Positions 1 through 64,000 of a stretch of DNA of 64,000 nucleotides are shown one piece after another (position 1 is the stretch's first letter; every line of letters begins with the position of its first letter). The notes under the pieces were generated by a model. That model searched no databases. It worked only from the letters and a program-made list of their open reading frames with translations, and had not been told where the DNA came from. The stretch spans positions 114,983,127-115,047,126 of the forward strand of contig OZ020594.1 of assembly GCA_963971535.1 (NCBI GenBank). The letters are read 5' to 3'. Origin of the DNA: Notolepis coatsorum. Taxonomy: Eukaryota > Chordata > Actinopteri > Aulopiformes > Paralepididae. A program made the translations under genes and the position numbers.

Positions 1-1960
1 TCCCGCATAGTTAGTGGCGCAGTGGATATTGCGTGCACCAGGTTCAACACTAAAAACCGTTCTCAGTCATATTTTAAGTGCCAATTTACAGATTTAATCC
101 ATATACATCACACACGTTCAACATAACCATAAGTCCTTTCACTCATACACAAACATCATACACCAACAAATGTTAACCATAGCTTGCAACATTATTATTA
201 TGGTCTCTGCCGCGCGCGGTATAACTCCATATCTCGTTAACAACCACTGGCGTATTTTACCCTCCGTACTTTAGACAGTGTTTAAGTTACCATATCGTTT
301 CCTATAGCTTTTTAATCGACTACTCATTTAAGTACTATTTTTTGTTACAGCCTAACGCAGTCTAATTAACACGCCCGCTGTGCACAAGGTTAAACTAGAC
401 CCTTCGGTCTGCCGCGCACGTACCATGGTTTAACCCTGAGCACGAATCCAGACCCCGCTTTTATCAAATAGCCACGTATAGACTTGTAACCTCCGACTCG
501 CCACCCCCTGGTCCGGAAGGTCCCACTATACTCACACCGCTCAATCGTATGTCCTGAATGGTAACAAGCGCTCCGTTTCTCTTCCCATATTCCCCGTGCT
601 TAAATTCTACTTTAGAATATACAACGCACCCCATTTTACAGAGCTGCGCTTACCAGCCAGAACACACAATTCATTCCTTAATAACCGCGCCCCCTAACCC
701 AAGCATCACCCACTAGGGATCCGGTAATCTCTTGGGCAGCGCTCCTATCGCCCGCACACAGGGCTATTGTGGTCCCCTGGCCTGGAGAACCTTAGCCTGT
801 CGCGATACGACGCCCATAACCTATCTCGCGAACCAGTCCGGCGGTGTCGACCTCCTTTTCTACTTCATGCTTACATGAGGTTAAATTCTTAGCAACCCCC
901 TCCATGGTTCGAATAGAGCACCCAAATACATCATCACACTCACCTCTTAGTAACTTCTCCAGTTACTTGAAGACGATCGATCGATCAGTTGTTCTCCTCG
1001 TCGACCGGCGTGTAGAAAGAGAAGAGAAAAAAAATAAAAATAAAAAATTCTTTTGTTGTGGTGACAAAACGAGCGCTCTGATTCTAAAGTCCGGCACCAA
1101 ATGTAGTAACTTCCTAGCTTTAACTCCTAGTCTGCGTTGTGATTTAAACCTTACAAAGCTTCTTAGAAGAACTACTCTTTCCAAATGCAGATAACCACTG
1201 TTTAATCTGGTTTCTGCTTACCCAGAGAGAAAATACGGCGCGGCCGTTGAAATGAAGCGAGATCTGAGCAGTTTGAAAAGAACCCGTTTTTAATGAAAAA
1301 AGGATTTCAATTAGATGTTACAAAAGAAATAATGTGCAATGAAATATACGAGTTGCATCCTCTATGCCGGAGGTTCGTAGAATTTCAGGCTAAATTCTCA
1401 ATAAAAAGATCTGTCTAAAAACATGTCTCGTCTCGGCTTCTTCAGATGGTATTTTGGAATTTGCCGTCGTCTCTCTGCTGTATCTTCTCGTCGGTCGGGT
1501 TTTCCTTGAGTCAAAGGGAGTGTGTAGAATGAGCTGTGTCCTTGTCTCGTTCGTGGGATTGTGTCTCTCCTCTCTCCGTGGAGCCGGCCATATTCAAATC
1601 TAGACTCCGCCCCTAGTTTTACGACAAGTGGGCGTATCCGTCTAATTCGTACCGAGCTTTCTAATTGGAGAAACACTCGCTTTGGCTGTCTATAGGCTAA
1701 TCCACTACAGTGACGTCAAAACTGAATTTATTAGTGGGCGTGTTTCCAACAGTTCAAGATACCCCTACGGGGCAAACGGAGGGGGGCTGAAGGCAAAAGG
1801 GGAACTATTTGATCTATTCTTGTAGTATATCCTGTGTATTCAACCTCACAGACCAGATGTCTCCTGGAGGTTCTTTGATCTTAAAACTGTAAAACCACGC
1901 AGCTGCTGATTTCACCCCTTCTCAGGAGATGAAACAGCCACTGTCTCTGGTTAAATTAGC
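1..1960. other. unclassified region, no gene recognised
   Basis: I see no gene here. The longest open frame (844-1194) has a lysine- and asparagine-rich stretch made by an A-rich tract and matches no family I know. The stretch from about 1400 to 1960 has the mixed composition and palindromic fragments of old repeats, and could be part of an LTR or a DNA transposon. I cannot find paired ends, a target duplication or protein motifs to support either. Confidence 0.3.
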
Positions 1961-2129
1961 TTGCTGCTTATCTCATCCCCCCCACCAGGAGATTGAGACA
2001 GCCAGCTGGTTCTCTGATTGATTTGTCTGCATTTTCTAATCTTGTGTTGTGCATTTATGTGGTGTATATTACCTTTCCCATTTTCGCCATTCTGTGCAGT
2101 GCTGGTACATTTTACACAGATTGGTTGAC

Positions 2130-2190
2130 AAAACTACCACATACCCATTCTGCAATCTGTTAATAAAGTTTTCATTCATTCACTCTGTCT
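2130..2190 (+). repeat. LINE-alpha 3'-end fragment
   Basis: The sequence carries the LINE-alpha 3' signature: CCCATTCTGCAATCTG, then an AATAAA, then short ATTC repeats. The same signature ends the longer copies at 9166 and 16925, where RT sequence lies upstream. Only the terminus is recognisable here, so this is a severely 5'-truncated insertion or a remnant. Confidence 0.7.
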
Positions 2191-2565
2191 GTGAATCTTA
2201 CCAACAGCTGCCTGGCCTCCCGGTCGCGTCCATTCTTTCCCCAATACATTTCCAGTTTTGCGTTCGCCTTTTGCAATCTGATTGGCCACTGACTCTACGC
2301 CCAAACAGCGCGTTACGCTAATAACATATTGTTTTCATCTCACTATATTAACGTGATTCCATCAACACAACATATCTCTCTATATTAACGTGATTCCATC
2401 AACACAACATAAATGTTCAAAACACGACAAGACAGTTTGCATCACTTCCCACGGTTCTCGGCACTTATTCTACCAGTAGTGCGGTAGTTGTTGCCACGGT
2501 ATTGGGTCTTTGGGTGAATACTTCATTGGCGGGGAAGAAGAACACTGATAGCGGTGTGTGGACCG

Positions 2566-2830
2566 TCCCACGAGCCCCAGACCACCGTCCCTCGAGCCCC
2601 AGGCCACCGTCCCTCGAGCCCCAGACCACCGTCCCTCGAGCCCCAGGCCACCGTCCCTCGAGCCCCAGGCCACCGTCCCTCGAGCCCCAGGCCACCGTCC
2701 CGCGAGCCTCCAGACCACCGTCCCGCGAGACCCAGACCACCGTCCCGCGGCCCCAGGCCACCACCCTGCGAGCCCCAGACCACCGTCCTGCGAGGCCCAG
2801 CACGCCACCGCCCTGCGAGCCTTGTTTCCT
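2566..2830. repeat. 22-bp GC-rich minisatellite
   Basis: About twelve head-to-tail copies of a unit close to CGAGCCCCAGGCCACCGTCC plus CT. Related units appear in inverted orientation at 2865-2925 and 3352-3430, so the array lies in both arms of the foldback that contains it. Long proline-arginine-rich frames on both strands are produced by the repeat and are not genes. Confidence 0.9.
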
Positions 2831-2969
2831 GTGCGCCTAAAATTCTACCTGGTCTCGTCCCGTGGGGCTCGCAGGGCGGTGGCCTGGGGCCGCGGGACGG
2901 TGGTCTGGGGATCGCGGGACGGTCCACACACCGCTATCAGTGTTCTTCTTCCCCGCCAATGAAGTATTC

Positions 2970-3320
2970 ATCTCTGATCTAGGTCTCCTCTCCATCCCTC
3001 GCACCAGGTTACGGACTTTTGGGGACAGAGCCTTCAGCGTGGCGTCCCCTACCCTCTGGAACTCTCTCCCCCCCGAAATCCGCAACGCCCCAACCCTGGA
3101 CACCTTCAAATCCGCTCTAAAAACACACCTCTTCACCAAGGCTTTCCCCATCAGTTAGTTTTAGATTAAATTAGGTCCATTATCCCCTACTTTCCCTCAT
3201 CCCCTCTTCCCCCTCCCCCCCTACTTTCCTTGCCCTATTTTTTGTCCTGATTGTAAAGCGACCTTGGGTTCTATGAAAGGCGCTATATAAATTTGATTTA
3301 TTATTATTATTATTATTGAA
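2970..3320 (+). pseudogene. LINE RT C-terminal fragment with 3' tail
   Basis: A short frame ending at 3158 encodes the LWNSLPPEIR and FKSALKTHLF motifs typical of the C-terminus of L2-type LINE reverse transcriptases. It is followed by a 3' UTR with GCGCTATATAAAT and a run of ATT repeats (about 3298-3318), the usual end of L2/Maui-type fish LINEs. Only this extreme 3' part exists, so the insertion is 5'-truncated and dead. It sits within the middle of the foldback element at 2226-3715. Confidence 0.8.
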
Positions 3321-3724
3321 CCGGTAGAATAGGTCTAGAATAGGTCTGGGTCTCGCGGGACGGTGGTCTGGGGCTCGCGGGACAGTGGTCTGGGGCTGTG
3401 GGACGGTGGTCTGGGGCTGTGGGACGGTCCACACACCGCTATCAGTGTTCTTCTTCCCCGCCAATGAAGTATTCACCCAAAGACCCAATACCGTGGCAAC
3501 AACTACCGCACTACTGGTAGAATAAGTGCTGAGAACCGTGGGAAGTGATGCAAACTGTCTTGTCGTGTTTTGAACATTTATGTTGTGTTGATGGAATCAC
3601 GTTAATATAGAGAGATGAAAACAATACGTTATTAGCATAACGCTACGTTATTAGCGTAACGCGCTGTTTGGGCATAGAGTCAGTGGCCAATCGGATCGCA
3701 GAAGGGGAACGCGTTATCCCGGTC

Positions 3725-3978
3725 GCGTTATTCTTTTCCGTAGCCGCATTTCTCGGAGACGCTCTCTGATTGGCCACTGACATGTTTGCCCAATCGCGTG
3801 ACGAGCTGTGTCTTTGCCCATTTCCGCGTCGAACAGCCTGCAAACTACCTGCCGTTCTATCGCCAATCTCTAACCTTAACCAACTTCGAAAGAGTGCCTA
3901 AGCTTAACCAGTGTAGAAACAGGCGTCGGCCAATCAGAGAGCGTCTCCGAGAAATGCGGTTACGGAAAAAAATAACGC
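3725..3978. mobile_element. Mutator-like element 2 (MITE size)
   Basis: A 254-bp element with terminal inverted repeats of about 50 bp, beginning GCGTTATTCTTTTCCGTA and ending with its reverse complement with minor changes. Flanking 9-mers are ATCCCGGTC (3716-3724) and CTCCCGGTC (3979-3987). A CTGATTGGCC box lies 41 bp from both ends. The element abuts its neighbours with only the 9-mer in between. It has no coding capacity and would need a transposase supplied in trans. Confidence 0.75.
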
Positions 3979-4084
3979 CTCCCGGTCGCGTGTATGCCTT
4001 CTACAACGCTGTTCCAGTTCCGCGTTGGCGTTTTGCGCTCTGATTGGCCGAGCGCGCGCATGAGCCGCGACAAGCCCCTATTAC

Positions 4085-4440
4085 GGCCTACGCCGTGCTG
4101 CGATAAGGCTTTCGCCAGCCGGGAGAGTAGGCGCCGCGAGCGGCATCGCTGCGCTCATCAACGCCCCTCCGTGCTCCGGCTTTCAACACCGGGGAGAGTA
4201 TTATGGGGCTTATGCCGCGAAGCAGTAACACAACAGTAACATAGTTAAGTACGACTGACAGATGCATTGCAACTATGTGTTCACTGTTGTGTTGTACTGC
4301 TTCTCGGCATAAGCCCCATAATAAGACCGTCTCTGGCTTCGTCCAGCGGACACCATGGCGAGCTCAGCGATGTCGCTCGCGGCAGCATACTCTCCCCGCT
4401 GGCGAAAGCCTTATCGCAGCACGGAGGGTCGTCGACCCGC
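4085..4440. repeat. palindromic core of Mutator-like element 3
   Basis: Two arms (about 4090-4245 and 4270-4430) read as imperfect reverse complements around a short spacer. They share ATTATGGGGCTTATGCC and GGCTTTCGCCAGC-type segments. A related hairpin (GGGGCTTATG, AGCAGTAACACAACA) lies in the other Mutator-like element at 28478-28580, which links the two as one family. Confidence 0.7.
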
Positions 4441-4914
4441 AACTCAGCCGCGAAGGCGGCGATGAAGCCCGAGTCGCGCGATTTTTTATTGGTTTGTCAT
4501 GACAAACCAATTACATAATCCAACATATGTGTAAAGAAACAACATATTCCAGTTAACGGTATATTTTTGTAATGATTGCTTACGGTATAAATTAGGTTAA
4601 CTGGAGCTTAGTATTGCTGCCTGGCTGAGGGCCGCGTCGCGGCTCACGCCACGAGCACACTGCTAACGAATGAATTTCACGCGCGGCTCCCTCGCGGGAT
4701 CGCGCGCCTGGTAAGGCACACTGGACCTACGACTTGAGCGCGCGGAAGCGCACCGAGGAAGGCACATTTACATTGGGACAGCTGTAAATGCCTAGTCTAT
4801 GCAAAGTCAGTCATTTAAATGAATGAATGATGATCAGTGTGACTGTACTCGAAAGAATAAATGATGATCAGTGTGACTGTACTCAAAAGAGCAGCGTGGA
4901 GCCCCAGCAGCATC

Positions 4915-5200
4915 AAGAGCTCTCTCTCTCTCCCTCTCTCTCTCCCCCCCTCTCTCTCTCTCCCTCTCTCTCCCCCCCTCTCTCTCTCTCTCTCTCTCTC
5001 GCTCTCTCTCTCTCGCTCTCTCTCTATCTCTCCCCCCCTCTCCCCCCCCCCCTCTCTCTCTGTCTCTGTCGGGACAGACAGCCAGACAGGCAACCAGATA
5101 TAGACAGATAGACAAACAAACAAACAAACAAACAGACAGACAGACAGGCAACCAGATATGACAGATATACAAACAAACAGACAGACAGGGCGGGGTACTA
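4915..5200. repeat. CT microsatellite followed by CAAA/CAGA microsatellite
   Basis: About 4918-5070 is almost pure (CT)n with C-rich interruptions; 5074-5190 is a run of CAGA, GATA and CAAA tetranucleotides. The serine/leucine and arginine/glutamate frames here are products of the repeat. Confidence 0.95.
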
Positions 5201-5495
5201 ACTATAGTAATATTGTTTATTTGCATTGGGAAAGATAGACACATTAGCTGGCTGAACAACATCTATTGAAAGATAGAGAGAAAACGAGAGAGAAAGAGAG
5301 AAAGAAAGAGCTGTACAGTATTGTATACCCATTCTGCAATCTGTTAATAAAATATACACTGATATAAGCCTACTGGTTGCTGTTCAATCATAATAATAAT
5401 AATCATAATTACCATAATTAGCTGTCAGGAAACAAATAAAACGTTTGTCATTATAGGTGACAAGGTGGATTGATTTAATGACTGCTATATCCTGC

Positions 5496-5633
<138 letters not shown>

Positions 5634-6805
5634 GCAACATTGTAATAGTTATAGGTATAAACAAACATACAGACAGGGGGGGCGCGTTTATTTGCAGATA
5701 CAGACACAGCTGGTTGAACAACATCTATATCTGTGGTAATAATGCAGATATTCAATTGTATTTCTGTGACAATGCGCGTGGCGCGCAGCCTCAAATAGGA
5801 TCAAGGCGAAAAAATTGCTTGCCGCTCGGGAGCCGCTCGCGAGGCGCGCTCCCGCTCGCAGCCAGTGTGCCTACTATCGTCCGTTAACATGGGAGCGGAA
5901 GTGAAGAGACTCAGCAGCAGCCATCACCCCAGTCATCACACACATAATAAACCTCTCCATAAAACAGGGACACGTCCCCAAGGACTTCAAAATTGCGAGA
6001 GTAACACCCCTGCACAAAAAGGGCAGCAAATTAGACCCGGGCAACTACCGCCCTGTTTCTATCCTTACATCCATCTCGAAAGTCATGGAAAAAATAGTAT
6101 ACGAACAGATCGAAGAGTACCTCGCGGAAAAAAATCTAATCTACGAATTCCAATCTGGCTTCAGAACATCCCACTCCACTGACACATGCCTTCTCTACTT
6201 GAACGACCACATCAAACAAGAGGTGGACGCGGGCAAATACTGAGGCATGGTCATGCTGGACCTACAAAAGGCCTTCGACACTGTCAATCACACCATTCTG
6301 ATTGACAAGCTAAAAGCAATTGGTTTTGATAGTTTATCAGTGAGCTGGATACAATCCTACCTGGAGGGGAGGGAACAGATGGTGGAGGTAAACGGTACCC
6401 TACCCCCCCCCCCCTCACAGTGAACTGTGGTGTTCCACAAGGAAGCATACTAGGACCGCTACTATTCCTAATTTATGCAAATGACATGTCGTCAGCTTGT
6501 GACTGCAACTTGTTCCTGTTTGCGGACGACTCAGCCCTGCTGGTCTCTGAGAAGAACAAGTTACAGGTTGAAAAAGCCCTCAGCTCAGAATTAGGCAAAA
6601 TCTGCATATGGCTCGCCGACAACAAACTATCATTACACATGGGCAAAACAGAGTCCATTCTCTTCGGTTCAAATAACAAACTCAGCAAGACCGACGGCTT
6701 CTCGGTTACAGTGGGTGACAATATTGTCACAAGGAAAGATGAAATTACCTACCTGGGCTCCATCCTAGAGGCTAATCTTTCCTGTGACAAAATGGCATCC
6801 AATGT

Positions 6806-8123
6806 TGTTGTGAAGGGCCAGATTAAACTGAGAATCTACCTTTATTGTTTGATATACTTTGTATATTATTTATATATATACACGGAATATCCCTTTACCT
6901 GCGTTCAAACCAGAGTAATATTCGCTCTCCTATTGGACAGCGCCCCCAGGCGCCAGCGCGCAAGCCCCCAACGGCAGGTTCAAAGACAAGTTCAGGCATG
7001 TCAGAACATGCCCGGAGTCAGCGTATTGATACCAGACAAAGACTGCGGTTTGGGACTAGATATTCACTTAAGTATAAATAGAGCGCAAGGTGCGCACAGC
7101 AGTAGTTCAGTTCAGTTCAGTTCAATTCGAGAACGTTCAGTACCTTACCCACCTTCACCACGAGTCAACGTGCAGTGAAGTGAGCAACCTTGCGTCTAAC
7201 AGAGCATTGAGAACCACGTGCGAATAGTTTAGTAAAATAACGTCGAGTTCGACCTAATCTAATGTGAAGTAAATAGTCGTTCATTTATTGTATATCGTGC
7301 GGCCACAGTTCGGTCGTGTGTAGCATTACCCAGCGGTTCGTTGTGTCTTTAGCTAGTGTACTTAGCCAGGGTGTGTGGCCTAAATACGTCGCCCACACCC
7401 GAGGAGTCCTAGGCGGAGAACCGTTGGACATGTACACAGGAGAATCGGCGTCGACGATTGCAGAACCATTACTGGTTGGATTATATTGATTTGGAACGTG
7501 GTACCCGGAGAAGAGCATCGTTGATTTCCACTGTCGTTTGGGATTCAACCTCGTGAGGATTACAACTCGGGCCGGCCTCGTGGACGGAGGCTGGCTAGCT
7601 GTCATCAATGCTATCTAGCATTTGGATTACAATTATTACTTTGCTGCTGATCAAGGGAGTTTACAAGGACCGACTCCTGTACCTGGAGTCTCTTTATTCC
7701 TCATTGAATCAGACGGAGTACCCGAACATTCCTCTACCCTCCAGGCCTTACACCCCCGGAGGGAACCCATTGTCTCCAGGCGGTACCAGTGTTGCCCTAT
7801 CTAGTTGCTACTATACGACAGGTGGTGTCAACTTAGACCCATCGTAGGATTCCTGCTATTCTTAGTGACTCATGCTATTGACTGACTTTACGTATATTCT
7901 TCGCCATACAAGCGCAACCCTAATTCTCATTCTGTAACCTAATGTTGCCTAATAATAATAAATTACCCTCAAATACTATTTCTTTGTCAATGCCGTGTTC
8001 TTGTGGGTGTTCACCATCTATATTTGATGTACTGTCTGGCCAGTAATTAAAGTACATAACTAGCAGTGGTTTAATCTATCACAATCTTTAATACAGTCAG
8101 GGTTTTGTAACCCCTCAGTTACA
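6806..8123 (+). mobile_element. BEL/Pao-type solo LTR
   Basis: A 1318-bp unit beginning TGTTGTGAAGG and ending CCCCTCAGTTACA, flanked by a perfect 5-bp duplication AATGT (6801-6805 and 8124-8128). It interrupts LINE-alpha copy A at a site that is continuous in other copies. It aligns by eye with the LTRs of the BEL element at 52752-61945, sharing CACGGAATATCCCTTTA, TCCTATTGGACAGCGCCCCC and the CTCAGTTACA end, but is clearly diverged. The internal region is absent, as after LTR-LTR recombination. A candidate TATA box lies at 7073-7080. Confidence 0.9.
7073..7080 (+). promoter_or_regulatory. TATA box of the solo LTR
   Basis: TATAAATA occurs about 270 bp into the LTR, followed by GAGCGCAAGG and an initiator-like TTCAGTTCAG repeat region. 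The intact BEL LTRs have a similar box in the corresponding part. Activity is inferred only from position. Confidence 0.5.
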
Positions 8124-8789
8124 AATGTAATAAAAAAAGTCAACCAACGAACTCGATTCTTGTACCGGATCTCCTCTCTGGTAAACAAGAATACCCTGAA
8201 GACTCTGGCAGGAGCACTCATTCAAGGGTACTACGACTATGCTTGCACCTCATGGTACCAAAGCACCTCAAAGGCACTAAAAAACAAATTACAAACATCT
8301 CAAAACAAGCTAGTCAGACTACTGCTTGACCTGACTCCTAGAACCCACCTCACCCCTGCCCACTTTGACAACCTAGGATGGCTTAGAGTAGATGACAGAG
8401 TACAGCAACTTGCAATGGGCCATGGTCTACAAGATACAATACGCGACCAAGGTACCCATGTACATGTCAAAATACTTCCCAAAGGTCAGTGAATACCACG
8501 ATCACAACACCAGAGGGAGCTCCACAAATCATGTAAAACCCAGATTCGGCTCAAACAAGGGACTAAACACGTTTTGCAATTATGCCACATCAATGTGGAA
8601 CGCCCTACCTAAAGCTGTAAAGGAATGTGAATCACTACCCACTTTCAAAAACACTCTCAAAAAACACCTACGTGAGACTGCAATTCGAAACTGGCCCCTA
8701 CAAATGTCCTAACCTAGTTGTACAGTAAATGACCAAGTAAGGCTTTGTCAGTATTCCAATGTACAGTGTAAAATGTGTGTGTCCCCCCT

Positions 8790-8880
8790 ACCCAACCCCC
8801 CCCCCCCCCCCCCCCCCACCTCCAATGTACAGCCCCCACCCACCCAACCCCACCACACCCACCCAACCTCCTCCAATGTA
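8790..8880. repeat. poly-C and C-rich low-complexity tract
   Basis: A run of more than 20 C residues near 8797-8818 sits in the 3' UTR of LINE-alpha copy A, followed by CCCACC repeats. LINE-alpha copy B at 13885-13975 has a comparable C-rich tract at the same place, so it is a family feature that expands. The proline-rich frames here are not genes. Confidence 0.9.
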
Positions 8881-9183
8881 CAGTTTCTACGTCAAATGTA
8901 TATACACTCTTTTTCTGGACACTTTTGTATCACAAACAGTACTGTATTTGCAAATCTGATATGTCATAAATGTATAGATGTAGCAGTACTGTCTATCTGT
9001 ATGTCATGTATGTCATATATGTTATGATGAATTGAAAATAGGGGACCCTGATGTAAACAAGACGAAAGTCTTTCTCTGGTCTGCATCCCCTTAACAATTG
9101 TATGTATTGAGCTGTACTGTACCCATTCTGCAATCTGTTAATAAACTTTTCAATCAATCAATCAAAGAGGCAGCCGCCCGTCC

Positions 9184-11026
9184 GCGTGAATATTAAAGGC
9201 AACCAACTTGTGTTCGGCTTTTCTCTGATTGGCCGCGCCCCCACGCGCAGGCAAGCGCACGTCCCAAATGAAATCCAAGGAGCAAGCGAGCGGCAGCGCG
9301 GCAACCAACTTGTGTACTTGTTGGGCTGCTGTTCCAACCAACTTGTGTTCAGCTGCGGTAGCAGTGGACATACAGTACACCTCCTATCTATGTTGGGATT
9401 ATGTTTGGTCATGACAAAACAATAAAAATCGCTACTGTTGTTAGTAATGCTGCCACCACCCACTTCAATGACAGAGCTCTCATATTTGCGAATGCATAAA
9501 CTATATCTTAAATTATGGCGATGTGTCTAATATGGCTGTCGCGAAGTCATTGATAAGCGACAGCCATATTAGACACATAGCCATAATTTAAGATATAGTT
9601 TATGCATTCGCAAAATATGAGAGCGCGCCGCTGTCATTGAAGGGCTTCCTACAACAGAGCACCGCCGCTGCTGCTGCTGAAGCTGGATCAAGCCGCCGGC
9701 GGCGCACGGACGCCGGGGAAAAACCACCGCGTCGCCCCGCTGGCGTTTCAGGCTCAGCAGCCTCCACCGGCGAAATAACATATAACGTTACAGTTCCACA
9801 CTGATGTACAGTGAGTGTCTAATATGCTGTCGCGAAGTCATGCCTCTCCCTCTGAAAGCCCATCCACGCTGTGTATCATAGACTACCAGATTCACTCGTG
9901 TATAAACAAAGCCCATACAGTTATGAAATGCGCTGAACTAGAAAGCGTAACGTTATTATGTTTCGCGTTCCATTGATTAACGCCATTACCTGCTGTGCTG
10001 TAGGAAGCAGAGGTACAGTAAGTTACAGTAGGTGTAGGTTACATGTTTAATCAAAGCCCATACAATTTTTCATAATATTTCAAATATCATAATGATGTGT
10101 TTTCTATATTATATCCACAATCATTCATCTAAAAAATTGTATGGGCTTTGATTAAACATGTAACCTACACCTACTGTAACTTACTGTACCTCTGCTTCCT
10201 ACAGCACAGCAGGTAATGACGTTAATCAATGGAACGCGAAACATAACGCTACGCTTTCTAGTTCAGCGCATTTCATAACTGTATGGGCTTTGTTTATACA
10301 CGAGTGAATCTGGTAGTCTATGATACACAGCGTGGATGGGCTTTCAGAGGGAGAGGCTACGACTTCGCGACAGCCATATTAGACACTCACTGTACATCAG
10401 TGTGGAACTGTAACGTTATATGTTATTTCGCCGGTGGAGGCTGCTGAGCCTGAAGCGCCAGCGGGGCGACGCGGTGGTTTTTCCCCGGCGTCCGTGCGCC
10501 GCCGGCGGCTTGATCCAGCTTCAGCAGCAGCAGCGGCGGTGCTCTGTTGTAGGAAGCCCTTCAATGACAGCGGCGCGCTCTCATATTTTGCGAATGCATA
10601 AACTATATCTTAAATTATGGCTATGTGTCTAATATGGCTGTCAATGACTTATCAATGACTTCGCGACAGCCATATTAGACACATCGCCATAATTTAAGAT
10701 ATAGTTTATGCATTCGCAAATATGAGAGCTCTGTCATTGAAGTGGGTGGTGGCAGCATTACTAACAGTAGCGATTTTTATTGTTTTGTCATGACCAAACA
10801 TAATCCCAACATAGATAGGAGGTGTACTGTATGTCAAATGTCGGTCATATGGTGGAAGAGTTTAGTACAGTCACACAACAGAACACCGCTGGTTCGACCA
10901 GCGTTCTGCCGCGTCTCTCTTGCCGCAAGGGCGTGTGCTAGTGGATTGATTGATTGGCCGTGTGGCCAATCAGAGAAACGCTGAACGAAAAGCTGAACAC
11001 AAGTTGGTTGCCTTTAATATTCACGC
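9184..11026. mobile_element. Mutator-like palindromic foldback element 4
   Basis: The element begins GCGTGAATATTAAAGGCAAC and ends with the reverse complement, flanked by a perfect 9-bp duplication CGCCCGTCC (9175-9183 and 11027-11035). Its arms of roughly 880 bp are near-identical inverted copies around a spacer centred near 10105. The same 70-codon frame appears on the minus strand at 9569-9781 and the plus strand at 10420-10632 without an amino-acid change. Each arm also contains a smaller hairpin built on GACAGCCATATTAGACAC. The outermost part of the left arm lacks about 12 bp present in the right. No transposase is encoded. Confidence 0.85.
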
Positions 11027-11157
11027 CGCCCGTCCTTGTTCATTCGTCAGCAGTGAGCCCGTGGCGTCATGCGCATGCGCGCGCTCGGCCAATCAGAGCG
11101 CAAAACGGCAACGCGGAACTGGAACAGCGTTGTAGAAGGCATACACGCCTCCCGGTC

Positions 11158-11900
11158 ACATTGCTACACAACACAGAGGCTAAGATGTTACATAGGAGAC
11201 ATGAGAATGATAGACATGAAGACATGTTAAGGGCGACACAACTATTTGAGAGAGAGAAGATGGACTTGGAGGTTGGAAGATTTCCATTGCCTCTCTGTTT
11301 TGCGACATATACGACGTAAATCAACCAAGTTGAGCAGTTTACGGCTTGAAGGGAGCGAGTGACGTCATCTAAGATGGCTGCGCATCGCTGTTAAAACTAG
11401 CAGCTAACGTTGCTGCAGCCGGACTGTTTACATTGAGGAGCTTTTAACTCACTTCTCTGCTACTAAACCCTGATCAAAGGACCAGTTAAACACAACACAT
11501 CTGTGATCGGGTTAGGGTTAAGTGTGTTACTTTGTTGTGAGTCGGAGCAGAGACATCATCCATGTTGGAGACAATGAAACGAGTCTCTTGCTAACGTCTC
11601 TGTGGAGAACAGAACTGTACTGGAACAAGACTTCACATCTGATCCAAACCTTCTTCTTGTGGAAGAAACAGATCACACTGTGGATACCACGACATCTGAC
11701 TGTAAGTACATTATGTTCACATTGTTCTCCTCTTCTTGCTGCTTCCTGAACGGAACTGTTGGGCTACATGTAGGCTGTCAATAAAAAGACGAGGAGTAAA
11801 CACTGTGACGCACATCGTATAATAATTCAGTTGCACGTCCAGAATATGATGCTTTTAAACCATAATATCTTTCACTTAATGAAACACACGTACATACATA
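11158..11900 (+). other. unclassified stretch with promoter- and donor-like sequence
   Basis: No gene is recognised. The stretch contains TGACGTCATCTAAGATGGC at about 11362-11380, which combines a CRE-type palindrome with an AAGATGGC motif common at vertebrate promoters, and a good splice-donor sequence GTAAGT at 11702. This could be a first exon of a host transcript or a promoter carried by a repeat. No convincing coding frame links the two signals. Confidence 0.2.
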
Positions 11901-11904
11901 AACT

Positions 11905-12155
11905 AATACCCCTCCTAATGTGTTCCCTCCCCCTCGTATATATTTACTGTTAGGATCTGTTTAACAGTACTGTATATTTGCATTATCTTGTATGTCATAA
12001 ATGTCATGATTAGATTATTATATCTGTATATCTGTATGTTGTGTATGTCATATATGTTATGATGAATTGAAAATGGGGGACCCTGATGTAAACAAGACGA
12101 AAGTCTTTCTCTGGTCTGCATACCCTTAACAATTGTGTATTGAGCTGTACTCAGT
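11905..12155 (+). repeat. LINE-alpha 3'-UTR fragment
   Basis: Matches the 3' UTR of LINE-alpha copies A and B: TATATTTACTGTTAGGATCTG, the TGTATGTCATAT repeats, GGGGGACCCTGATGTAAAC, and the TCTTTCTCTGGTCTGCAT segment. It stops before the final CCCATTCTGCAATCTG, so both ends are truncated or overwritten. Confidence 0.85.
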
Positions 12156-12164
12156 ACTCGACTT

Positions 12165-12345
12165 GTGAAAAAAACGGGGGGATGGTCAGGGCTGCAGATC
12201 TCATGACATCGTCCCCTGGTAGAAATTTGTAATGATTTTAATACGCAAATGAAGCTTTTAGGAGTATTTTGAAACTAGAATTACAGAGCAGGAGTAGATA
12301 CACTAGTCTTGATAGCACAAGACTAGTGATCTGCAGCCATGACTG
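12165..12345. repeat. short repeat shared with 16927-17150
   Basis: About 110 bp, including ATACGCAAATGAAGCTTTTA and the TTTTGAAACTAGAATTACAG segment, is nearly identical to sequence just after LINE-alpha copy B at 16965-17060. GGCTGCAGATCT near 12198 and GATCTGCAGCC near 12330 could be inverted ends of a small element, but I cannot place a target duplication. Family unknown. Confidence 0.5.
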
Positions 12346-12444
12346 AGCGCCCTCCAACCTAACAAGGCCACTGGCCATGACAACATCCCCTCCAAATTCC
12401 TCAGAGACTCAGCAGCCGCCATCACCCCAGTCATCACACACATA

Positions 12445-13877
12445 ATGAACCTCTCCATAAAACAGGGCCACGTCCCCAAGGACTTCAAAATAGTGAGAGT
12501 GACCCCTCTGCACAAAAAGGGCAGCAAATTAGACCCAGGCAACTACCGCCCTGTTTCTATCCTTACCTCCATCTCGAAAGTCATGGAAAAAATTGTATAC
12601 GAACAGGTCGAAAAGTACCTAGCGGAAAAAAATCTAATCTACGAATTCCAATCTGGCTTCAGAACATCCCACTCCACTGACACATGCCTTCTCTATTTGA
12701 ACGACCACATCAAACAAGAGGTGGACGCTGGCAAATACTGCGGCATGGTCATGCTGGACCTACAAAAGGCCTTCAACACTGTCAATCACTCCATTCTGAT
12801 TGACAAGCTAAAAGCTATTGGTTTTGATAGTTTATCAGTGAGCTGGATGCAATCCTACCTTGAGGGGAGAGAACAGATGGTGGAGGTAAACGGTACTCTA
12901 CCCCCCCCCCCCCCCCCCCATCACAGTGAGCTGTGGTGTTCCACAAGGAAGCATACTAGGACCGCTACTGTTCCTAATTTATGCAAATGACATGTCGTCA
13001 GCTTGTGACTGCAACTTGTTCACGGACGACTCAGCCCTGCTGGTCTCTGACTAGAACAAGTTACAGGTTGAAAAAACCCTCAGCTCAGAACTCGGCAGAA
13101 TCTACACCTGGCTCGCTGATAACAAACTATCATTACACCTGGGTAAAACAGAGTCCATTCTTTTTGGATCAAATAACAAACTCGGCAAGACCGACTGCTT
13201 CTCAGTTACAGTGGGTGACAATATTGTCACAAGGAAAGATGAAATTACATCCTAGAGGCAAATCTTTCCTGTGACAAAATGGCATCCAAGGTAATAAAAA
13301 AAAAAAGTCAACCAACAAACTAGATTCTTGTACCGGATCTCCTCTCTGGTAAACAAGAATACCCTGAAGACTCTGGCAGGAGCACCGAGCACTCATTCAA
13401 GGGTACTACGACTATGCTTGCACCTCATGGTACAACAGCACCTCAAAGGCGCTAAAAACAAGATTACAAACATCACAAAACAAACTGGTCAGACTACTAC
13501 TTGACCTTACTCCTAGAACCCACCTCACCCCTGCCCACGTTGACTACCTAGGATGGCTTAGAGTAGACGAAAGAGTACATCAACTTGCAATGGGCCTGGT
13601 CTACAAGATACACTATACGACAAAGGTACCCATGTACATGTCAAAATACTTCCCAAAGCTCAGTGAATACCACGACCACAACACCAGAGGAAGCTCAACA
13701 AATCATGTTAAACCCAGATTCGGCTCAAACAAGGGACTAAACACGTTTCACAATTATGCCACATCAATGTGGAACGCTCTACCCAAAGCTGTAAAGGAAT
13801 GTGAATCCCTACCCACATTCAAAACCGCTCTAAAAGAGCACCTACGGGAGGCTGCAATTCGAAACTGGCCACCATAA
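12445..13877 (+). pseudogene. LINE-alpha reverse transcriptase, broken (copy B)
   Basis: The first 150 codons are open and show the RT N-terminal motifs (LHKKG, NYRPVS, FQSGFR, LDLQKAFNTVNH). A poly-C expansion at about 12900-12918 shifts the frame. After it come GSILGPLL remnants, FTDDSALL around 13020 with the preceding residues lost, an in-frame stop near 13052, and a separate C-terminal frame at 13590-13877 ending in LKEHLREAAIRNW. Compared with copy A, the poly-C run is longer and the breaks differ, so the copies decayed independently. Confidence 0.8.
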
Positions 13878-14536
13878 ATGTCCAAACCCCCCCACCCCCT
13901 CCTTATAGACAGTCTCCTCCCCACCGTATGTATATTCTCTCCCACCCACCCACCCCCTCCTAATGTACAGTCTCCTCTAGGGCTGGGCGATATGACCAAA
14001 AACGTTATCGCGATAAAATTATAAAATTATTTTCATATAATTCGATATCGATAATTATCGTCGATATAATGTCTGTCAAGTTTAATTAACTTCTTATGCT
14101 GCTGCGAATGTCTCAAGTCGAGTTGATGTCGTCATCAGTCCGCGCACGTTAGCAGTTTTTATAATAATAATAATGCAGGACCTGTTGCAGAGGTCTTTAT
14201 TCGGCATGCAACGACACTCAATGTTTTTTAGCGGTACACACAACGGTTAGTTTTTAGCACACACACCGGAACACACACGCATGCATTGTCTAGCCAACAA
14301 GCGGAGTATCTCATGACAATAAATATGACACTAAAATACTCTCTTCCGCCACAATATATTGAAACAAACTGTATACCCCACACTACTATAAACGTGGCCT
14401 CAGAATTCAAAACACACACATACTCGGCACGTAAATATATAAAACATCGCCGTGCAAGCTAATTAGCCTAGCAAGCCTGTAGTATCTAAGCGGTGTATTC
14501 CATGACAATGTGCTAAATATGACACTAAATATGACA

Positions 14537-16111
14537 CCTCCCTCCCTATCAACATGGACCCCCTGCAATTTGCATACCGCCCCAACAGGTCCACGGAGGA
14601 CGCCATAGCCCATGTGCTGCACACAGCAGCATCACACCTGGACAAGAGGCAGGGGAACTATGTGAGAATGCTATTCATCGACTACAGCTCGGCATTCAAT
14701 ACCATAGTCCCCTCCATACTCATAGCCAAGCTCAGGGACCTGGGCTTGAACTATGACCTCTGCCAGTGGGTCTTGGACTTCCTGACGGGCAGACCCCAGG
14801 TGGTGAGAGCAGGCAACTGCACCTCCTCATCCATCACCCTCAACATAGGGGCCCCCCAGGGCTGTGTTCTGAGTCCCCTCCTCTACTCCCTGTACACACA
14901 CGACTGTGTGGCTCAGCGGAGTAGCAATACAATCATCAAATTTGCTGACGACACAGTGGTGGTGGGCCTGATCTCTGCCAACGACGAGAGGGCCTACCTG
15001 GAAGAGGTCAAGGTCCTGGCGGGATGGTGCCAGGAAAACAGCCTCTCCCTGAACGTCAGCAAAACAAAGGAGATGATTGTGGACTTCAGGAGGTCGGGGG
15101 TCAAGGACTACAGCCCCCTCAGCATCGACGGGGCACCGGTTGAGAGAGTCAACAGCTTTAAGTACCTCGGAGCCTACATATCCGAGGACTTGACATGGAC
15201 CACACACATCGACAGTGTTGTGAAGAAGGCACGACAACGCCTCTACTTCCTCAGGCGCCTAAGGAAGTTCCAAGTCAGTCAGAAGATCCTTAAGAACTTC
15301 TACTCATGTACAATAGAGAGCATCCTGACTGGCAACATCACCTCCTGGTTTGGGAATAGCACTGCACAAGACCGAAGCAGACTACAAAGAGTGACACGTT
15401 CAGCCGAACGCACAATTGGAGGGGGGCTCCCCACCCTCCAGAACATTTACAACAAGCGTTGCAAGGGCAAGGCTAAGAGAATCATTAAAGACTCCAGTCA
15501 CCCGAACAACTGCCTCTTTGAACTGCTGCGGTCAGGCAAGCGATACCGGAGTCTCAAGGCGAGCACAGAAAGACTCAGAAGAAGCTTCTATCCCCAGGCC
15601 ATCAGGCTGCTAAACGAACAATGAACACTACACAACAACAACCATCAAACGCACATAGCACACACATCCACACGCAAACACACTGTAGCACCCACTCCAC
15701 ACACTTTATAGCACACACCCACTTTAAACAAACACACTGTAGCACCCACTCCCCACACTTTATATTTATTGATGAAGGATTGCACTACAACTCGTACACC
15801 TTACTGTAAATTGTACCTAAATTGTACCTCATCCCATTTCTGCTTGCACTATATAGTACTGTACATTAGTACACTGCATAGTATTGTATATTATATGGTA
15901 ACTCAGTTACGTCTATTCTGCATCGAACATTGTACATATGTCTATACTGAACACTGACCTAATTTTCTACTTCTAAATTACATGCTATACTATGTTATTT
16001 GATACTATCTTGTCTAGCACAGTCTCTGGAGCGTAACAGTAAGAAGCATTTTGTATGAAAGTATTCTGTACTTCTGTATGACAACTATTAAAGAAACTTG
16101 AACTTGAAACT
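14537..16111 (+). mobile_element. LINE-beta copy, 5'-truncated, inside a hAT element
   Basis: Starts abruptly at the CTCCCTCCCTATCAAC segment, which corresponds to about 33690 in the long LINE-beta copy, and runs through the RT C-terminal half, the CACACA-rich 3' UTR and the ending AGAAACTTGAACTTGAAACTT at 16111. It is about 1.57 kb long and near-identical to the long copy over the coding part, suggesting a recent insertion. The exact target duplication is obscured by a short repeat at the left junction. Confidence 0.9.
14554..15624 (+). pseudogene. LINE-beta RT, C-terminal 356 codons, open
   Basis: An open frame of 356 codons covering the RT palm and thumb: [26 protein letters not shown], the catalytic [25 protein letters not shown] and the C-terminal [15 protein letters not shown]. 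The endonuclease and the RT N-terminus are missing through 5' truncation, so although the frame is open it cannot be a functional ORF2. It differs from the 31819-34779 protein at few positions. Confidence 0.9.
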
Positions 16112-16926
16112 TAAAATACTCTCTTCCGCCACAATATATTGAAACGACATCCACTGTATACCCCCACTACTATAAACGTGGCCTCAGAATTCACGCCACA
16201 CACATACTCGGCACGTAAATATATAAAACATCGCCGTGCAAGCTAATTAGCCTAGCAAGCCTTGTTGTTGAGTGAGTCCTACCTCCTTCCGGGTCTACTT
16301 CGCTCTCGGCCATCTCCTTCACTGATTGGTTGTTAGCTGTTGTGCGTAAGCACGTCATCACGTAACGTTGGTTGTTGTTAGTGAGTGTGCTGAGCCGAGG
16401 CTGAACGGAGCCAAGCTTGGAAAATCGATATATCGAAACTTTGCGACCACGTTTCATGTTTATTTCGAGGAAATAATTTATCGCAATAGTTATCGTTATC
16501 GTTTTATCGCCCAGCCCTAGTCTACTCCCACCGCATGTATATATTCTCTCCCCACGTATGTATATTTCTCTCCTACCCACCCACCCCCTCCTAATGTACA
16601 GTCTCCTCCCCATCATATACTCTGTCAGGATCTATGGGTAACAGTACTGTATATTTGCATATCATATATGTCACAAATGTAACAGTACTATTATATACCT
16701 CACCTGTATGTCATGTATGTCCCTATGCCATGGCATAAATGTCATGATGTCATGTATGTTGTGTATGTCATAAATGTCACTATGAATTGAAAATGGGGGA
16801 CCCTGATGTAAACAAGACAAACTTCTTTCTCTGGTCTGCATCCCCTTAACAATTGTATGTATTGAGCCGTACTGTATTGTACCCATTCTGCAATCTGTTA
16901 AATAAAGTTTTCATTCATTCATTCAC

Positions 16927-17160
16927 GCAGAGTAGGGGGGACCGGGAGCATCGTCCCCCGGTAGAACATTTTAATGATTTTAATACGCAAATGAAGCTTT
17001 TAGGAGTATTTTGAAACTAGAATTACAGAGAAGGAGTAGATACACTAGTCTTGATATCACATATTATTGGTGGGGACCATTCATATTTTTTCAAATTTGG
17101 GGGGGACATGCCCCTCCCCCCGGGATATGCAGCCATGGGGATGGTGGATTTTATCATATG
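16927..17160. repeat. short repeat shared with 12165-12345
   Basis: Contains the same ATACGCAAATGAAGCTTTTA segment as 12165-12345, plus GGGGGGACATGCCCCTCCCC, a G/C-rich inverted repeat. It begins directly after the LINE-alpha tail. A similar GGGGGATGCCATCCCCCC motif occurs at 30540-30565. Family unknown. Confidence 0.45.
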
Positions 17161-17994
17161 GGGACATAATTTGTGGTGATAATGGCACAGAGGATAAGAC
17201 CAACTGTGTACCATAACTTTTGATTACTGTAAGCACAAAGATAATACACTTCTAAAACAACATGCATGATGTTGTTATGGATGTTTGGCACCTCAGAATT
17301 GGAGTCAGTCCCCGCCCAGGCTGCCATGGCACCACTTACAGTTAGGGTCAAAAGTGTTTGTAATGAAAGTATTGTAGGTTAACAGTCCCAATTCACCATT
17401 TTCTTCAATTCAACAAAGTCAAATGTGTTTCTAGAATATTGAATTATAGTGTATTTAAAACAGCAGTTACTGGTATGATCAAAACTGGTATCTAAAGGGT
17501 TGATTTTCAATTGTGATTAATTCAATCATTATGTACAATACAATACAATAACCCCTTCTGAAAAAAGGAATGAGAAAAATATTGATCCATCATTTTATTG
17601 CTGTTCAAATACAAATATTCGATCTTACCATTCCCAAAATGCTAATTGAAACTGCTTAGAAAAACAAATTCAAAATATATTCAAAAGTATACAGAAAATA
17701 CAAAATAGGACCAATCTTGTCAATGGCTGCCTACCCCACTCTCCCCCATCTCATAGACGTTTCCAAAGATTTCCATAATCATGCTTTTTGTCCTCAATCT
17801 TCTTTGGTATAAAGATTCAGCACTATGGACAGGTCTGCTCAAAATAATTTATTTGTGGATGACAAATAAATGCAATGATGAAATAAACTAAATACAATAC
17901 GGAATAAACTAAATAAACACATTTTGCATATCATATCCCAGTCTGAGCGCAGTTGGGATATCCAAACGTGGGTGATTTTGCGCAAGCTCCCACG
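17161..17994. other. no feature recognised
   Basis: AT-rich sequence without open frames of note, simple repeats or inverted ends that I can pair. AAATACAATACG with AATAAACTAAA near 17885-17925 recurs near 26145, so at least part is repetitive. Confidence 0.4.
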
Positions 17995-18429
17995 TAGGGC
18001 TGGACGGTATGGTCTAAAATGTATATCACGGTATTCGGTATAATTTTAAGCATAGACGATAACGGTATCAGGGCTCTACCGCGCTAACCTTTTTCCCAAG
18101 GAGCACATGTGCTCCTAAATGAAAAAATTTAGGAGCACACAAAGAAATTTAGGAGCACAGTGAAAATATTTCAAGTAACAGAGTTTATTTTAATAAATGT
18201 ATATTTGTACTGTGCGTGCATGTGCAAACGGGAACGGGACACACATCTGTGCAATAGCACATACCACCAAAGTCACTGGCCCACTGTGTGTGTGTATCTG
18301 CATGTGCAAACGGGAATGGGACACAGACATTTGAACTATTAAGTGATTAATGCCTACTGTGGCAAAGTTGTAGCCAACAACTAGGCCTAATAAGAAAGGC
18401 AGTGACATTGAACAAAAAGGAGACACTGG

Positions 18430-18862
18430 CATTACCACCAGGCCCAGGGCCATCAGTAGAGGGGACTGTAAGGTGCCCTTTCGGTATACTACCTTTGCTA
18501 AAACTGTGTTCTCTGTTAAAGGTGGTAACTAACTACTGGAATAGCCTACCAGTTGTGATTAGAGAGTGCCCCACATACTCCATGTTCAAGACCCATCTTA
18601 AACTGCATCTTAAGGCAAACCATAACTGTGATAATTTTTTATCTGATTTAGTTTATGTAACTTGTTTCTTGTTTTTATCATTGATTGTCACCATGCTTTT
18701 TTACCCTAAGCAGGCTATTTATTTATTGAGAGTTTTGCTGTCTCCTGGTGTAAATGAGCTCTTGCTACAACCCTGCATGTTTACATTTTGTATTTTGTAC
18801 TTGATGTTCATTAACATGTGCTGTCCCTATCAAATAAACTATCAAATCAAACTACTGCTACA
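18430..18862 (+). pseudogene. LINE RT C-terminal fragment with 3' end
   Basis: The frame at 18402-18869 encodes YWNSLPVVIRECPTYSMF and FKTHLKLHLK, a typical C-terminus of an L2/CR1-type LINE RT. It is followed by a 3' end with AAATAAACTATCAAATCAAA. It belongs neither to LINE-alpha nor to LINE-beta as seen here. The rest of the element is absent. Confidence 0.7.
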
Positions 18863-19448
18863 AAAGTAACAGTCACTTAACTTTAGCTTTTGCCCCTTTT
18901 ATGCATACAATGCCTATGTTTTGGCTAGTGTTGCTCTTCTAGAAAAATAATCCTTTCAGGGTTGCCTATTGAAATACTGTACACCTCCAGTACAGAAACA
19001 TTGTTTATGAGTTTGCGTGTCAGGTAGACCATTGATTGACAGTCGATTCTGCCAATTACGTCACACCGCTTGCACTCCGGCGCTGCAGCAGGACCCTATT
19101 TCCCACCTCTGCTGTTGATAACGCTAGCCAAGTTAGCATACACACATATACACACACACGCACAGTGGGCCAGTGACTTTGGTGTAGGGGGTGTAACAAT
19201 GCATCGATCCTAAGGGGAAATTCAACTGCATCGATTTGAAAATGTTAGAATCGATTATCGCAATTTTAATGTGTACATAGTGTTGCTATTCTCATGTCAG
19301 TTACAGCCAACACAACGACATACGCTACTGCATCAGCGTTATGATTAACAAAGCAAGGCATTAGTTTTGTTGCATTAACGTTATATTACTATTGCTATCG
19401 ATAAATCTAGGTGTTCTCAAATCTATTGCTATTGGTAAGACTTGAATA

Positions 19449-20838
19449 AGTTCAAGTTCAAGTTCAAGTTCAAGTTCTTTAATAGTTGTCATACAGAAGT
19501 ACAGAATACTTTCATACAAAATGCTTCTTACTGTTACGCTCCAGAGACTGTGCTAGACAAGATAGTATCAAATAACATAATAACATAATATAGCATGAAT
19601 TTAGAAGAAGAAAATGAGGTCACAGTTGTTCGGTATAGACATATGTACAATGTTCTGAGTTACCATATAATATACAATACACAATACTATGCAGTGTACT
19701 AATGTACAGTACTATCTAGTGCAAAGCAGAAATGGGATGAGGTACAATTTTAGGTACAATTTACAGTAAGGTGTACGAGTTGTAGTGCAATCCTTCATCC
19801 ATAAATATAAAGTGTGGGGAGTGGGTGCTACAGTGTGTTTGTTTAAAGTGGGTGTGTGCTATAAAGTGTGTGTAGTGGGTGCTACAGTGTGTTTGTTTAA
19901 AGTGAGTGTGTGCGTGTGGATGTGTGTGCTATGTGTGTTTGGTGGTTGTTGTTGTGTAGTGTTCATTCATTGTTCGTTTAGCAGCCTGATGGCCTGGGGA
20001 TAGAAGCTACTTCTGAGTCTTTCTGTGCTCGCCTTGAGACTCCTGTATCGCTTGCCTGACGGCAGCAGTTCAAAGAGGCAGTTGTTCGGGTGGCTCGAGT
20101 CCTTAATAATTCTCTTAGCCTTCCCCTTGCAACGCTTGTAGTAAATGTTCTGGAGGGTGGGGAGCCCCCCTCCAATTGTGCGTTCGGCTGAACGTGTCAC
20201 TCTTTGTAGTCTGCTTTGGTCTTTTGCAGTGCTATTCCCAAACCAGGAGGTGATGTTGCCGGTCAAGATGCTCTCTATTGTACATGAGTAGAAGTTCTTA
20301 AGGATCTTCTGGCTGACTTGGAACTTCCTTAGGCGCCTGAGGAAGTAGAGGCGTTGTCGTGCCTTCTTCACCACACTGTTAATGTGTATGGTCCATGTCA
20401 AGTCCTCGGATATGTGGGCTCCGAGGTACTTGAAGCTGTTGACTCTCTCAACCGGTGCCCCGTCGTTGCTGAGGGGGCTGTAGTCCTTGACCCCCGACCT
20501 CCTGAAGTCCACAATCATCTCCTTTGTTTTGCTGACGTTCAGGGAGAGGCTGTTTTCCTGGCACCATCCCGCCAGGACCTTGACCTCTTCCAGGTAGGCC
20601 CTCTCGTCGTTGGCAGAGATCAGGCCCACCACCACTGTGTCGTCAGCAAATTTGACGATTGTATTGCTACTCCGCTGAGCCACACAGTCGTGTGTGTACA
20701 GGGAGTAGAGGAGGGGACTCAGAACACAGCCCTGGGGGGCCCCTATGTTGAGGGTGATGGATGAGGAGGTGCAGTTGCCTGCTCTCACCACCTGGGGTCT
20801 GCCAGTCAGGAAGTCCAAGACCCACAATAAGACCCACA
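19449..20838 (-). mobile_element. LINE-beta copy, 5'-truncated, antisense
   Basis: In the minus strand this reads from the RT palm (near 20820) to the tail of CTTGAA repeats at 19449-19475. AATAAGTT occurs on both sides (about 19446-19453 and 20836-20843) and is a plausible target duplication. The 3' UTR matches the other LINE-beta copies, including AAGAAGCATTTTGTATGAAA. Confidence 0.88.
19967..20815 (-). pseudogene. LINE-beta RT C-terminal fragment
   Basis: The open frame keeps [38 protein letters not shown] and the C-terminal [12 protein letters not shown]. The first 30-odd codons of the longer frame lie outside the LINE. The endonuclease and the RT N-terminus are absent through 5' truncation, so it is non-functional despite being open. 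Confidence 0.88.
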
Positions 20839-21689
20839 ATAAGTTACTGTCTCGGAAAACGCTCCTATATCGCAATGGCGGACTTTCAGGAAGTAAAAGA
20901 GAAAATGAGAGCTTCCGATTGGTCATTTTTCTTTTCTTTTCTTGAAACCAGTCACGTCACTCTACTGTGATTGGACCGTTGGCTTGAGTGCAATGTGGGA
21001 CTTGTAGTTTTTGAACGATTATCAGCGGAGAAAAAAGCACGACTGAGGCTGTAATCTTCACTCGCACATCGTGCAAGTAATTGATTTTTCCGGTTCGCAC
21101 ACACATATTTCTAGGGGCATATGCGAGCAATATGGTTGCACAGTAGAGCCCTGGGTATATATCACGGTATATAAATGTTTCTTAAAATGTCTATATAAAT
21201 GCTTCTGAAGGGGTAAAACTGATGCCGCAGAGTCACGTTAGAATGTTAGCTTAGCGGCTAACGTTAGCCCGTTGCTGCGCTAAAGCAAGTCTCCTCTCAG
21301 CCTCCTTAGCCAAATTGAAATGCCCAAACTATATGGCAAGGTCCATGAGCAAGTGGATAAAAACTCAGTACAATTAAACACTATGCAACGACCACTGCAA
21401 ACGTTGAGTGAATCATCAAGTAACGTTAACGTCATTGCTACTGCTGTGACTAGCTGCTCTAGTCTACCGGTCACAAGGTATGAAGGTATAATCAAAATCC
21501 ATACCGTAGTGCAAATTTATACCGTTTATACCGTCCACCCCTACTCCCACGCACATGCTTGTATTCCGATCCACGCAATCATATTCACGGGGGTAGGTCT
21601 CCTCGTGGGACACAAGTTCCCAATGCATTGTCCCGTGGGATAATGCCCCCCAGCGGCGATATTAATTGAGGGGCGGATTTGCGGTGGAG

Positions 21690-21860
21690 AAATTAATCAG
21701 AATCAGATACAAGGAATTTGCTTTGGTCCTTTTCGGTGCGACATTAGCGGACAGACATTCACAGACAGATAATACAATAAAGAGGTGGAGTAAAATTAAA
21801 TGAAATATGAACTAAGTTAAGCACAATAGAATAGAATATAATTATGAAATCAAATATAGG
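21690..21860. repeat. interspersed repeat shared with 40680-40830
   Basis: ATACAAGGAATTTGCTTTGG, then GGTGCGACATTAGC-like and ATTATGAACTAAGTTAAG segments, occur here and at 40690-40800. The ending is AT-rich. This may be a LINE or SINE 3' end, but I cannot assign the family. Confidence 0.6.
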
Positions 21861-22023
21861 CCAGGGCCCTCATTTATCAACCGTGCGTACCTGGCGCCCA
21901 GCGGTAGAATATGAAGACTGCAGACGGGACGGCATATGCTTTAATCAGTTTCATGCATTAGTTTCAACAATGACGTGTTCTGTATGACCCGTAATTCACT
22001 ATAGTTCATTGTAAAATAGAGAC

Positions 22024-23154
22024 TAGAGCCATATGAAATCCGCGTTCACGGAATCGCGGACGGAATCGCGGAATTAACCAATAAAAATGGAATCAACTGC
22101 AAAACGTGGAATATTGCAGAATTTGGCCTAATCTGGACTGAAATTTCGTTTTTGGGTGGAACGTTTGGTGCACACGCGACCGGGGAGGCGGGGACTCTAC
22201 AACGTGTTACACACAACACAGCCGCGGTGCTCAAGCGTCTGGCTGCTTCAGTACATCGTCAAGAAGCTAAACAATTCCACAATAAGCCCTCAATTCAGAG
22301 CAGAACAGTATCCTAATGACTTTTATGCCTCCGGTGATAAGGTGTTTTGCTAATTCTGTCAACGTTCCGTGGACTGGACCCGCAAAAACACTTGCGACAC
22401 TATTGTGATTAAATAGCTATAACGTTAGGACGTTTAGCGTCTAGCTAAATCTAGTGCACCCATCCATTTCATTATACACTGCCCTTTATAAACTAAATAC
22501 ACTTAAATAGCTATGTAACGTTATAGGACTATCTATGGAAATGATAGCTTCTAGAAGTTCTAGCTAAATCTGGTGCACCCATATTTGTTTAATGCAAACG
22601 ATTGTCATTATACACTGCCCTTTATAATCTAAATAAACTTAAATAGCTATGAAACGTTACAGTACATAGGACTATAGATGGAAATGATAGCTTCTTCCAT
22701 TTGTTTAATGCAAACGATTGCCATTATACACTGTCCTTTATAAACGAAATAAACTAAACTAAAGGTGCCTAAATTATGCATTACTAAATTTCATCACAAT
22801 ATAATAGATATAGCTAGGTTATTGTCATTGTGATAATGTCAGTAATAGCTAGCTGTATCTATTGTTTACACTTGAAATATGTATTTTTATTTTGTCACAA
22901 TATTAATTGAAAAATATTGTGTAAAATTGAACTGTATTTCTGAGTTGCAGCACTTAAAAACATTAAATGGACTGTTATATCGTATTCAATTGTGGACATT
23001 TATTCATTCCCACTTATTAGACACTATTTCTGATGGTAAAATGAGCATAAAAGGCAAAATACAGAATTCTGAAATATTAAAACGGAAAAAATGGAATTTG
23101 GGAAAAAATAAAATGGAATTTGGAAAATAATAAAACGGATTTCATATGGCTCTA
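22024..23154. mobile_element. hAT-type element, TIR TAGAGCCATATGAAATCCG
   Basis: A 1131-bp element with ends TAGAGCCATATGAAATCCG and CGGATTTCATATGGCTCTA and a perfect 8-bp duplication ATAGAGAC (22016-22023 and 23155-23162). The middle contains a diverged tandem duplication with CATTATACACTGCCCTTTAT occurring three times (about 22474-22750). No transposase ORF. Confidence 0.92.
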
Positions 23155-23375
23155 ATAGAGACATTGGTGTAATTATTGTCAAACCATAGGTATTTCCGAA
23201 TGAATTCAGTCTGGTTCATAGCGTTATTATAGGAATACTTCTCGCGGTGTGTGCTCAGATGTTTTCAGAGATATAGGGCAGTCTATTTGCAGAGAGAGAA
23301 CATAATAATATTAAGTACAGAGACACATTCTCCTTGATTTGTACCGCAATTTGAGACCCAAATTGGAGCGTGGAG

Positions 23376-24402
23376 TAGGGGTGGACGGTATGGTCTAAAA
23401 TGTATATCACGGTATAATTTGAAGCATAGACGGTAATGCTATATATCACGGTATCATCGTTTTTGATAAATAAAAAAAAAATTATTTTATATAATTTTTT
23501 TTTCTTTTTATAAAATATATATATTATATAATTAGACTTGTACTTGTATTATCTGCGAGACATCGCCACCACGCAACAAGCTCCACTGTCTGTGTGTACT
23601 CTAGTAGCCTCCAGCTACGGCCAGGATTCTCCGGAGCTGCACCTGGACCTATACTCGAGTAGCCTCGAGCAGAGCTACGGCCAGGATTCTCCGGCGCTGC
23701 ACCTGGACCCTATTGTATTGGTATAACGTTAGCAAGCCCTCAGCTCGAATACGCATCGAATCAGTGTTATAAGACATTGATATCAGGAGCTATCTGTAGC
23801 TACTGCTAGCCGGATATATAACGTTAATACAACGCCTCAGTGAATTATTTAGTTCAATGGGACATTTCGTTTTGAACGGTGAACTAACTTGCGTTAACGT
23901 GAGCTAACAGGTAACACACACGTCTCTACTAGACTTTGTGGAGCGTTTGTTGATGTCAGGAGCTATCGGTAGCTGGCCGACTAGATACCGTTCGGTTAGA
24001 CAATGCCTCATCATGTATTAAACTAAAAGTGAATAGTTGACTGGGTCATTTTGTAACGGTAGCTAAGCTAACGTTAGCTCAGGGAGACGCCGCCGTCCTC
24101 CCGTGTGCCGTGTCCCGTCCCACTAGACTACTAGACCCGTGTTTACATGCGTGCGGTAGGGGCTGGCACGCCCACTGCGCGAAGCCTCCTAAATAACTTT
24201 TTCCAGTTCGCACATATCTATTATCTATGACTAATTCTATCTATTTTTAGTGGCAAATGCGAGTGAAATAGTCGCGCTGTGGTTACATGACGTCATTGCT
24301 ATTTTAGAGCTGCACTACCGGTTACACGGTATAGTCAAAATCCATACCGTAGAGCAAATTCATACCGTTTATACCGTATACCGTTTATACCGTCCACCCC
24401 TA
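23376..24402. mobile_element. hAT-type element, TIR TAGGGGTGGACGGTATGG
   Basis: A 1027-bp element with perfect 8-bp duplication GCGTGGAG (23368-23375 and 24403-24410). TIRs match the element at 17995-21543. A central block of about 550 bp (23521-24085) is homologous, in inverted orientation, to the centre of the hAT at 36184-37108, which has different TIRs. It also contains two copies of CTACGGCCAGGATTCTCCGG (23615 and 23665). No coding capacity. Confidence 0.92.
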
Positions 24403-24484
24403 GCGTGGAGCAAAACGCAGTGTTGGATGTCGTAATTTCCCCAACCCCCAACTACATACAATATCCATATATCAATAACAGGAG

Positions 24485-24562
24485 GCCAAGAGAGGATTTT
24501 ACGCCAGGTTACCCAACATCATCGGAGCAATAGACTGTACCCATGTAGCTTTCAAAGCTTTC
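24485..24562 (+). pseudogene. Harbinger transposase fragment
   Basis: An open segment of about 26 codons reads KRGFYARLPNIIGAIDCTHV, which matches the block around the first catalytic aspartate of HARBI1/PIF transposases (pattern FP-x-IG-x-IDGTH). The usual glycine after the aspartate is cysteine here. The remainder of the transposase is deleted. It supports the Harbinger call for the surrounding element. Confidence 0.8.
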
Positions 24563-24756
24563 AAAGCTTTCAAAAAATATCTATAATCATACGATTAAAT
24601 ATTGTTTAAAATAAAACGCGAAATACTATTATTCTGTGTGTCATGTTTCCAAATAAGATTGTTCACAACGGGAAATGCTGTATACGTTGAATTAGTTGGT
24701 TAGACCTCGGTGATCAATCTCGCTCTCAGTGAAGTTTCTCAGAGTTCGCTCGGGTT

Positions 24757-25727
24757 TAGGCCTGCCACGATAACACATTTTGCTGGGCGATTAATTGCCC
24801 CCGAAAATATTGCGATAAGCGATATTATTGCGACGGGTTAGAGAAATTTTTTTGATCAATTTATTTCCCAAAACTTTTATTTTGAAGCCCACCGCTCCGT
24901 CTTTTCCGGTGTTTGACTTTTATTTTGAAGCCCACCGACCGGACCGGAAGTATTGTTGTTATTATCCTAAGCAGAAACTATGAGCCGACAACATGCCTCG
25001 TCCGGTTCTGTTTTTGAGCTAATGATAAAACAAATTGTTGGTGAACAACTACCTTTCGGTTAGTTTTAACGTTAGCTACTAACGTTAGATGCAGCTACTA
25101 CAGGCAATCAACGATGAGGAGGAAGCGTCAAAGCAGTAATAGAATAGCTGTGGTGCGTAAGCACTGCAGCACGACTCGAAACTACCGGAGTGTTATAATA
25201 AATTAATTCATGTTTAACTTGTCCCCGTGTCCAGTCCTTTGACTAGCCCCACCCGTTCATTGTAAACAATGATGCATGTAATTGTATTAACGTTATTCTG
25301 TGTTGTACTTGTAGCTATGCTATACGTTGTATTTCGTTTGTTAGATATTTAGCTAATGTTGTTAGCATGGAATGAGAATCAAAGCTCTATCGTTCATCTT
25401 TATTTAGCAGTCCAGTTTCTCCGGGCAGTAGCGAGTAACTACTTGGGTCTAAAAATAGCTAACGTTACACTACAAATAATGCTACTTGGTTAAAAGGAGC
25501 AACACTATTGAGAAATGTCTATGTGGCGTTGCCCCACGGAACTCCCGTGCTGTACTCTAGTAACGTCAGCGGCCCGCCTCCCAACACGGACAGTGACTGA
25601 AGGGGCACTGGTTCCGCCTCATTAAAACAAACGCGCAAATAGCAATTAATCGCGCCCGTCAAAATCATTGCATTCATTTTAATTATCGCAGCAATTAATC
25701 GATTTATTGCTTATCGCGGCAGGCCTA
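24757..25727. mobile_element. hAT-type element, TIR TAGGCCTGCCACGATAA
   Basis: A 971-bp element with ends TAGGCCTGCCACGATAA and TTATCGCGGCAGGCCTA and perfect 8-bp duplication CTCGGGTT (24749-24756 and 25728-25735). Internally there are two copies of CTTTTATTTTGAAGCCCACC (24875 and 24917). No transposase. Confidence 0.92.
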
Positions 25728-26751
25728 CTCGGGTTAGTCCATTATTTCACATCCCATGGGGGTGTTCCATTACCATATATGGATAATCGTGCACGAGCAT
25801 AGACGGTAAGAACAAATGGTATTTATCAACACAGAGTGTGCGTAGGACCTGTGTACGCACGGTTGATAAATCCCTATTTTTCTGTGCGTAGAGACATTCT
25901 AAATTCTGTGCTTAAGAACGAAAATAGAACACTTTCTAAGCATTGTTGATAAATGAGGGCCCAGGGCTGTACAACTTAATAACGTGATTGAATACAATTA
26001 AATGGGATATCAACTCAATTAAATATAGAAAAAAAAAATTATAATTTTTTTTGAATAGGACAGACAAAAAGATAGTGACAAAAACAAAGGATGCAATGTG
26101 TCATGAAAATATAAATTAAGCAAGCTCTATACATTACGAAGTAAACTAAATACAATACGAAATTAACGGTATACTAATGGTGAAAAATACTGTTATGTGT
26201 CTATGCCTCATTTATTTCCCCCCTTCCTGATATCTGCCAACAGTGCTGTCAGGTGCAGACTGCTCCACGAGCCAAATGTGCTGGAGCATATCAGGAGCAA
26301 ACTGCACACATTAGGGCGTGTCTGCGCTAGGGCTGGGCGATATGACGATATTATATAAATATCGGGTACAGTTCATTAACGATACACTTTTTAAACGTAT
26401 CGTGGATATCGTGATGTTTTGCCCTCGCGTTAGAGGCCGCCGCGGCTGAGATGAGACTTACAAGCGCAGTGCTAAATGCTTTCCTCTCCCTCTCGCAGAA
26501 AAAAAAGTCAGTCACACACACACACACTTGCCCAAATTACGTCATCTACACGCACATACATGCACGCAAGCGCACACACCTAGCCAGAGACAGAGAGGCG
26601 GTGGTTCGGTGCTAGGGATGCCCCCCGAAACCTAGGAGTATTGATAAGCTCCGACGTTAACAGTACTGCTATCGGTAAATTAGTCTATGAGCGGATTAGC
26701 TACGGAGCTAACATAGTGTACCATCCATCTGCGACGCGAGAGTGGACACTG

Positions 26752-26821
26752 AGTAATGTTAATGTTATGTCGAGTTCATACTACACTACACGTATGAACT
26801 CGACATAACGTTAACGTTACT
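26752..26821. repeat. 30-bp perfect-length hairpin
   Basis: Two 30-nt arms (26752-26781 and 26792-26821) are reverse complements with two differences that would be G-U pairs in RNA. The loop TACACTACAC is 10 nt. It lies within the hAT at 26329-30310. Whether it is transcribed is unknown. Confidence 0.85.
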
Positions 26822-27145
26822 CCGTTTCCATGAAGTGTTTAATTAGCAGCAATCTGTTCTGTTGTTGAACATTTAACGTTAAGTTAACTTAGGTATCCGA
26901 CGCACTTCCGGCGAGGACAGGAAGCCGTCATGAAACAGTTGTGTGTCATATTGTAGTCTTTTAGTCTTATTAACTAAAAGATTTTAACAAAATAAAAAGC
27001 AGCAGCACTATTGGATAACTGAGTCATGTTTGCTATGTATTTCTTTCTTTAGGGGAGTAGGACATTTGTTTCACAGTTTTAGCATGATGTTTTATAGATG
27101 GCTAGGTTAAACACAGGTTTTTGTTTTTAAGAGGGGGGGTTTGAT

Positions 27146-27690
27146 TTAATAATAATAATAATAATACATCTATTTTATATAGCGCTTTTCCAGGTGCTCA
27201 AAGACGCTTCACATGGGCAGGAGAGACAAACTATGGCAAAACAAAAAAAAAACAGAACAAAACAGAACAAAAATAATACATGACAAAATAAAATAAAACC
27301 GACAGAATTAGAGGTCAAAAGCAAGATTGAAAAGGTGGGTTTTGAGGGCTGATTTAAAAGATGTCAGGGTGTTTGCATCACGGATATGGCTGGGGAGGGC
27401 ATTCCAGAGGGAGGGGGCAGCAGCAGCAAAGGCCCTGTCGCCCCAGGTCCGGAGCTTGGTCGTGGGAGGTGTTAGGAGGTTGGCATCTGCAGACCTAAGG
27501 CGACGGGTGGGCGTGTGACGGTGGAGGAGGTCGGACAGGTAGGGAGGGGCAAGGTTGTTGAGGGCTTTAAATGTGATGAGTAGTATTTTAAAATGTATCC
27601 TGTATTTGATTGGAAGACAGTGGAGGTCGTGGAGGACAGGGGTGATGTGATCAGAGCGACGGGTGGAGGTGAGCATGCGGGCAGCAGAGT
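27146..27690 (-). pseudogene. L2/Maui-type LINE 3' fragment
   Basis: The minus-strand frame 27308-27676 encodes ITPVLHDLHCLPIKYRI, LRTWGDRAFAAAAPSLWN and FKSALKTHLFNLAF, the conserved C-terminus of L2-type RTs. The 3' UTR carries AGCGCTATATAAAATAGATG and an ATT-repeat tail (about 27153-27172). The element is 5'-truncated within the thumb/C-terminal domain. Confidence 0.85.
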
Positions 27691-28203
27691 TTTGATTTGA
27701 TTGAAGTTTATTTCAAGTATGCAACACAACAAACCAACATCAAGTACAGATATAGCCTTAAAGGCCAACTTGCAGGTTAAACCCTACTCTGCAATTATGG
27801 GTAGTTTACATCATTGGTATCTAATTTAATAATTTTTTTCCATTTGACGCCGGAAATGCCACTCAGAAAGGGTTAAAAAGGTCCACGCACGAATAACATG
27901 CACGGAGCAAATCTAAAAGCGTATCAGACGCTTGCACGGCCGTGACGTCACTTCAGGCAACTTATGCCTTATGCCCGTCCGGGTCGCCTGTAGCTGTTCC
28001 GCAACCGTTGCTATTTCCGGGGTAGGCCTGATTGGCCCCGACAGGCACGTGACCCGCCGCGGCCACGGCCCGCGGCAGCCTCAGGACGCGGCAACGAGGC
28101 TGCTGTGGTTCACAGGCGCTTTCCGCCTTCAACGCCGCCCGCAGCATAGGAAGGAGTTCACGGCGCCTTTCACATCGCAGTCATCAGTCATAATAATCGC
28201 GCC

Positions 28204-28470
28204 GCAGTCGGCAGTCATGCAATCATTTATCATTTAACATTTGAAAGGCATACATTGTTGTATGAAATAAAATAGTATAGAGACATATGTACAGCGTCGC
28301 TCGGCAGTCATGCAATCATTTATCATTTAACATTTGAAAGGCATACATTGTTGTATGAAATAAAATAGTATAGAGACATATGTACAGCGTCGCGCCGCAG
28401 TCGGCAGTCATGCAATCATTTATCATTTAACATTTGAAAGGCATACATTGTTGTATGAAATAAAATAGCA
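28204..28470. repeat. three tandem copies of a 93-100 bp unit
   Basis: GGCAGTCATGCAATCATTTA recurs at 28210, 28303 and 28403, with near-identical sequence between, ending AGACATATGTACAGCGTCGC in the first two. Part of the unit also appears inverted at 28835-28870, so it forms the inner stem of the surrounding foldback. Confidence 0.92.
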
Positions 28471-28762
28471 GGGAGAATATGCTCACGCGAGCGGCATCGC
28501 TGAGCTCTGGTGACGGTCTTATTGGGGCTTATGTCGAGAACAGCAGTAACACAACATTGCAACTGTTGTGTTACTGCTTTCTCACTCGAGTGAGGAGGAG
28601 CGGAACTTCGGAAGACCGCTGGTTCTCAAACATACAGCGGTGTGCTCTTCAGAATGTGCCGGGAGAAACGTTTACTGTACCCCGCAGACATAATAAGCAT
28701 ATAAGCAGTGCTTACTAACGTTATTAGTTACGTTATTTCTGACCGAATTAGTCATTCATTTG

Positions 28763-28838
28763 TCTAGCACAGTCTCTAACAGTGTAACAGTAAGAAGCAT
28801 TTTGGATAAAAGTATTCTGTACTTCTGTATGACAACAA
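28763..28838 (+). repeat. LINE-beta 3'-UTR fragment
   Basis: TGTCTAGCACAGTCTCT, AACAGTAAGAAGCATTTTGG and AGTATTCTGTACTTCTGTAT match the last 80 bp of the LINE-beta copies, without the CTTGAA tail. It lies inside Mutator-like element 5. Confidence 0.8.
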
Positions 28839-30404
28839 TGTATGCCTTTCAAATGTTAAATGATTAAATGATACACAGCGCAATCTACGCTCTCGCCTCT
28901 CATCCTGCTTTCGCCAACGGCAGCGATGTGAAAGGCGAAGCGAACTCCAGCAGTAGCGCGCTTGCCGCTGGGGCTGCCGCGGGGCGTGGCCGCGGCGGGT
29001 CACGTGCCTGTCGGGGCCAATCAGGCCTACCCCGGAAATAGCAACGGTTGCGGAACAGCTACAGGCGTCCGGGTCATAGTACTACTGGATATATGGCGCT
29101 GGCTAACGTTAGCATTATGTCTACTGTCGTGAACCATTTTAGATCGGGGCATGTAGAGGAGTTTGGGGAACGAGTAAAATCATGTGCAGGTCCTCTTCTC
29201 AGACCTGTGGGGCAAAGCACTGCACACGCATCATGCAAGCTACACGTCGCTGCATGTTGATCAAAACTACTATTGTGCTAACAACATCCCGCGACGTCTA
29301 GCTTGTTAGCCGGCATGAATGCCCGATTTAAAATGGTTCTCTCCTCTTTGTATACCTTTGTCCTCACAAGTATTCTGCCAGGGAACTTATGGACACGACA
29401 ATAGTAGTAGTTATAAGGTGTTTGAGCTTGTAACGTTAGTTAGCTCATAGCTATCGTGGTAGCCAGTTTCGACGGGATGTTGTTAGCACAATAGCTACCA
29501 AGCTAAGCTACGTTAGCTTCTAACGTTGTATACACAATATGTACAACGACACAATGATTTACATTATTACAAATATGGTAACGTGGTTGTGGCTTTTACA
29601 AATAGTGGTTAGCTTTAGAGATGGATGGCTATGATCACGGAGCAATAGTTTTTAGGTGAAACAGATACATTTTCATTCATCACTCCTCGGCTAGTAGTAG
29701 CAAGGCTCTCTGCCTGCCACTAGCTGTGTGACTCTCAGAGCCCCTCGCTGCCCTGCACCTGACGTGACATCAGCATTAAGATGACACACGCACGTTATTG
29801 ATCCATGGATTAAAATATGCATGTGTGTGGAGCTTGTGGTTTGGTCGACAAAATGTTTGATAAAAACGCTAAAACTGGGTCAATTTCGATTTTTTTCCCC
29901 TCTTCATGAAAGTCAGCGTTTGGCCTAGGCACATTGTTTATTGAACAAAAATACAACCTGCAAGTTGGCCTTTAAGCCGTTCAAATAATAAATGTATACA
30001 TAAATAAATAGTTACAATATATAATCTAATAATCTAAATCTAATCTAATATATAATCTAAAAAAACGAAAGGCTAAAATGCTAAATATATAATCTAAGAA
30101 TCCAACAATCTAAATCTAATATATAATATAAAAATGCTAAATGCATGAGTCTTTTGTCTTTAATGTTAGCTTGCAAACTCAAATACTGTCTTGGTAAGCC
30201 TCATAATGAATTGTTTGGGAAAAAAAGGAAAAACATCGTGATGTGTATCGTGTATCGCCGAAAGGTCAGAAAATATCGTGATATCATATTTAGGCCATAT
30301 CGCCCAGCCCTCTGCACTAGTATCTCATCCATGCAATGTCCTTTGTGGATAGCTCGCAAAGACGGAGCAGATACCACACGCTAAACTCATGCAGTTAAGG
30401 ATGC

Positions 30405-30640
30405 AATTAGCACTGCGCAATCCATTCTTTGTGGATGTTGAAATAGCAGTAATGCCATGTTCATTAATAAAATTACATAAGGGATGGGAAGGGGGGATGA
30501 CCGTTTTAGAAGGGGGATGATATTGACTGTTTTTATTTCAGGGGGGATGCCATCCCCCCTCATCCCCCCTCAACTGGAGTACTGTATTGTACCTATTCTG
30601 CAATCTGTTAATTAATGTAATCAATCAATCAATTGCGATC
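30405..30640. repeat. Harbinger-like end, G-rich repeat and LINE-alpha tail
   Basis: GCGCAATCCATTCTTTGTGG at about 30415-30435 is the reverse complement of the sequence at 41685-41712 that begins AGATCCACAAAGAATGG, so both are probably ends of one Harbinger-type MITE family. At 30482-30565 there are GGGGGGATG and CCATCCCCCC motifs in inverted arrangement. At 30575-30632 lies a LINE-alpha terminus with CTATTCTGCAATCTG and ATCA repeats. Confidence 0.55.
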
Positions 30641-30682
30641 TTGCGCTCTTGCAATACTTGCGGTCAATAGAAAATAATACGC

Positions 30683-30938
30683 TCCCTGAACTCACCCCCT
30701 CTCTCCTGAACTCACCCCCTCTCTCCTGAACTCACCCCCTCTCTCCTGAGCTCACCCCCTCTCTCCTGAACTCACCCCCCCTCTCCTGAACTCACCCCCT
30801 CTCTCCTGAACTTACCCCCTCTCTCCTGAGCTCACCCCCTCTCTCTTGAACTCACCCCCTCTCTCCTGAACTCACCCCCTCTCTCCTGAGCTCACCCCCT
30901 CTCTCCTGAACTCACCCCCTCTCTCCTGAGCTCACCCC
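30683..30938. repeat. 20-bp minisatellite, about 13 copies
   Basis: Head-to-tail copies of CTGAACTCACCCCCTCTCTC, with the main variant GAGCTC for GAACTC. Copies differ by one or two bases. The array ends in AT-rich TATTATT sequence. No function is suggested by the sequence. Confidence 0.95.
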
Positions 30939-30999
30939 GATTATTATATTATTTATTATTTATTTATTTATTATTATTTATATTATACCGATTATTCAG

Positions 31000-31203
31000 G
31001 CAACGATTCGATGCACCATGAAATGTCTTCATTTGACCACGATTCGATGAATTTTCTATACATTTTCTATCAGTTAATTCCCCCAAAAATGTTGAATACA
31101 CAAAAAATACAGGTAAAAAAAAAACAATTTTTCGTATTTTTTTATATTCGATATTGATTATTAAAATATATCGCGATATTTATCGTTATATCGCCCAGCC
31201 CTA
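31000..31203. repeat. right end of a hAT element, TIR TAGGGCTGGGCGATATAACG
   Basis: The end at 31203 reads, in reverse complement, TAGGGCTGGGCGATATAACG followed by ATAAATATCGCG. It resembles the two other GGCTGGGCGATA elements but differs from position 17. I could not find the matching left end, so the left boundary is a guess. Confidence 0.5.
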
Positions 31204-31659
31204 GATACCGATAACTTTATGCTCCTCAAGCCGATAACCGATACCGATAACCGATTTAAAAAAAAATGTATATTCCTGTAGTTTTGACTAGAGATGTTCC
31301 GATACCATTTTTCCCTTTCCGATCCGATTCCGATACCTAAGCTTTGGGTATCGGCCGATACCGATATTTATCCGATACCAGTGCATACATTTTAAAAAAA
31401 AAATATATATATAAATTATACTTTTTTTTTTTTTTTAGATACTGTTATACTGTTTTTTAGTAATAACTAGAACGTATGGTATTTATTCAACAACAGGTGA
31501 TTGTATAGATTTGTATTAGTATCATTAATCAATGAGTATGGGCTGCAGCACTGCAGATATACCCTACTCCAATGATCCACACGGACATTAAACGGTGTTG
31601 CACTCGCTACTCAGTGGCTCTGCAGATATACCCTATTCAGTCTGTAAACTAGTGGCAGA

Positions 31660-34600
31660 TAGAACGTTCATGTTGTGGTTTTTGATGCAAAATAAATATT
31701 CAACATTCTCTTTTGAAACTCCGCCTCAGACTCTTATCCTTTGGCACTTGCTGTACTTTGCTTGCAGGTCTGCAGCCATTATTGCTGGATTATGTGAATA
31801 GCACCAACTGGCGCTGCTGTGATGGCTGCCTTTCTGATCGCTCCGACGAGACTGTGCTTTATTTTGTTAATTTTTATAGTATTAGGAGTTTTATTTGCAC
31901 CAACTGTTGGTGCATTATATGTGTATGACCGTCAGTCAATCATTGACATTGGATTAAGAAAAACTTACCGTTTGGATTGCTCTCTGGATCGGATCGCTGA
32001 ACAGCAGAAATGGCCCGACGAGATCCTTTGTTATGCCGGCCACGGACAAGACAAAAAGCAGCCGCGAAGACGAGGAAAGAGAGCCGGGGTCCGGAACAGA
32101 CTGAGGTCCAAACGACACAGAACCACATTGCCCAGCATATTGTTGGCCAATGTGCAATCGATAGGAAACAAATTGGACGACATCAGAGCAAGGATCCAAT
32201 TCCAGAGGGACATTCGGGATTGTAACGTCCTCTGTTTCACAGAAACTTGGCTGAGTCCAGATGTCCCGAACCATGCAATAGAACCGGCAGACCACTTCTT
32301 CGTTCTACGAAAAGACCGGACGGCATTAGAGTCACTAAAGAAGAAAGGAGGCGGCATCGCCTTCATGATAAACAAGGAGTGGTGCGATTTAGGCAACACA
32401 AAGGAAATGACTAACCACTGCTCCCCAGACCTGGAGTTTATCACGATAAAATGTCGACCCTTCTTCCTCCCAAGAGAGTTAACGTCCATCATCCTCATCG
32501 GAGTGTACATTCCACCACACGCGAACACTGAGGTCGCACTTTCAAAACTTCACGACGAGGTAAACAAACTCCAGGCAGCTAACGTTGACGCGGCCATTTT
32601 GGTCTTGGGGGATTTCAACAGCGCGCGTCTTAAAAAGGTGCTGCCGAATTTCTATCAGCATGTGACCTGTCCCACCAGAGGCGAGAACATATTAGACCAT
32701 GTATACTCGCAATTTAAGAATGGGTACAAGTCACAGGCTCTTAGTCCATTCGGTAAAAGCGATCACGCCGCAATTTTTCTTTTGCCTAAGTACAAACAGT
32801 GTCTCAAGCGAACGCCGGTGGTCTCGCGAGAGGTTAAGCGTTGGACCGTGACGTCAGTAGAGTCACTCCAAGCAGTGCTGGGAAGCACAGAATGGAGTGT
32901 ACTCCGTGATAACACAGCCAATATTAACGAATACACCGAAACGGTGATTGACTATGTCTGTACTCAGGTAGAAGTAATAATCCCCACCACCAAAATTAAT
33001 ATCTACCCAAACCAAAAGCCCTGGGTAGACAAATCCGTCCGTGAGGCTCTGAAAGTGCGCACATCAGCATACAACACCGGGCTGGTGACAGGCAACATGG
33101 AAGAACACAAGATGGCAAGATACAACGTCAGGAGAGCAGTAATAGAGGCAAAACGGCGTTACAGGGATAAAGTTGAACTTCAGTTTGAACAGGCTGACTC
33201 TAGAGGCATGTGGCAGGGCCTCAGAACAATGACAGACTACAAAGGAACCCCCCTCAAACTGAACAGTGACATCTCCTTAGCAAATGATCTCAACTCCTTC
33301 TATGCGAGGTTTGAGGCTGTGAATAACAACACCAGCCTACAAACCACGGCAATGGGGGGGGGGGGGTCTGCTGATGGAGACTCAGTGTTCAGGGTAACAG
33401 AGCATGAGGTGAGACGGATCTTTAAAAAAGTGGATATCAGGAAGGCAGCAGGACCGGACGGCATCCCCGGCCGCGTCCTAAAAGTCTGTGCCGACCAACT
33501 GGCCCCGGTATTCACTGACATCTTCAACCTGTCCTTGGAACAGGCCGTCATCCCCACCTGTCTGAAGAAGTCCACCATCATCCCTGTACCCAAAAAATCT
33601 ACGCCCGCTTGCCTCAACGACTACCGCCCTGTAGCCCTCACCTCCATAGCCATGAAGTGCTTTGAGAAGCTAGTGAAGGGCTACATCTGTTCCTCCCTCC
33701 CCATCAACCTGGACCCTCTGCAATTTGCATATCGCCCCAACAGGTCCACGGAGGACGCCATAGCCCATGTGCTGCACACAGCAGCATCACATCTGGACAA
33801 GAGGAAGGGGAACTATGTGAGAATGCTGTTCATCGACTACAGCTCAGCATTCAATACCATAGTCCCCTCCAAACTCATAGCCAAGCTCAGGGACCTGGGC
33901 TTGAACTATGACCTGTGCCAGTGGGTCCTGGACTTCCTGACGGGCAGACCCCAGGTGGTAAGAGCCGGCAACTGCACCTCCTCATCCATCACGCTCAACA
34001 TAGGGGCCCCCCAGGGCTGTGTTCTGAGCCCCCTCCTCTACTCCCTGTACACACATGACTGCGTAGCACAGCGGAACAACAACACCATCATCAAATTTGC
34101 TGATGACACAGTAGTGGTGGGCCTGATCTCTGCCAACGACGAAAGGGCCTACCTGGAAGAGGTAGAGAACCTGTCACAGTGGTGTCAGGAGAACTGCCTC
34201 TCCCTGAACGTCAGCAAAACAAAAGAGATGATTGTGGACTTCAGGAGGTCGGGGGTCAAGGACTACAGCCCCCTCAGCATCGACGGGGCACCAGTTGAGA
34301 GAGTGAACAGTTTCAAGTACCTCGGAGCCCACATATCCGAGGACTTGACATGGACCACACACATTGACAGTGTTGTGAAGAAGGCACGACAACGCCTCTA
34401 CTTCCTCAGGCGCCTAAGGAAGTTCCAAGTCAGTCAGAAGATCCTTAGGAACTTCTACTCATGTACAATAGAGAGCATCCTGACCGGCAACATCACCTCC
34501 TGGTTTGGGAATAGCACTGCACAAGACCGTAGCAGACTACAAAGAGTGACACGTTCAGCCGAACGCACAATTAGAGGGGGGCTTCCCACCCTCCAGAACA

Positions 34601-35262
34601 TTTACAACAAGCGGTGCAAGGGGAAGGCTAAGAGGATTATTAAGGACTCGAGCCACCCGAACAACTGCCTCTTTGAACTGCTGCCGTCAGGCAAGCGATA
34701 CCGGAGTCTTATGGCGAGCACAGAAAGACTCAGAAGGAGCTTCTATCCCCAGGCCATCAGGCTGCTAAACGAACAATAATCGCTAAACGAACAATAATCA
34801 CTATACAACAACCATCAAATGCACACAGCACACACACCCACACGCACACACACACTCACTCAAACAAACAACACACTGCAGCACCCACTCTCCACACTTT
34901 AGATCACACAAACACACTTACACTTTATATTTATTGATTAAGGATTTGCACTACAACTCGTACACCTACTGTGAATTGTACCTAAACTGCACCTCGTCCA
35001 TTTATGCCTTGCACTATATAGTATTGTATATTAGTACACTGCACAGTATTGTATATTGTATGGTAACTACGTCTACGAACATTGTACATATGTCTAAACT
35101 GAACACTGTGACCTCCTTTTTTTTCTTCTAATTTTTACTATGTTTTTATTTCATACTTATCTTGTCATGCACAGTCTCTGGAGCGCAACAGTAAGAAGCA
35201 TTTTGTACAAAAGTATTCTGTACTTCTGTATGACAACTATTAAAGAAACTTGAAACTTTAGA
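31660..35262 (+). mobile_element. LINE-beta, long copy with intact ORF
   Basis: A non-LTR retrotransposon of the L2-like group within a hAT element. It has the uninterrupted endonuclease-RT ORF (31819-34779), a 480-bp 3' UTR with CACACA-rich sequence, AAGAAGCATTTTGTAC and TGTATGACAACTATTAAAG, and a short CTTGAAACTT end at 35262. The 5' boundary could not be fixed; 31660 is approximate. No separate ORF1 is visible upstream, which is common in L2-like elements that are truncated or have only one ORF. Confidence 0.85.
31819..34779 (+). CDS. LINE-beta endonuclease-reverse transcriptase, intact
   Basis: A 986-codon open frame. An apurinic-type endonuclease covers about residues 105-325 and keeps the catalytic pattern: N111, E142 in TETWL, Y230 in GVYIPP, D265 and N267 in GDFN, and S-D-H at 314-316. 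RT follows at about 520-850, with [11 protein letters not shown] near 673, [12 protein letters not shown] near 730 and catalytic FADD at 760-763. The C-terminus [12 protein letters not shown] matches the other copies. It would nick target DNA and copy the LINE RNA. The first 33 residues are hydrophobic, which is unusual, and the true start may lie downstream. A run of about 13 G within the frame (33354-33366) is a likely slippage site. Expression cannot be judged. Confidence 0.9.
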   Translation: MMAAFLIAPTRLCFILLIFIVLGVLFAPTVGALYVYDRQSIIDIGLRKTYRLDCSLDRIAEQQKWPDEILCYAGHGQDKKQPRRRGKRAGVRNRLRSKRHRTTLPSILLANVQSIGNKLDDIRARIQFQRDIRDCNVLCFTETWLSPDVPNHAIEPADHFFVLRKDRTALESLKKKGGGIAFMINKEWCDLGNTKEMTNHCSPDLEFITIKCRPFFLPRELTSIILIGVYIPPHANTEVALSKLHDEVNKLQAANVDAAILVLGDFNSARLKKVLPNFYQHVTCPTRGENILDHVYSQFKNGYKSQALSPFGKSDHAAIFLLPKYKQCLKRTPVVSREVKRWTVTSVESLQAVLGSTEWSVLRDNTANINEYTETVIDYVCTQVEVIIPTTKINIYPNQKPWVDKSVREALKVRTSAYNTGLVTGNMEEHKMARYNVRRAVIEAKRRYRDKVELQFEQADSRGMWQGLRTMTDYKGTPLKLNSDISLANDLNSFYARFEAVNNNTSLQTTAMGGGGSADGDSVFRVTEHEVRRIFKKVDIRKAAGPDGIPGRVLKVCADQLAPVFTDIFNLSLEQAVIPTCLKKSTIIPVPKKSTPACLNDYRPVALTSIAMKCFEKLVKGYICSSLPINLDPLQFAYRPNRSTEDAIAHVLHTAASHLDKRKGNYVRMLFIDYSSAFNTIVPSKLIAKLRDLGLNYDLCQWVLDFLTGRPQVVRAGNCTSSSITLNIGAPQGCVLSPLLYSLYTHDCVAQRNNNTIIKFADDTVVVGLISANDERAYLEEVENLSQWCQENCLSLNVSKTKEMIVDFRRSGVKDYSPLSIDGAPVERVNSFKYLGAHISEDLTWTTHIDSVVKKARQRLYFLRRLRKFQVSQKILRNFYSCTIESILTGNITSWFGNSTAQDRSRLQRVTRSAERTIRGGLPTLQNIYNKRCKGKAKRIIKDSSHPNNCLFELLPSGKRYRSLMASTERLRRSFYPQAIRLLNEQ

Positions 35263-35944
35263 CACGGTAACGTTATCAAGCTAAGCTAACTGACCTAGCT
35301 CGCCTTCCCGCATCGACATTAAGATAACGTTAGTAATAGTCAGCTAACGCTAGTCCGTAGCTACTTAACTTAAATACAATTCACCGTGGGTGCATTATTG
35401 TTGATAGACGGTCACGGACAGTGTTAGGTCCTGGAGAAAGGACAGGCGATCATCTGATTTGATGTAACGTTAAAAGCGGATGTTGTTCCAACTAGCTATC
35501 TTTCCAGCTAATGCTATCATAACACCAGCCAAACACATCCCGATTCCCGTCCGAGCTCCCCGTCACACCGCACTGTCGGGGACAATGGAATTTAAGAAAG
35601 TGTATCTGCTGTTAAAATGACACAGCATCACACTTTAAAACATGTTCATTTTATAATCCTGACTCTCCGCAGGACTCGGCAGGAGATAAATTACATCATG
35701 GGATCGGAGGCTAGAATTTACGTGTACTCGCCGATACCGATACTAGCATTTTAGGCAGTATCGGCGGCATTTCCGATACTAGTATCGGTATCGGAACAAC
35801 TCTAGTTTTGACCTAACCAGATTTATCATGACATGAGCGTTACTACTATGAACAAAACAAAGCCAAGACAACAGTCTTGACTGATAAAGTGACCATATTT
35901 ATTTTTCCAAATGAAAATTCACAATCCGTCAATAACTTATAATG

Positions 35945-36168
35945 GCTGCTTTTTTTGGTAAATGGCTGCTTTTTTATATAGCGCTTTTATCCAAAGCGCT
36001 TTACAATTTGTTACTTACATATTACCCACTCACACAATTAGGGAGCAATTAGGGGTTAAGTGTCTTGCTCAAGGACACATTGACACGCTTCCCAGGAGGA
36101 GCGGGAATCGAACCGGGAACCTCCGGATTGCCAGACGACTGCTCTACCTCCTGAGCCATGTCGCCCCT
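35945..36168 (-). mobile_element. tRNA-derived SINE with L2-type tail
   Basis: The minus strand begins GGCGACATGGCTCAGGAGGT, a tRNA-like pol III A box (TGGCTCAGGAGG), and has a B box GGTTCGATTCC about 45 bp further. The tail AGCGCTTTGGATAAAAGCGC and TATATAAA matches the 3' ends of L2-type fish LINEs, which probably mobilised it. CTTATAAT occurs on both sides and is the likely target duplication. This resembles V-SINE-type fish repeats, but I did not compare it with a database. Confidence 0.82.
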
Positions 36169-36183
36169 TATAATACATCCAAC

Positions 36184-37108
36184 TAGGGATGCCCCGATCG
36201 ATCGGTATCGGCCGATAATCAGTATAAATATGCGATCGGCGAATTCCGATAATGAGTCATATTCGCCGATCGCGGAAACCGATCAAGCGGAGATCTCACT
36301 CGCTGTCTGTCTCAGACACAGGACCTGCAAACTGCCGCTGCTCCCTTGCCCCGCCCGCACCTGTGTACAGTTTGTAAACACAGAGGACTGAGAGGCGGCT
36401 CCTCTGCTCGAGTCTATAGTGCATTCGACCTGAGCTAACGTTAGCTACCTAGCTATCGTTACTGTTTAAACAAAATTACCCAGTCAACTATTCACTTTTA
36501 GTAGGCATTGTCTAACGGTATTTAGCCGGCTAGCTACTGATAGCTCCTGATATCAACAAATGCTCCAGCAAGTCTAGTAGTCCATGTTGATACCTCCGTT
36601 AGCTTGCGTTAGCTGACGTTAGTACACTGTTCAAAACGAAATGTCCCATTGAACTAAAAAGTTCTGTCTTAACGTCATCTAGCCGGCTAGCAGTAGCTAC
36701 AGATAGCTCCTGATATCAATGTCTTATAACATTGATTCAATGCGTATTCGAGCTGAGGGCTTGCTGAATGTGATATGACCAAAGCACAGTAACGTTACCA
36801 ATAGGGTCCAGCTGCAGCACAGGAGAATCCTTTTTGGAGCTGGAGGCTACTAGAGTACACACAGACAGTGGAGCTGTTTGCAGATAGCGAGCATTTTGAC
36901 TTGTTGCGTGGTGGCGATGTCTCGCAGATAATACAAGTACAAGTCTAATTATATAATATATATATTTTATTTAAAAAAAAATTATATAAAATAATTTTTA
37001 ATTTCTTTTTAATCAAAGACGATCGGTATCGGATCGGTATCGGCCGATATGGCTCACGACGATCGGTGATCGGTATCGGTGGCAAAAAACGTGATCGGGG
37101 CATCCCTA
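36184..37108. mobile_element. hAT-type element, TIR TAGGGATGCCCCGATCGATC
   Basis: A 925-bp element with perfect 8-bp duplication CATCCAAC (36176-36183 and 37109-37116). Its centre (36425-36955) matches that of the hAT at 23376-24402 in inverted orientation, while the TIRs are unrelated. Repeated CGATCGGTATCGG motifs lie near both ends. No transposase. Confidence 0.92.
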
Positions 37109-38351
37109 CATCCAACCTAACAAGTCACCTGCAACATCACCACCGCTACGATGGTGTGTTAAAAGCCTACGATGGCGCGAGCAGCTAAAGCTGCTGTGAA
37201 TCCAAAGCCAGCTACAAAGGAACGCTTGTACCTATTGACGAGGCGTTTGCTAAATTAAAGAAGTTTGACAGAAATGACCCAACGGCTCAAGCCGCTAGCT
37301 TTTAAGCAGTGCTTGGTGGTGCAAATTAACCTGGCTACTACGGAGCAATAAGTGACTGTGTATTCAACCAAGGGTTGCATCACAGTCATGAAAGGGGCTA
37401 GATTTGCAGCAGCTTTAGCTGCTTGCGCGACGTCGTAGGCTTTTAACACAATAACACACCATCGTAGCGGTGGTGATGTTGCAGGTGACTTGTTAGGTTG
37501 GATGTATTATAAGTTGTTGCCCTTTTCCCTCCTCGTGGAACTTCTGCATTGCATTTGTTACAAATAGCAAGCAAACTTGTTTCCTCTGAAACTATTCCCA
37601 CACTACCGACGCTATCTTTGTTTACATCCGCGCTGCTTCAGAAACGTACGTGGCTACGTCACAGCCAAGAAAGGGAGCGCTGGATTTGTGTAAAATGCCC
37701 TCTTCCTAAATCACACGCTATCAGTCGTACCACAGTACTGGCAAAACGGGAGGAGCCTACAGTAAAAACAAACGCCCTTCATCCCAATTCACCCACACAG
37801 CATTTTTTTTACCAAAAAAATTAGGGATGCACCGAAATTTCGGCTACAAAAAGTTTTCGGCCGAAAATGGCAAAAAATGGCCTTTCGGCTTTCGGCCCGA
37901 AAGAGTTTTTTCACCGAAAATATATCACCGAAACAGAAACAACCTGTAACCTAACGCGTGTTGTTGTGATGATGTCGCGCTGTCGGGAGTCGCGCTGTTT
38001 CTATGTAAACTCTGCGCGCAACGCGTCCAATAAATGCGTCTTTAACATCCTTATTTACTATATGCCCGTCGCGGTTAATCACTGAGTGATCTAATATGCA
38101 TATTATTCAGAGCGAGAGGGGGGGGGATAGTGTTTCTCACATTGACGCTGACTGTCGTTGATAATATAATCTTTCTCGAGCATACACGTTGCGCGTCTAC
38201 TGTGCCGAGTCAAGAGAGCACATTCAACTGGGGACTAGAAAGGTGCGCTCAGTAGAGCACAGATGTCCGCCGTGGCAGCCAGAGAAAAGATGGAATTAAT
38301 GTGCTGTATGCATTCAGAAGTGCTGAATAAATGTTTTATGGACCCATAATA

Positions 38352-39604
38352 CAGGCCTGTACAGTGCGACATATATCTCGCACGTGCTACAGCAACAGCG
38401 GTCTGTGCGATGGATGGATTTACTTCAGTAGCACTGGTGCGATAGGGATTCGGTTCATATAGATACTCTTATTTTGAAAATCCTGTAGCGGGTCTCATTT
38501 CTGCCCACGCGCAGCTCCAGCTAGGCTCCGAAAGCTAGCAACGTTCAGGTGCATATGATAATCTTATTTTGAAAAAACTCTTGTGACAACTCGACGAGTC
38601 ATATCCGCCCTATCCGTGCGCCTTCTGCAAGCAGAGCAGCGCGTTGGTCGGTTGCTGCGTTAACACAGCAGTGCGCCTACACGTCCCGAAATAAGTCCGT
38701 GGTGTTTTTTTCTTCTCGCAACGGGTCAAATGCATCTACATGCTTTGCACCGTCGCCATTCCTTTATGCGCACATCGCCCGAAATTAACGTTTATGTACC
38801 ATTACAATCACTACAACGTTAGCAAGCTAACAAGCTAATCCTGATCACAGGCAGAGCCAGCAGACACAGTGTGGAAAGGGAAATGGGGGGGCACTCTCTC
38901 CCCTTCCCTGTGTATGTGTGCGTGCGTGCGTTTGGAAAGATGATGAAGTCACTAGTCAGGACAGGAGTATATTATAGTAAACTGAGGATGGACAGATAAT
39001 GTTGATATTCAAATAAACAAGTTTCGAGAGGAGTGGAAGTTTGAAGACAGACTAGACTACAATATGATGCGGGGGTGGTGAGTTGAAACAGTGTGTGTGA
39101 ATGAATGAATGAGAACTTTATTTAACAGATTGCAGAATGGGTACAGTACAGTATGGCTCAATACACACAATTGTTAAGGGGATGCAGACCTGAGAAAGAC
39201 GTTTGTCTTGTTTACATCAGGGTCCCCCATTGTGTGTGTGTGTGTGTGTGTGTGTCCCAACCGACCCCACTTCTATGTTTCAATAAATTATTTGCATTTA
39301 AAACTATTAACGCTGACTCATTCCTTCAGTCCACTCAAAATTATGCTAATATTCCTTATGTTGTTTATGATATTAATTGAAAATAGCATATGAGTATCAT
39401 AGTAATAATAACACATGGCGATATACTAAATGACAGCCAAACATGGCACTGCAACTAAATAACACAAATACAATAGGCACATTTGTGACTGTTACAAATA
39501 TAACAAGTTTTATACTTGTGCTACAAGATTTTGGCCTGTGCTACAAAACTATCAACCTCTGTAGCACCAGTGCTATGTGCAAAAAAAGTTAACGTACAGC
39601 CCTG
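38352..39604. mobile_element. TIR element CAGGCCTGTAC, nested
   Basis: Begins CAGGCCTGTACAGTGCGAC and ends GTACAGCCCTG, with CATAATA on both sides (7 of an expected 8 bases). Internal GTGCTACA repeats near both ends resemble the element at 18069-21153. A LINE-alpha terminus is inserted in antisense at 39104-39235. Probably hAT. Confidence 0.68.
39104..39235 (-). repeat. LINE-alpha 3'-end fragment, antisense
   Basis: Minus strand reads GGGGGACCCTGATGTAAAC, TCTGCATCCCCTTAACAATT, CCCATTCTGCAATCTG, AATAAA-like AAATAAAG and ATTC repeats. It is the last 130 bp of LINE-alpha only. A (GT)n run follows at 39230-39255. Confidence 0.88.
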
Positions 39605-39819
39605 CATAATAGTGATTATTTATTATTTAAGTTAAGCTTTGCCATAATCATATATTTTTCCGTAATCATAATGTTCCACAACATTGGTAAAAAAAAATCT
39701 ATTCTATGAATCATTTTCGGCCTTTCGGCATTCGGTTTTCGACCAACTGTTTTCTATTTTCGGTATCGGTTTCGGCCAAGAATATCCCATTCGGTGCATC
39801 CCTACAAAAAATATATTAT

Positions 39820-39912
39820 ATTATCAGAGCTATTAATAACTTTATCGGGATGACGTCATAATTGCTGATATTGGCCTGATAATTATCGGCCCGATAATTA
39901 TCGTGCATCCCT
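39820..39912. repeat. right end of a hAT element, TIR TAGGGATGCACGATAATT
   Basis: The reverse complement of the end at 39912 is TAGGGATGCACGATAATTAT, a hAT-like start. No matching left end was found in the window, so this is a partial element or its partner has been deleted. Confidence 0.45.
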
Positions 39913-39920
39913 AGTTAAAA

Positions 39921-40250
39921 CAGTTAGTTACAGACTGAGGCCCCTCCAGCACCAGTCTCTCAGTTAGTTACAGACTGAGGCCCCTCCAGCACCAGTCTCT
40001 CAGTTAGTTACAGACTGAGGCCCCTCCAGCACCAGTCTCTCAGTTAGTTACAGACTGAGGCCCCTCCAGCACCAGTCTCTCAGTTAGTTACAGACTGAGG
40101 CCCCTCCAGCACCAGTCTCTCAGTTAGTTACAGACTGAGGCCCCTCCAGCACCAGTCTCTCAGTTAGTTACAGACTGAGGCCCCTCCAGCACCAGTCTCT
40201 GTTAGTTACAGACTGAGGCCCCTCCAGCACCAGTCTCTCAGTTAGTTGCT
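39921..40250. repeat. 40-bp minisatellite, eight near-identical copies
   Basis: Eight head-to-tail copies of a 40-bp unit that starts CAGTTAGTTACAGACTGAGG and ends AGCACCAGTCTCT. The first seven are identical by eye; the eighth lacks two bases at its start, and a partial ninth (CAGTTAGTTGC) follows. The homogeneity implies recent expansion. The array starts directly beside a hAT end. Confidence 0.97.
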
Positions 40251-40298
40251 GTGCCTCAAGCAACAAGTTGCCAGTACCAAGCCAGCAACCATCAGAAT

Positions 40299-40665
40299 TA
40301 GGGATGTCCCGATCCGATCACGTGATCGGGATCGGGGCCGATCGCGTGATTTTCCGAAGATCAGGGCCGACAAAAAAAAATCTGCAATTTTTTTTTTTTT
40401 TTCAACAAACATGACCATGTTCACGTCTTAAACTCATACTGAGGCCTTAGTTTTGGTTTTAAATTGCATATCATCATTCATTTATTTATTGTCACACAGA
40501 GCAGAAGAATTTTGCCAAAACAAACCAATAGTATCCAGCTACAGAACGGCAGACCAGCCACACACATTTTTTGATCGGATCGGGAAATATCGGTATCGGT
40601 AGATACTCAAAATCACATGATCGGGATCGGATCGGGAGCAAAAAAACGTGATTGGGACATCCCTA
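40299..40665. mobile_element. hAT-type MITE, TIR TAGGGATGTCCCGATC
   Basis: A 367-bp element with ends TAGGGATGTCCCGATC and GTGATTGGGACATCCCTA; flanks ATCAGAAT and ATCAGAAG agree at seven of eight positions. Subterminal GATCGGGATCGG repeats are present. No coding capacity. Confidence 0.88.
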
Positions 40666-40679
40666 ATCAGAAGTAGTTT

Positions 40680-40830
40680 AGTTTTCACATACAAGGAATT
40701 TGCTTTGGTCATTTTTGGTGCGACACTAACAGACAGACAATAACAGACGGATAATAAAATGAATTATGAACTAAGTTAAGATAGAAGCACAATATAATAT
40801 AATTCTGAAATAAAAAATGTAAACTTGCGG
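40680..40830. repeat. interspersed repeat shared with 21690-21860
   Basis: ACATACAAGGAATTTGCTTT and TTATGAACTAAGTTAAG match the repeat at 21690-21860 in the same orientation. Family unassigned. Confidence 0.6.
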
Positions 40831-41369
40831 GGGGAGTAGAAGGGTTTACAATTCATGAAAAAAGTGTCCAGGTCAGGAGAACAGTGTTGTAGGATCACTG
40901 TCACATCGTTACACCAGCCACGGTTAAAAACAGGACCCCGGCCTGATTCGGACTATATCCTGCACCTACACTCCTTTACCATCACTTATTTTTTTATGAA
41001 ACTGGATAGTTCCTGGTAGGCTATGTTTTAAAATGTCTTACACCTTTTACAAGCGATGGTATCAAAAGCTGAAAAGATGCATATGTTGCAGCTTTTATTT
41101 TGAAAGATTCTGATAGAAAGTCATATTGTTGTCGCTAGCTTGACACAGGTCTTTGTTACGAAGCTTGCATTACAATCTCTTGGAAGATTCAAGCACTTTG
41201 ACAAAAATAAGTCTGGCAGATGTAGGCTATTGTTGGTACATTATGAACTATGACATGAAGGTATATTTTTCTCTTAACCTGCTGTAAGTTAGCCTTTAGT
41301 TTTTTGGCAAATAATCCACTCCGTCCACCATGATGAATTTGTTTTGTGCATCTTTGTGTCGACGTCTAG

Positions 41370-41459
41370 AGAAAACCCTAATGGATTGTCCAGACGTCCA
41401 CACGCTTCCCATCACCCGTGGCAACAAGGATGGTCTGCTGGACATGGACATTGCCAGAG
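41370..41459 (+). CDS. candidate host-gene internal exon, 90 nt
   Basis: A polypyrimidine-rich acceptor TTTGTGTCGACGTCTAG is followed by 90 nt and a GTGATC donor. In phase 1-1 the exon is open and reads KTLMDCPDVHTLPITRGNK then DGLLDMDIAR, a normal-looking globular protein composition unlike the repeats around it. Codon third positions are rich in C and G, as in fish coding sequence. The donor is weak after GT. I do not recognise the protein. No neighbouring exon is identifiable in the window, so it could be an internal exon of a gene with large introns or an isolated pseudoexon. Confidence 0.4.
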
Positions 41460-41675
41460 GTGATCATTTTACCACTTAATTTACATTCTTTAAAGTAATT
41501 TTGTTCTTAATTTCTATCATTCCTAAACACATGGATGTCAATCAATCTACATTTTATTACGGACTCAGGGTCCATATAAAATACAATACATAGAATAAAT
41601 TACACATAAAAACATAGTTTAAAAGATAAGAAAAGAAAATACTGATTAATGTCTTACATAAAGACGACTGTCTTA

Positions 41676-41885
41676 GGGCTAGATCCACAAAGAATGGATT
41701 GCACGGTGCTAGTTGCACCCTTACTTACAATTAATTATGAATTGAAAATGGGGGACCCTGATGTAAACAAGACGAAAGTCTTTCTCTGGTCTGCATCCCC
41801 TTAACAATTGTGTGTATTGAGCCGTACTGTACTGTATTGGACCCATTCTGCAATCTGTTAATAACATTTTCAATCAATCAATCTG
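41676..41885 (+). repeat. Harbinger-like TIR fragment followed by LINE-alpha 3' end
   Basis: AGGGCTAGATCCACAAAGAA at 41676 is the presumed TIR start of the family whose opposite end is at 30415-30435. From 41728 to 41885 the LINE-alpha terminus follows: GGGGGACCCTGATGTAAAC, CCCATTCTGCAATCTG and ATCA repeats. Confidence 0.7.
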
Positions 41886-42029
41886 CGCAGTGATATATAA
41901 TATTCTCTGAACAATACATCTTCACTACATCTGTACACATAGTAAACTAACTGAGAGAACAGAGACATCTTCACTACATCTGTACACATAGTACTCACAA
42001 CCAGTCACAAACTATTAGCCAATCCTACA

Positions 42030-42155
42030 CTGAGTCTGCACTTGTCTGGTGAACCCATACAACAGGTTGATATGGTTAAATTACTGGGAGTCATAATAGA
42101 TAGTCAACTGACATGGGTAGAGCACATTGACACAGTGGCTAAGAAAATACCCTGG
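42030..42155 (+). pseudogene. LINE RT fragment
   Basis: A short frame encodes QQVDMVKLLGVIIDSQLTWV and EHIDTVAKK, the block after the catalytic FADD in CR1/L2-type RTs. It is cut off where DIRS-derived sequence begins near 42156. Not obviously from LINE-alpha or LINE-beta. Confidence 0.7.
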
Positions 42156-42159
42156 GCTC

Positions 42160-44535
42160 TACGTCAACAGGTGTCCACAAGGCCGACAGCCTTGGCGGCC
42201 GAGGGATCGGCTACATTGGAGGAGCACGGCCTAAGAAACCGTCGCCGTCCTGCTGTGTGCAGCCCGCTCTCCGATCACTCCCTCCCCCAACACCAGCGGA
42301 AAAGGGGCTCTGATTTGTTTCCTTTGGCTGCGGGCCGTGGGTCTTCATTGAAGCGCATGCGGCCCTACGTTTCGCTTCTCATGGGGACAGGGGCTGACAC
42401 CCAGTTGATGGCTGAGCCTGGGTCTGTCCGTGAGAATGTTGTGCTGTCACACGGCTCCCTCGCCACGTGTTCTGCATCTGCGTTTGGGGAGCCTGGTGTT
42501 ACGTCTGTCACCTTTAAAGGTTGTCAGCAGGGGGACTCGAGGCCTCTTCGGAAGAATGCTCAGTGCGGGTTTCCCCGACCTCGCCTTCGCCAGGCCGGGT
42601 ATCACGGAGAGCCCGGTAGTGGTCTGGCAGGCGTGCGTGATTTGGGTGGTAGTAAATATCACTGCAGGGCTACGGTGTGTAGGAACCCATGGGGTCCTCA
42701 CACCTTGCATGTCCAGCTGCAAAACAGCCCCTCAGCAATCCATGCTGGAGGGGTGTTCAGTGGGGGAGCTCTTGTCACCTGGGATGATATCAGCTTCTCC
42801 CGTATCAAACCGGCCCTTTCTGTCGGGGTCCCCCCTTGGGTGCGATTGCCTCGTGGGTTGTGTCAGGGACCGATGTCCCGACTCCACGAAACGCCCTGCC
42901 CGCACGGTTAGTGGGTCCAGAGTTGGCTACGCTCAGCGGGTGGGACCGGGCCGCCTATCTACAGTTCCTTGCGGGCCAGCGCCAAATTGCAGCGGGTGCG
43001 CTTTGGGACTATCATCACATATGGCTACAGCAGTGCCATATGTCGAAGTGGATGGAGTCAATGTTGAGGCGGGGGCTTGTCTTGCAATTAGCACAAGCCC
43101 ACCCTCCGTTTTCAGGTTTGGTGCAGACCCTGTTGTCAGGGTCGGCAGCAGTGACCGCTCTGGCCGACGAGATGGCGAAGCAAGCCGTAGTCGTGGTCCC
43201 ATGGGAGGACGCGATGTCGGGCGTCTACTCCCGGTATTTTCTGGTGCCCAAAAAAACGGGAGGTGTCAGACCTATACTGGATCTGTCCGCGTTCAATCGT
43301 CTGATTGTGGCGAGACGGTTCAGAATGTTGACCGTCAAACACCTGTTAAACACTGTCAGGGTGGGGGACTGGTTCACCTCCATAGACCTGAAGGATGCGT
43401 ATTTTCACATCCCGATTTTCCCTCCTCACAGGAAGTTCCTGCAGTTCCTTTTTCAGGGCGTGGCGTACAAATACCAGAGGTTGCCGTTCGGCTACTCTCT
43501 GGCCCCCCGCACATTCACCAAGTGCGTAGAGACCGCGCTGGAGCCTTTACGTCGTCAGGGGATAAAAATTATTTTCTATCTCGACGACATTCTGCTCCTC
43601 CGCCGGTCGGAGGAGGTCGCCAGGTCTCATACCAGGCTGGTGGTGGAATTCCTCACCAAGCTGGGTTTTGCTGTGAACTGGTAGAAGAGTACGCCTCTTC
43701 CCAGTCAACAGGTGGAGTACTTGGGCTTGGTTCTAAGCTCAAGGTCCATGAGGGCAACCCTCTCGGAGCAACGGCGAGTGTCTATCCTCTGCGCGCTCAG
43801 GGGTCTCCCTCCTGGCGGGACGGTTACGGCGCTGTATGTGATGCGCCTGCTCGGTATGATGGCATCTGCTCACTCTGTGGTCCCTCTTGGCCTCCTCTTC
43901 ATGAGGAAGATACAGAGGTGGTTTTCCAGTATGAAAATAGACCTGGTGAGAGACAAGTGGAAACGGTTGAAGGTTCCCTTCTTGATACGGGGGGATCTCG
44001 CCTACTGGAGGAGGCCTGGTACTCTCACCAGCGGGGTCCCCATGGGCAGCAGGCGGTCACACGTCACGGTCTTCACCGACGCCTCCCTCACGGGATGGGG
44101 AGGGACGTGTCGGACTGACGCAGTGGGGGGCAGCTGGACGGTCCATGCTGCCCGGTCTGCTATGCACATCAATGTGTTGGAATTGAAGGCGGTCTTCCTG
44201 GTCCTCGAACGGCTCGGCCCCTTGGTGAGGGGCGAGCACGTGATGGTCAGGACGGACAGCACGACGGACAGCACGACGGCAGCGGCGTATATCAACAGAC
44301 AGGGTGGAGTACGCTCCATCCGTCTGCACCGGGCGGCGTTCGAGCTTTGGCTATGGGCATCTCACAATCTGCGCAGCCTGACGGCACTCCACATCCCTGG
44401 CAGGGAGAATGTGGGCGCGGGCGGTCTTCGTCACGACGAGTGGGGTCTACGTCCAGACATAGTCAGACAGGTCTGGGACCGCTTCGGGGAAGCTTCGGTG
44501 GATCTGTGCGAGCAGCCAGTCTCACCTGTGCCCCC
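42160..44535 (+). mobile_element. DIRS-type retrotransposon, internal fragment
   Basis: GC-rich block with a DIRS-like RT-RNase H ORF, preceded by about 680 bp of weakly coding GC-rich sequence that may be the end of the upstream ORF. It is bounded abruptly on the left by a LINE fragment and on the right by antisense L1. Neither the split direct repeats and inverted ends of DIRS elements nor the tyrosine recombinase is present, so both ends are missing. Confidence 0.75.
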
Positions 44536-44571
44536 AGGAGGGAGGGGGGATGCCCTTTCTAAGAGTGTAGT
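42836..44571 (+). pseudogene. DIRS RT-RNase H with one in-frame stop
   Basis: The frame is open from 42836 to 43681, meets a TAG at 43682-43684, and continues open in the same frame to 44578; its last codons run into L1 sequence. RT motifs: YFLVPKKTGGVRPILDLS, IDLKDAYFHIPI, LPFGYSLAPRTFTK and the catalytic YLDDILL. RNase H follows with TDASLTGWGG, ELKAVFLVLE and the DS-x-AAAYINRQGG block. This order and these motifs are typical of DIRS1-like elements. Only one disabling stop is seen in about 580 codons, so the insertion is fairly young. There is no tyrosine recombinase. Confidence 0.85.
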
Positions 44572-45907
44572 TAAATGAGGCCAACAGCAATGGCATGATT
44601 TCCTGGCGAAAAGCTTTGTACCATTCTGCTGGAAGGCCGTCACTACCTGGCGATTTGTTAGCTTTAAGATTAGATATTGTCCTGTCTAACTCCTCTATAG
44701 TGATTTCTGCAGTTATAATTTTGTTCTGCATTTTGCCAATTGAGGGCAGGTCAAGAGACATCAGGAATGCAATAGTGGCTTCACTATCTATTTGTGCTGG
44801 TTGTGTATATAGGTTTTTGTAGTATGATTCAAAGGCCTTCTCTATATCTTTCAAATTACTGGACACTACTCCAGTTAAGGGATCTTTAATCTTATTAATT
44901 GTATTTTGGGTATGTTGCTTTCGCAACCTTCTGGCCAATAATCTAGTAGCCTTTGGGCCTGATTCATAATATGTTTGACGTAAAAATGTTGATTTTTTCT
45001 CAATGTTGTCTTTATAGACTTCGTCAATCAATGTTCTTGTTTCCCTAATTTGCTGTAGCAGCTGACTAGTTGGAGTATTTTTATGCTGTTGCTCTAGAGA
45101 TGTACATTTTTGGGTTAGATCCTGATATTTGCGCTCTTTCGTCCTCTTCAGTGTTGCTGTGATGGCAATCATTTCCCCCCTTAGCACAGCGTTTGCAGCA
45201 TCCCAAACAATCACTGGATTAACCTCACCATTATCATTATTCTCTATATATGTTTTTATTTCTGTCCTAATACTTTCACTAATTGTTTTGTTATTCAATA
45301 TTCCTGTGTTAAGCATCAATAGTGTGTTCCTTGGCCTACTATCCAAGTGTAAAGTCATATAGACTGCAGAATGGTCTGATATGTCAGTAGTTCCCAAAGT
45401 ACAATCCCTTATCCTATGTCTATCACCTCTAAACATAAAAAGATAGTCAATTCTTGAATAAACAGAGTGAGGAACAGAATAGTGGGTGTAATCTCTCTCA
45501 GACGGGTGGAGATCTCGCCATACATCAAACATTCCTAAGTCTGTAAGTGAAGCAGTAATTATTTTTGTCTGTGGAGTCCTGTTTACCCTATGGCTTGTAG
45601 TGTCCAGCTCACGACTAAGAATAGTATTAAAATCTCCCCCACAGATTAGTATCCCCTCAGATTCCGCTGCTATCAGACCACATATGAATTTATAGAAACC
45701 TTTGAAACCCGTTTTAAACTAGCTATAGAACGTATCCCTATATCCATATTTCTTGAGTTTCTCGTGCTCCGTCTGAGAGAGATGCGTTTCTTGTAAAAAG
45801 ATAATTTGAGCTTTTTCACGTTTCAATTTGGTTATGACTTTACTCCGTTTAACTGGGTTAACCAGACCATTTACATTTATAGATACCACCTTAAAGTTTC
45901 TACTCAT
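44535..45907 (-). pseudogene. L1 ORF2: endonuclease and RT start, truncated
   Basis: The N-terminal piece (45719-45907) has SINVNGLVNPVKR and FLQETHL, the first endonuclease motifs with the catalytic glutamate. Sequence at 45533-45718 continues with GGDFN, and the frame from 45532 has SRIDYLF and SDHSAV, the last endonuclease motifs. About 60-70 codons between QETHL and GGDFN appear deleted near 45716, and a stop lies there. RT begins with the SPGSDGLPAEWYK block and ends after about 30 residues at the DIRS junction. The catalytic RT FADD is absent. Confidence 0.85.
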
Positions 45908-46529
45908 CTGTGCTTTAACAACATGAACCTGACACTGTCAACCCGGAATTCACACATTACTAAACATGAACAGTTAGACATATACACATAGAGAACAGGT
46001 GTAACATTAACAAAAACAACAATTGGCTTCCAAAAACAGACGTTCGCTTGTCATCCCATGGCTTACGAAAAAAAGGATCTATAAAATAAAAGAAAGTGTC
46101 TAGTCTACCTACAGCGTGCCTGAGTGACTCGTCGGTCTTTCAATAATCAAGTGGCGTCTGTTAAACTATAAAAAGGGAGACTAAGTCATCCATTCATTTG
46201 AGTCAAGGGGCTATTCAGCGTTCATGTGAATAGCTTACAGCTAGTCTGCATTAGATCCAACAAAAACTCGGAACATCTAACGTTAACTTTAAGCGAGTCA
46301 AAACAACACAATACAGCCCCTTCCCGCGAGGCCCTTTTTCATCACAGACCTAAAATCTAGTTTTGCTTATATGCTTATATATTTCACATTAGACACGTTC
46401 CTGGCTCTGAGGCTCTGCAGGCAGCAGAATTGGTTTCAATGAGGGGAGGGGTTACAGCCAGGAGCATCTGTTGAGTTCATTGTGTGTGTCTGTGTGCGTG
46501 CCGGGGGGGAGACAGCGCGTGCAGCCAAG

Positions 46530-46602
46530 ATGAAGAGGATGGTCGTTCGGCAGATGAACTTCGTCAACTCCACGCGGTTGTCTCCATCCTCTTGGACGTT
46601 TG
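46530..46602 (+). CDS. possible first coding exon (weak)
   Basis: ATG in GCCAAGATGAAG context opens a frame of 24 codons up to a consensus donor GGTGAGT (46603). It lies downstream of a GT-rich stretch. Splicing to the segment at 47062-47126 would keep the frame open. No homology recognised; could be chance. Confidence 0.2.
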
Positions 46603-47061
46603 GTGAGTTTTTAATGCACTCTATTCTATTCCCGCCGTGGATCTCTCTCTCTCTCTCTCTCTCTCTGGAGCCAAACTGGCCGACTAGCTGTTGTAGTACT
46701 AGTAGCTAACGGTGTGTGGCCTGGTGTCAGCACCTGTATTGCTTTTCTCATGTTGTACAGTTTTTCAGTGGTAGCCGCATAGCTTGCTTCTGCGTTAGCT
46801 AATGGTTAGCGATAGCCGGGTTGAGCTAACTGTTAGCCAGTTAGCTGTTTAGCTACGACATTAGCTGCCGGCTGCGCACGTTAGTTTGATGCTATCAGTT
46901 AGCCTAGAGTTAGCTGTTAGCTTGTGCTACGACCATTGACATTAGCCGTGAGAATAGCAGGGGGTTCTGGCACTCTGACTACGACATCATCTTTGACAGA
47001 AGATGTAGTCGGGCCTGCACCATGACAAGGCTCCGGCCATAGCTTCTTTTTGTCCCGCCAG

Positions 47062-47126
47062 CGAGAGGCCTTTCGTCAACGTGGAGACCTGTGTTGCGGC
47101 CTTTCGCCCTGCGTTCCTTGGTGCAG
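47062..47126 (+). CDS. possible second exon (weak)
   Basis: Acceptor CTTCTTTTTGTCCCGCCAG precedes a 65-nt segment that ends at a consensus donor GCAGGTAAGA. It is open in the phase supplied by 46530-46602. No recognisable continuation: the next acceptor-like site (about 47638) leads to a stop within 15 codons. It may be part of a non-coding transcript. Confidence 0.2.
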
Positions 47127-47590
47127 GTAAGATGAATGAAAATGTAATGACATTACCCCACTCTTCCTTCCTTCCCCTCCCGAATGTTTTGTTAATAACG
47201 ATGTTTTTTACCAGGCAAAACATATGTTACTTCACAACATTTGGAGATACGACATGTGCTGTGTGTGAATTGTCTTGGTCGTTTGTGTAGCTTGGGTAGC
47301 GTTGGGCCGTTGGCCAAAGCTGTGTGTGGCCTGGTGTCAGTACCTGGCTAGCCTATTTAGCTTATGTCGGCCATTGGCTCCTTGCTGCTTTGTTTTTTCT
47401 GGTATAGACCCTCTTCTCTTTGGATTTAAGTGTTGATCTTTGTCCTTTTGGATCTATGTATATTCATGTTGCCTTTGTGAAGTTATCTTTTCCTTCTGTT
47501 TTGTTCTTCCATTAAAAGTTGAATATCTTTGCTTATCTCTCTCATACATGCTCTCTCTCTAACACACACACACACACGACAAACACACAT

Positions 47591-47625
<35 letters not shown>

Positions 47626-47935
47626 AACACACACAGTCTGCCTATGGCGGCCTTTCTCGATGGCTAGGCTGTGCTCGCTGAGTGTACCTAGTCAAGGATC
47701 TTCAGTCACAGTGCTCAGGTATTCTGCCACTGTGTACTCTCTGTTTAGGGCCAAATAGCATTTCAATTTCTTTCCAATGTGTGTCTCTCTCTCTCTCTCT
47801 GTACACTGTATATTGACTGTAGAACGGGAGCTCTCTCTCGCTCTCTCTCTTGCTATATGTTGACTGTATCATGCCCAGCCTCGGGCAGCGCTATTATTTA
47901 AGAATATGTTGACTGTATGAAAAAAAAATAAAAAA

Positions 47936-47970
<35 letters not shown>

Positions 47971-48138
47971 CCTTTTGGGGGGCGGGGGGGGGGGGGGGGC
48001 CTCGCGTTTAAATCTCGCACAGGGCCTCGCATTTCTCCCAGGCGGCCCTGCCCATAGTCCTTAGACATATTCGGGCAGGCTACTCACGTTAAATTAACTC
48101 ACCAGTCTTATTAGGCTATGTATTTCTCACCCTGAGAT

Positions 48139-49225
48139 TTATTTGCTGGTGGTCCATTGAAAGTCCTGCAGTCTGTTCTTTGCTCGTTGGGCTGTTCCTC
48201 TCTCCCTCTTGCTCGCGTCTCCCGGGTGTCTCTCCTTCCTTCCAGCGCGCTGCCACGGTTGTCCTCGCTGTAGTCGCTCGTCCTGTTCCGTTCTAGCAGC
48301 ACGGTGGGCCGGTTCCTCCACAGCGACTCCTCTCTTCTTCAGATCCTGTGCGGCTTCCTCGGCGCTGTCATATGTGCGTGTGCCGGAGTCCCAGTGGATT
48401 CGGATCTTAGCGAGGGGTGTCTGGAACCGAATCCCTTTTCCTTTCAGTGCCCTTTTGATGCCGCTGTATTCCCTTCTCTTCTGCATCACTGCTGTCGCGT
48501 AGTCATGGTCACGACAAGCGTTTGCCCTCGATCTCGATCTTCTTCTGCCAGGCTTTACTGATGACCATCTCTTTGGTAGTGAATTGGAGGAAGGTTACTA
48601 TAATCGACCTAAGTGGTGCATTGGGTCCTGGCTTTTGAGCTAATGCTCTGTGTGCCCGCTGGATCTGCAGGTCGGTATCTGTCGGTAGTGGGAGCTCAGC
48701 TCTTAGCAGTTTATCAATAAACTCCGGAAGAGGGCAGTCTTTCTCCGTTCCCTCCCGTACGTTATAGATGCGCATATTTGTTCTTCTGGACCTCCCTTCC
48801 ATGTCCGTTAGCGCTTCTTGCATGGCTCTCTGCTGTTCCAAAGACTTGAGGAGTGTTTCCTTGACTGTCATATTCCATGTTTCTATTTCTCCGATGCGTG
48901 CCTCCGCCTCGTGTATTTTGGTGCTTTGTGCTTGGGCTTGTAGTGCGTTAGCTCTCAGTTCTTGATTAATTTCCTTTTTAAAATCTTTGAGTTCTGTCAT
49001 CAGTTCTGTCTTTAATTCTTCTTGTGTCGTTTTCAAATCATTCTTCAGTTCTGTCTTAAGGTTGCATATCTCTCTGCTAATGTTGGCTAGTCCCTCTTGA
49101 ATTGTTTCAGTCGTGTTTTCACCGTCGCCATCTTCATCCATGTTAGCTAGTCTTACTTCGTCCATCTCGCCGTTTTCGTCGTCGTTCTCCTGTTTTTTAC
49201 GATTCCTTTGACTCTTTCGACTCAT
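48139..49225 (-). pseudogene. L1 ORF1 (RNA-binding protein) with one frameshift
   Basis: The main frame (49225-48509, 238 codons) has an acidic lysine-rich N-terminus, a coiled coil at about residues 40-150 (heptads of ELK, LKT), and an RRM-like part with RSRRTNMRIYNVREG, IQRAHRAL and RSIIVTFLQF. A shift near 48505 separates it from the C-terminal domain (48489-48139), which starts KRREYSGIKRALKGKGIRF and goes on with RIHWDSGTRTYDSAEEA. This order is that of L1 ORF1p, which coats L1 RNA. Apart from the shift it is nearly complete, about 355 residues. Confidence 0.88.
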
Positions 49226-50275
49226 TGTTTATGTCCTCTCACTCATTTCCGAGTATTTCATTATTGTTTTAGCTTTTCTTTTGAATTTGGAGAGGTTATT
49301 TTAATTGACCGTCAGGAGCTATAACTTCAAGCAGCCATCTCGCTAGCCTCTCCCTACGGAATCCGAGGGAGTCTTTTTCATGTTATCTTTTCCCATGACT
49401 TCATTAAAGGTTCTTCATAACCTTTTGCTGTCACCCTTAATTTCTTCAAACTTGAATTGGTAGTATTGTTTTTTCTTTTGAGTTTCATTTTTGTGACTTT
49501 GTTCCTCATTGAACGGTAAGCCTACCAATCATCTGAGCTGCCAGATGTAATAGCAGTTTTTTTCAGTTGTTCCCTCTCCGTCATACTACACCCTCTTAAC
49601 TCCAAATCAAGCCAGGGGGCTTTTGCTGCTCTGATGGTTAATTTCCTCACAGGTGCATGTTTGTCACAGATGGTTAAAAACAATTTCATAAATATTTGTA
49701 AGGCCTCCTGAGTTCATTTAACCACACTATCCCACTCTATCTTGTTCACTTCTTCAACAAATGCATTTTCACAAACATTTTTACATTATTTTGTAAATTA
49801 CCGTAGGCCCAGCTTTTGGCACCTCAGTTTTCCTTGCCATTGCAATGATATTATGACCACTAAAGCCTATTGGTACCGATACAACCTTTGAACACATATC
49901 AATAGAGTTAGTAAAACATGATCTTCCCATGCCCCTGCTATTAACTCTTGTGGGTAAATGCACAATCCGTGACAGATTACAGACACTGGCTGCATCCTTT
50001 AATTTCTTTTTCAGTGTACATGTTTTAGAGAACCAGTCTATGTTCAGGTCGACAGGTGCCCAACAAAATATATTTCACTGTTGATGTCAGTGACTGTCTG
50101 CAAATGTGTGCATATATCCTCCAGGTACTGAGTATTTGAGCCCGGTGGTCTATAGCAGCATCCTACTAGAATGGCTTTAAGATGAGGTAGATGGATCTAG
50201 AATGGGTTTAAGATGAGGTAGATGGATCTAGAATGGGTTTAAGATGAGGTAGATGGATCTAGAATGGGTTTGAGA

Positions 50276-51077
50276 TAGGGCTGGGCGATATGACCAAAAA
50301 CGTTATCGCGATAAAATTATAAAATTATTTTCATATAACTCTATATCGATAATTATCGTCGATATAATGTCTGTCAAGTTTAATTAACTTATTATGCCCG
50401 GCGCCGATACGCGGGATGACTTGTTTTGCTGCTGTGAATGTCTCGAGAGTCGAATTGATGTCGTCATCAGTCCGCGCACGTTAGCAGAGCGGAGTATCTC
50501 AAGCGGAGTATCTCATGACTCAAAAATGACCCTAAAATACTCTGTTCCGCCCAATTCATTGCAACAACGTCCACCGTATACCCCACACTACTATAACAGT
50601 TACCCTCAGAATTCAAAACACACACCAACTCGGCAGGTAACCTGTGAAATAGCGGCGTGCAAGCTAATTAGCCATAGCCAGCCTCGTTTCCAAGCGGAGT
50701 ATTTCATGACAATGTACTAAAAATGACCCTAAAATACTCTGTTCCGCCCAATTCATTGCAACGACGTCCACCGTATACCCCACACTACTATAACAGTTAC
50801 CCTCAGAATTCAAAACACACACCAACTCGGCAGGTAACCTGTGAAATAGCGGCGTGCAAGCTAATTAGCCATAGCCAGCCTTGCTTACCGAGTCCTACCT
50901 CCTTCCGGGTCTCCTTCCTCTATCGGCCATCTCCTTCACCGATTGGTTGTTAGTGCGTGTGCTCATATCCAAGCTTGGAAAATCGATATATCGAAACTTT
51001 GCGACCACGTTTCATGTTTATTTCGAGGAAATAATTTATCGCGATAGTTATCGTTATCGTTTTATCGCCCAGCCCTA
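50276..51077. mobile_element. hAT-type element, TIR TAGGGCTGGGCGATATG (second copy)
   Basis: An 802-bp sister of the element at 13978-16519, with perfect 8-bp duplication GTTTGAGA (50268-50275 and 51078-51085), which is a variant within a repeat unit. A 197-bp internal segment is tandemly duplicated (CTAAAATACTCTG at 50532 and 50729). No coding capacity. Confidence 0.93.
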
Positions 51078-51652
51078 GTTTGAGATGAGGTAGATGCATC
51101 TAGAATGGGCTTAAGATGAGGTAGATGGATCTAGAATGGGTTTAAGATGAGGTAGATGGATCTAGAATGGGTTTAAGATGAGGTAGATGGATCTAGAATG
51201 GGTTTAAGATGAGGTAGATGGATCTAGAATGGGTTTAAGATGAGGTAGATGGATCTAGAATGGGTTTGAGATGAGGTAGATGGATCTAGAATGGGTTTAA
51301 GATGAGGTAGATGCATCTAGAATGGGTTTAAGATGAGGTAGATGGATCTAGAATGGGTTTGAGATGAGGTAGATGGATCTAGAATGGGTTTAAGATGAGG
51401 TAGATGCATCTAGAATGGGTTTAAGATGGGGTAGATGCATCTAGAATGGGTTTAGGATGAGGTAGATGCATCTAGAATGGGTTTGAGATGAGATAGATGC
51501 ATCTAGAATGGGTTTAAGATGAGGTAGATGGATCTAGAATGGGTTTAATATGAGGTAGATTAATCTAGAATGGGTTTAAAATGAGGTAGATGCATCTAGA
51601 ATGGGTTTAATATGAGGTAGATGCATCTAGAATGGGTTTAAGATGAGGTAGA

Positions 51653-52060
51653 TGCAGCCCAGCTCTCCGCATTGCTATCAGCTTGGCTGGTCGTTCATAC
51701 TAATACAATTGGCAGTATTAGGGGGTGGAAGCTGATGGGTGGGGATCGGACGTTGTGGACAGCGACTCCTACAGGTCGGTTGGTGCGCCTGCGCAGCAGA
51801 ATCAGGAAGCAACAGGGGCGGCGTGCCCTCCAAACGCAGACCCCGACGCTGAGAGATCGCGCTGTGCAGGTGAAAAGATGCGACTGCTGCTTCCTCGAGT
51901 ACCGGAGGGGACACGTGATGTATTAAGGCTTAGTCCACATTGCAGCCGGCTTGTGGGAGGCATGGCCTAACAACGTTCGAGACAGGGGAGGGTAGAATTG
52001 GACGATACGAAATTGGGATGGGAGAAAAATAGAAAATGGGAGAAAAAAGTAGAAAAAAAA
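51653..52060 (+). mobile_element. SINE copy, 5'-truncated
   Basis: Homologous to the SINE at 62640-63132: CAGCTTGGCTGG, ATACAATTGGC, ACAGCGACTCCTACAG and ATTGGGATGGGAGAAAA occur in the same order. The tRNA-like head is missing or strongly altered. The tail is A-rich (52045-52063). TAGATGCA on both sides is a plausible target duplication inside the minisatellite. Confidence 0.78.
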
Positions 52061-53785
52061 AAATATGACATAGATGCATTTAGAATGGGTTTAAGATGAG
52101 GTAGATGGATCTAGAATGGGGTTGAGATGAGGTAGATGGATCTAGAATGGGTTTAAGATGAGGTAGATTGATCTAGAATGGGTTTAAGATGAGGTAGATG
52201 GATCTAGAATGGGTTTAAGATGAGGTCGATGGATCTGTCACCATAGCATTTCCACACCTGATGCACTTAGAACAGCTCTCACTTTGACTGGTTTATGTTC
52301 TTGAGTGTAAAAAGCTACACCTCCTCCATGCTTATTTCTATCATATCTGTAAAAGTTATACCCCTGTATTGCTACCTGGAAAAAATTGTCTATGAACAGG
52401 TCGAAAAGTACCTCGAAGGAAAAAATCTCATCTACGAATTCCAATCTGGCTTCAGAACATCCCACTCCACTGAGACATGCCTTCTCTATTTGAACGACCA
52501 CATCAAACAAGAGGTGGACGTGGGCAAATACTGCGCCATGGCCATGCTGGACCTACAAAAGGCTTTAGACACTGTCAATCACTCCATTCTGATTGACAAC
52601 CTAAAAGCAATTGGTTTTGATAGTTTATCAGTGAGCTGGATGCAATCCTCCCTGGAGAGGAGATAACATATGCTAGAGGTAAACGGTACCTTATCCCCCC
52701 CCATCCCAGTGAGCTGTGGTGTTCCACAAGGAAGCATACTAGGACCGTTACTGTAACTGAGGGGTACAATTCCCTGACTGTATTAATAAGTATGGTATCA
52801 TTAAACCACTACCGTCTTATGTACATTACTACTGGCCATACAGTACACAGGTATATGATATGAACACTTCCCACAATGACACGGTTCCACACAAAACTGG
52901 GTTTAAGAATATTTATTAGCAGCAATGATAGTATAACAATACTTTACTTTACGTAGGGTGCGCTTATAAGGCGAAAGAATGTGTGTGAGCAAGTCAATAA
53001 CGTAAGTCCATTCTCATATTACGCAGGAGATAATGAATACAACCTGAATCTTAGGAATTATATATATGGTACACTAGTAAGGCAGCGGGAGATACTGGTA
53101 GGGTCCCTCCGGTTGTAGGCCAGCAAGGGGAGAGGATTTGTCGGTAGTAGAGTCTGGGTCAACGATGAATAGAGAGACTCCAAGTACAGGAGACGGTGCA
53201 ATAATCTCTTGATCCGCAGACGAATAACAGCTGTTCTCCGTGGCATGCAGCTCCGCATGGAAGAAAGCTAGCCAGCCTCAGGCTTCTGAGAGGCGGGCTC
53301 GACGTTGCTCCTCACAGGGTAAATCCCACACAATTGTGGGTGTAGACGATTCTCCTCTCCATCAATTACAGGACCAAAGCAAATATAATCCAGCCGAAAA
53401 GGGCTATGCAGTCGTCGGGTAGGTTATCCAGTGTACATAATCCACACGGTCCTCGTCTAGGGCTCCTCGGGTGAAGGCGCCAGGGTAAGCGGCCCAGCCT
53501 GGATAAGCACACTAGCTGGTGTGAGGAAGCGTTGGTAATGCTGGTCACTGTAGAACGGTAGCCGCACGATACACTATACATAAATAGACTATTACTGAAA
53601 TAATAGAATAGGTCGAACTCGACGGTACAGCGTTAAACTCTGATACTTCAGTTATTAATTCGCACGCGGTCTCAATGCTCTATTTGGGGCCAAACAGGCC
53701 ATACTTCACCGCACGTTGTATCGTGGGTGAGGCTTCACTTGGGTAACTCGAACTAGGTTAACTAACTGCTGTATCCACCTGCGCC

Positions 53786-53794
53786 GTATTTATA
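53786..53794 (-). promoter_or_regulatory. TATA box of the BEL LTR
   Basis: Minus strand TATAAATAC, about 0.3 kb into the LTR once the hAT is removed; the same sequence is at 61637-61645 in the 5' LTR, where it would drive the element. The diverged solo LTR has TATAAATAG at a comparable place (7073). Confidence 0.55.
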
Positions 53795-54009
53795 CGTTAG
53801 GTGAACAAACTAGTACCAGCCTTATTCCTGTCTCGTATTCTTGCGCAGAGCCGTTCATGTGCAGGCATGTCTCTGGCGGTGACTTTGAACCAGACCTTGG
53901 GGGCATGGCAGTGGCGCCTAGGGGGGCGCTGTCCAATAGGAGAACGAAATATTATGGTCTGTACTAGGTTAAAGGGATATTCCGTGTATATGTACAAAGA
54001 ATACACAAG

Positions 54010-54974
54010 TAGAGCTGCCGCGGTATTGCTGTTTTCCTTACCGCACAAATTTGCAAAATATTTCCTACCGCTGCGGTATTACCGCACGCACACAAAAAAT
54101 TAAAAAAAAAAAGTTTGAATGCATTTTTTTTTAGTAGTAGTCTACTCTTTATAGCATATAGCCTGCCTCTAGTCTAAATGTCTATCTTTAGAGGATGACT
54201 TTGCAGCATGAATATTGTTTGGGATTCGGCAAGCACGCATTCGTTAAAAGTGAAACACGGATTCGAAGTATCCCCTCTGTGTCGCGGGCAGGGGTGGTAG
54301 CGGCGCGCGCGCCGGTTACCCCCCGACCGTTTCTTCTTCTTATTATTATTATTATAACGTTACTACTTATGATTACAAAGGCATTCGTTTTGTGGCATTA
54401 CGTTATATAGTTACACGTTCGTATTTACCGGACCATAGCAAGGCAAGCGTTACTCAATTCATATCTCAGTTCCTTTCTTTGCTCAGAGCGTGCAGAGTTG
54501 TACCCATTCTGCGGTCTGTTAATAAAGTTTTCAATCAGACAAGTGTATAGAACGAAGGGCTTTTATTATAACATTTCGTTGCAGTAAAATCATTATGCCT
54601 CGTTCCCTGAGGAGCGACGGTACGTCGGTAATCCACTCCGGTCTCCGGTGGGAGCTAACGTATATTAGCCGTGTTGTGACTGAGCTCTGATCAATGGCTG
54701 AGATTCAGGAAGTAAAAGCACTGCAAGACGATCCGAGGTGTGACGCGTCTCTCTTCTGACCAATCAGTGGTCTGCAATGTTTCACATGACTTTTCTGGTA
54801 CCCAATAGGGTCGCTTGGAACCTCGATAGAGGAGTAGGGTATATCTGCAGAGCCGCAAGCTCTTACTTTATTATTATAAAAAAAAAACAGCGGTGACGCG
54901 GTATTCAACCTACTCTTGCGGTGGGCGTGATGTAACAGCGATACCGCGGTAATGCGGTAATCGCAGCAGCTCTA
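54010..54974. mobile_element. hAT-type element, TIR TAGAGCTGCCGCGGTA, in the 3' LTR
   Basis: A 965-bp element with perfect 8-bp duplication TACACAAG (54002-54009 and 54975-54982). The sister at 59224-60176 is at a different LTR position. It contains a CCCATTCTGCGGTCTG segment with AATAAAG (54508-54540), a relic of a LINE-alpha-type tail. No transposase frame; the best open frames are about 70 codons. Confidence 0.93.
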
Positions 54975-55066
54975 TACACAAGGGATATCAGACTATATAC
55001 AAATCCTATGCAATATATATCAAGTAATAAATATATATATTCGGTTTAATCTGATCCTTCGTAACA

Positions 55067-55080
55067 GCCGCCTCCTAATT
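55067..55080 (-). promoter_or_regulatory. putative polypurine tract of the BEL element
   Basis: Minus strand AATTAGGAGGCGGC lies directly before the 3' LTR. It is purine-rich but interrupted, and is placed by position. In LTR elements this tract primes plus-strand synthesis. Confidence 0.6.
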
Positions 55081-55167
55081 AGTCCCACCTAATTAGATAA
55101 GCAGAGACAGATTAACCGCACTGTCCACTACTCAATGTCCGTTGTGAGGGTAGGGCAGTTCACAAAG

Positions 55168-55370
55168 TCAGGGGTCATGGTCGTCATTAAGCGAGTCGGG
55201 GAGCCTTGGCAACTCTATCATCCTCGCCACGGGTCGGGTGTATGTCCGCCCCTGGCCGAGCACTTCTGCCGCTCTGACCTTTCCGTCGGCACCAGTGATC
55301 ACTTTGCTTACGCGGCCGGCCGGCCACGCAGCTCGGGGTAGTGACTGGTCTATGATCATGACGACTGGAC
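55168..55370 (-). pseudogene. BEL integrase C-terminal remnant
   Basis: The minus-strand frame from about 55370 to 55168 reads WPAGRVSKVITGADGKVRAA and TYTRPVARMIELP, the C-terminal domain (DUF5641-type) that ends BEL/Pao polyproteins. It lies in a different frame from the gag-protease ORF that overlaps it. The upstream integrase core with its catalytic D, D, E residues is not present, so this marks the right side of the pol deletion. Confidence 0.85.
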
Positions 55371-58300
55371 GGGATGAAGGGGGGCTTAGGAGGAAGCGGG
55401 CCTGAGACTGCTTTGATCTGTGCTTGGCTTAGCCTCCTCCTCCTCCGTCTGTTTCTCTTGTTTGCTCTGTACCCCGTCTGAGGAGGGGCCGGTTCCGGCC
55501 GCCCCGTCAAGGAGTCGCTTGGGGTGCTGGGTTCGAGGTCAGCTACGTCTGTAGCGCAGCTGAGGGGGGTGGAGTTCCGAACTCCCTCTTGTGCCCACGG
55601 TTCTCTCACAGGCCTCTCGCTTAATGTCAATAGCCTCTCAACGGGCTGTACGAGGGAGTGGCCGGTGTCGCTCGCCTTTGTGTGTAGGCAGCGTGTAGAC
55701 GTGGGTTGACTGTCAAGTCCGTAGAGGGGGCCCTGGAGCGTCCATCCCAGTCGGGTCTGAACCGCGACTGGGCATCCTTTGGGTCCGATGTGGGCCGCCT
55801 CAATTGGGAGAATGAGGTCCGCGTGGTCGGAGCCGATGAGCAGGGTCGGTGTGGCGCCGTCGATAAGCGGTATAGGTAGTTGACGTAGGTCCACATACTT
55901 CGCCATCAGCTGTGGGATGGGGTAGGTGTACTGAGACAGGCCTATGTCGTGGCTGGTGAAGACGTTGGTTATACTATACTGCTTCTCGGGCTGGTCCACC
56001 GCTGCTATCTTGAAGGAGACCTTCTCACCTTTTATGGTCTTCGGGTCCCTTCTGATGGTGCGTATTGTCATGGTACCTTTGGCACCCCGCAGGCCCAACT
56101 GGGCTGCGGCGGAAGCGAGGAGGAGAGTCTTTTCAGACCCATCGTCCAGGACGGCGTAAGTGTCCAGGACCTTGTCCTCGTAGCTCAGGAGCACTCTGAC
56201 CACTTTGATGAGCACTCGGGGGGTCCCGCTATGCTGGTCAATGTGGAGCACTCCTGTTGGTCGGTTGCTTTGGATCGTCTGGGGTGGTGCCGACTCGCGG
56301 TCGTCCGAGTAGCACCGTGACTCCCAGTGTCTGCTGTAGCAGTCGGAACAGTAGGGAGCGGTCTGGTGGATCTTCGGTACTGGTGCCACCGCCTCGGCAT
56401 GGTACATTACCGCGACGGGCCCACTCTGTTGTCCTGGCTGACGCCTGTTGATGTCATGCAGGACCTCCAAGTGGGCGCCGCCGCACCTGCCGCACTTCTT
56501 CTTCAAGCGGCACGCAGCTGCCATGTGGCTGCGCGCGCAGCGGAAGCAGCGGCGGTGGTCCTTGATCCACTGACTCACCTCATCCATGGTCAGCTTCTTG
56601 AAATCGTCGCATTGATACAGCCGATGTTCCCCTTCACAGTACTGGCATTCAATCTTCCACTCCTCTTTCGTCGAGGGGGTGTCGTGGTTCTTGTGCTGCG
56701 GTACTGATTCGGCTTGGTGCATAACGGTCACCGACCGGCGGTTATCATTTAATCCCTGAGGTCCTGGTCTTGGGCTTGGTCCACTCCATACGAACGTGTC
56801 CAGTCGTAGGCTGCTGACCTCCCTGGCGAGGAAATCAGACAAGTCTAGGAGGGATGCCTCTGGACCGTTGGGGTCGCGGTGGTCTCTCTGCCGCCGAAAA
56901 CGCTCTTGTCGGGCGGGAGGGAGCTTCTCTAATATTCTCTCTACATTAGAGTTAGCGTACAGTTCGTATATCCCCTTTTCCTTTTGGGCCCCCAGCATCC
57001 CTACCAGGGACTGTACCTTGATAGAGAGGTCATCCAATGCTCTGTTGTCTCTGGCTGGGGGGAGACGGTCAATGTCTCTTATCTCCTGTATCACGTAGTC
57101 CCATATGCGTCCATAACGTTGGTCGAGGGCTACTAGAGCCGCGGTGTATGGGGTAGTCGAGTTGGAATATGCCAGCGATATATTGTGCGCTCTGGGCACC
57201 TTCAGGTGCTTGAGTAGGATAGCATACTTGTACGTTTCATCCGGTACATCGGACATCATTGTCTCTAAGCACATTCGTAGCTCTGTGTACTGTGCTCTGT
57301 TCTCGTGTGTGAAGTCCGGGAACGTCGGTGTGCCAAGGTACGATGCCATGGATGGCTGGCACATCGGTGAGCGTTGGGGGAGAGGCCTCCTGGGCGAGTC
57401 TCCCCGTGCGTGTCGTCTTGGGCTGGTACTTGGTGGGTACCGAAGGTCGGGTACCCAGGTGCTGTTCCTCGGTGCTGACGGTGCGTCAAACTCACCCGTG
57501 AGTTGAGTCGGGGGTTTGTAGCGCAGTGCCTCGGGGCTGACGTCTGGGCTGTACTGGACCTCCTGGTCCAGAGTACGTTGCTGCTGGTCGGGGCTGTACT
57601 GGGCCTCCTGGTCCAGAGTACGTTGCTGCTGGTCGGCTTGACATTCCTCCTCTTCCTCCTCCTCTTCCTCTGCTAGGTCCTGGAGTCTTCGGTTCAGTCT
57701 CTCGGCGTGGTCCGGTTCTTCCCGGTTGCTGGGTCTCGTATGGACCGGCCGGGGAGGGGGTTCGGAGACGTGGACAGGATCCTCCTGTTGGCGGGGTCCC
57801 GGGTCGCTTGGTCGGGTAGGGGAATGTGCCCTAGACCCTTGTCGTGATGATCTCCGGGAGCTCCGTGCGGAGTGAGGGGGTGTCGCCATGGCAATCAATT
57901 TGTCCATCAGCTGCGCCTGCAGCCGGTCGCGCTCTGCCTCGCGCTGGGCATGGGCGGCGTCGCGCACTGCTTCGCGGCGGCTTCTTTCAATGTTCTCTTC
58001 CGTCTGAAGGCGTCTGGTCTCCAGTCTTATGCGGTCGTCTTCACTCCTTTGTTGCGCCTGGAAGCGCTCTCGCTCGGTTGCAGAATGTTCGCATTCACTG
58101 AGGGCTTGCGCTTGGAGTTGCGCGTGAAGGCGCTCTCGTTCGTCTGCAGCTTGTTCGCGCTCGCTCGTCTGTTGCGCTTGGAGTCGATCGCGTTCACCCT
58201 GAAGTCGATCGCGTTTGGTGGAGGCTGCCAGGGTGGCGATGAGTGCCTGCGCCAGCATCTTGTCCGCTTCGCTGGGGGAAGACACAGGCGGAGGTGATCG

Positions 58301-58732
58301 GCTTCTGGCAGTGCTCGTTGGAGATCCGTTCTCCTGTCGCGCTCCGAGGAGATCCATCTCCTGGGTGTGCGTCTCTTCTGGTAGTGGGTCGGGTTCCGTC
58401 CCTGGAGCGCTTTCTTTATCCTGGAGCTCTCCGGGGACTACCTTGTTGACGTTGGCGGGGGGTAAAGTCATGTCATGTCCCTCCTGGTCCCCCCCGTGAG
58501 CTTGGTCAGTTACGTTAGAACCCACTGGGGTCTCTACTGGCAGGGTCGCCTGTTCGGTAGGGTTTGACATACTTTTACTATCCGCTTTAGTTATTTTATC
58601 CGCATTTAACTTCTTTTTAAAGCTAGGTATTGGACTGACAGTGTATGCCTGTAGATAGGGAGGTGGCTGCCGTCTGCGCTGCGGGCGTTCTAGCTCGGGA
58701 GAACCGTTTGTGGAGTGTTCATCATCGGCCAT
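55187..58732 (-). CDS. BEL/Pao gag-protease polyprotein, 1181 codons
   Basis: Uninterrupted frame. Residues 1-150 are low-complexity; about 165-300 is an E/R/Q-rich coiled coil (QAQ, RER heptads); about 340-420 is acidic with two near-identical QQQRTLDQE repeats. The capsid-like middle (about 480-680) is the conserved Pao gag region. Zinc-binding C/H clusters are at about 696-710 (CQYCEGEHRLYQC) and 727-760 (CFRC, CRLKKKCGRCGGAH). The aspartic protease (DUF1758 type) has catalytic D in VLDDGSEKTLL near 862 and the conserved LLIGSDHADL near 969. The last 80 residues run out of frame over integrase sequence and are not native. It forms particles and matures them; RT must come from elsewhere. 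Confidence 0.92.
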   Translation of the reverse strand: MADDEHSTNGSPELERPQRRRQPPPYLQAYTVSPIPSFKKKLNADKITKADSKSMSNPTEQATLPVETPVGSNVTDQAHGGDQEGHDMTLPPANVNKVVPGELQDKESAPGTEPDPLPEETHTQEMDLLGARQENGSPTSTARSRSPPPVSSPSEADKMLAQALIATLAASTKRDRLQGERDRLQAQQTSEREQAADERERLHAQLQAQALSECEHSATERERFQAQQRSEDDRIRLETRRLQTEENIERSRREAVRDAAHAQREAERDRLQAQLMDKLIAMATPPHSARSSRRSSRQGSRAHSPTRPSDPGPRQQEDPVHVSEPPPRPVHTRPSNREEPDHAERLNRRLQDLAEEEEEEEEECQADQQQRTLDQEAQYSPDQQQRTLDQEVQYSPDVSPEALRYKPPTQLTGEFDAPSAPRNSTWVPDLRYPPSTSPRRHARGDSPRRPLPQRSPMCQPSMASYLGTPTFPDFTHENRAQYTELRMCLETMMSDVPDETYKYAILLKHLKVPRAHNISLAYSNSTTPYTAALVALDQRYGRIWDYVIQEIRDIDRLPPARDNRALDDLSIKVQSLVGMLGAQKEKGIYELYANSNVERILEKLPPARQERFRRQRDHRDPNGPEASLLDLSDFLAREVSSLRLDTFVWSGPSPRPGPQGLNDNRRSVTVMHQAESVPQHKNHDTPSTKEEWKIECQYCEGEHRLYQCDDFKKLTMDEVSQWIKDHRRCFRCARSHMAAACRLKKKCGRCGGAHLEVLHDINRRQPGQQSGPVAVMYHAEAVAPVPKIHQTAPYCSDCYSRHWESRCYSDDRESAPPQTIQSNRPTGVLHIDQHSGTPRVLIKVVRVLLSYEDKVLDTYAVLDDGSEKTLLLASAAAQLGLRGAKGTMTIRTIRRDPKTIKGEKVSFKIAAVDQPEKQYSITNVFTSHDIGLSQYTYPIPQLMAKYVDLRQLPIPLIDGATPTLLIGSDHADLILPIEAAHIGPKGCPVAVQTRLGWTLQGPLYGLDSQPTSTRCLHTKASDTGHSLVQPVERLLTLSERPVREPWAQEGVRNSTPLSCATDVADLEPSTPSDSLTGRPEPAPPQTGYRANKRNRRRRRRLSQAQIKAVSGPLPPKPPFIPSSRHDHRPVTTPSCVAGRPRKQSDHWCRRKGQSGRSARPGADIHPTRGEDDRVAKAPRLA

Positions 58733-58740
58733 GTTAATAT

Positions 58741-58771
58741 TAATATTATATTAATATTACGCTAATTACCC
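58741..58771. other. AT-rich leader between BEL primer site and gag start
   Basis: Only about 40 bp separate the primer site from the gag ATG, and they are made of repeated TTAATATTA. The very short leader leaves little room for a packaging signal upstream of gag. Confidence 0.6.
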
Positions 58772-58788
58772 TCCGGCTCGAAGGACCA
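58772..58788 (-). promoter_or_regulatory. BEL primer-binding site, tRNA-Tyr
   Basis: Minus strand TGGTCCTTCGAGCCGGA is the exact complement of the 3' end of a eukaryotic tRNA-Tyr (acceptor CCTTCGA, ending TCGAAGGACCA). It lies two bases from the 5' LTR. This is where minus-strand DNA synthesis would be primed. The identification uses the known tRNA-Tyr acceptor stem. Confidence 0.85.
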
Positions 58789-59223
58789 ATTTTAACTGAG
58801 GGGTACAATTCCCTGACTGTATTAATAAGTATAGTATCATTAAACCACTACCGTCTTATGTACATTACTACTGACCATACAGTACACAGGTATATGATAT
58901 GAACACTTCCCACAATGACACGGTTCCACACAAAACTGGGTTTAAGAATATTTATTAGCAGCAATGATAGTATAACAATACTTTACTTTACGTAGGGTGC
59001 GCTTATAAGGCGAAAGAATGTGCGTGAGCAAGTCAATAACGTAAGTCCATTCTCATATTACGCAGGAGATAATGAATACAACCTGAATCTTAGGAATTAT
59101 ATATATGGTACACTAGTAAGGCAGCGGGAGATACTGGTAGGGTCCCTCCGGTTGTAGGCCAGCAAGGGGAGAGGATTTGTCGGTAGTAGAGTCTGGGTCA
59201 ACGATGAATAGAGAGACTCCAAG

Positions 59224-60176
59224 TAGAGCTGCTGCGGTATTGCTGTTTTCCTTACCGCACAAATTTGCAAAATATTTCCTACCGCTGCAATATTACCGCA
59301 CGCACACAAAAAATTAAAAAAAAAAAGTTTGAATGCATTTTTTTTTAGTAGTAGTCTACTCTTTATAGCATATAGCCTGCCTCTAGTCTAAATGTCTATC
59401 TTTAGAGGATGACTTTGCAGCATGAATATTGTTTGGGATTCGGCAAGCACGCATTAGTTATTGAAAGTGAAACACGGATTCGAAGTTTACCCTCTGGTCG
59501 TGCGCAGTTCACTCGGTGTCGCGGGCAGGGCTGGTTACCCCCCCCCGGACCCTTTCTTATTATTATTACTATAAAGTTACTACTTTATAATAAAGGCATT
59601 CGTTTTGTGGCATTAACATTATATAGTTATACGTTCAATAACATCACTGAGCGTATTTACCGGACGATAGCAAGGCAAGCAATACTCTATTCATATCTCA
59701 GTTCCTTTCTTTGCTCAGAGCGTGCCATTCTGCGGTCTGTTAATAAAGTTTTCAATCAGACAAGTGTATAGAACGAAGGGCTTTTATTATAACATTCGTT
59801 GCAGACAGTAAAATCATTATGTCTCGTTTAGTACTCCTGAAGAGCGATGGTAATCCACTCCGGCGGAGAGTTAAAGCTAACGTTATTAGCCGTGTTGTGA
59901 GAGCTGACATTCAGGACGTAAAAAACGTGTGACGCGTCTCTCTTCTGACCAATCAGTGGTCTGCAATGTTTCACGTGACTTTTCTGGTACCCAATAGGGT
60001 CGCTTGGAACCTCGATAGAGAAGTAGGGTATATCTGCAGAGCCGCAAGCCCAACGAGAGGAGGGTAATTTATTATTATTATTATAAAAAACAGCGGTGAC
60101 GCGGTATTCAGCCTACTCTGCGGTGGCCGTGATGTAACAGCGATACCGCGGTAATGCGGTAATCGCGGCAGCTCTA
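59224..60176. mobile_element. hAT-type element, TIR TAGAGCTGCTGCGGTA, in the 5' LTR
   Basis: A 953-bp sister of 54010-54974 with its own perfect 8-bp duplication ACTCCAAG (59216-59223 and 60177-60184). Scattered substitutions and small indels separate the two copies. Its position in the LTR differs, so it arrived independently and did not move by LTR exchange. Confidence 0.93.
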
Positions 60177-60408
60177 ACTCCAAGTACAGGAGACGGTGCA
60201 ATAATCTCTTGATCCGCAGACGAATAACAGCTGTTCTCCGTGGCATGCAGCTCCGCATGGAAGAAAGCTAGCCAGCCTCAGGCTTCTGAGAGGCGGGCTC
60301 GACGTTGCTCCTCACAGGGTAAATCCCACACAATTGTGGGTGTAGACGATTCTCCTCTCCATCAATTACAGGACCAAAGCAAATATAATCCAGCCGAAAA
60401 GGGCTATG

Positions 60409-61254
60409 TCAAGTCAAGTCAAGTCAAGAGTTTTAATTGTCACGGCATACAGGTATACAGTGAAATGCGGCTAGTCTTGCCCGCGACGATGTGCAATACA
60501 GTGGTACAACATATAATAGAATCCAATAAAAATACAGTGGTACAACATATTAATAGAATCCAGTAAAAAACAACAGTGCAATAAACAGGTACATGGTGTG
60601 CCATCTCGGTATCTGTACATAGTATTTACAGAGCATATAGGACATGCTAGGTAGCTTTAGTAGTGCAATACACTGTTCCTGATGTTATACTAATTTAAAG
60701 TGGCCTTTCCTCTGGCCATAAGTGTGCGTATGTGCGGCATGAGTGTTAAAGTGGCTGCTAGTGTGTGAGCGTGCTCAGCGTGCGTGTCGTGTATGTGCTT
60801 GTGTGTGCTTGTGTGTGGATAGTTCAGTTTCTGTGTCTCTCAATGTTCATTGTTCAAGGCTCTGATGGCCTGGGGGAAGAAGCTTAGCCTAAGCCTCTCC
60901 GTCCTAGTAGCTGGGGTTCGCAGGCGTCTGCCTGACCTCAGCAGCTGGAACAGGCTGTTATTGGGGTGGTGGGGGTCTTTCATTATCCTGCAGGCTCTGG
61001 ATTTGCACCTCTTGTTGTATAGAGCCTGCAGGGGAGGTAGCGCCATACCCGTGGTACGCTCGGCTGAGCGCACCACTCTCTGTAGGGCCTTCTTGTCCTG
61101 TGCCGTGCTGTTCCCATACCAGGCAGTGATGTTTCCGGTCAAGATGCTCTCTACAGCTCCTGAGTAGAAGGACTGGAGTATCTTCCCCGATACTCTGAAC
61201 TTCCTTAACTGTCTCAGGTGGTAGAGGCGCTGCTTCGCTTTCTTTACTTTACTA
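60409..61254 (-). mobile_element. LINE-beta-related LINE 3' fragment in the 5' LTR
   Basis: The minus strand encodes MTGNITAWYGNSTAQDKK, LPPLQALYNKRCKSRACRI and FFPQAIRALNN (61142-60840), parallel to but diverged from the LINE-beta C-terminus, then a 3' UTR ending in repeated TTGAC at 60409-60428. CTATG on both sides (60404-60408 and 61255-61259) is the likely duplication. It is absent from the other LTR, so it inserted after the BEL element did. Confidence 0.9.
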
Positions 61255-62403
61255 CTATGCAGTCGTCGGGTAGGTTATCCAGTGTACATAATCCACACGG
61301 TCCTCGTCTAGGGCTCCTCGGGTGAAGGCGCCAGGGTAAGCGGCCCAGCCTGGATAAGCACACTAGCTGGTGCGAGGAAGCGTTGGTAATGCTGGTCACT
61401 GTAGAACGGTAGCCGCACGATACACTATACATAAATAGACTATTACTGAAATAATAGAATAGGTCGAACTCGACGGTACAGCGTTAAACTCTGATACTTC
61501 AGTTATTAATTCGCACGCGGTCTCAATGCTCTATTTGGGGCCAAACAGGCCATACTTCACCGCACGTTGTATCGTGGGTGAGGCTTCACTTGGGTAACTC
61601 GAACTAGGTTAACTAACTGCTGTATCCACCTGCGCCGTATTTATACGTTAGGTGAACAAACTAGTACCAGCCTTATTCCTGTCTCGTATTCTTGCGCAGA
61701 GCCGTTCATGTGCAGGCATGTCTCTGGCGGTGACTTTGAACCAGACCTTGGGGGCATGGCAGTGGCGCCTAGGGGGGCGCTGTCCAATAGGAGAACGAAA
61801 TATTATGGTCTGTACTAGGTTAAAGGGATATTCCGTGTATATGTACAAAGAATACACAAGGGATATCAGACGATATACAAATCCTATGCAATATATATCA
61901 AGTAATAAATATATATATTCGGTTTAATCTGATCCTATCGTAACAGTTACTGTTCCTAATTTATGCAAATTACATGTCATCAGCTTGTGACTGCAACTTG
62001 TTCCTGTTCGCAGACGACTCAGCCCTGCTGGTCTCTGACAAGAACAAGTTATAGGTTGAAAAAACCCTCAGCTCTGAACTAGGCAGAATCTGCACCTGGC
62101 TCGCTGATAACAAACTATCATTACACCTGGGTAAAACAGAGTCCATTCTCTTCGGATAAAATAACAAACTCAGCAAGACCGACGGCTTCTCAGTTACAGT
62201 GGGTGACAATATTGTCTCAAGGAAAGATGAAATTACATACCTGGGTTCCATCCTCGAGGCAAATCTTTCCTGTGACAAGATGGCATCCAATGTAATCAAA
62301 AAAGTCAACCAACGAACAAGATTATTGTACCGGATCTCCTCTCTGGTAAACAAAAATACCCTGAAGAATAACAGGAGCACTCATTCAAGGGTACTACGAC
62401 TAT

Positions 62404-63419
62404 TAGGGCTGTCCTAAATACTTCGAAGCTCTGTTCGATGGGCATGGGATTCGAGTGGTAAAATAAAATTAGAATATATAAAAAAAATATAAACTTTTTA
62501 TCTATATATATATATTTTTGCAAAATCAACTCTGCCTCTCTTTGTTAACTACAACAAGCAATGCTTTTTTGCAAAATTAACTCTGCCTCTCTTTGTTAAC
62601 TACAACAAGCAATGCTGTTTGTTTAAGATGAGGTCGGACGCGGTTAGGTGGTCGAGCGGAGATTGCGTTCGTCACCAGCCCCGGAGCTGTGAGCTTGATT
62701 CGCCTGTTCGAATCCAGCTCACAGCTCCGGGGTTGTCACCAGCTTGGCTGGCCGTCTGCACTGATACAATTGGCTGTATCAGAGGGTGGGAGAAGCTGGC
62801 GGGGTGGGTCCGGGTCGTTGTAAACAGCGACTCCTACAGTTCGGTCGGGGCGCCTGCTAAGCGCGGATTGGACGTGAGGGGGATAGTGTGGTCCTCCCAC
62901 ACGCTACGCCCTCTCAATGAGAATCCGCGCTGCCAGGTGAAAAGAAGCGGTGATTGGCTGGACGTGTGTCGGAGGAAGCACGTGGTAGCCTCCACTCTCC
63001 CAGATGATCTGACTGTGGGGGGTAAGTGCGCAGCGACCAGGAAGGGACTGGGAATTGGCATACGACTAACATTGGGATGGGAGAAAATCGGAGGAAAATG
63101 GAGGGGGAAAAAGACCAAAAAAAAAAAAAAAAAAGATGAGGTCGGACTCTGCACTGACAGATTTGTGTTCATTGTGCTGCTTTTATAAAGCCTCAAATGA
63201 CGGCTTACAATATCTCATGAAAGCAAAGTGTTTCGTTTGTCAAGATTTAAAAAGGTTTAAACTGTACAGCACTGACAAAGTTGAACAAAGTGCTGTACAA
63301 GTCCCACAACATAAAAAATAATTATAATTTATTTATTTTTTATCTCGAAGCTTCGAATTAAAATCAAATCTCGGCCCCGAAGCTTCGAATGCCAAAAAAA
63401 AGTTCAAAGGTCAGCCTTA
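62404..63419. mobile_element. hAT-type element, TIR TAGGGCTGTCC, carrying a SINE
   Basis: Perfect 8-bp duplication ACGACTAT (62396-62403 and 63420-63427); ends TAGGGCTGTCC and GGTCAGCCTTA are imperfect inverted repeats, with CGAAGCT/AGCTTCG motifs just inside. Without the SINE it is about 510 bp. AATTAACTCTGCCTCTCTTT-type segments are repeated (62526 and 62575). No transposase. Confidence 0.9.
62640..63132 (+). mobile_element. tRNA-derived SINE, full length with poly-A
   Basis: Flanked by a perfect 15-bp duplication AAGATGAGGTCGGAC (62625-62639 and 63133-63147), typical of L1-type target-primed insertion. The head GGTTAGGTGGTCGAGCGG resembles a pol III A box, and GTTCGAATCC at about 62708 a B box. 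Body of about 480 bp, A-rich end from 63113. The long body and poly-A tail differ from the short SINE at 35945. A sister copy lies at 51653-52060. Confidence 0.88.
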
Positions 63420-64000
63420 ACGACTATGCCTGCACCTCATGGTACCAAAGCACCTCAAAGGCACTAAAAACAAGATTACAAACATCACAAAACAAACTGG
63501 TCAGACTACTGCTTGACCTTACTCCTAGAACCCACCTCACCCCTGCCCATTTTGACAACCTAGAGTAGACGACAGAGTACAGGAACTTGCAATGGGCCTG
63601 GTCTACAAGATACACTACACCACTAAGGTACCCATGTACATGTCGAAATACTTCCCAAAGGTCAGTGAATACCACAACCACAACACCAGAGGGAGCTCCA
63701 CAAATCATGTCCAACCCAGATTCGGCTCAAACAAGGGACTAAACACGTTCCGCAATTATGCCACATCAATGTGGAACGCCCTACCCACAGCCGTAAAAAA
63801 AAAATTGAATCACTACCCACCTTCAAAACCGCTCTCAAAGAGCACCTACGGGAGGCTGCAATTCGAAACTGGCCCCCGTAAATATCTGAACCCACCGCCC
63901 ACCCCCTCCTAATGTACATTTCCCTCCCCCTTGTATGTATATATTTACTGTTAGGATCTGTTTAACAGTACTGTATATTTATATATCTTAATGTAACAGT

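Follow-up and report, generated by a model that had tools for sequence, protein, structure and literature searches.

Stacked TIR elements parted by 9-mers and a palindromic target preference in the genome of Notolepis coatsorum

The chain of elements in the window

The stretch of DNA analysed here (the window; 64,000 nucleotides) lies on C29 of the Notolepis coatsorum genome, which was searched over 3.42 Gb, and contains three elements standing end to end and parted by 9-mers (Table 1). Read directly, CTCCCGGTC is present at 2217, 3979 and 11149 and ATCCCGGTC at 3716, so that the coordinates and 9-mer positions given in an earlier note on this DNA are exact. E2 and E3, two of the three elements described there, are indeed TIR elements, with terminal TIR bases matching at 18/20 and 20/20 places, respectively; the 9-mers flanking E3 are identical, and those flanking E2 differ by one base. 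The description has to be amended in that the right TIR of E1 is damaged and E3 is a composite, which owes its length of 7161 bp to a LINE copy and a further element, E4, lodged inside it. Likewise, the 9-mer said to be shared by all is identical at three of the four places, while the E1–E2 junction carries the ATCCCGGTC variant. This junction is decayed, since the outermost 34 bp of E1's left TIR have no counterpart in the right TIR, which ends in AACGC-GTTA-TCCCGGTC. The words CGCGTTAT, which precede the junction 9-mer, are found again where E2 begins; judged from the letters of the junction, this looks like a templated repair join.

Table 1. Features of the element chain and related elements in the window
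Feature	Position	Strand	Description
Left flank of E1	2217..2225	+	9-mer CTCCCGGTC
E1	2226..3715	.	non-autonomous TIR element, 22-bp tandem repeats within arms
E1–E2 junction	3716..3724	+	decayed; 9-mer ATCCCGGTC, the GTT before it absent from left TIR
E2	3725..3978	.	254-bp element, 96% TIR across 51 bp
E2–E3 junction	3979..3987	+	9-mer CTCCCGGTC
E3	3988..11148	.	7161-bp composite, 97% TIR across 78 bp, LINE copy and E4 inside
Right flank of E3	11149..11157	+	9-mer CTCCCGGTC
LINE copy within E3	5905..9164 (approximate boundaries)	+	RT domain in two ORFs
E4	9184..11026	.	relative nested within E3; TIR start GCGTGAATATTAAAGG
E4 TSD	9175-9183 and 11027-11035		CGCCCGTCC
E5	27986..29066	.	another relative; TIR start GCCTGTAGCTGTTCCG
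E5 TSD	27977-27985 and 29067-29075		GTCCGGGTC

E4 and E5 were detected by a generic scan of the window for 9-bp repeats plus TIRs, and all nine window copies of CTGATTGGCC fall within the TIRs of E1–E5. The window has five copies of TCCCGGTC where 0.87 would be expected, a count reached by one of 100 shuffles; its fifth copy (16940-16947, minus strand) does not adjoin an element of this kind. The three independent TSDs of the window are mutually alike, with a chance-test value of 0.0011 against all window 9-mers and a moderate one, 0.021, against GC-rich 9-mers. The hAT-like elements of the same window provide an internal contrast, having 8-bp TSDs of varied sequence. An Rfam scan of the window gave no match, and a Pfam scan of ten window ORFs returned no transposase, the only domains being RT domains in two ORFs. 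In the 274-kb neighbourhood, no additional intact element with matching 9-bp TSDs was found.

The right flank of the chain has a second copy in the genome, as CACGCCTCCCGGTCACATTG recurs at C29:116390804, 1.4 Mb away, where some 80 bp of the flank are the same apart from one difference, as judged by eye. This copy carries a different element, with the inward TIR GCGTGTATGCTTTTCCCAACGC and also CCTGATTGGCC; therefore, another element used CTCCCGGTC in the second flank copy. A search for the exact empty site CTGGCCTCCCGGTCACATTG, one of the checks suggested in the earlier note, found none in the genome and five places at two mismatches (control, one).

Abundance and target preference across the genome

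The TIR core CTCTGATTGGCC occurs 54,791 times genome-wide against 24 for its control, which, assuming two cores per element, gives a group of at least about 27,000 elements. In contrast, CTCCCGGTC is not enriched (8522+8277 copies vs 13601+13460 for the reversed control), and none of eight genomic CTCCCGGTC copies examined has ATTGGCC/GGCCAAT, the TIR core, within about 1.5 kb. E3-type ends, sought as a 20-mer with up to one mismatch and one flank base restricted, number 1368 (control, 0), and E4-type ends, sought as an exact 20-mer with the same flank-base restriction, 3282 (control, 0).

The flanking 9-mers of these ends yield the target logo that the earlier note had proposed to build, a palindrome, GTCCNGGAC, common to two TIR types. 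The 100 E3-type matches listed of the 1368 contain 87 different flanks and 77 different 9-mers, and 58 of these 9-mers match GTCCNGGAC in at least five of eight places against 2.1% of the background. Of the 87 flanks, 41 have CCNGG at the TSD register, compared with 0–2 at six other registers; the E3-type palindrome reads CT-GTCCNGGAC-AG and is strongest at CCNGG. The E4-type ends show the same motif, with 39 of 67 distinct 9-mers among the matches listed at five or more of the eight places, after removal of seven all-C rows and repeats. Since the TSD 9-mers of two TIR types yield one palindrome, CTCCCGGTC is an ordinary good target.

From the pairs formed by the first 100 of the 54,791 core sites, 20 arm-paired loci of mixed types were drawn, which are not all the pairs there. 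A 9-bp TSD with no more than one mismatch is present in 16 of them, one shows only a palindrome artefact and three have no TSD; nine of the 16 TSDs match GTCCNGGAC in at least five places (background, 2.0%), and the longest ORF in the 20 elements is 166 aa. Two 365-bp elements, whose TSDs are AGGAGTCTG/CAGACTCCT, depart from the motif and are probably a single insertion that was duplicated. Of the E4 pairs, 16 of 25 have a perfect 9-bp TSD, and an E1-like copy at C29:115142841 is preceded by GGGCAGGAA, which is off the motif, and has a damaged right end. In TSD pairs, where one copy has ACCC beside the TIR, the partner copy often has ACGC.

Junctions elsewhere and their expected number

Junctions of the form TIR-9mer-TIR, which the earlier note had suggested counting, were sought as ACGC standing 3–15 bp (n) ahead of the TIR starts of E3, E4 and E2. 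The E3 search gave 15 matches, comprising four places at n=9, seven at n=10 (four of them distinct), two at n=5 and one each at n=12 and n=15. The E4 search gave 378, the 100 listed including 52 at n=5, 19 at n=9, eight at n=10 and at most five at any other spacing. The E2 search gave 49, with 6, 5, 1, 4, 14, 8, 1, 1, 3, 3 and 3 at n=5 to 15. The pieces with the 9-bp spacing that were read show a clear TIR beyond the 9-mer in 3/3 for E3 (L042, L044, L050), in 3/10 for E4 (L088, L090, L092; L095 is irregular) and in 6/13 for E2 (L099, L100, L103, L104, L108, L110), while L106 and L107 have another TIR-like end in common. One E4-9-E4 junction, C4:158484782, appears in the matches from either side. 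At spacings other than 9, a TIR was present beyond in 0/8 E3, 1/10 E4 and 3/5 E2 pieces read, namely an E5-like end at 10 bp in the E4 piece L084 and three E2 cases, all at n=10. Thus, the 9-bp spacing dominates, with some 10-bp cases that may be 10-bp TSDs or matches one base off.

Outside the window locus, 13 clear junctions were counted, with 13 different 9-mers and varied partners. Two twin junctions, C1:10344306 and C1:10457725 (L042 and L043, the latter with ACGT), share the 9-mer and the partner and stand 113 kb apart; at C1:10344306, the same 9-mer is also found at the far end of the second element. Another piece with ACGT at n=9 (L054) holds no junction, and neither the E3 nor the E2 junction search found the E2-CTCCCGGTC-E3 junction anywhere but at the window locus.

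The number of junctions can be compared with a forecast built from motif and copy number. Position matrices were cross-tested, the E3-trained matrix on E4 targets and the reverse, and placed the used sites 232- and 158-fold over background, which was a 274-kb local sample. With an input of 27,400 to 50,000 elements, a number that assumes two exact cores each and misses diverged copies, 2.9-5.2 E3 junctions are forecast and four are seen (exact ACGC). For E4, 6.8-12.5 are forecast against about 22-29, some 2-4 times more, the latter extrapolated from the 19 of 100 listed at n=9, of which 3-4 of ten pieces read are clear. The whole genome is expected to hold 43-143 pairs and 0.2-1.2 third insertions at one 9-mer, and these forecasts are low because only copies with an exact 12-mer core were counted. 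Therefore, the unusual targeting behaviour invoked in the earlier note is not needed for pairs, as target preference and copy number account for them to within about 1- to 4-fold. At the window locus, the triple is a lucky event or a hot site; since third insertions are expected 0.2-1.2 times genome-wide, the three elements here and the other one in the second flank copy hint that the site is hot or that a further mechanism is at work.

Origin of the chain

TIR elements with direct TSDs insert through a staggered cut made by their transposase. Repeated cut-and-paste insertion at a preferred site, each duplication preserving that site, is the best reading of the locus and, in our judgement, a likely one. 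E1, E2 and E3 would belong to one large TIR group as non-autonomous copies, moved by one transposase whose staggered cut would span 9 bp and whose preferred target would be the palindrome GTCCNGGAC, with T/C and A/G weakly favoured on its flanks. Because an insertion would copy its 9-bp target, both TSD copies would remain good targets, and a later element landing exactly on one of them would generate the TIR-9mer-TIR arrangement; at the window locus, such a landing would have taken place at least twice to form the three-element chain. The successive insertions, their order and the shared transposase are what we infer. That new elements land on the TSD of an earlier one, as had been proposed, is borne out by the 13 junctions elsewhere in the same genome and by the other element adjoining the same CTCCCGGTC in the second right-flank copy. 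Moreover, the 9-mer varies in sequence from copy to copy genome-wide and hence lies outside the element termini; had it belonged to them, this proposal would have been undone. Altogether, the counts suggest that stacking is a rare but recurring outcome of the palindromic target preference.

Stacking above the sequence expectation could also come about if a transposase bound to a resident TIR drew incoming elements just outside it. The E4 junctions at about 2-4 times the forecast, the rarity of a triple at a single 9-mer under the sequence model and the TIRs 10 bp away in three of five E2 pieces read at n=10 and in L084 would agree with such tethering. However, the four E3 junctions fit the forecast made without it, that forecast is itself too low, counting exact 12-mer cores alone, and the junction 9-mers still resemble targets, so that we hold tethering to be unlikely. 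A further proposal, likewise unlikely, joins two claims, namely that the machinery prefers sites just outside a resident TIR, by tethering or through a hot site renewed by each TSD, with chains in excess of the sequence forecast, and that, once an element has inserted, the TIR-side TSD copy is in many cases converted so as to resemble the reverse complement of that TIR's tip (ACCC becoming ACGC opposite GCGT). If true, this conversion would be the trace of junction repair templated by a hairpin.

A pair might instead have formed once and then been moved or copied as a unit, the shared 9-mer being inherited, and the twin junctions on C1 are what such composite transposition would leave. Nevertheless, the 13 different 9-mers with varied partners, the confinement of the E2-CTCCCGGTC-E3 junction to the window locus and the presence of one 9-mer both at the outer ends of the chain and inside it, as expected from stepwise insertion, make this very improbable for the chain. 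The special taste for CTCCCGGTC suggested in the earlier note fares worse still. A strictly site-specific element with this 9-mer as its sole target would account for the three identical 9-mers among the four of the locus and for the different element adjoining CTCCCGGTC in the second flank copy, but it is refuted by the wide variation of the TSDs; moreover, CTCCCGGTC is not enriched genome-wide, the TIR core was near none of the eight copies and every other junction has its own 9-mer, which leaves this reading a negligible chance. Stepwise reuse of a preferred target, followed here in one animal genome with genome-wide counts, would mean that, where a motif outlasts its duplication, unrelated copies can stack at a single 9-bp site. 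Motif times copy number also provides a simple forecast for testing claimed tethered or self-adjacent insertion. In addition, a very abundant TIR group is described, together with a possible signature of junction repair.

Relation to known transposons

With 9-bp TSDs in E2–E5, in 16/20 arm-paired loci and, perfect, in 16/25 E4 pairs, the group lies within the 8-11 bp range of MULEs and outside the 7-8 bp of P elements; its long TIRs and 9-bp TSDs also set it apart from Dada elements, which have no TIRs, 6-7 bp TSDs and small RNA gene targets. The genome has 14 matches to PF10551 (MULE-type transposase), and neither of the two loci read (L055, L056) has such a TIR pair. Two loci were read among its 57 matches to PF21787 (P-type transposase). 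L058, the sole full P-like ORF locus examined, holds an ORF of 808 aa without such TIRs, and L057 has no element around its match. As no transposase is tied to these TIRs, the label 'Mutator-like' rests on TSD length and TIRs; both would fit MULEs, while the motif recalls that of the P element, GTCCGGAC. When viral contigs were scanned for the TIR pattern, 12 matched, and these were judged chance matches, unaligned, from the collection alone. A literature search found no paper on this TIR group, which is weak evidence of absence.

In Drosophila, singed-weak is said to be a double P insertion, for which the same search found no confirming paper. Palindromic motifs that extend past the TSD have been described, that of P being GTCCGGAC, and the group resembles P in such a motif and in exact site reuse (PMC3276498), with 178 of 1,226 natural P insertions reported at positions of artificial insertions; Galileo has long TIRs, in part with tandem repeats. 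As far as these accounts go, the TSD is 8 bp long in P and mostly 7 bp in Galileo, unlike the 9 bp found here (PMC3276498, PMC4168063, PMC7776569). Dada DNA transposons provide the closest outcome, namely tandem copies parted only by the TSD through reuse of one target (Dada-U1A/U1B, GCGAAT), although the account cited gives them 6-7 bp TSDs, no TIRs and snRNA/tRNA gene targets, whereas 9-bp TSDs, long TIRs and a loose palindrome are found here (PMC3706591). The animal Mutator-like element Muta1 shares TSDs of 8-9 bp, long TIRs and many non-autonomous derivatives, and the subterminal tandem repeats in its TIRs resemble those of E1; it differs, as far as its description extends, in showing little or no target preference, in contrast to the strong motif and the TIRs without a linked transposase seen here (PMC5225508). 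MuTAnT, a MULE family of Medicago, also combines a 9-bp TSD with a target preference, its targets being TA microsatellites according to the portion of the report cited (PMC4486113). Finally, plant MULEs with tandem TIRs form comparable TIR arrays, but in the cited part of that work their inner TIRs have no recognisable TSD and nested insertion is excluded, whereas in the chain described here a 9-mer stands between the TIRs (PMC3310237).

Target-Site Duplications at the TIR Junctions

In all five informative pairs of the host genome, the TSD copy that starts with ACGC on the TIR side, facing the GCGT tip, differs from its partner, which reads ACCC in four pairs and AACC in one. Among the matches listed, 4 of 100 ends of the type of E4 (the relative nested in E3) start with ACGC, where column frequencies predict roughly 0.1–0.3%, and the ACGC-bearing copy on C4 has a relative on C1 still reading ACCC. 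ACGC beside the TIR is possibly a hairpin-templated alteration at the junction.

Coordinates of features in the host genome (G000, by contig) and in the window
Feature	Position
ACGC pair, E4-type	C1:49338877
ACGC pair, E4-type	C1:56665806
ACGC pair, E4-type	C1:28558073
ACGC pair, E4-type	C4:1906515
ACGC pair, E3-type	C21:54292746
MULE-domain match	C29:115458907
MULE-domain match	C29:115648746
MULE-domain match	C29:115834827
P-like frame, L058	C1:125617200-125623200
E4 palindrome	window 9367-10835
E1 tandem repeats	window 2562-2821, 3343-3428

Other Ends, Transposase Frames and Element Architecture

Another TIR-like end, GCGTGTA.CTTAAT, lies 9 bp away from E2-type ends in two genomic pieces (L106 and L107), with no CTGATTGGCC core within view there. 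Close to the window, three MULE-domain matches of equal score are spaced by ~190 kb. P-like transposase frames of ~800 aa, possibly young copies, occur at several places, including L058; at L058, the one full-length locus read, the TIRs differ from those of the E1–E5 group.

For most of its length E4 forms a palindrome that is almost perfect, matching at 95% of 1485 aligned positions. The arms of E1, the first of the end-to-end elements, contain 22-bp tandem repeats, and their architecture is foldback-like.
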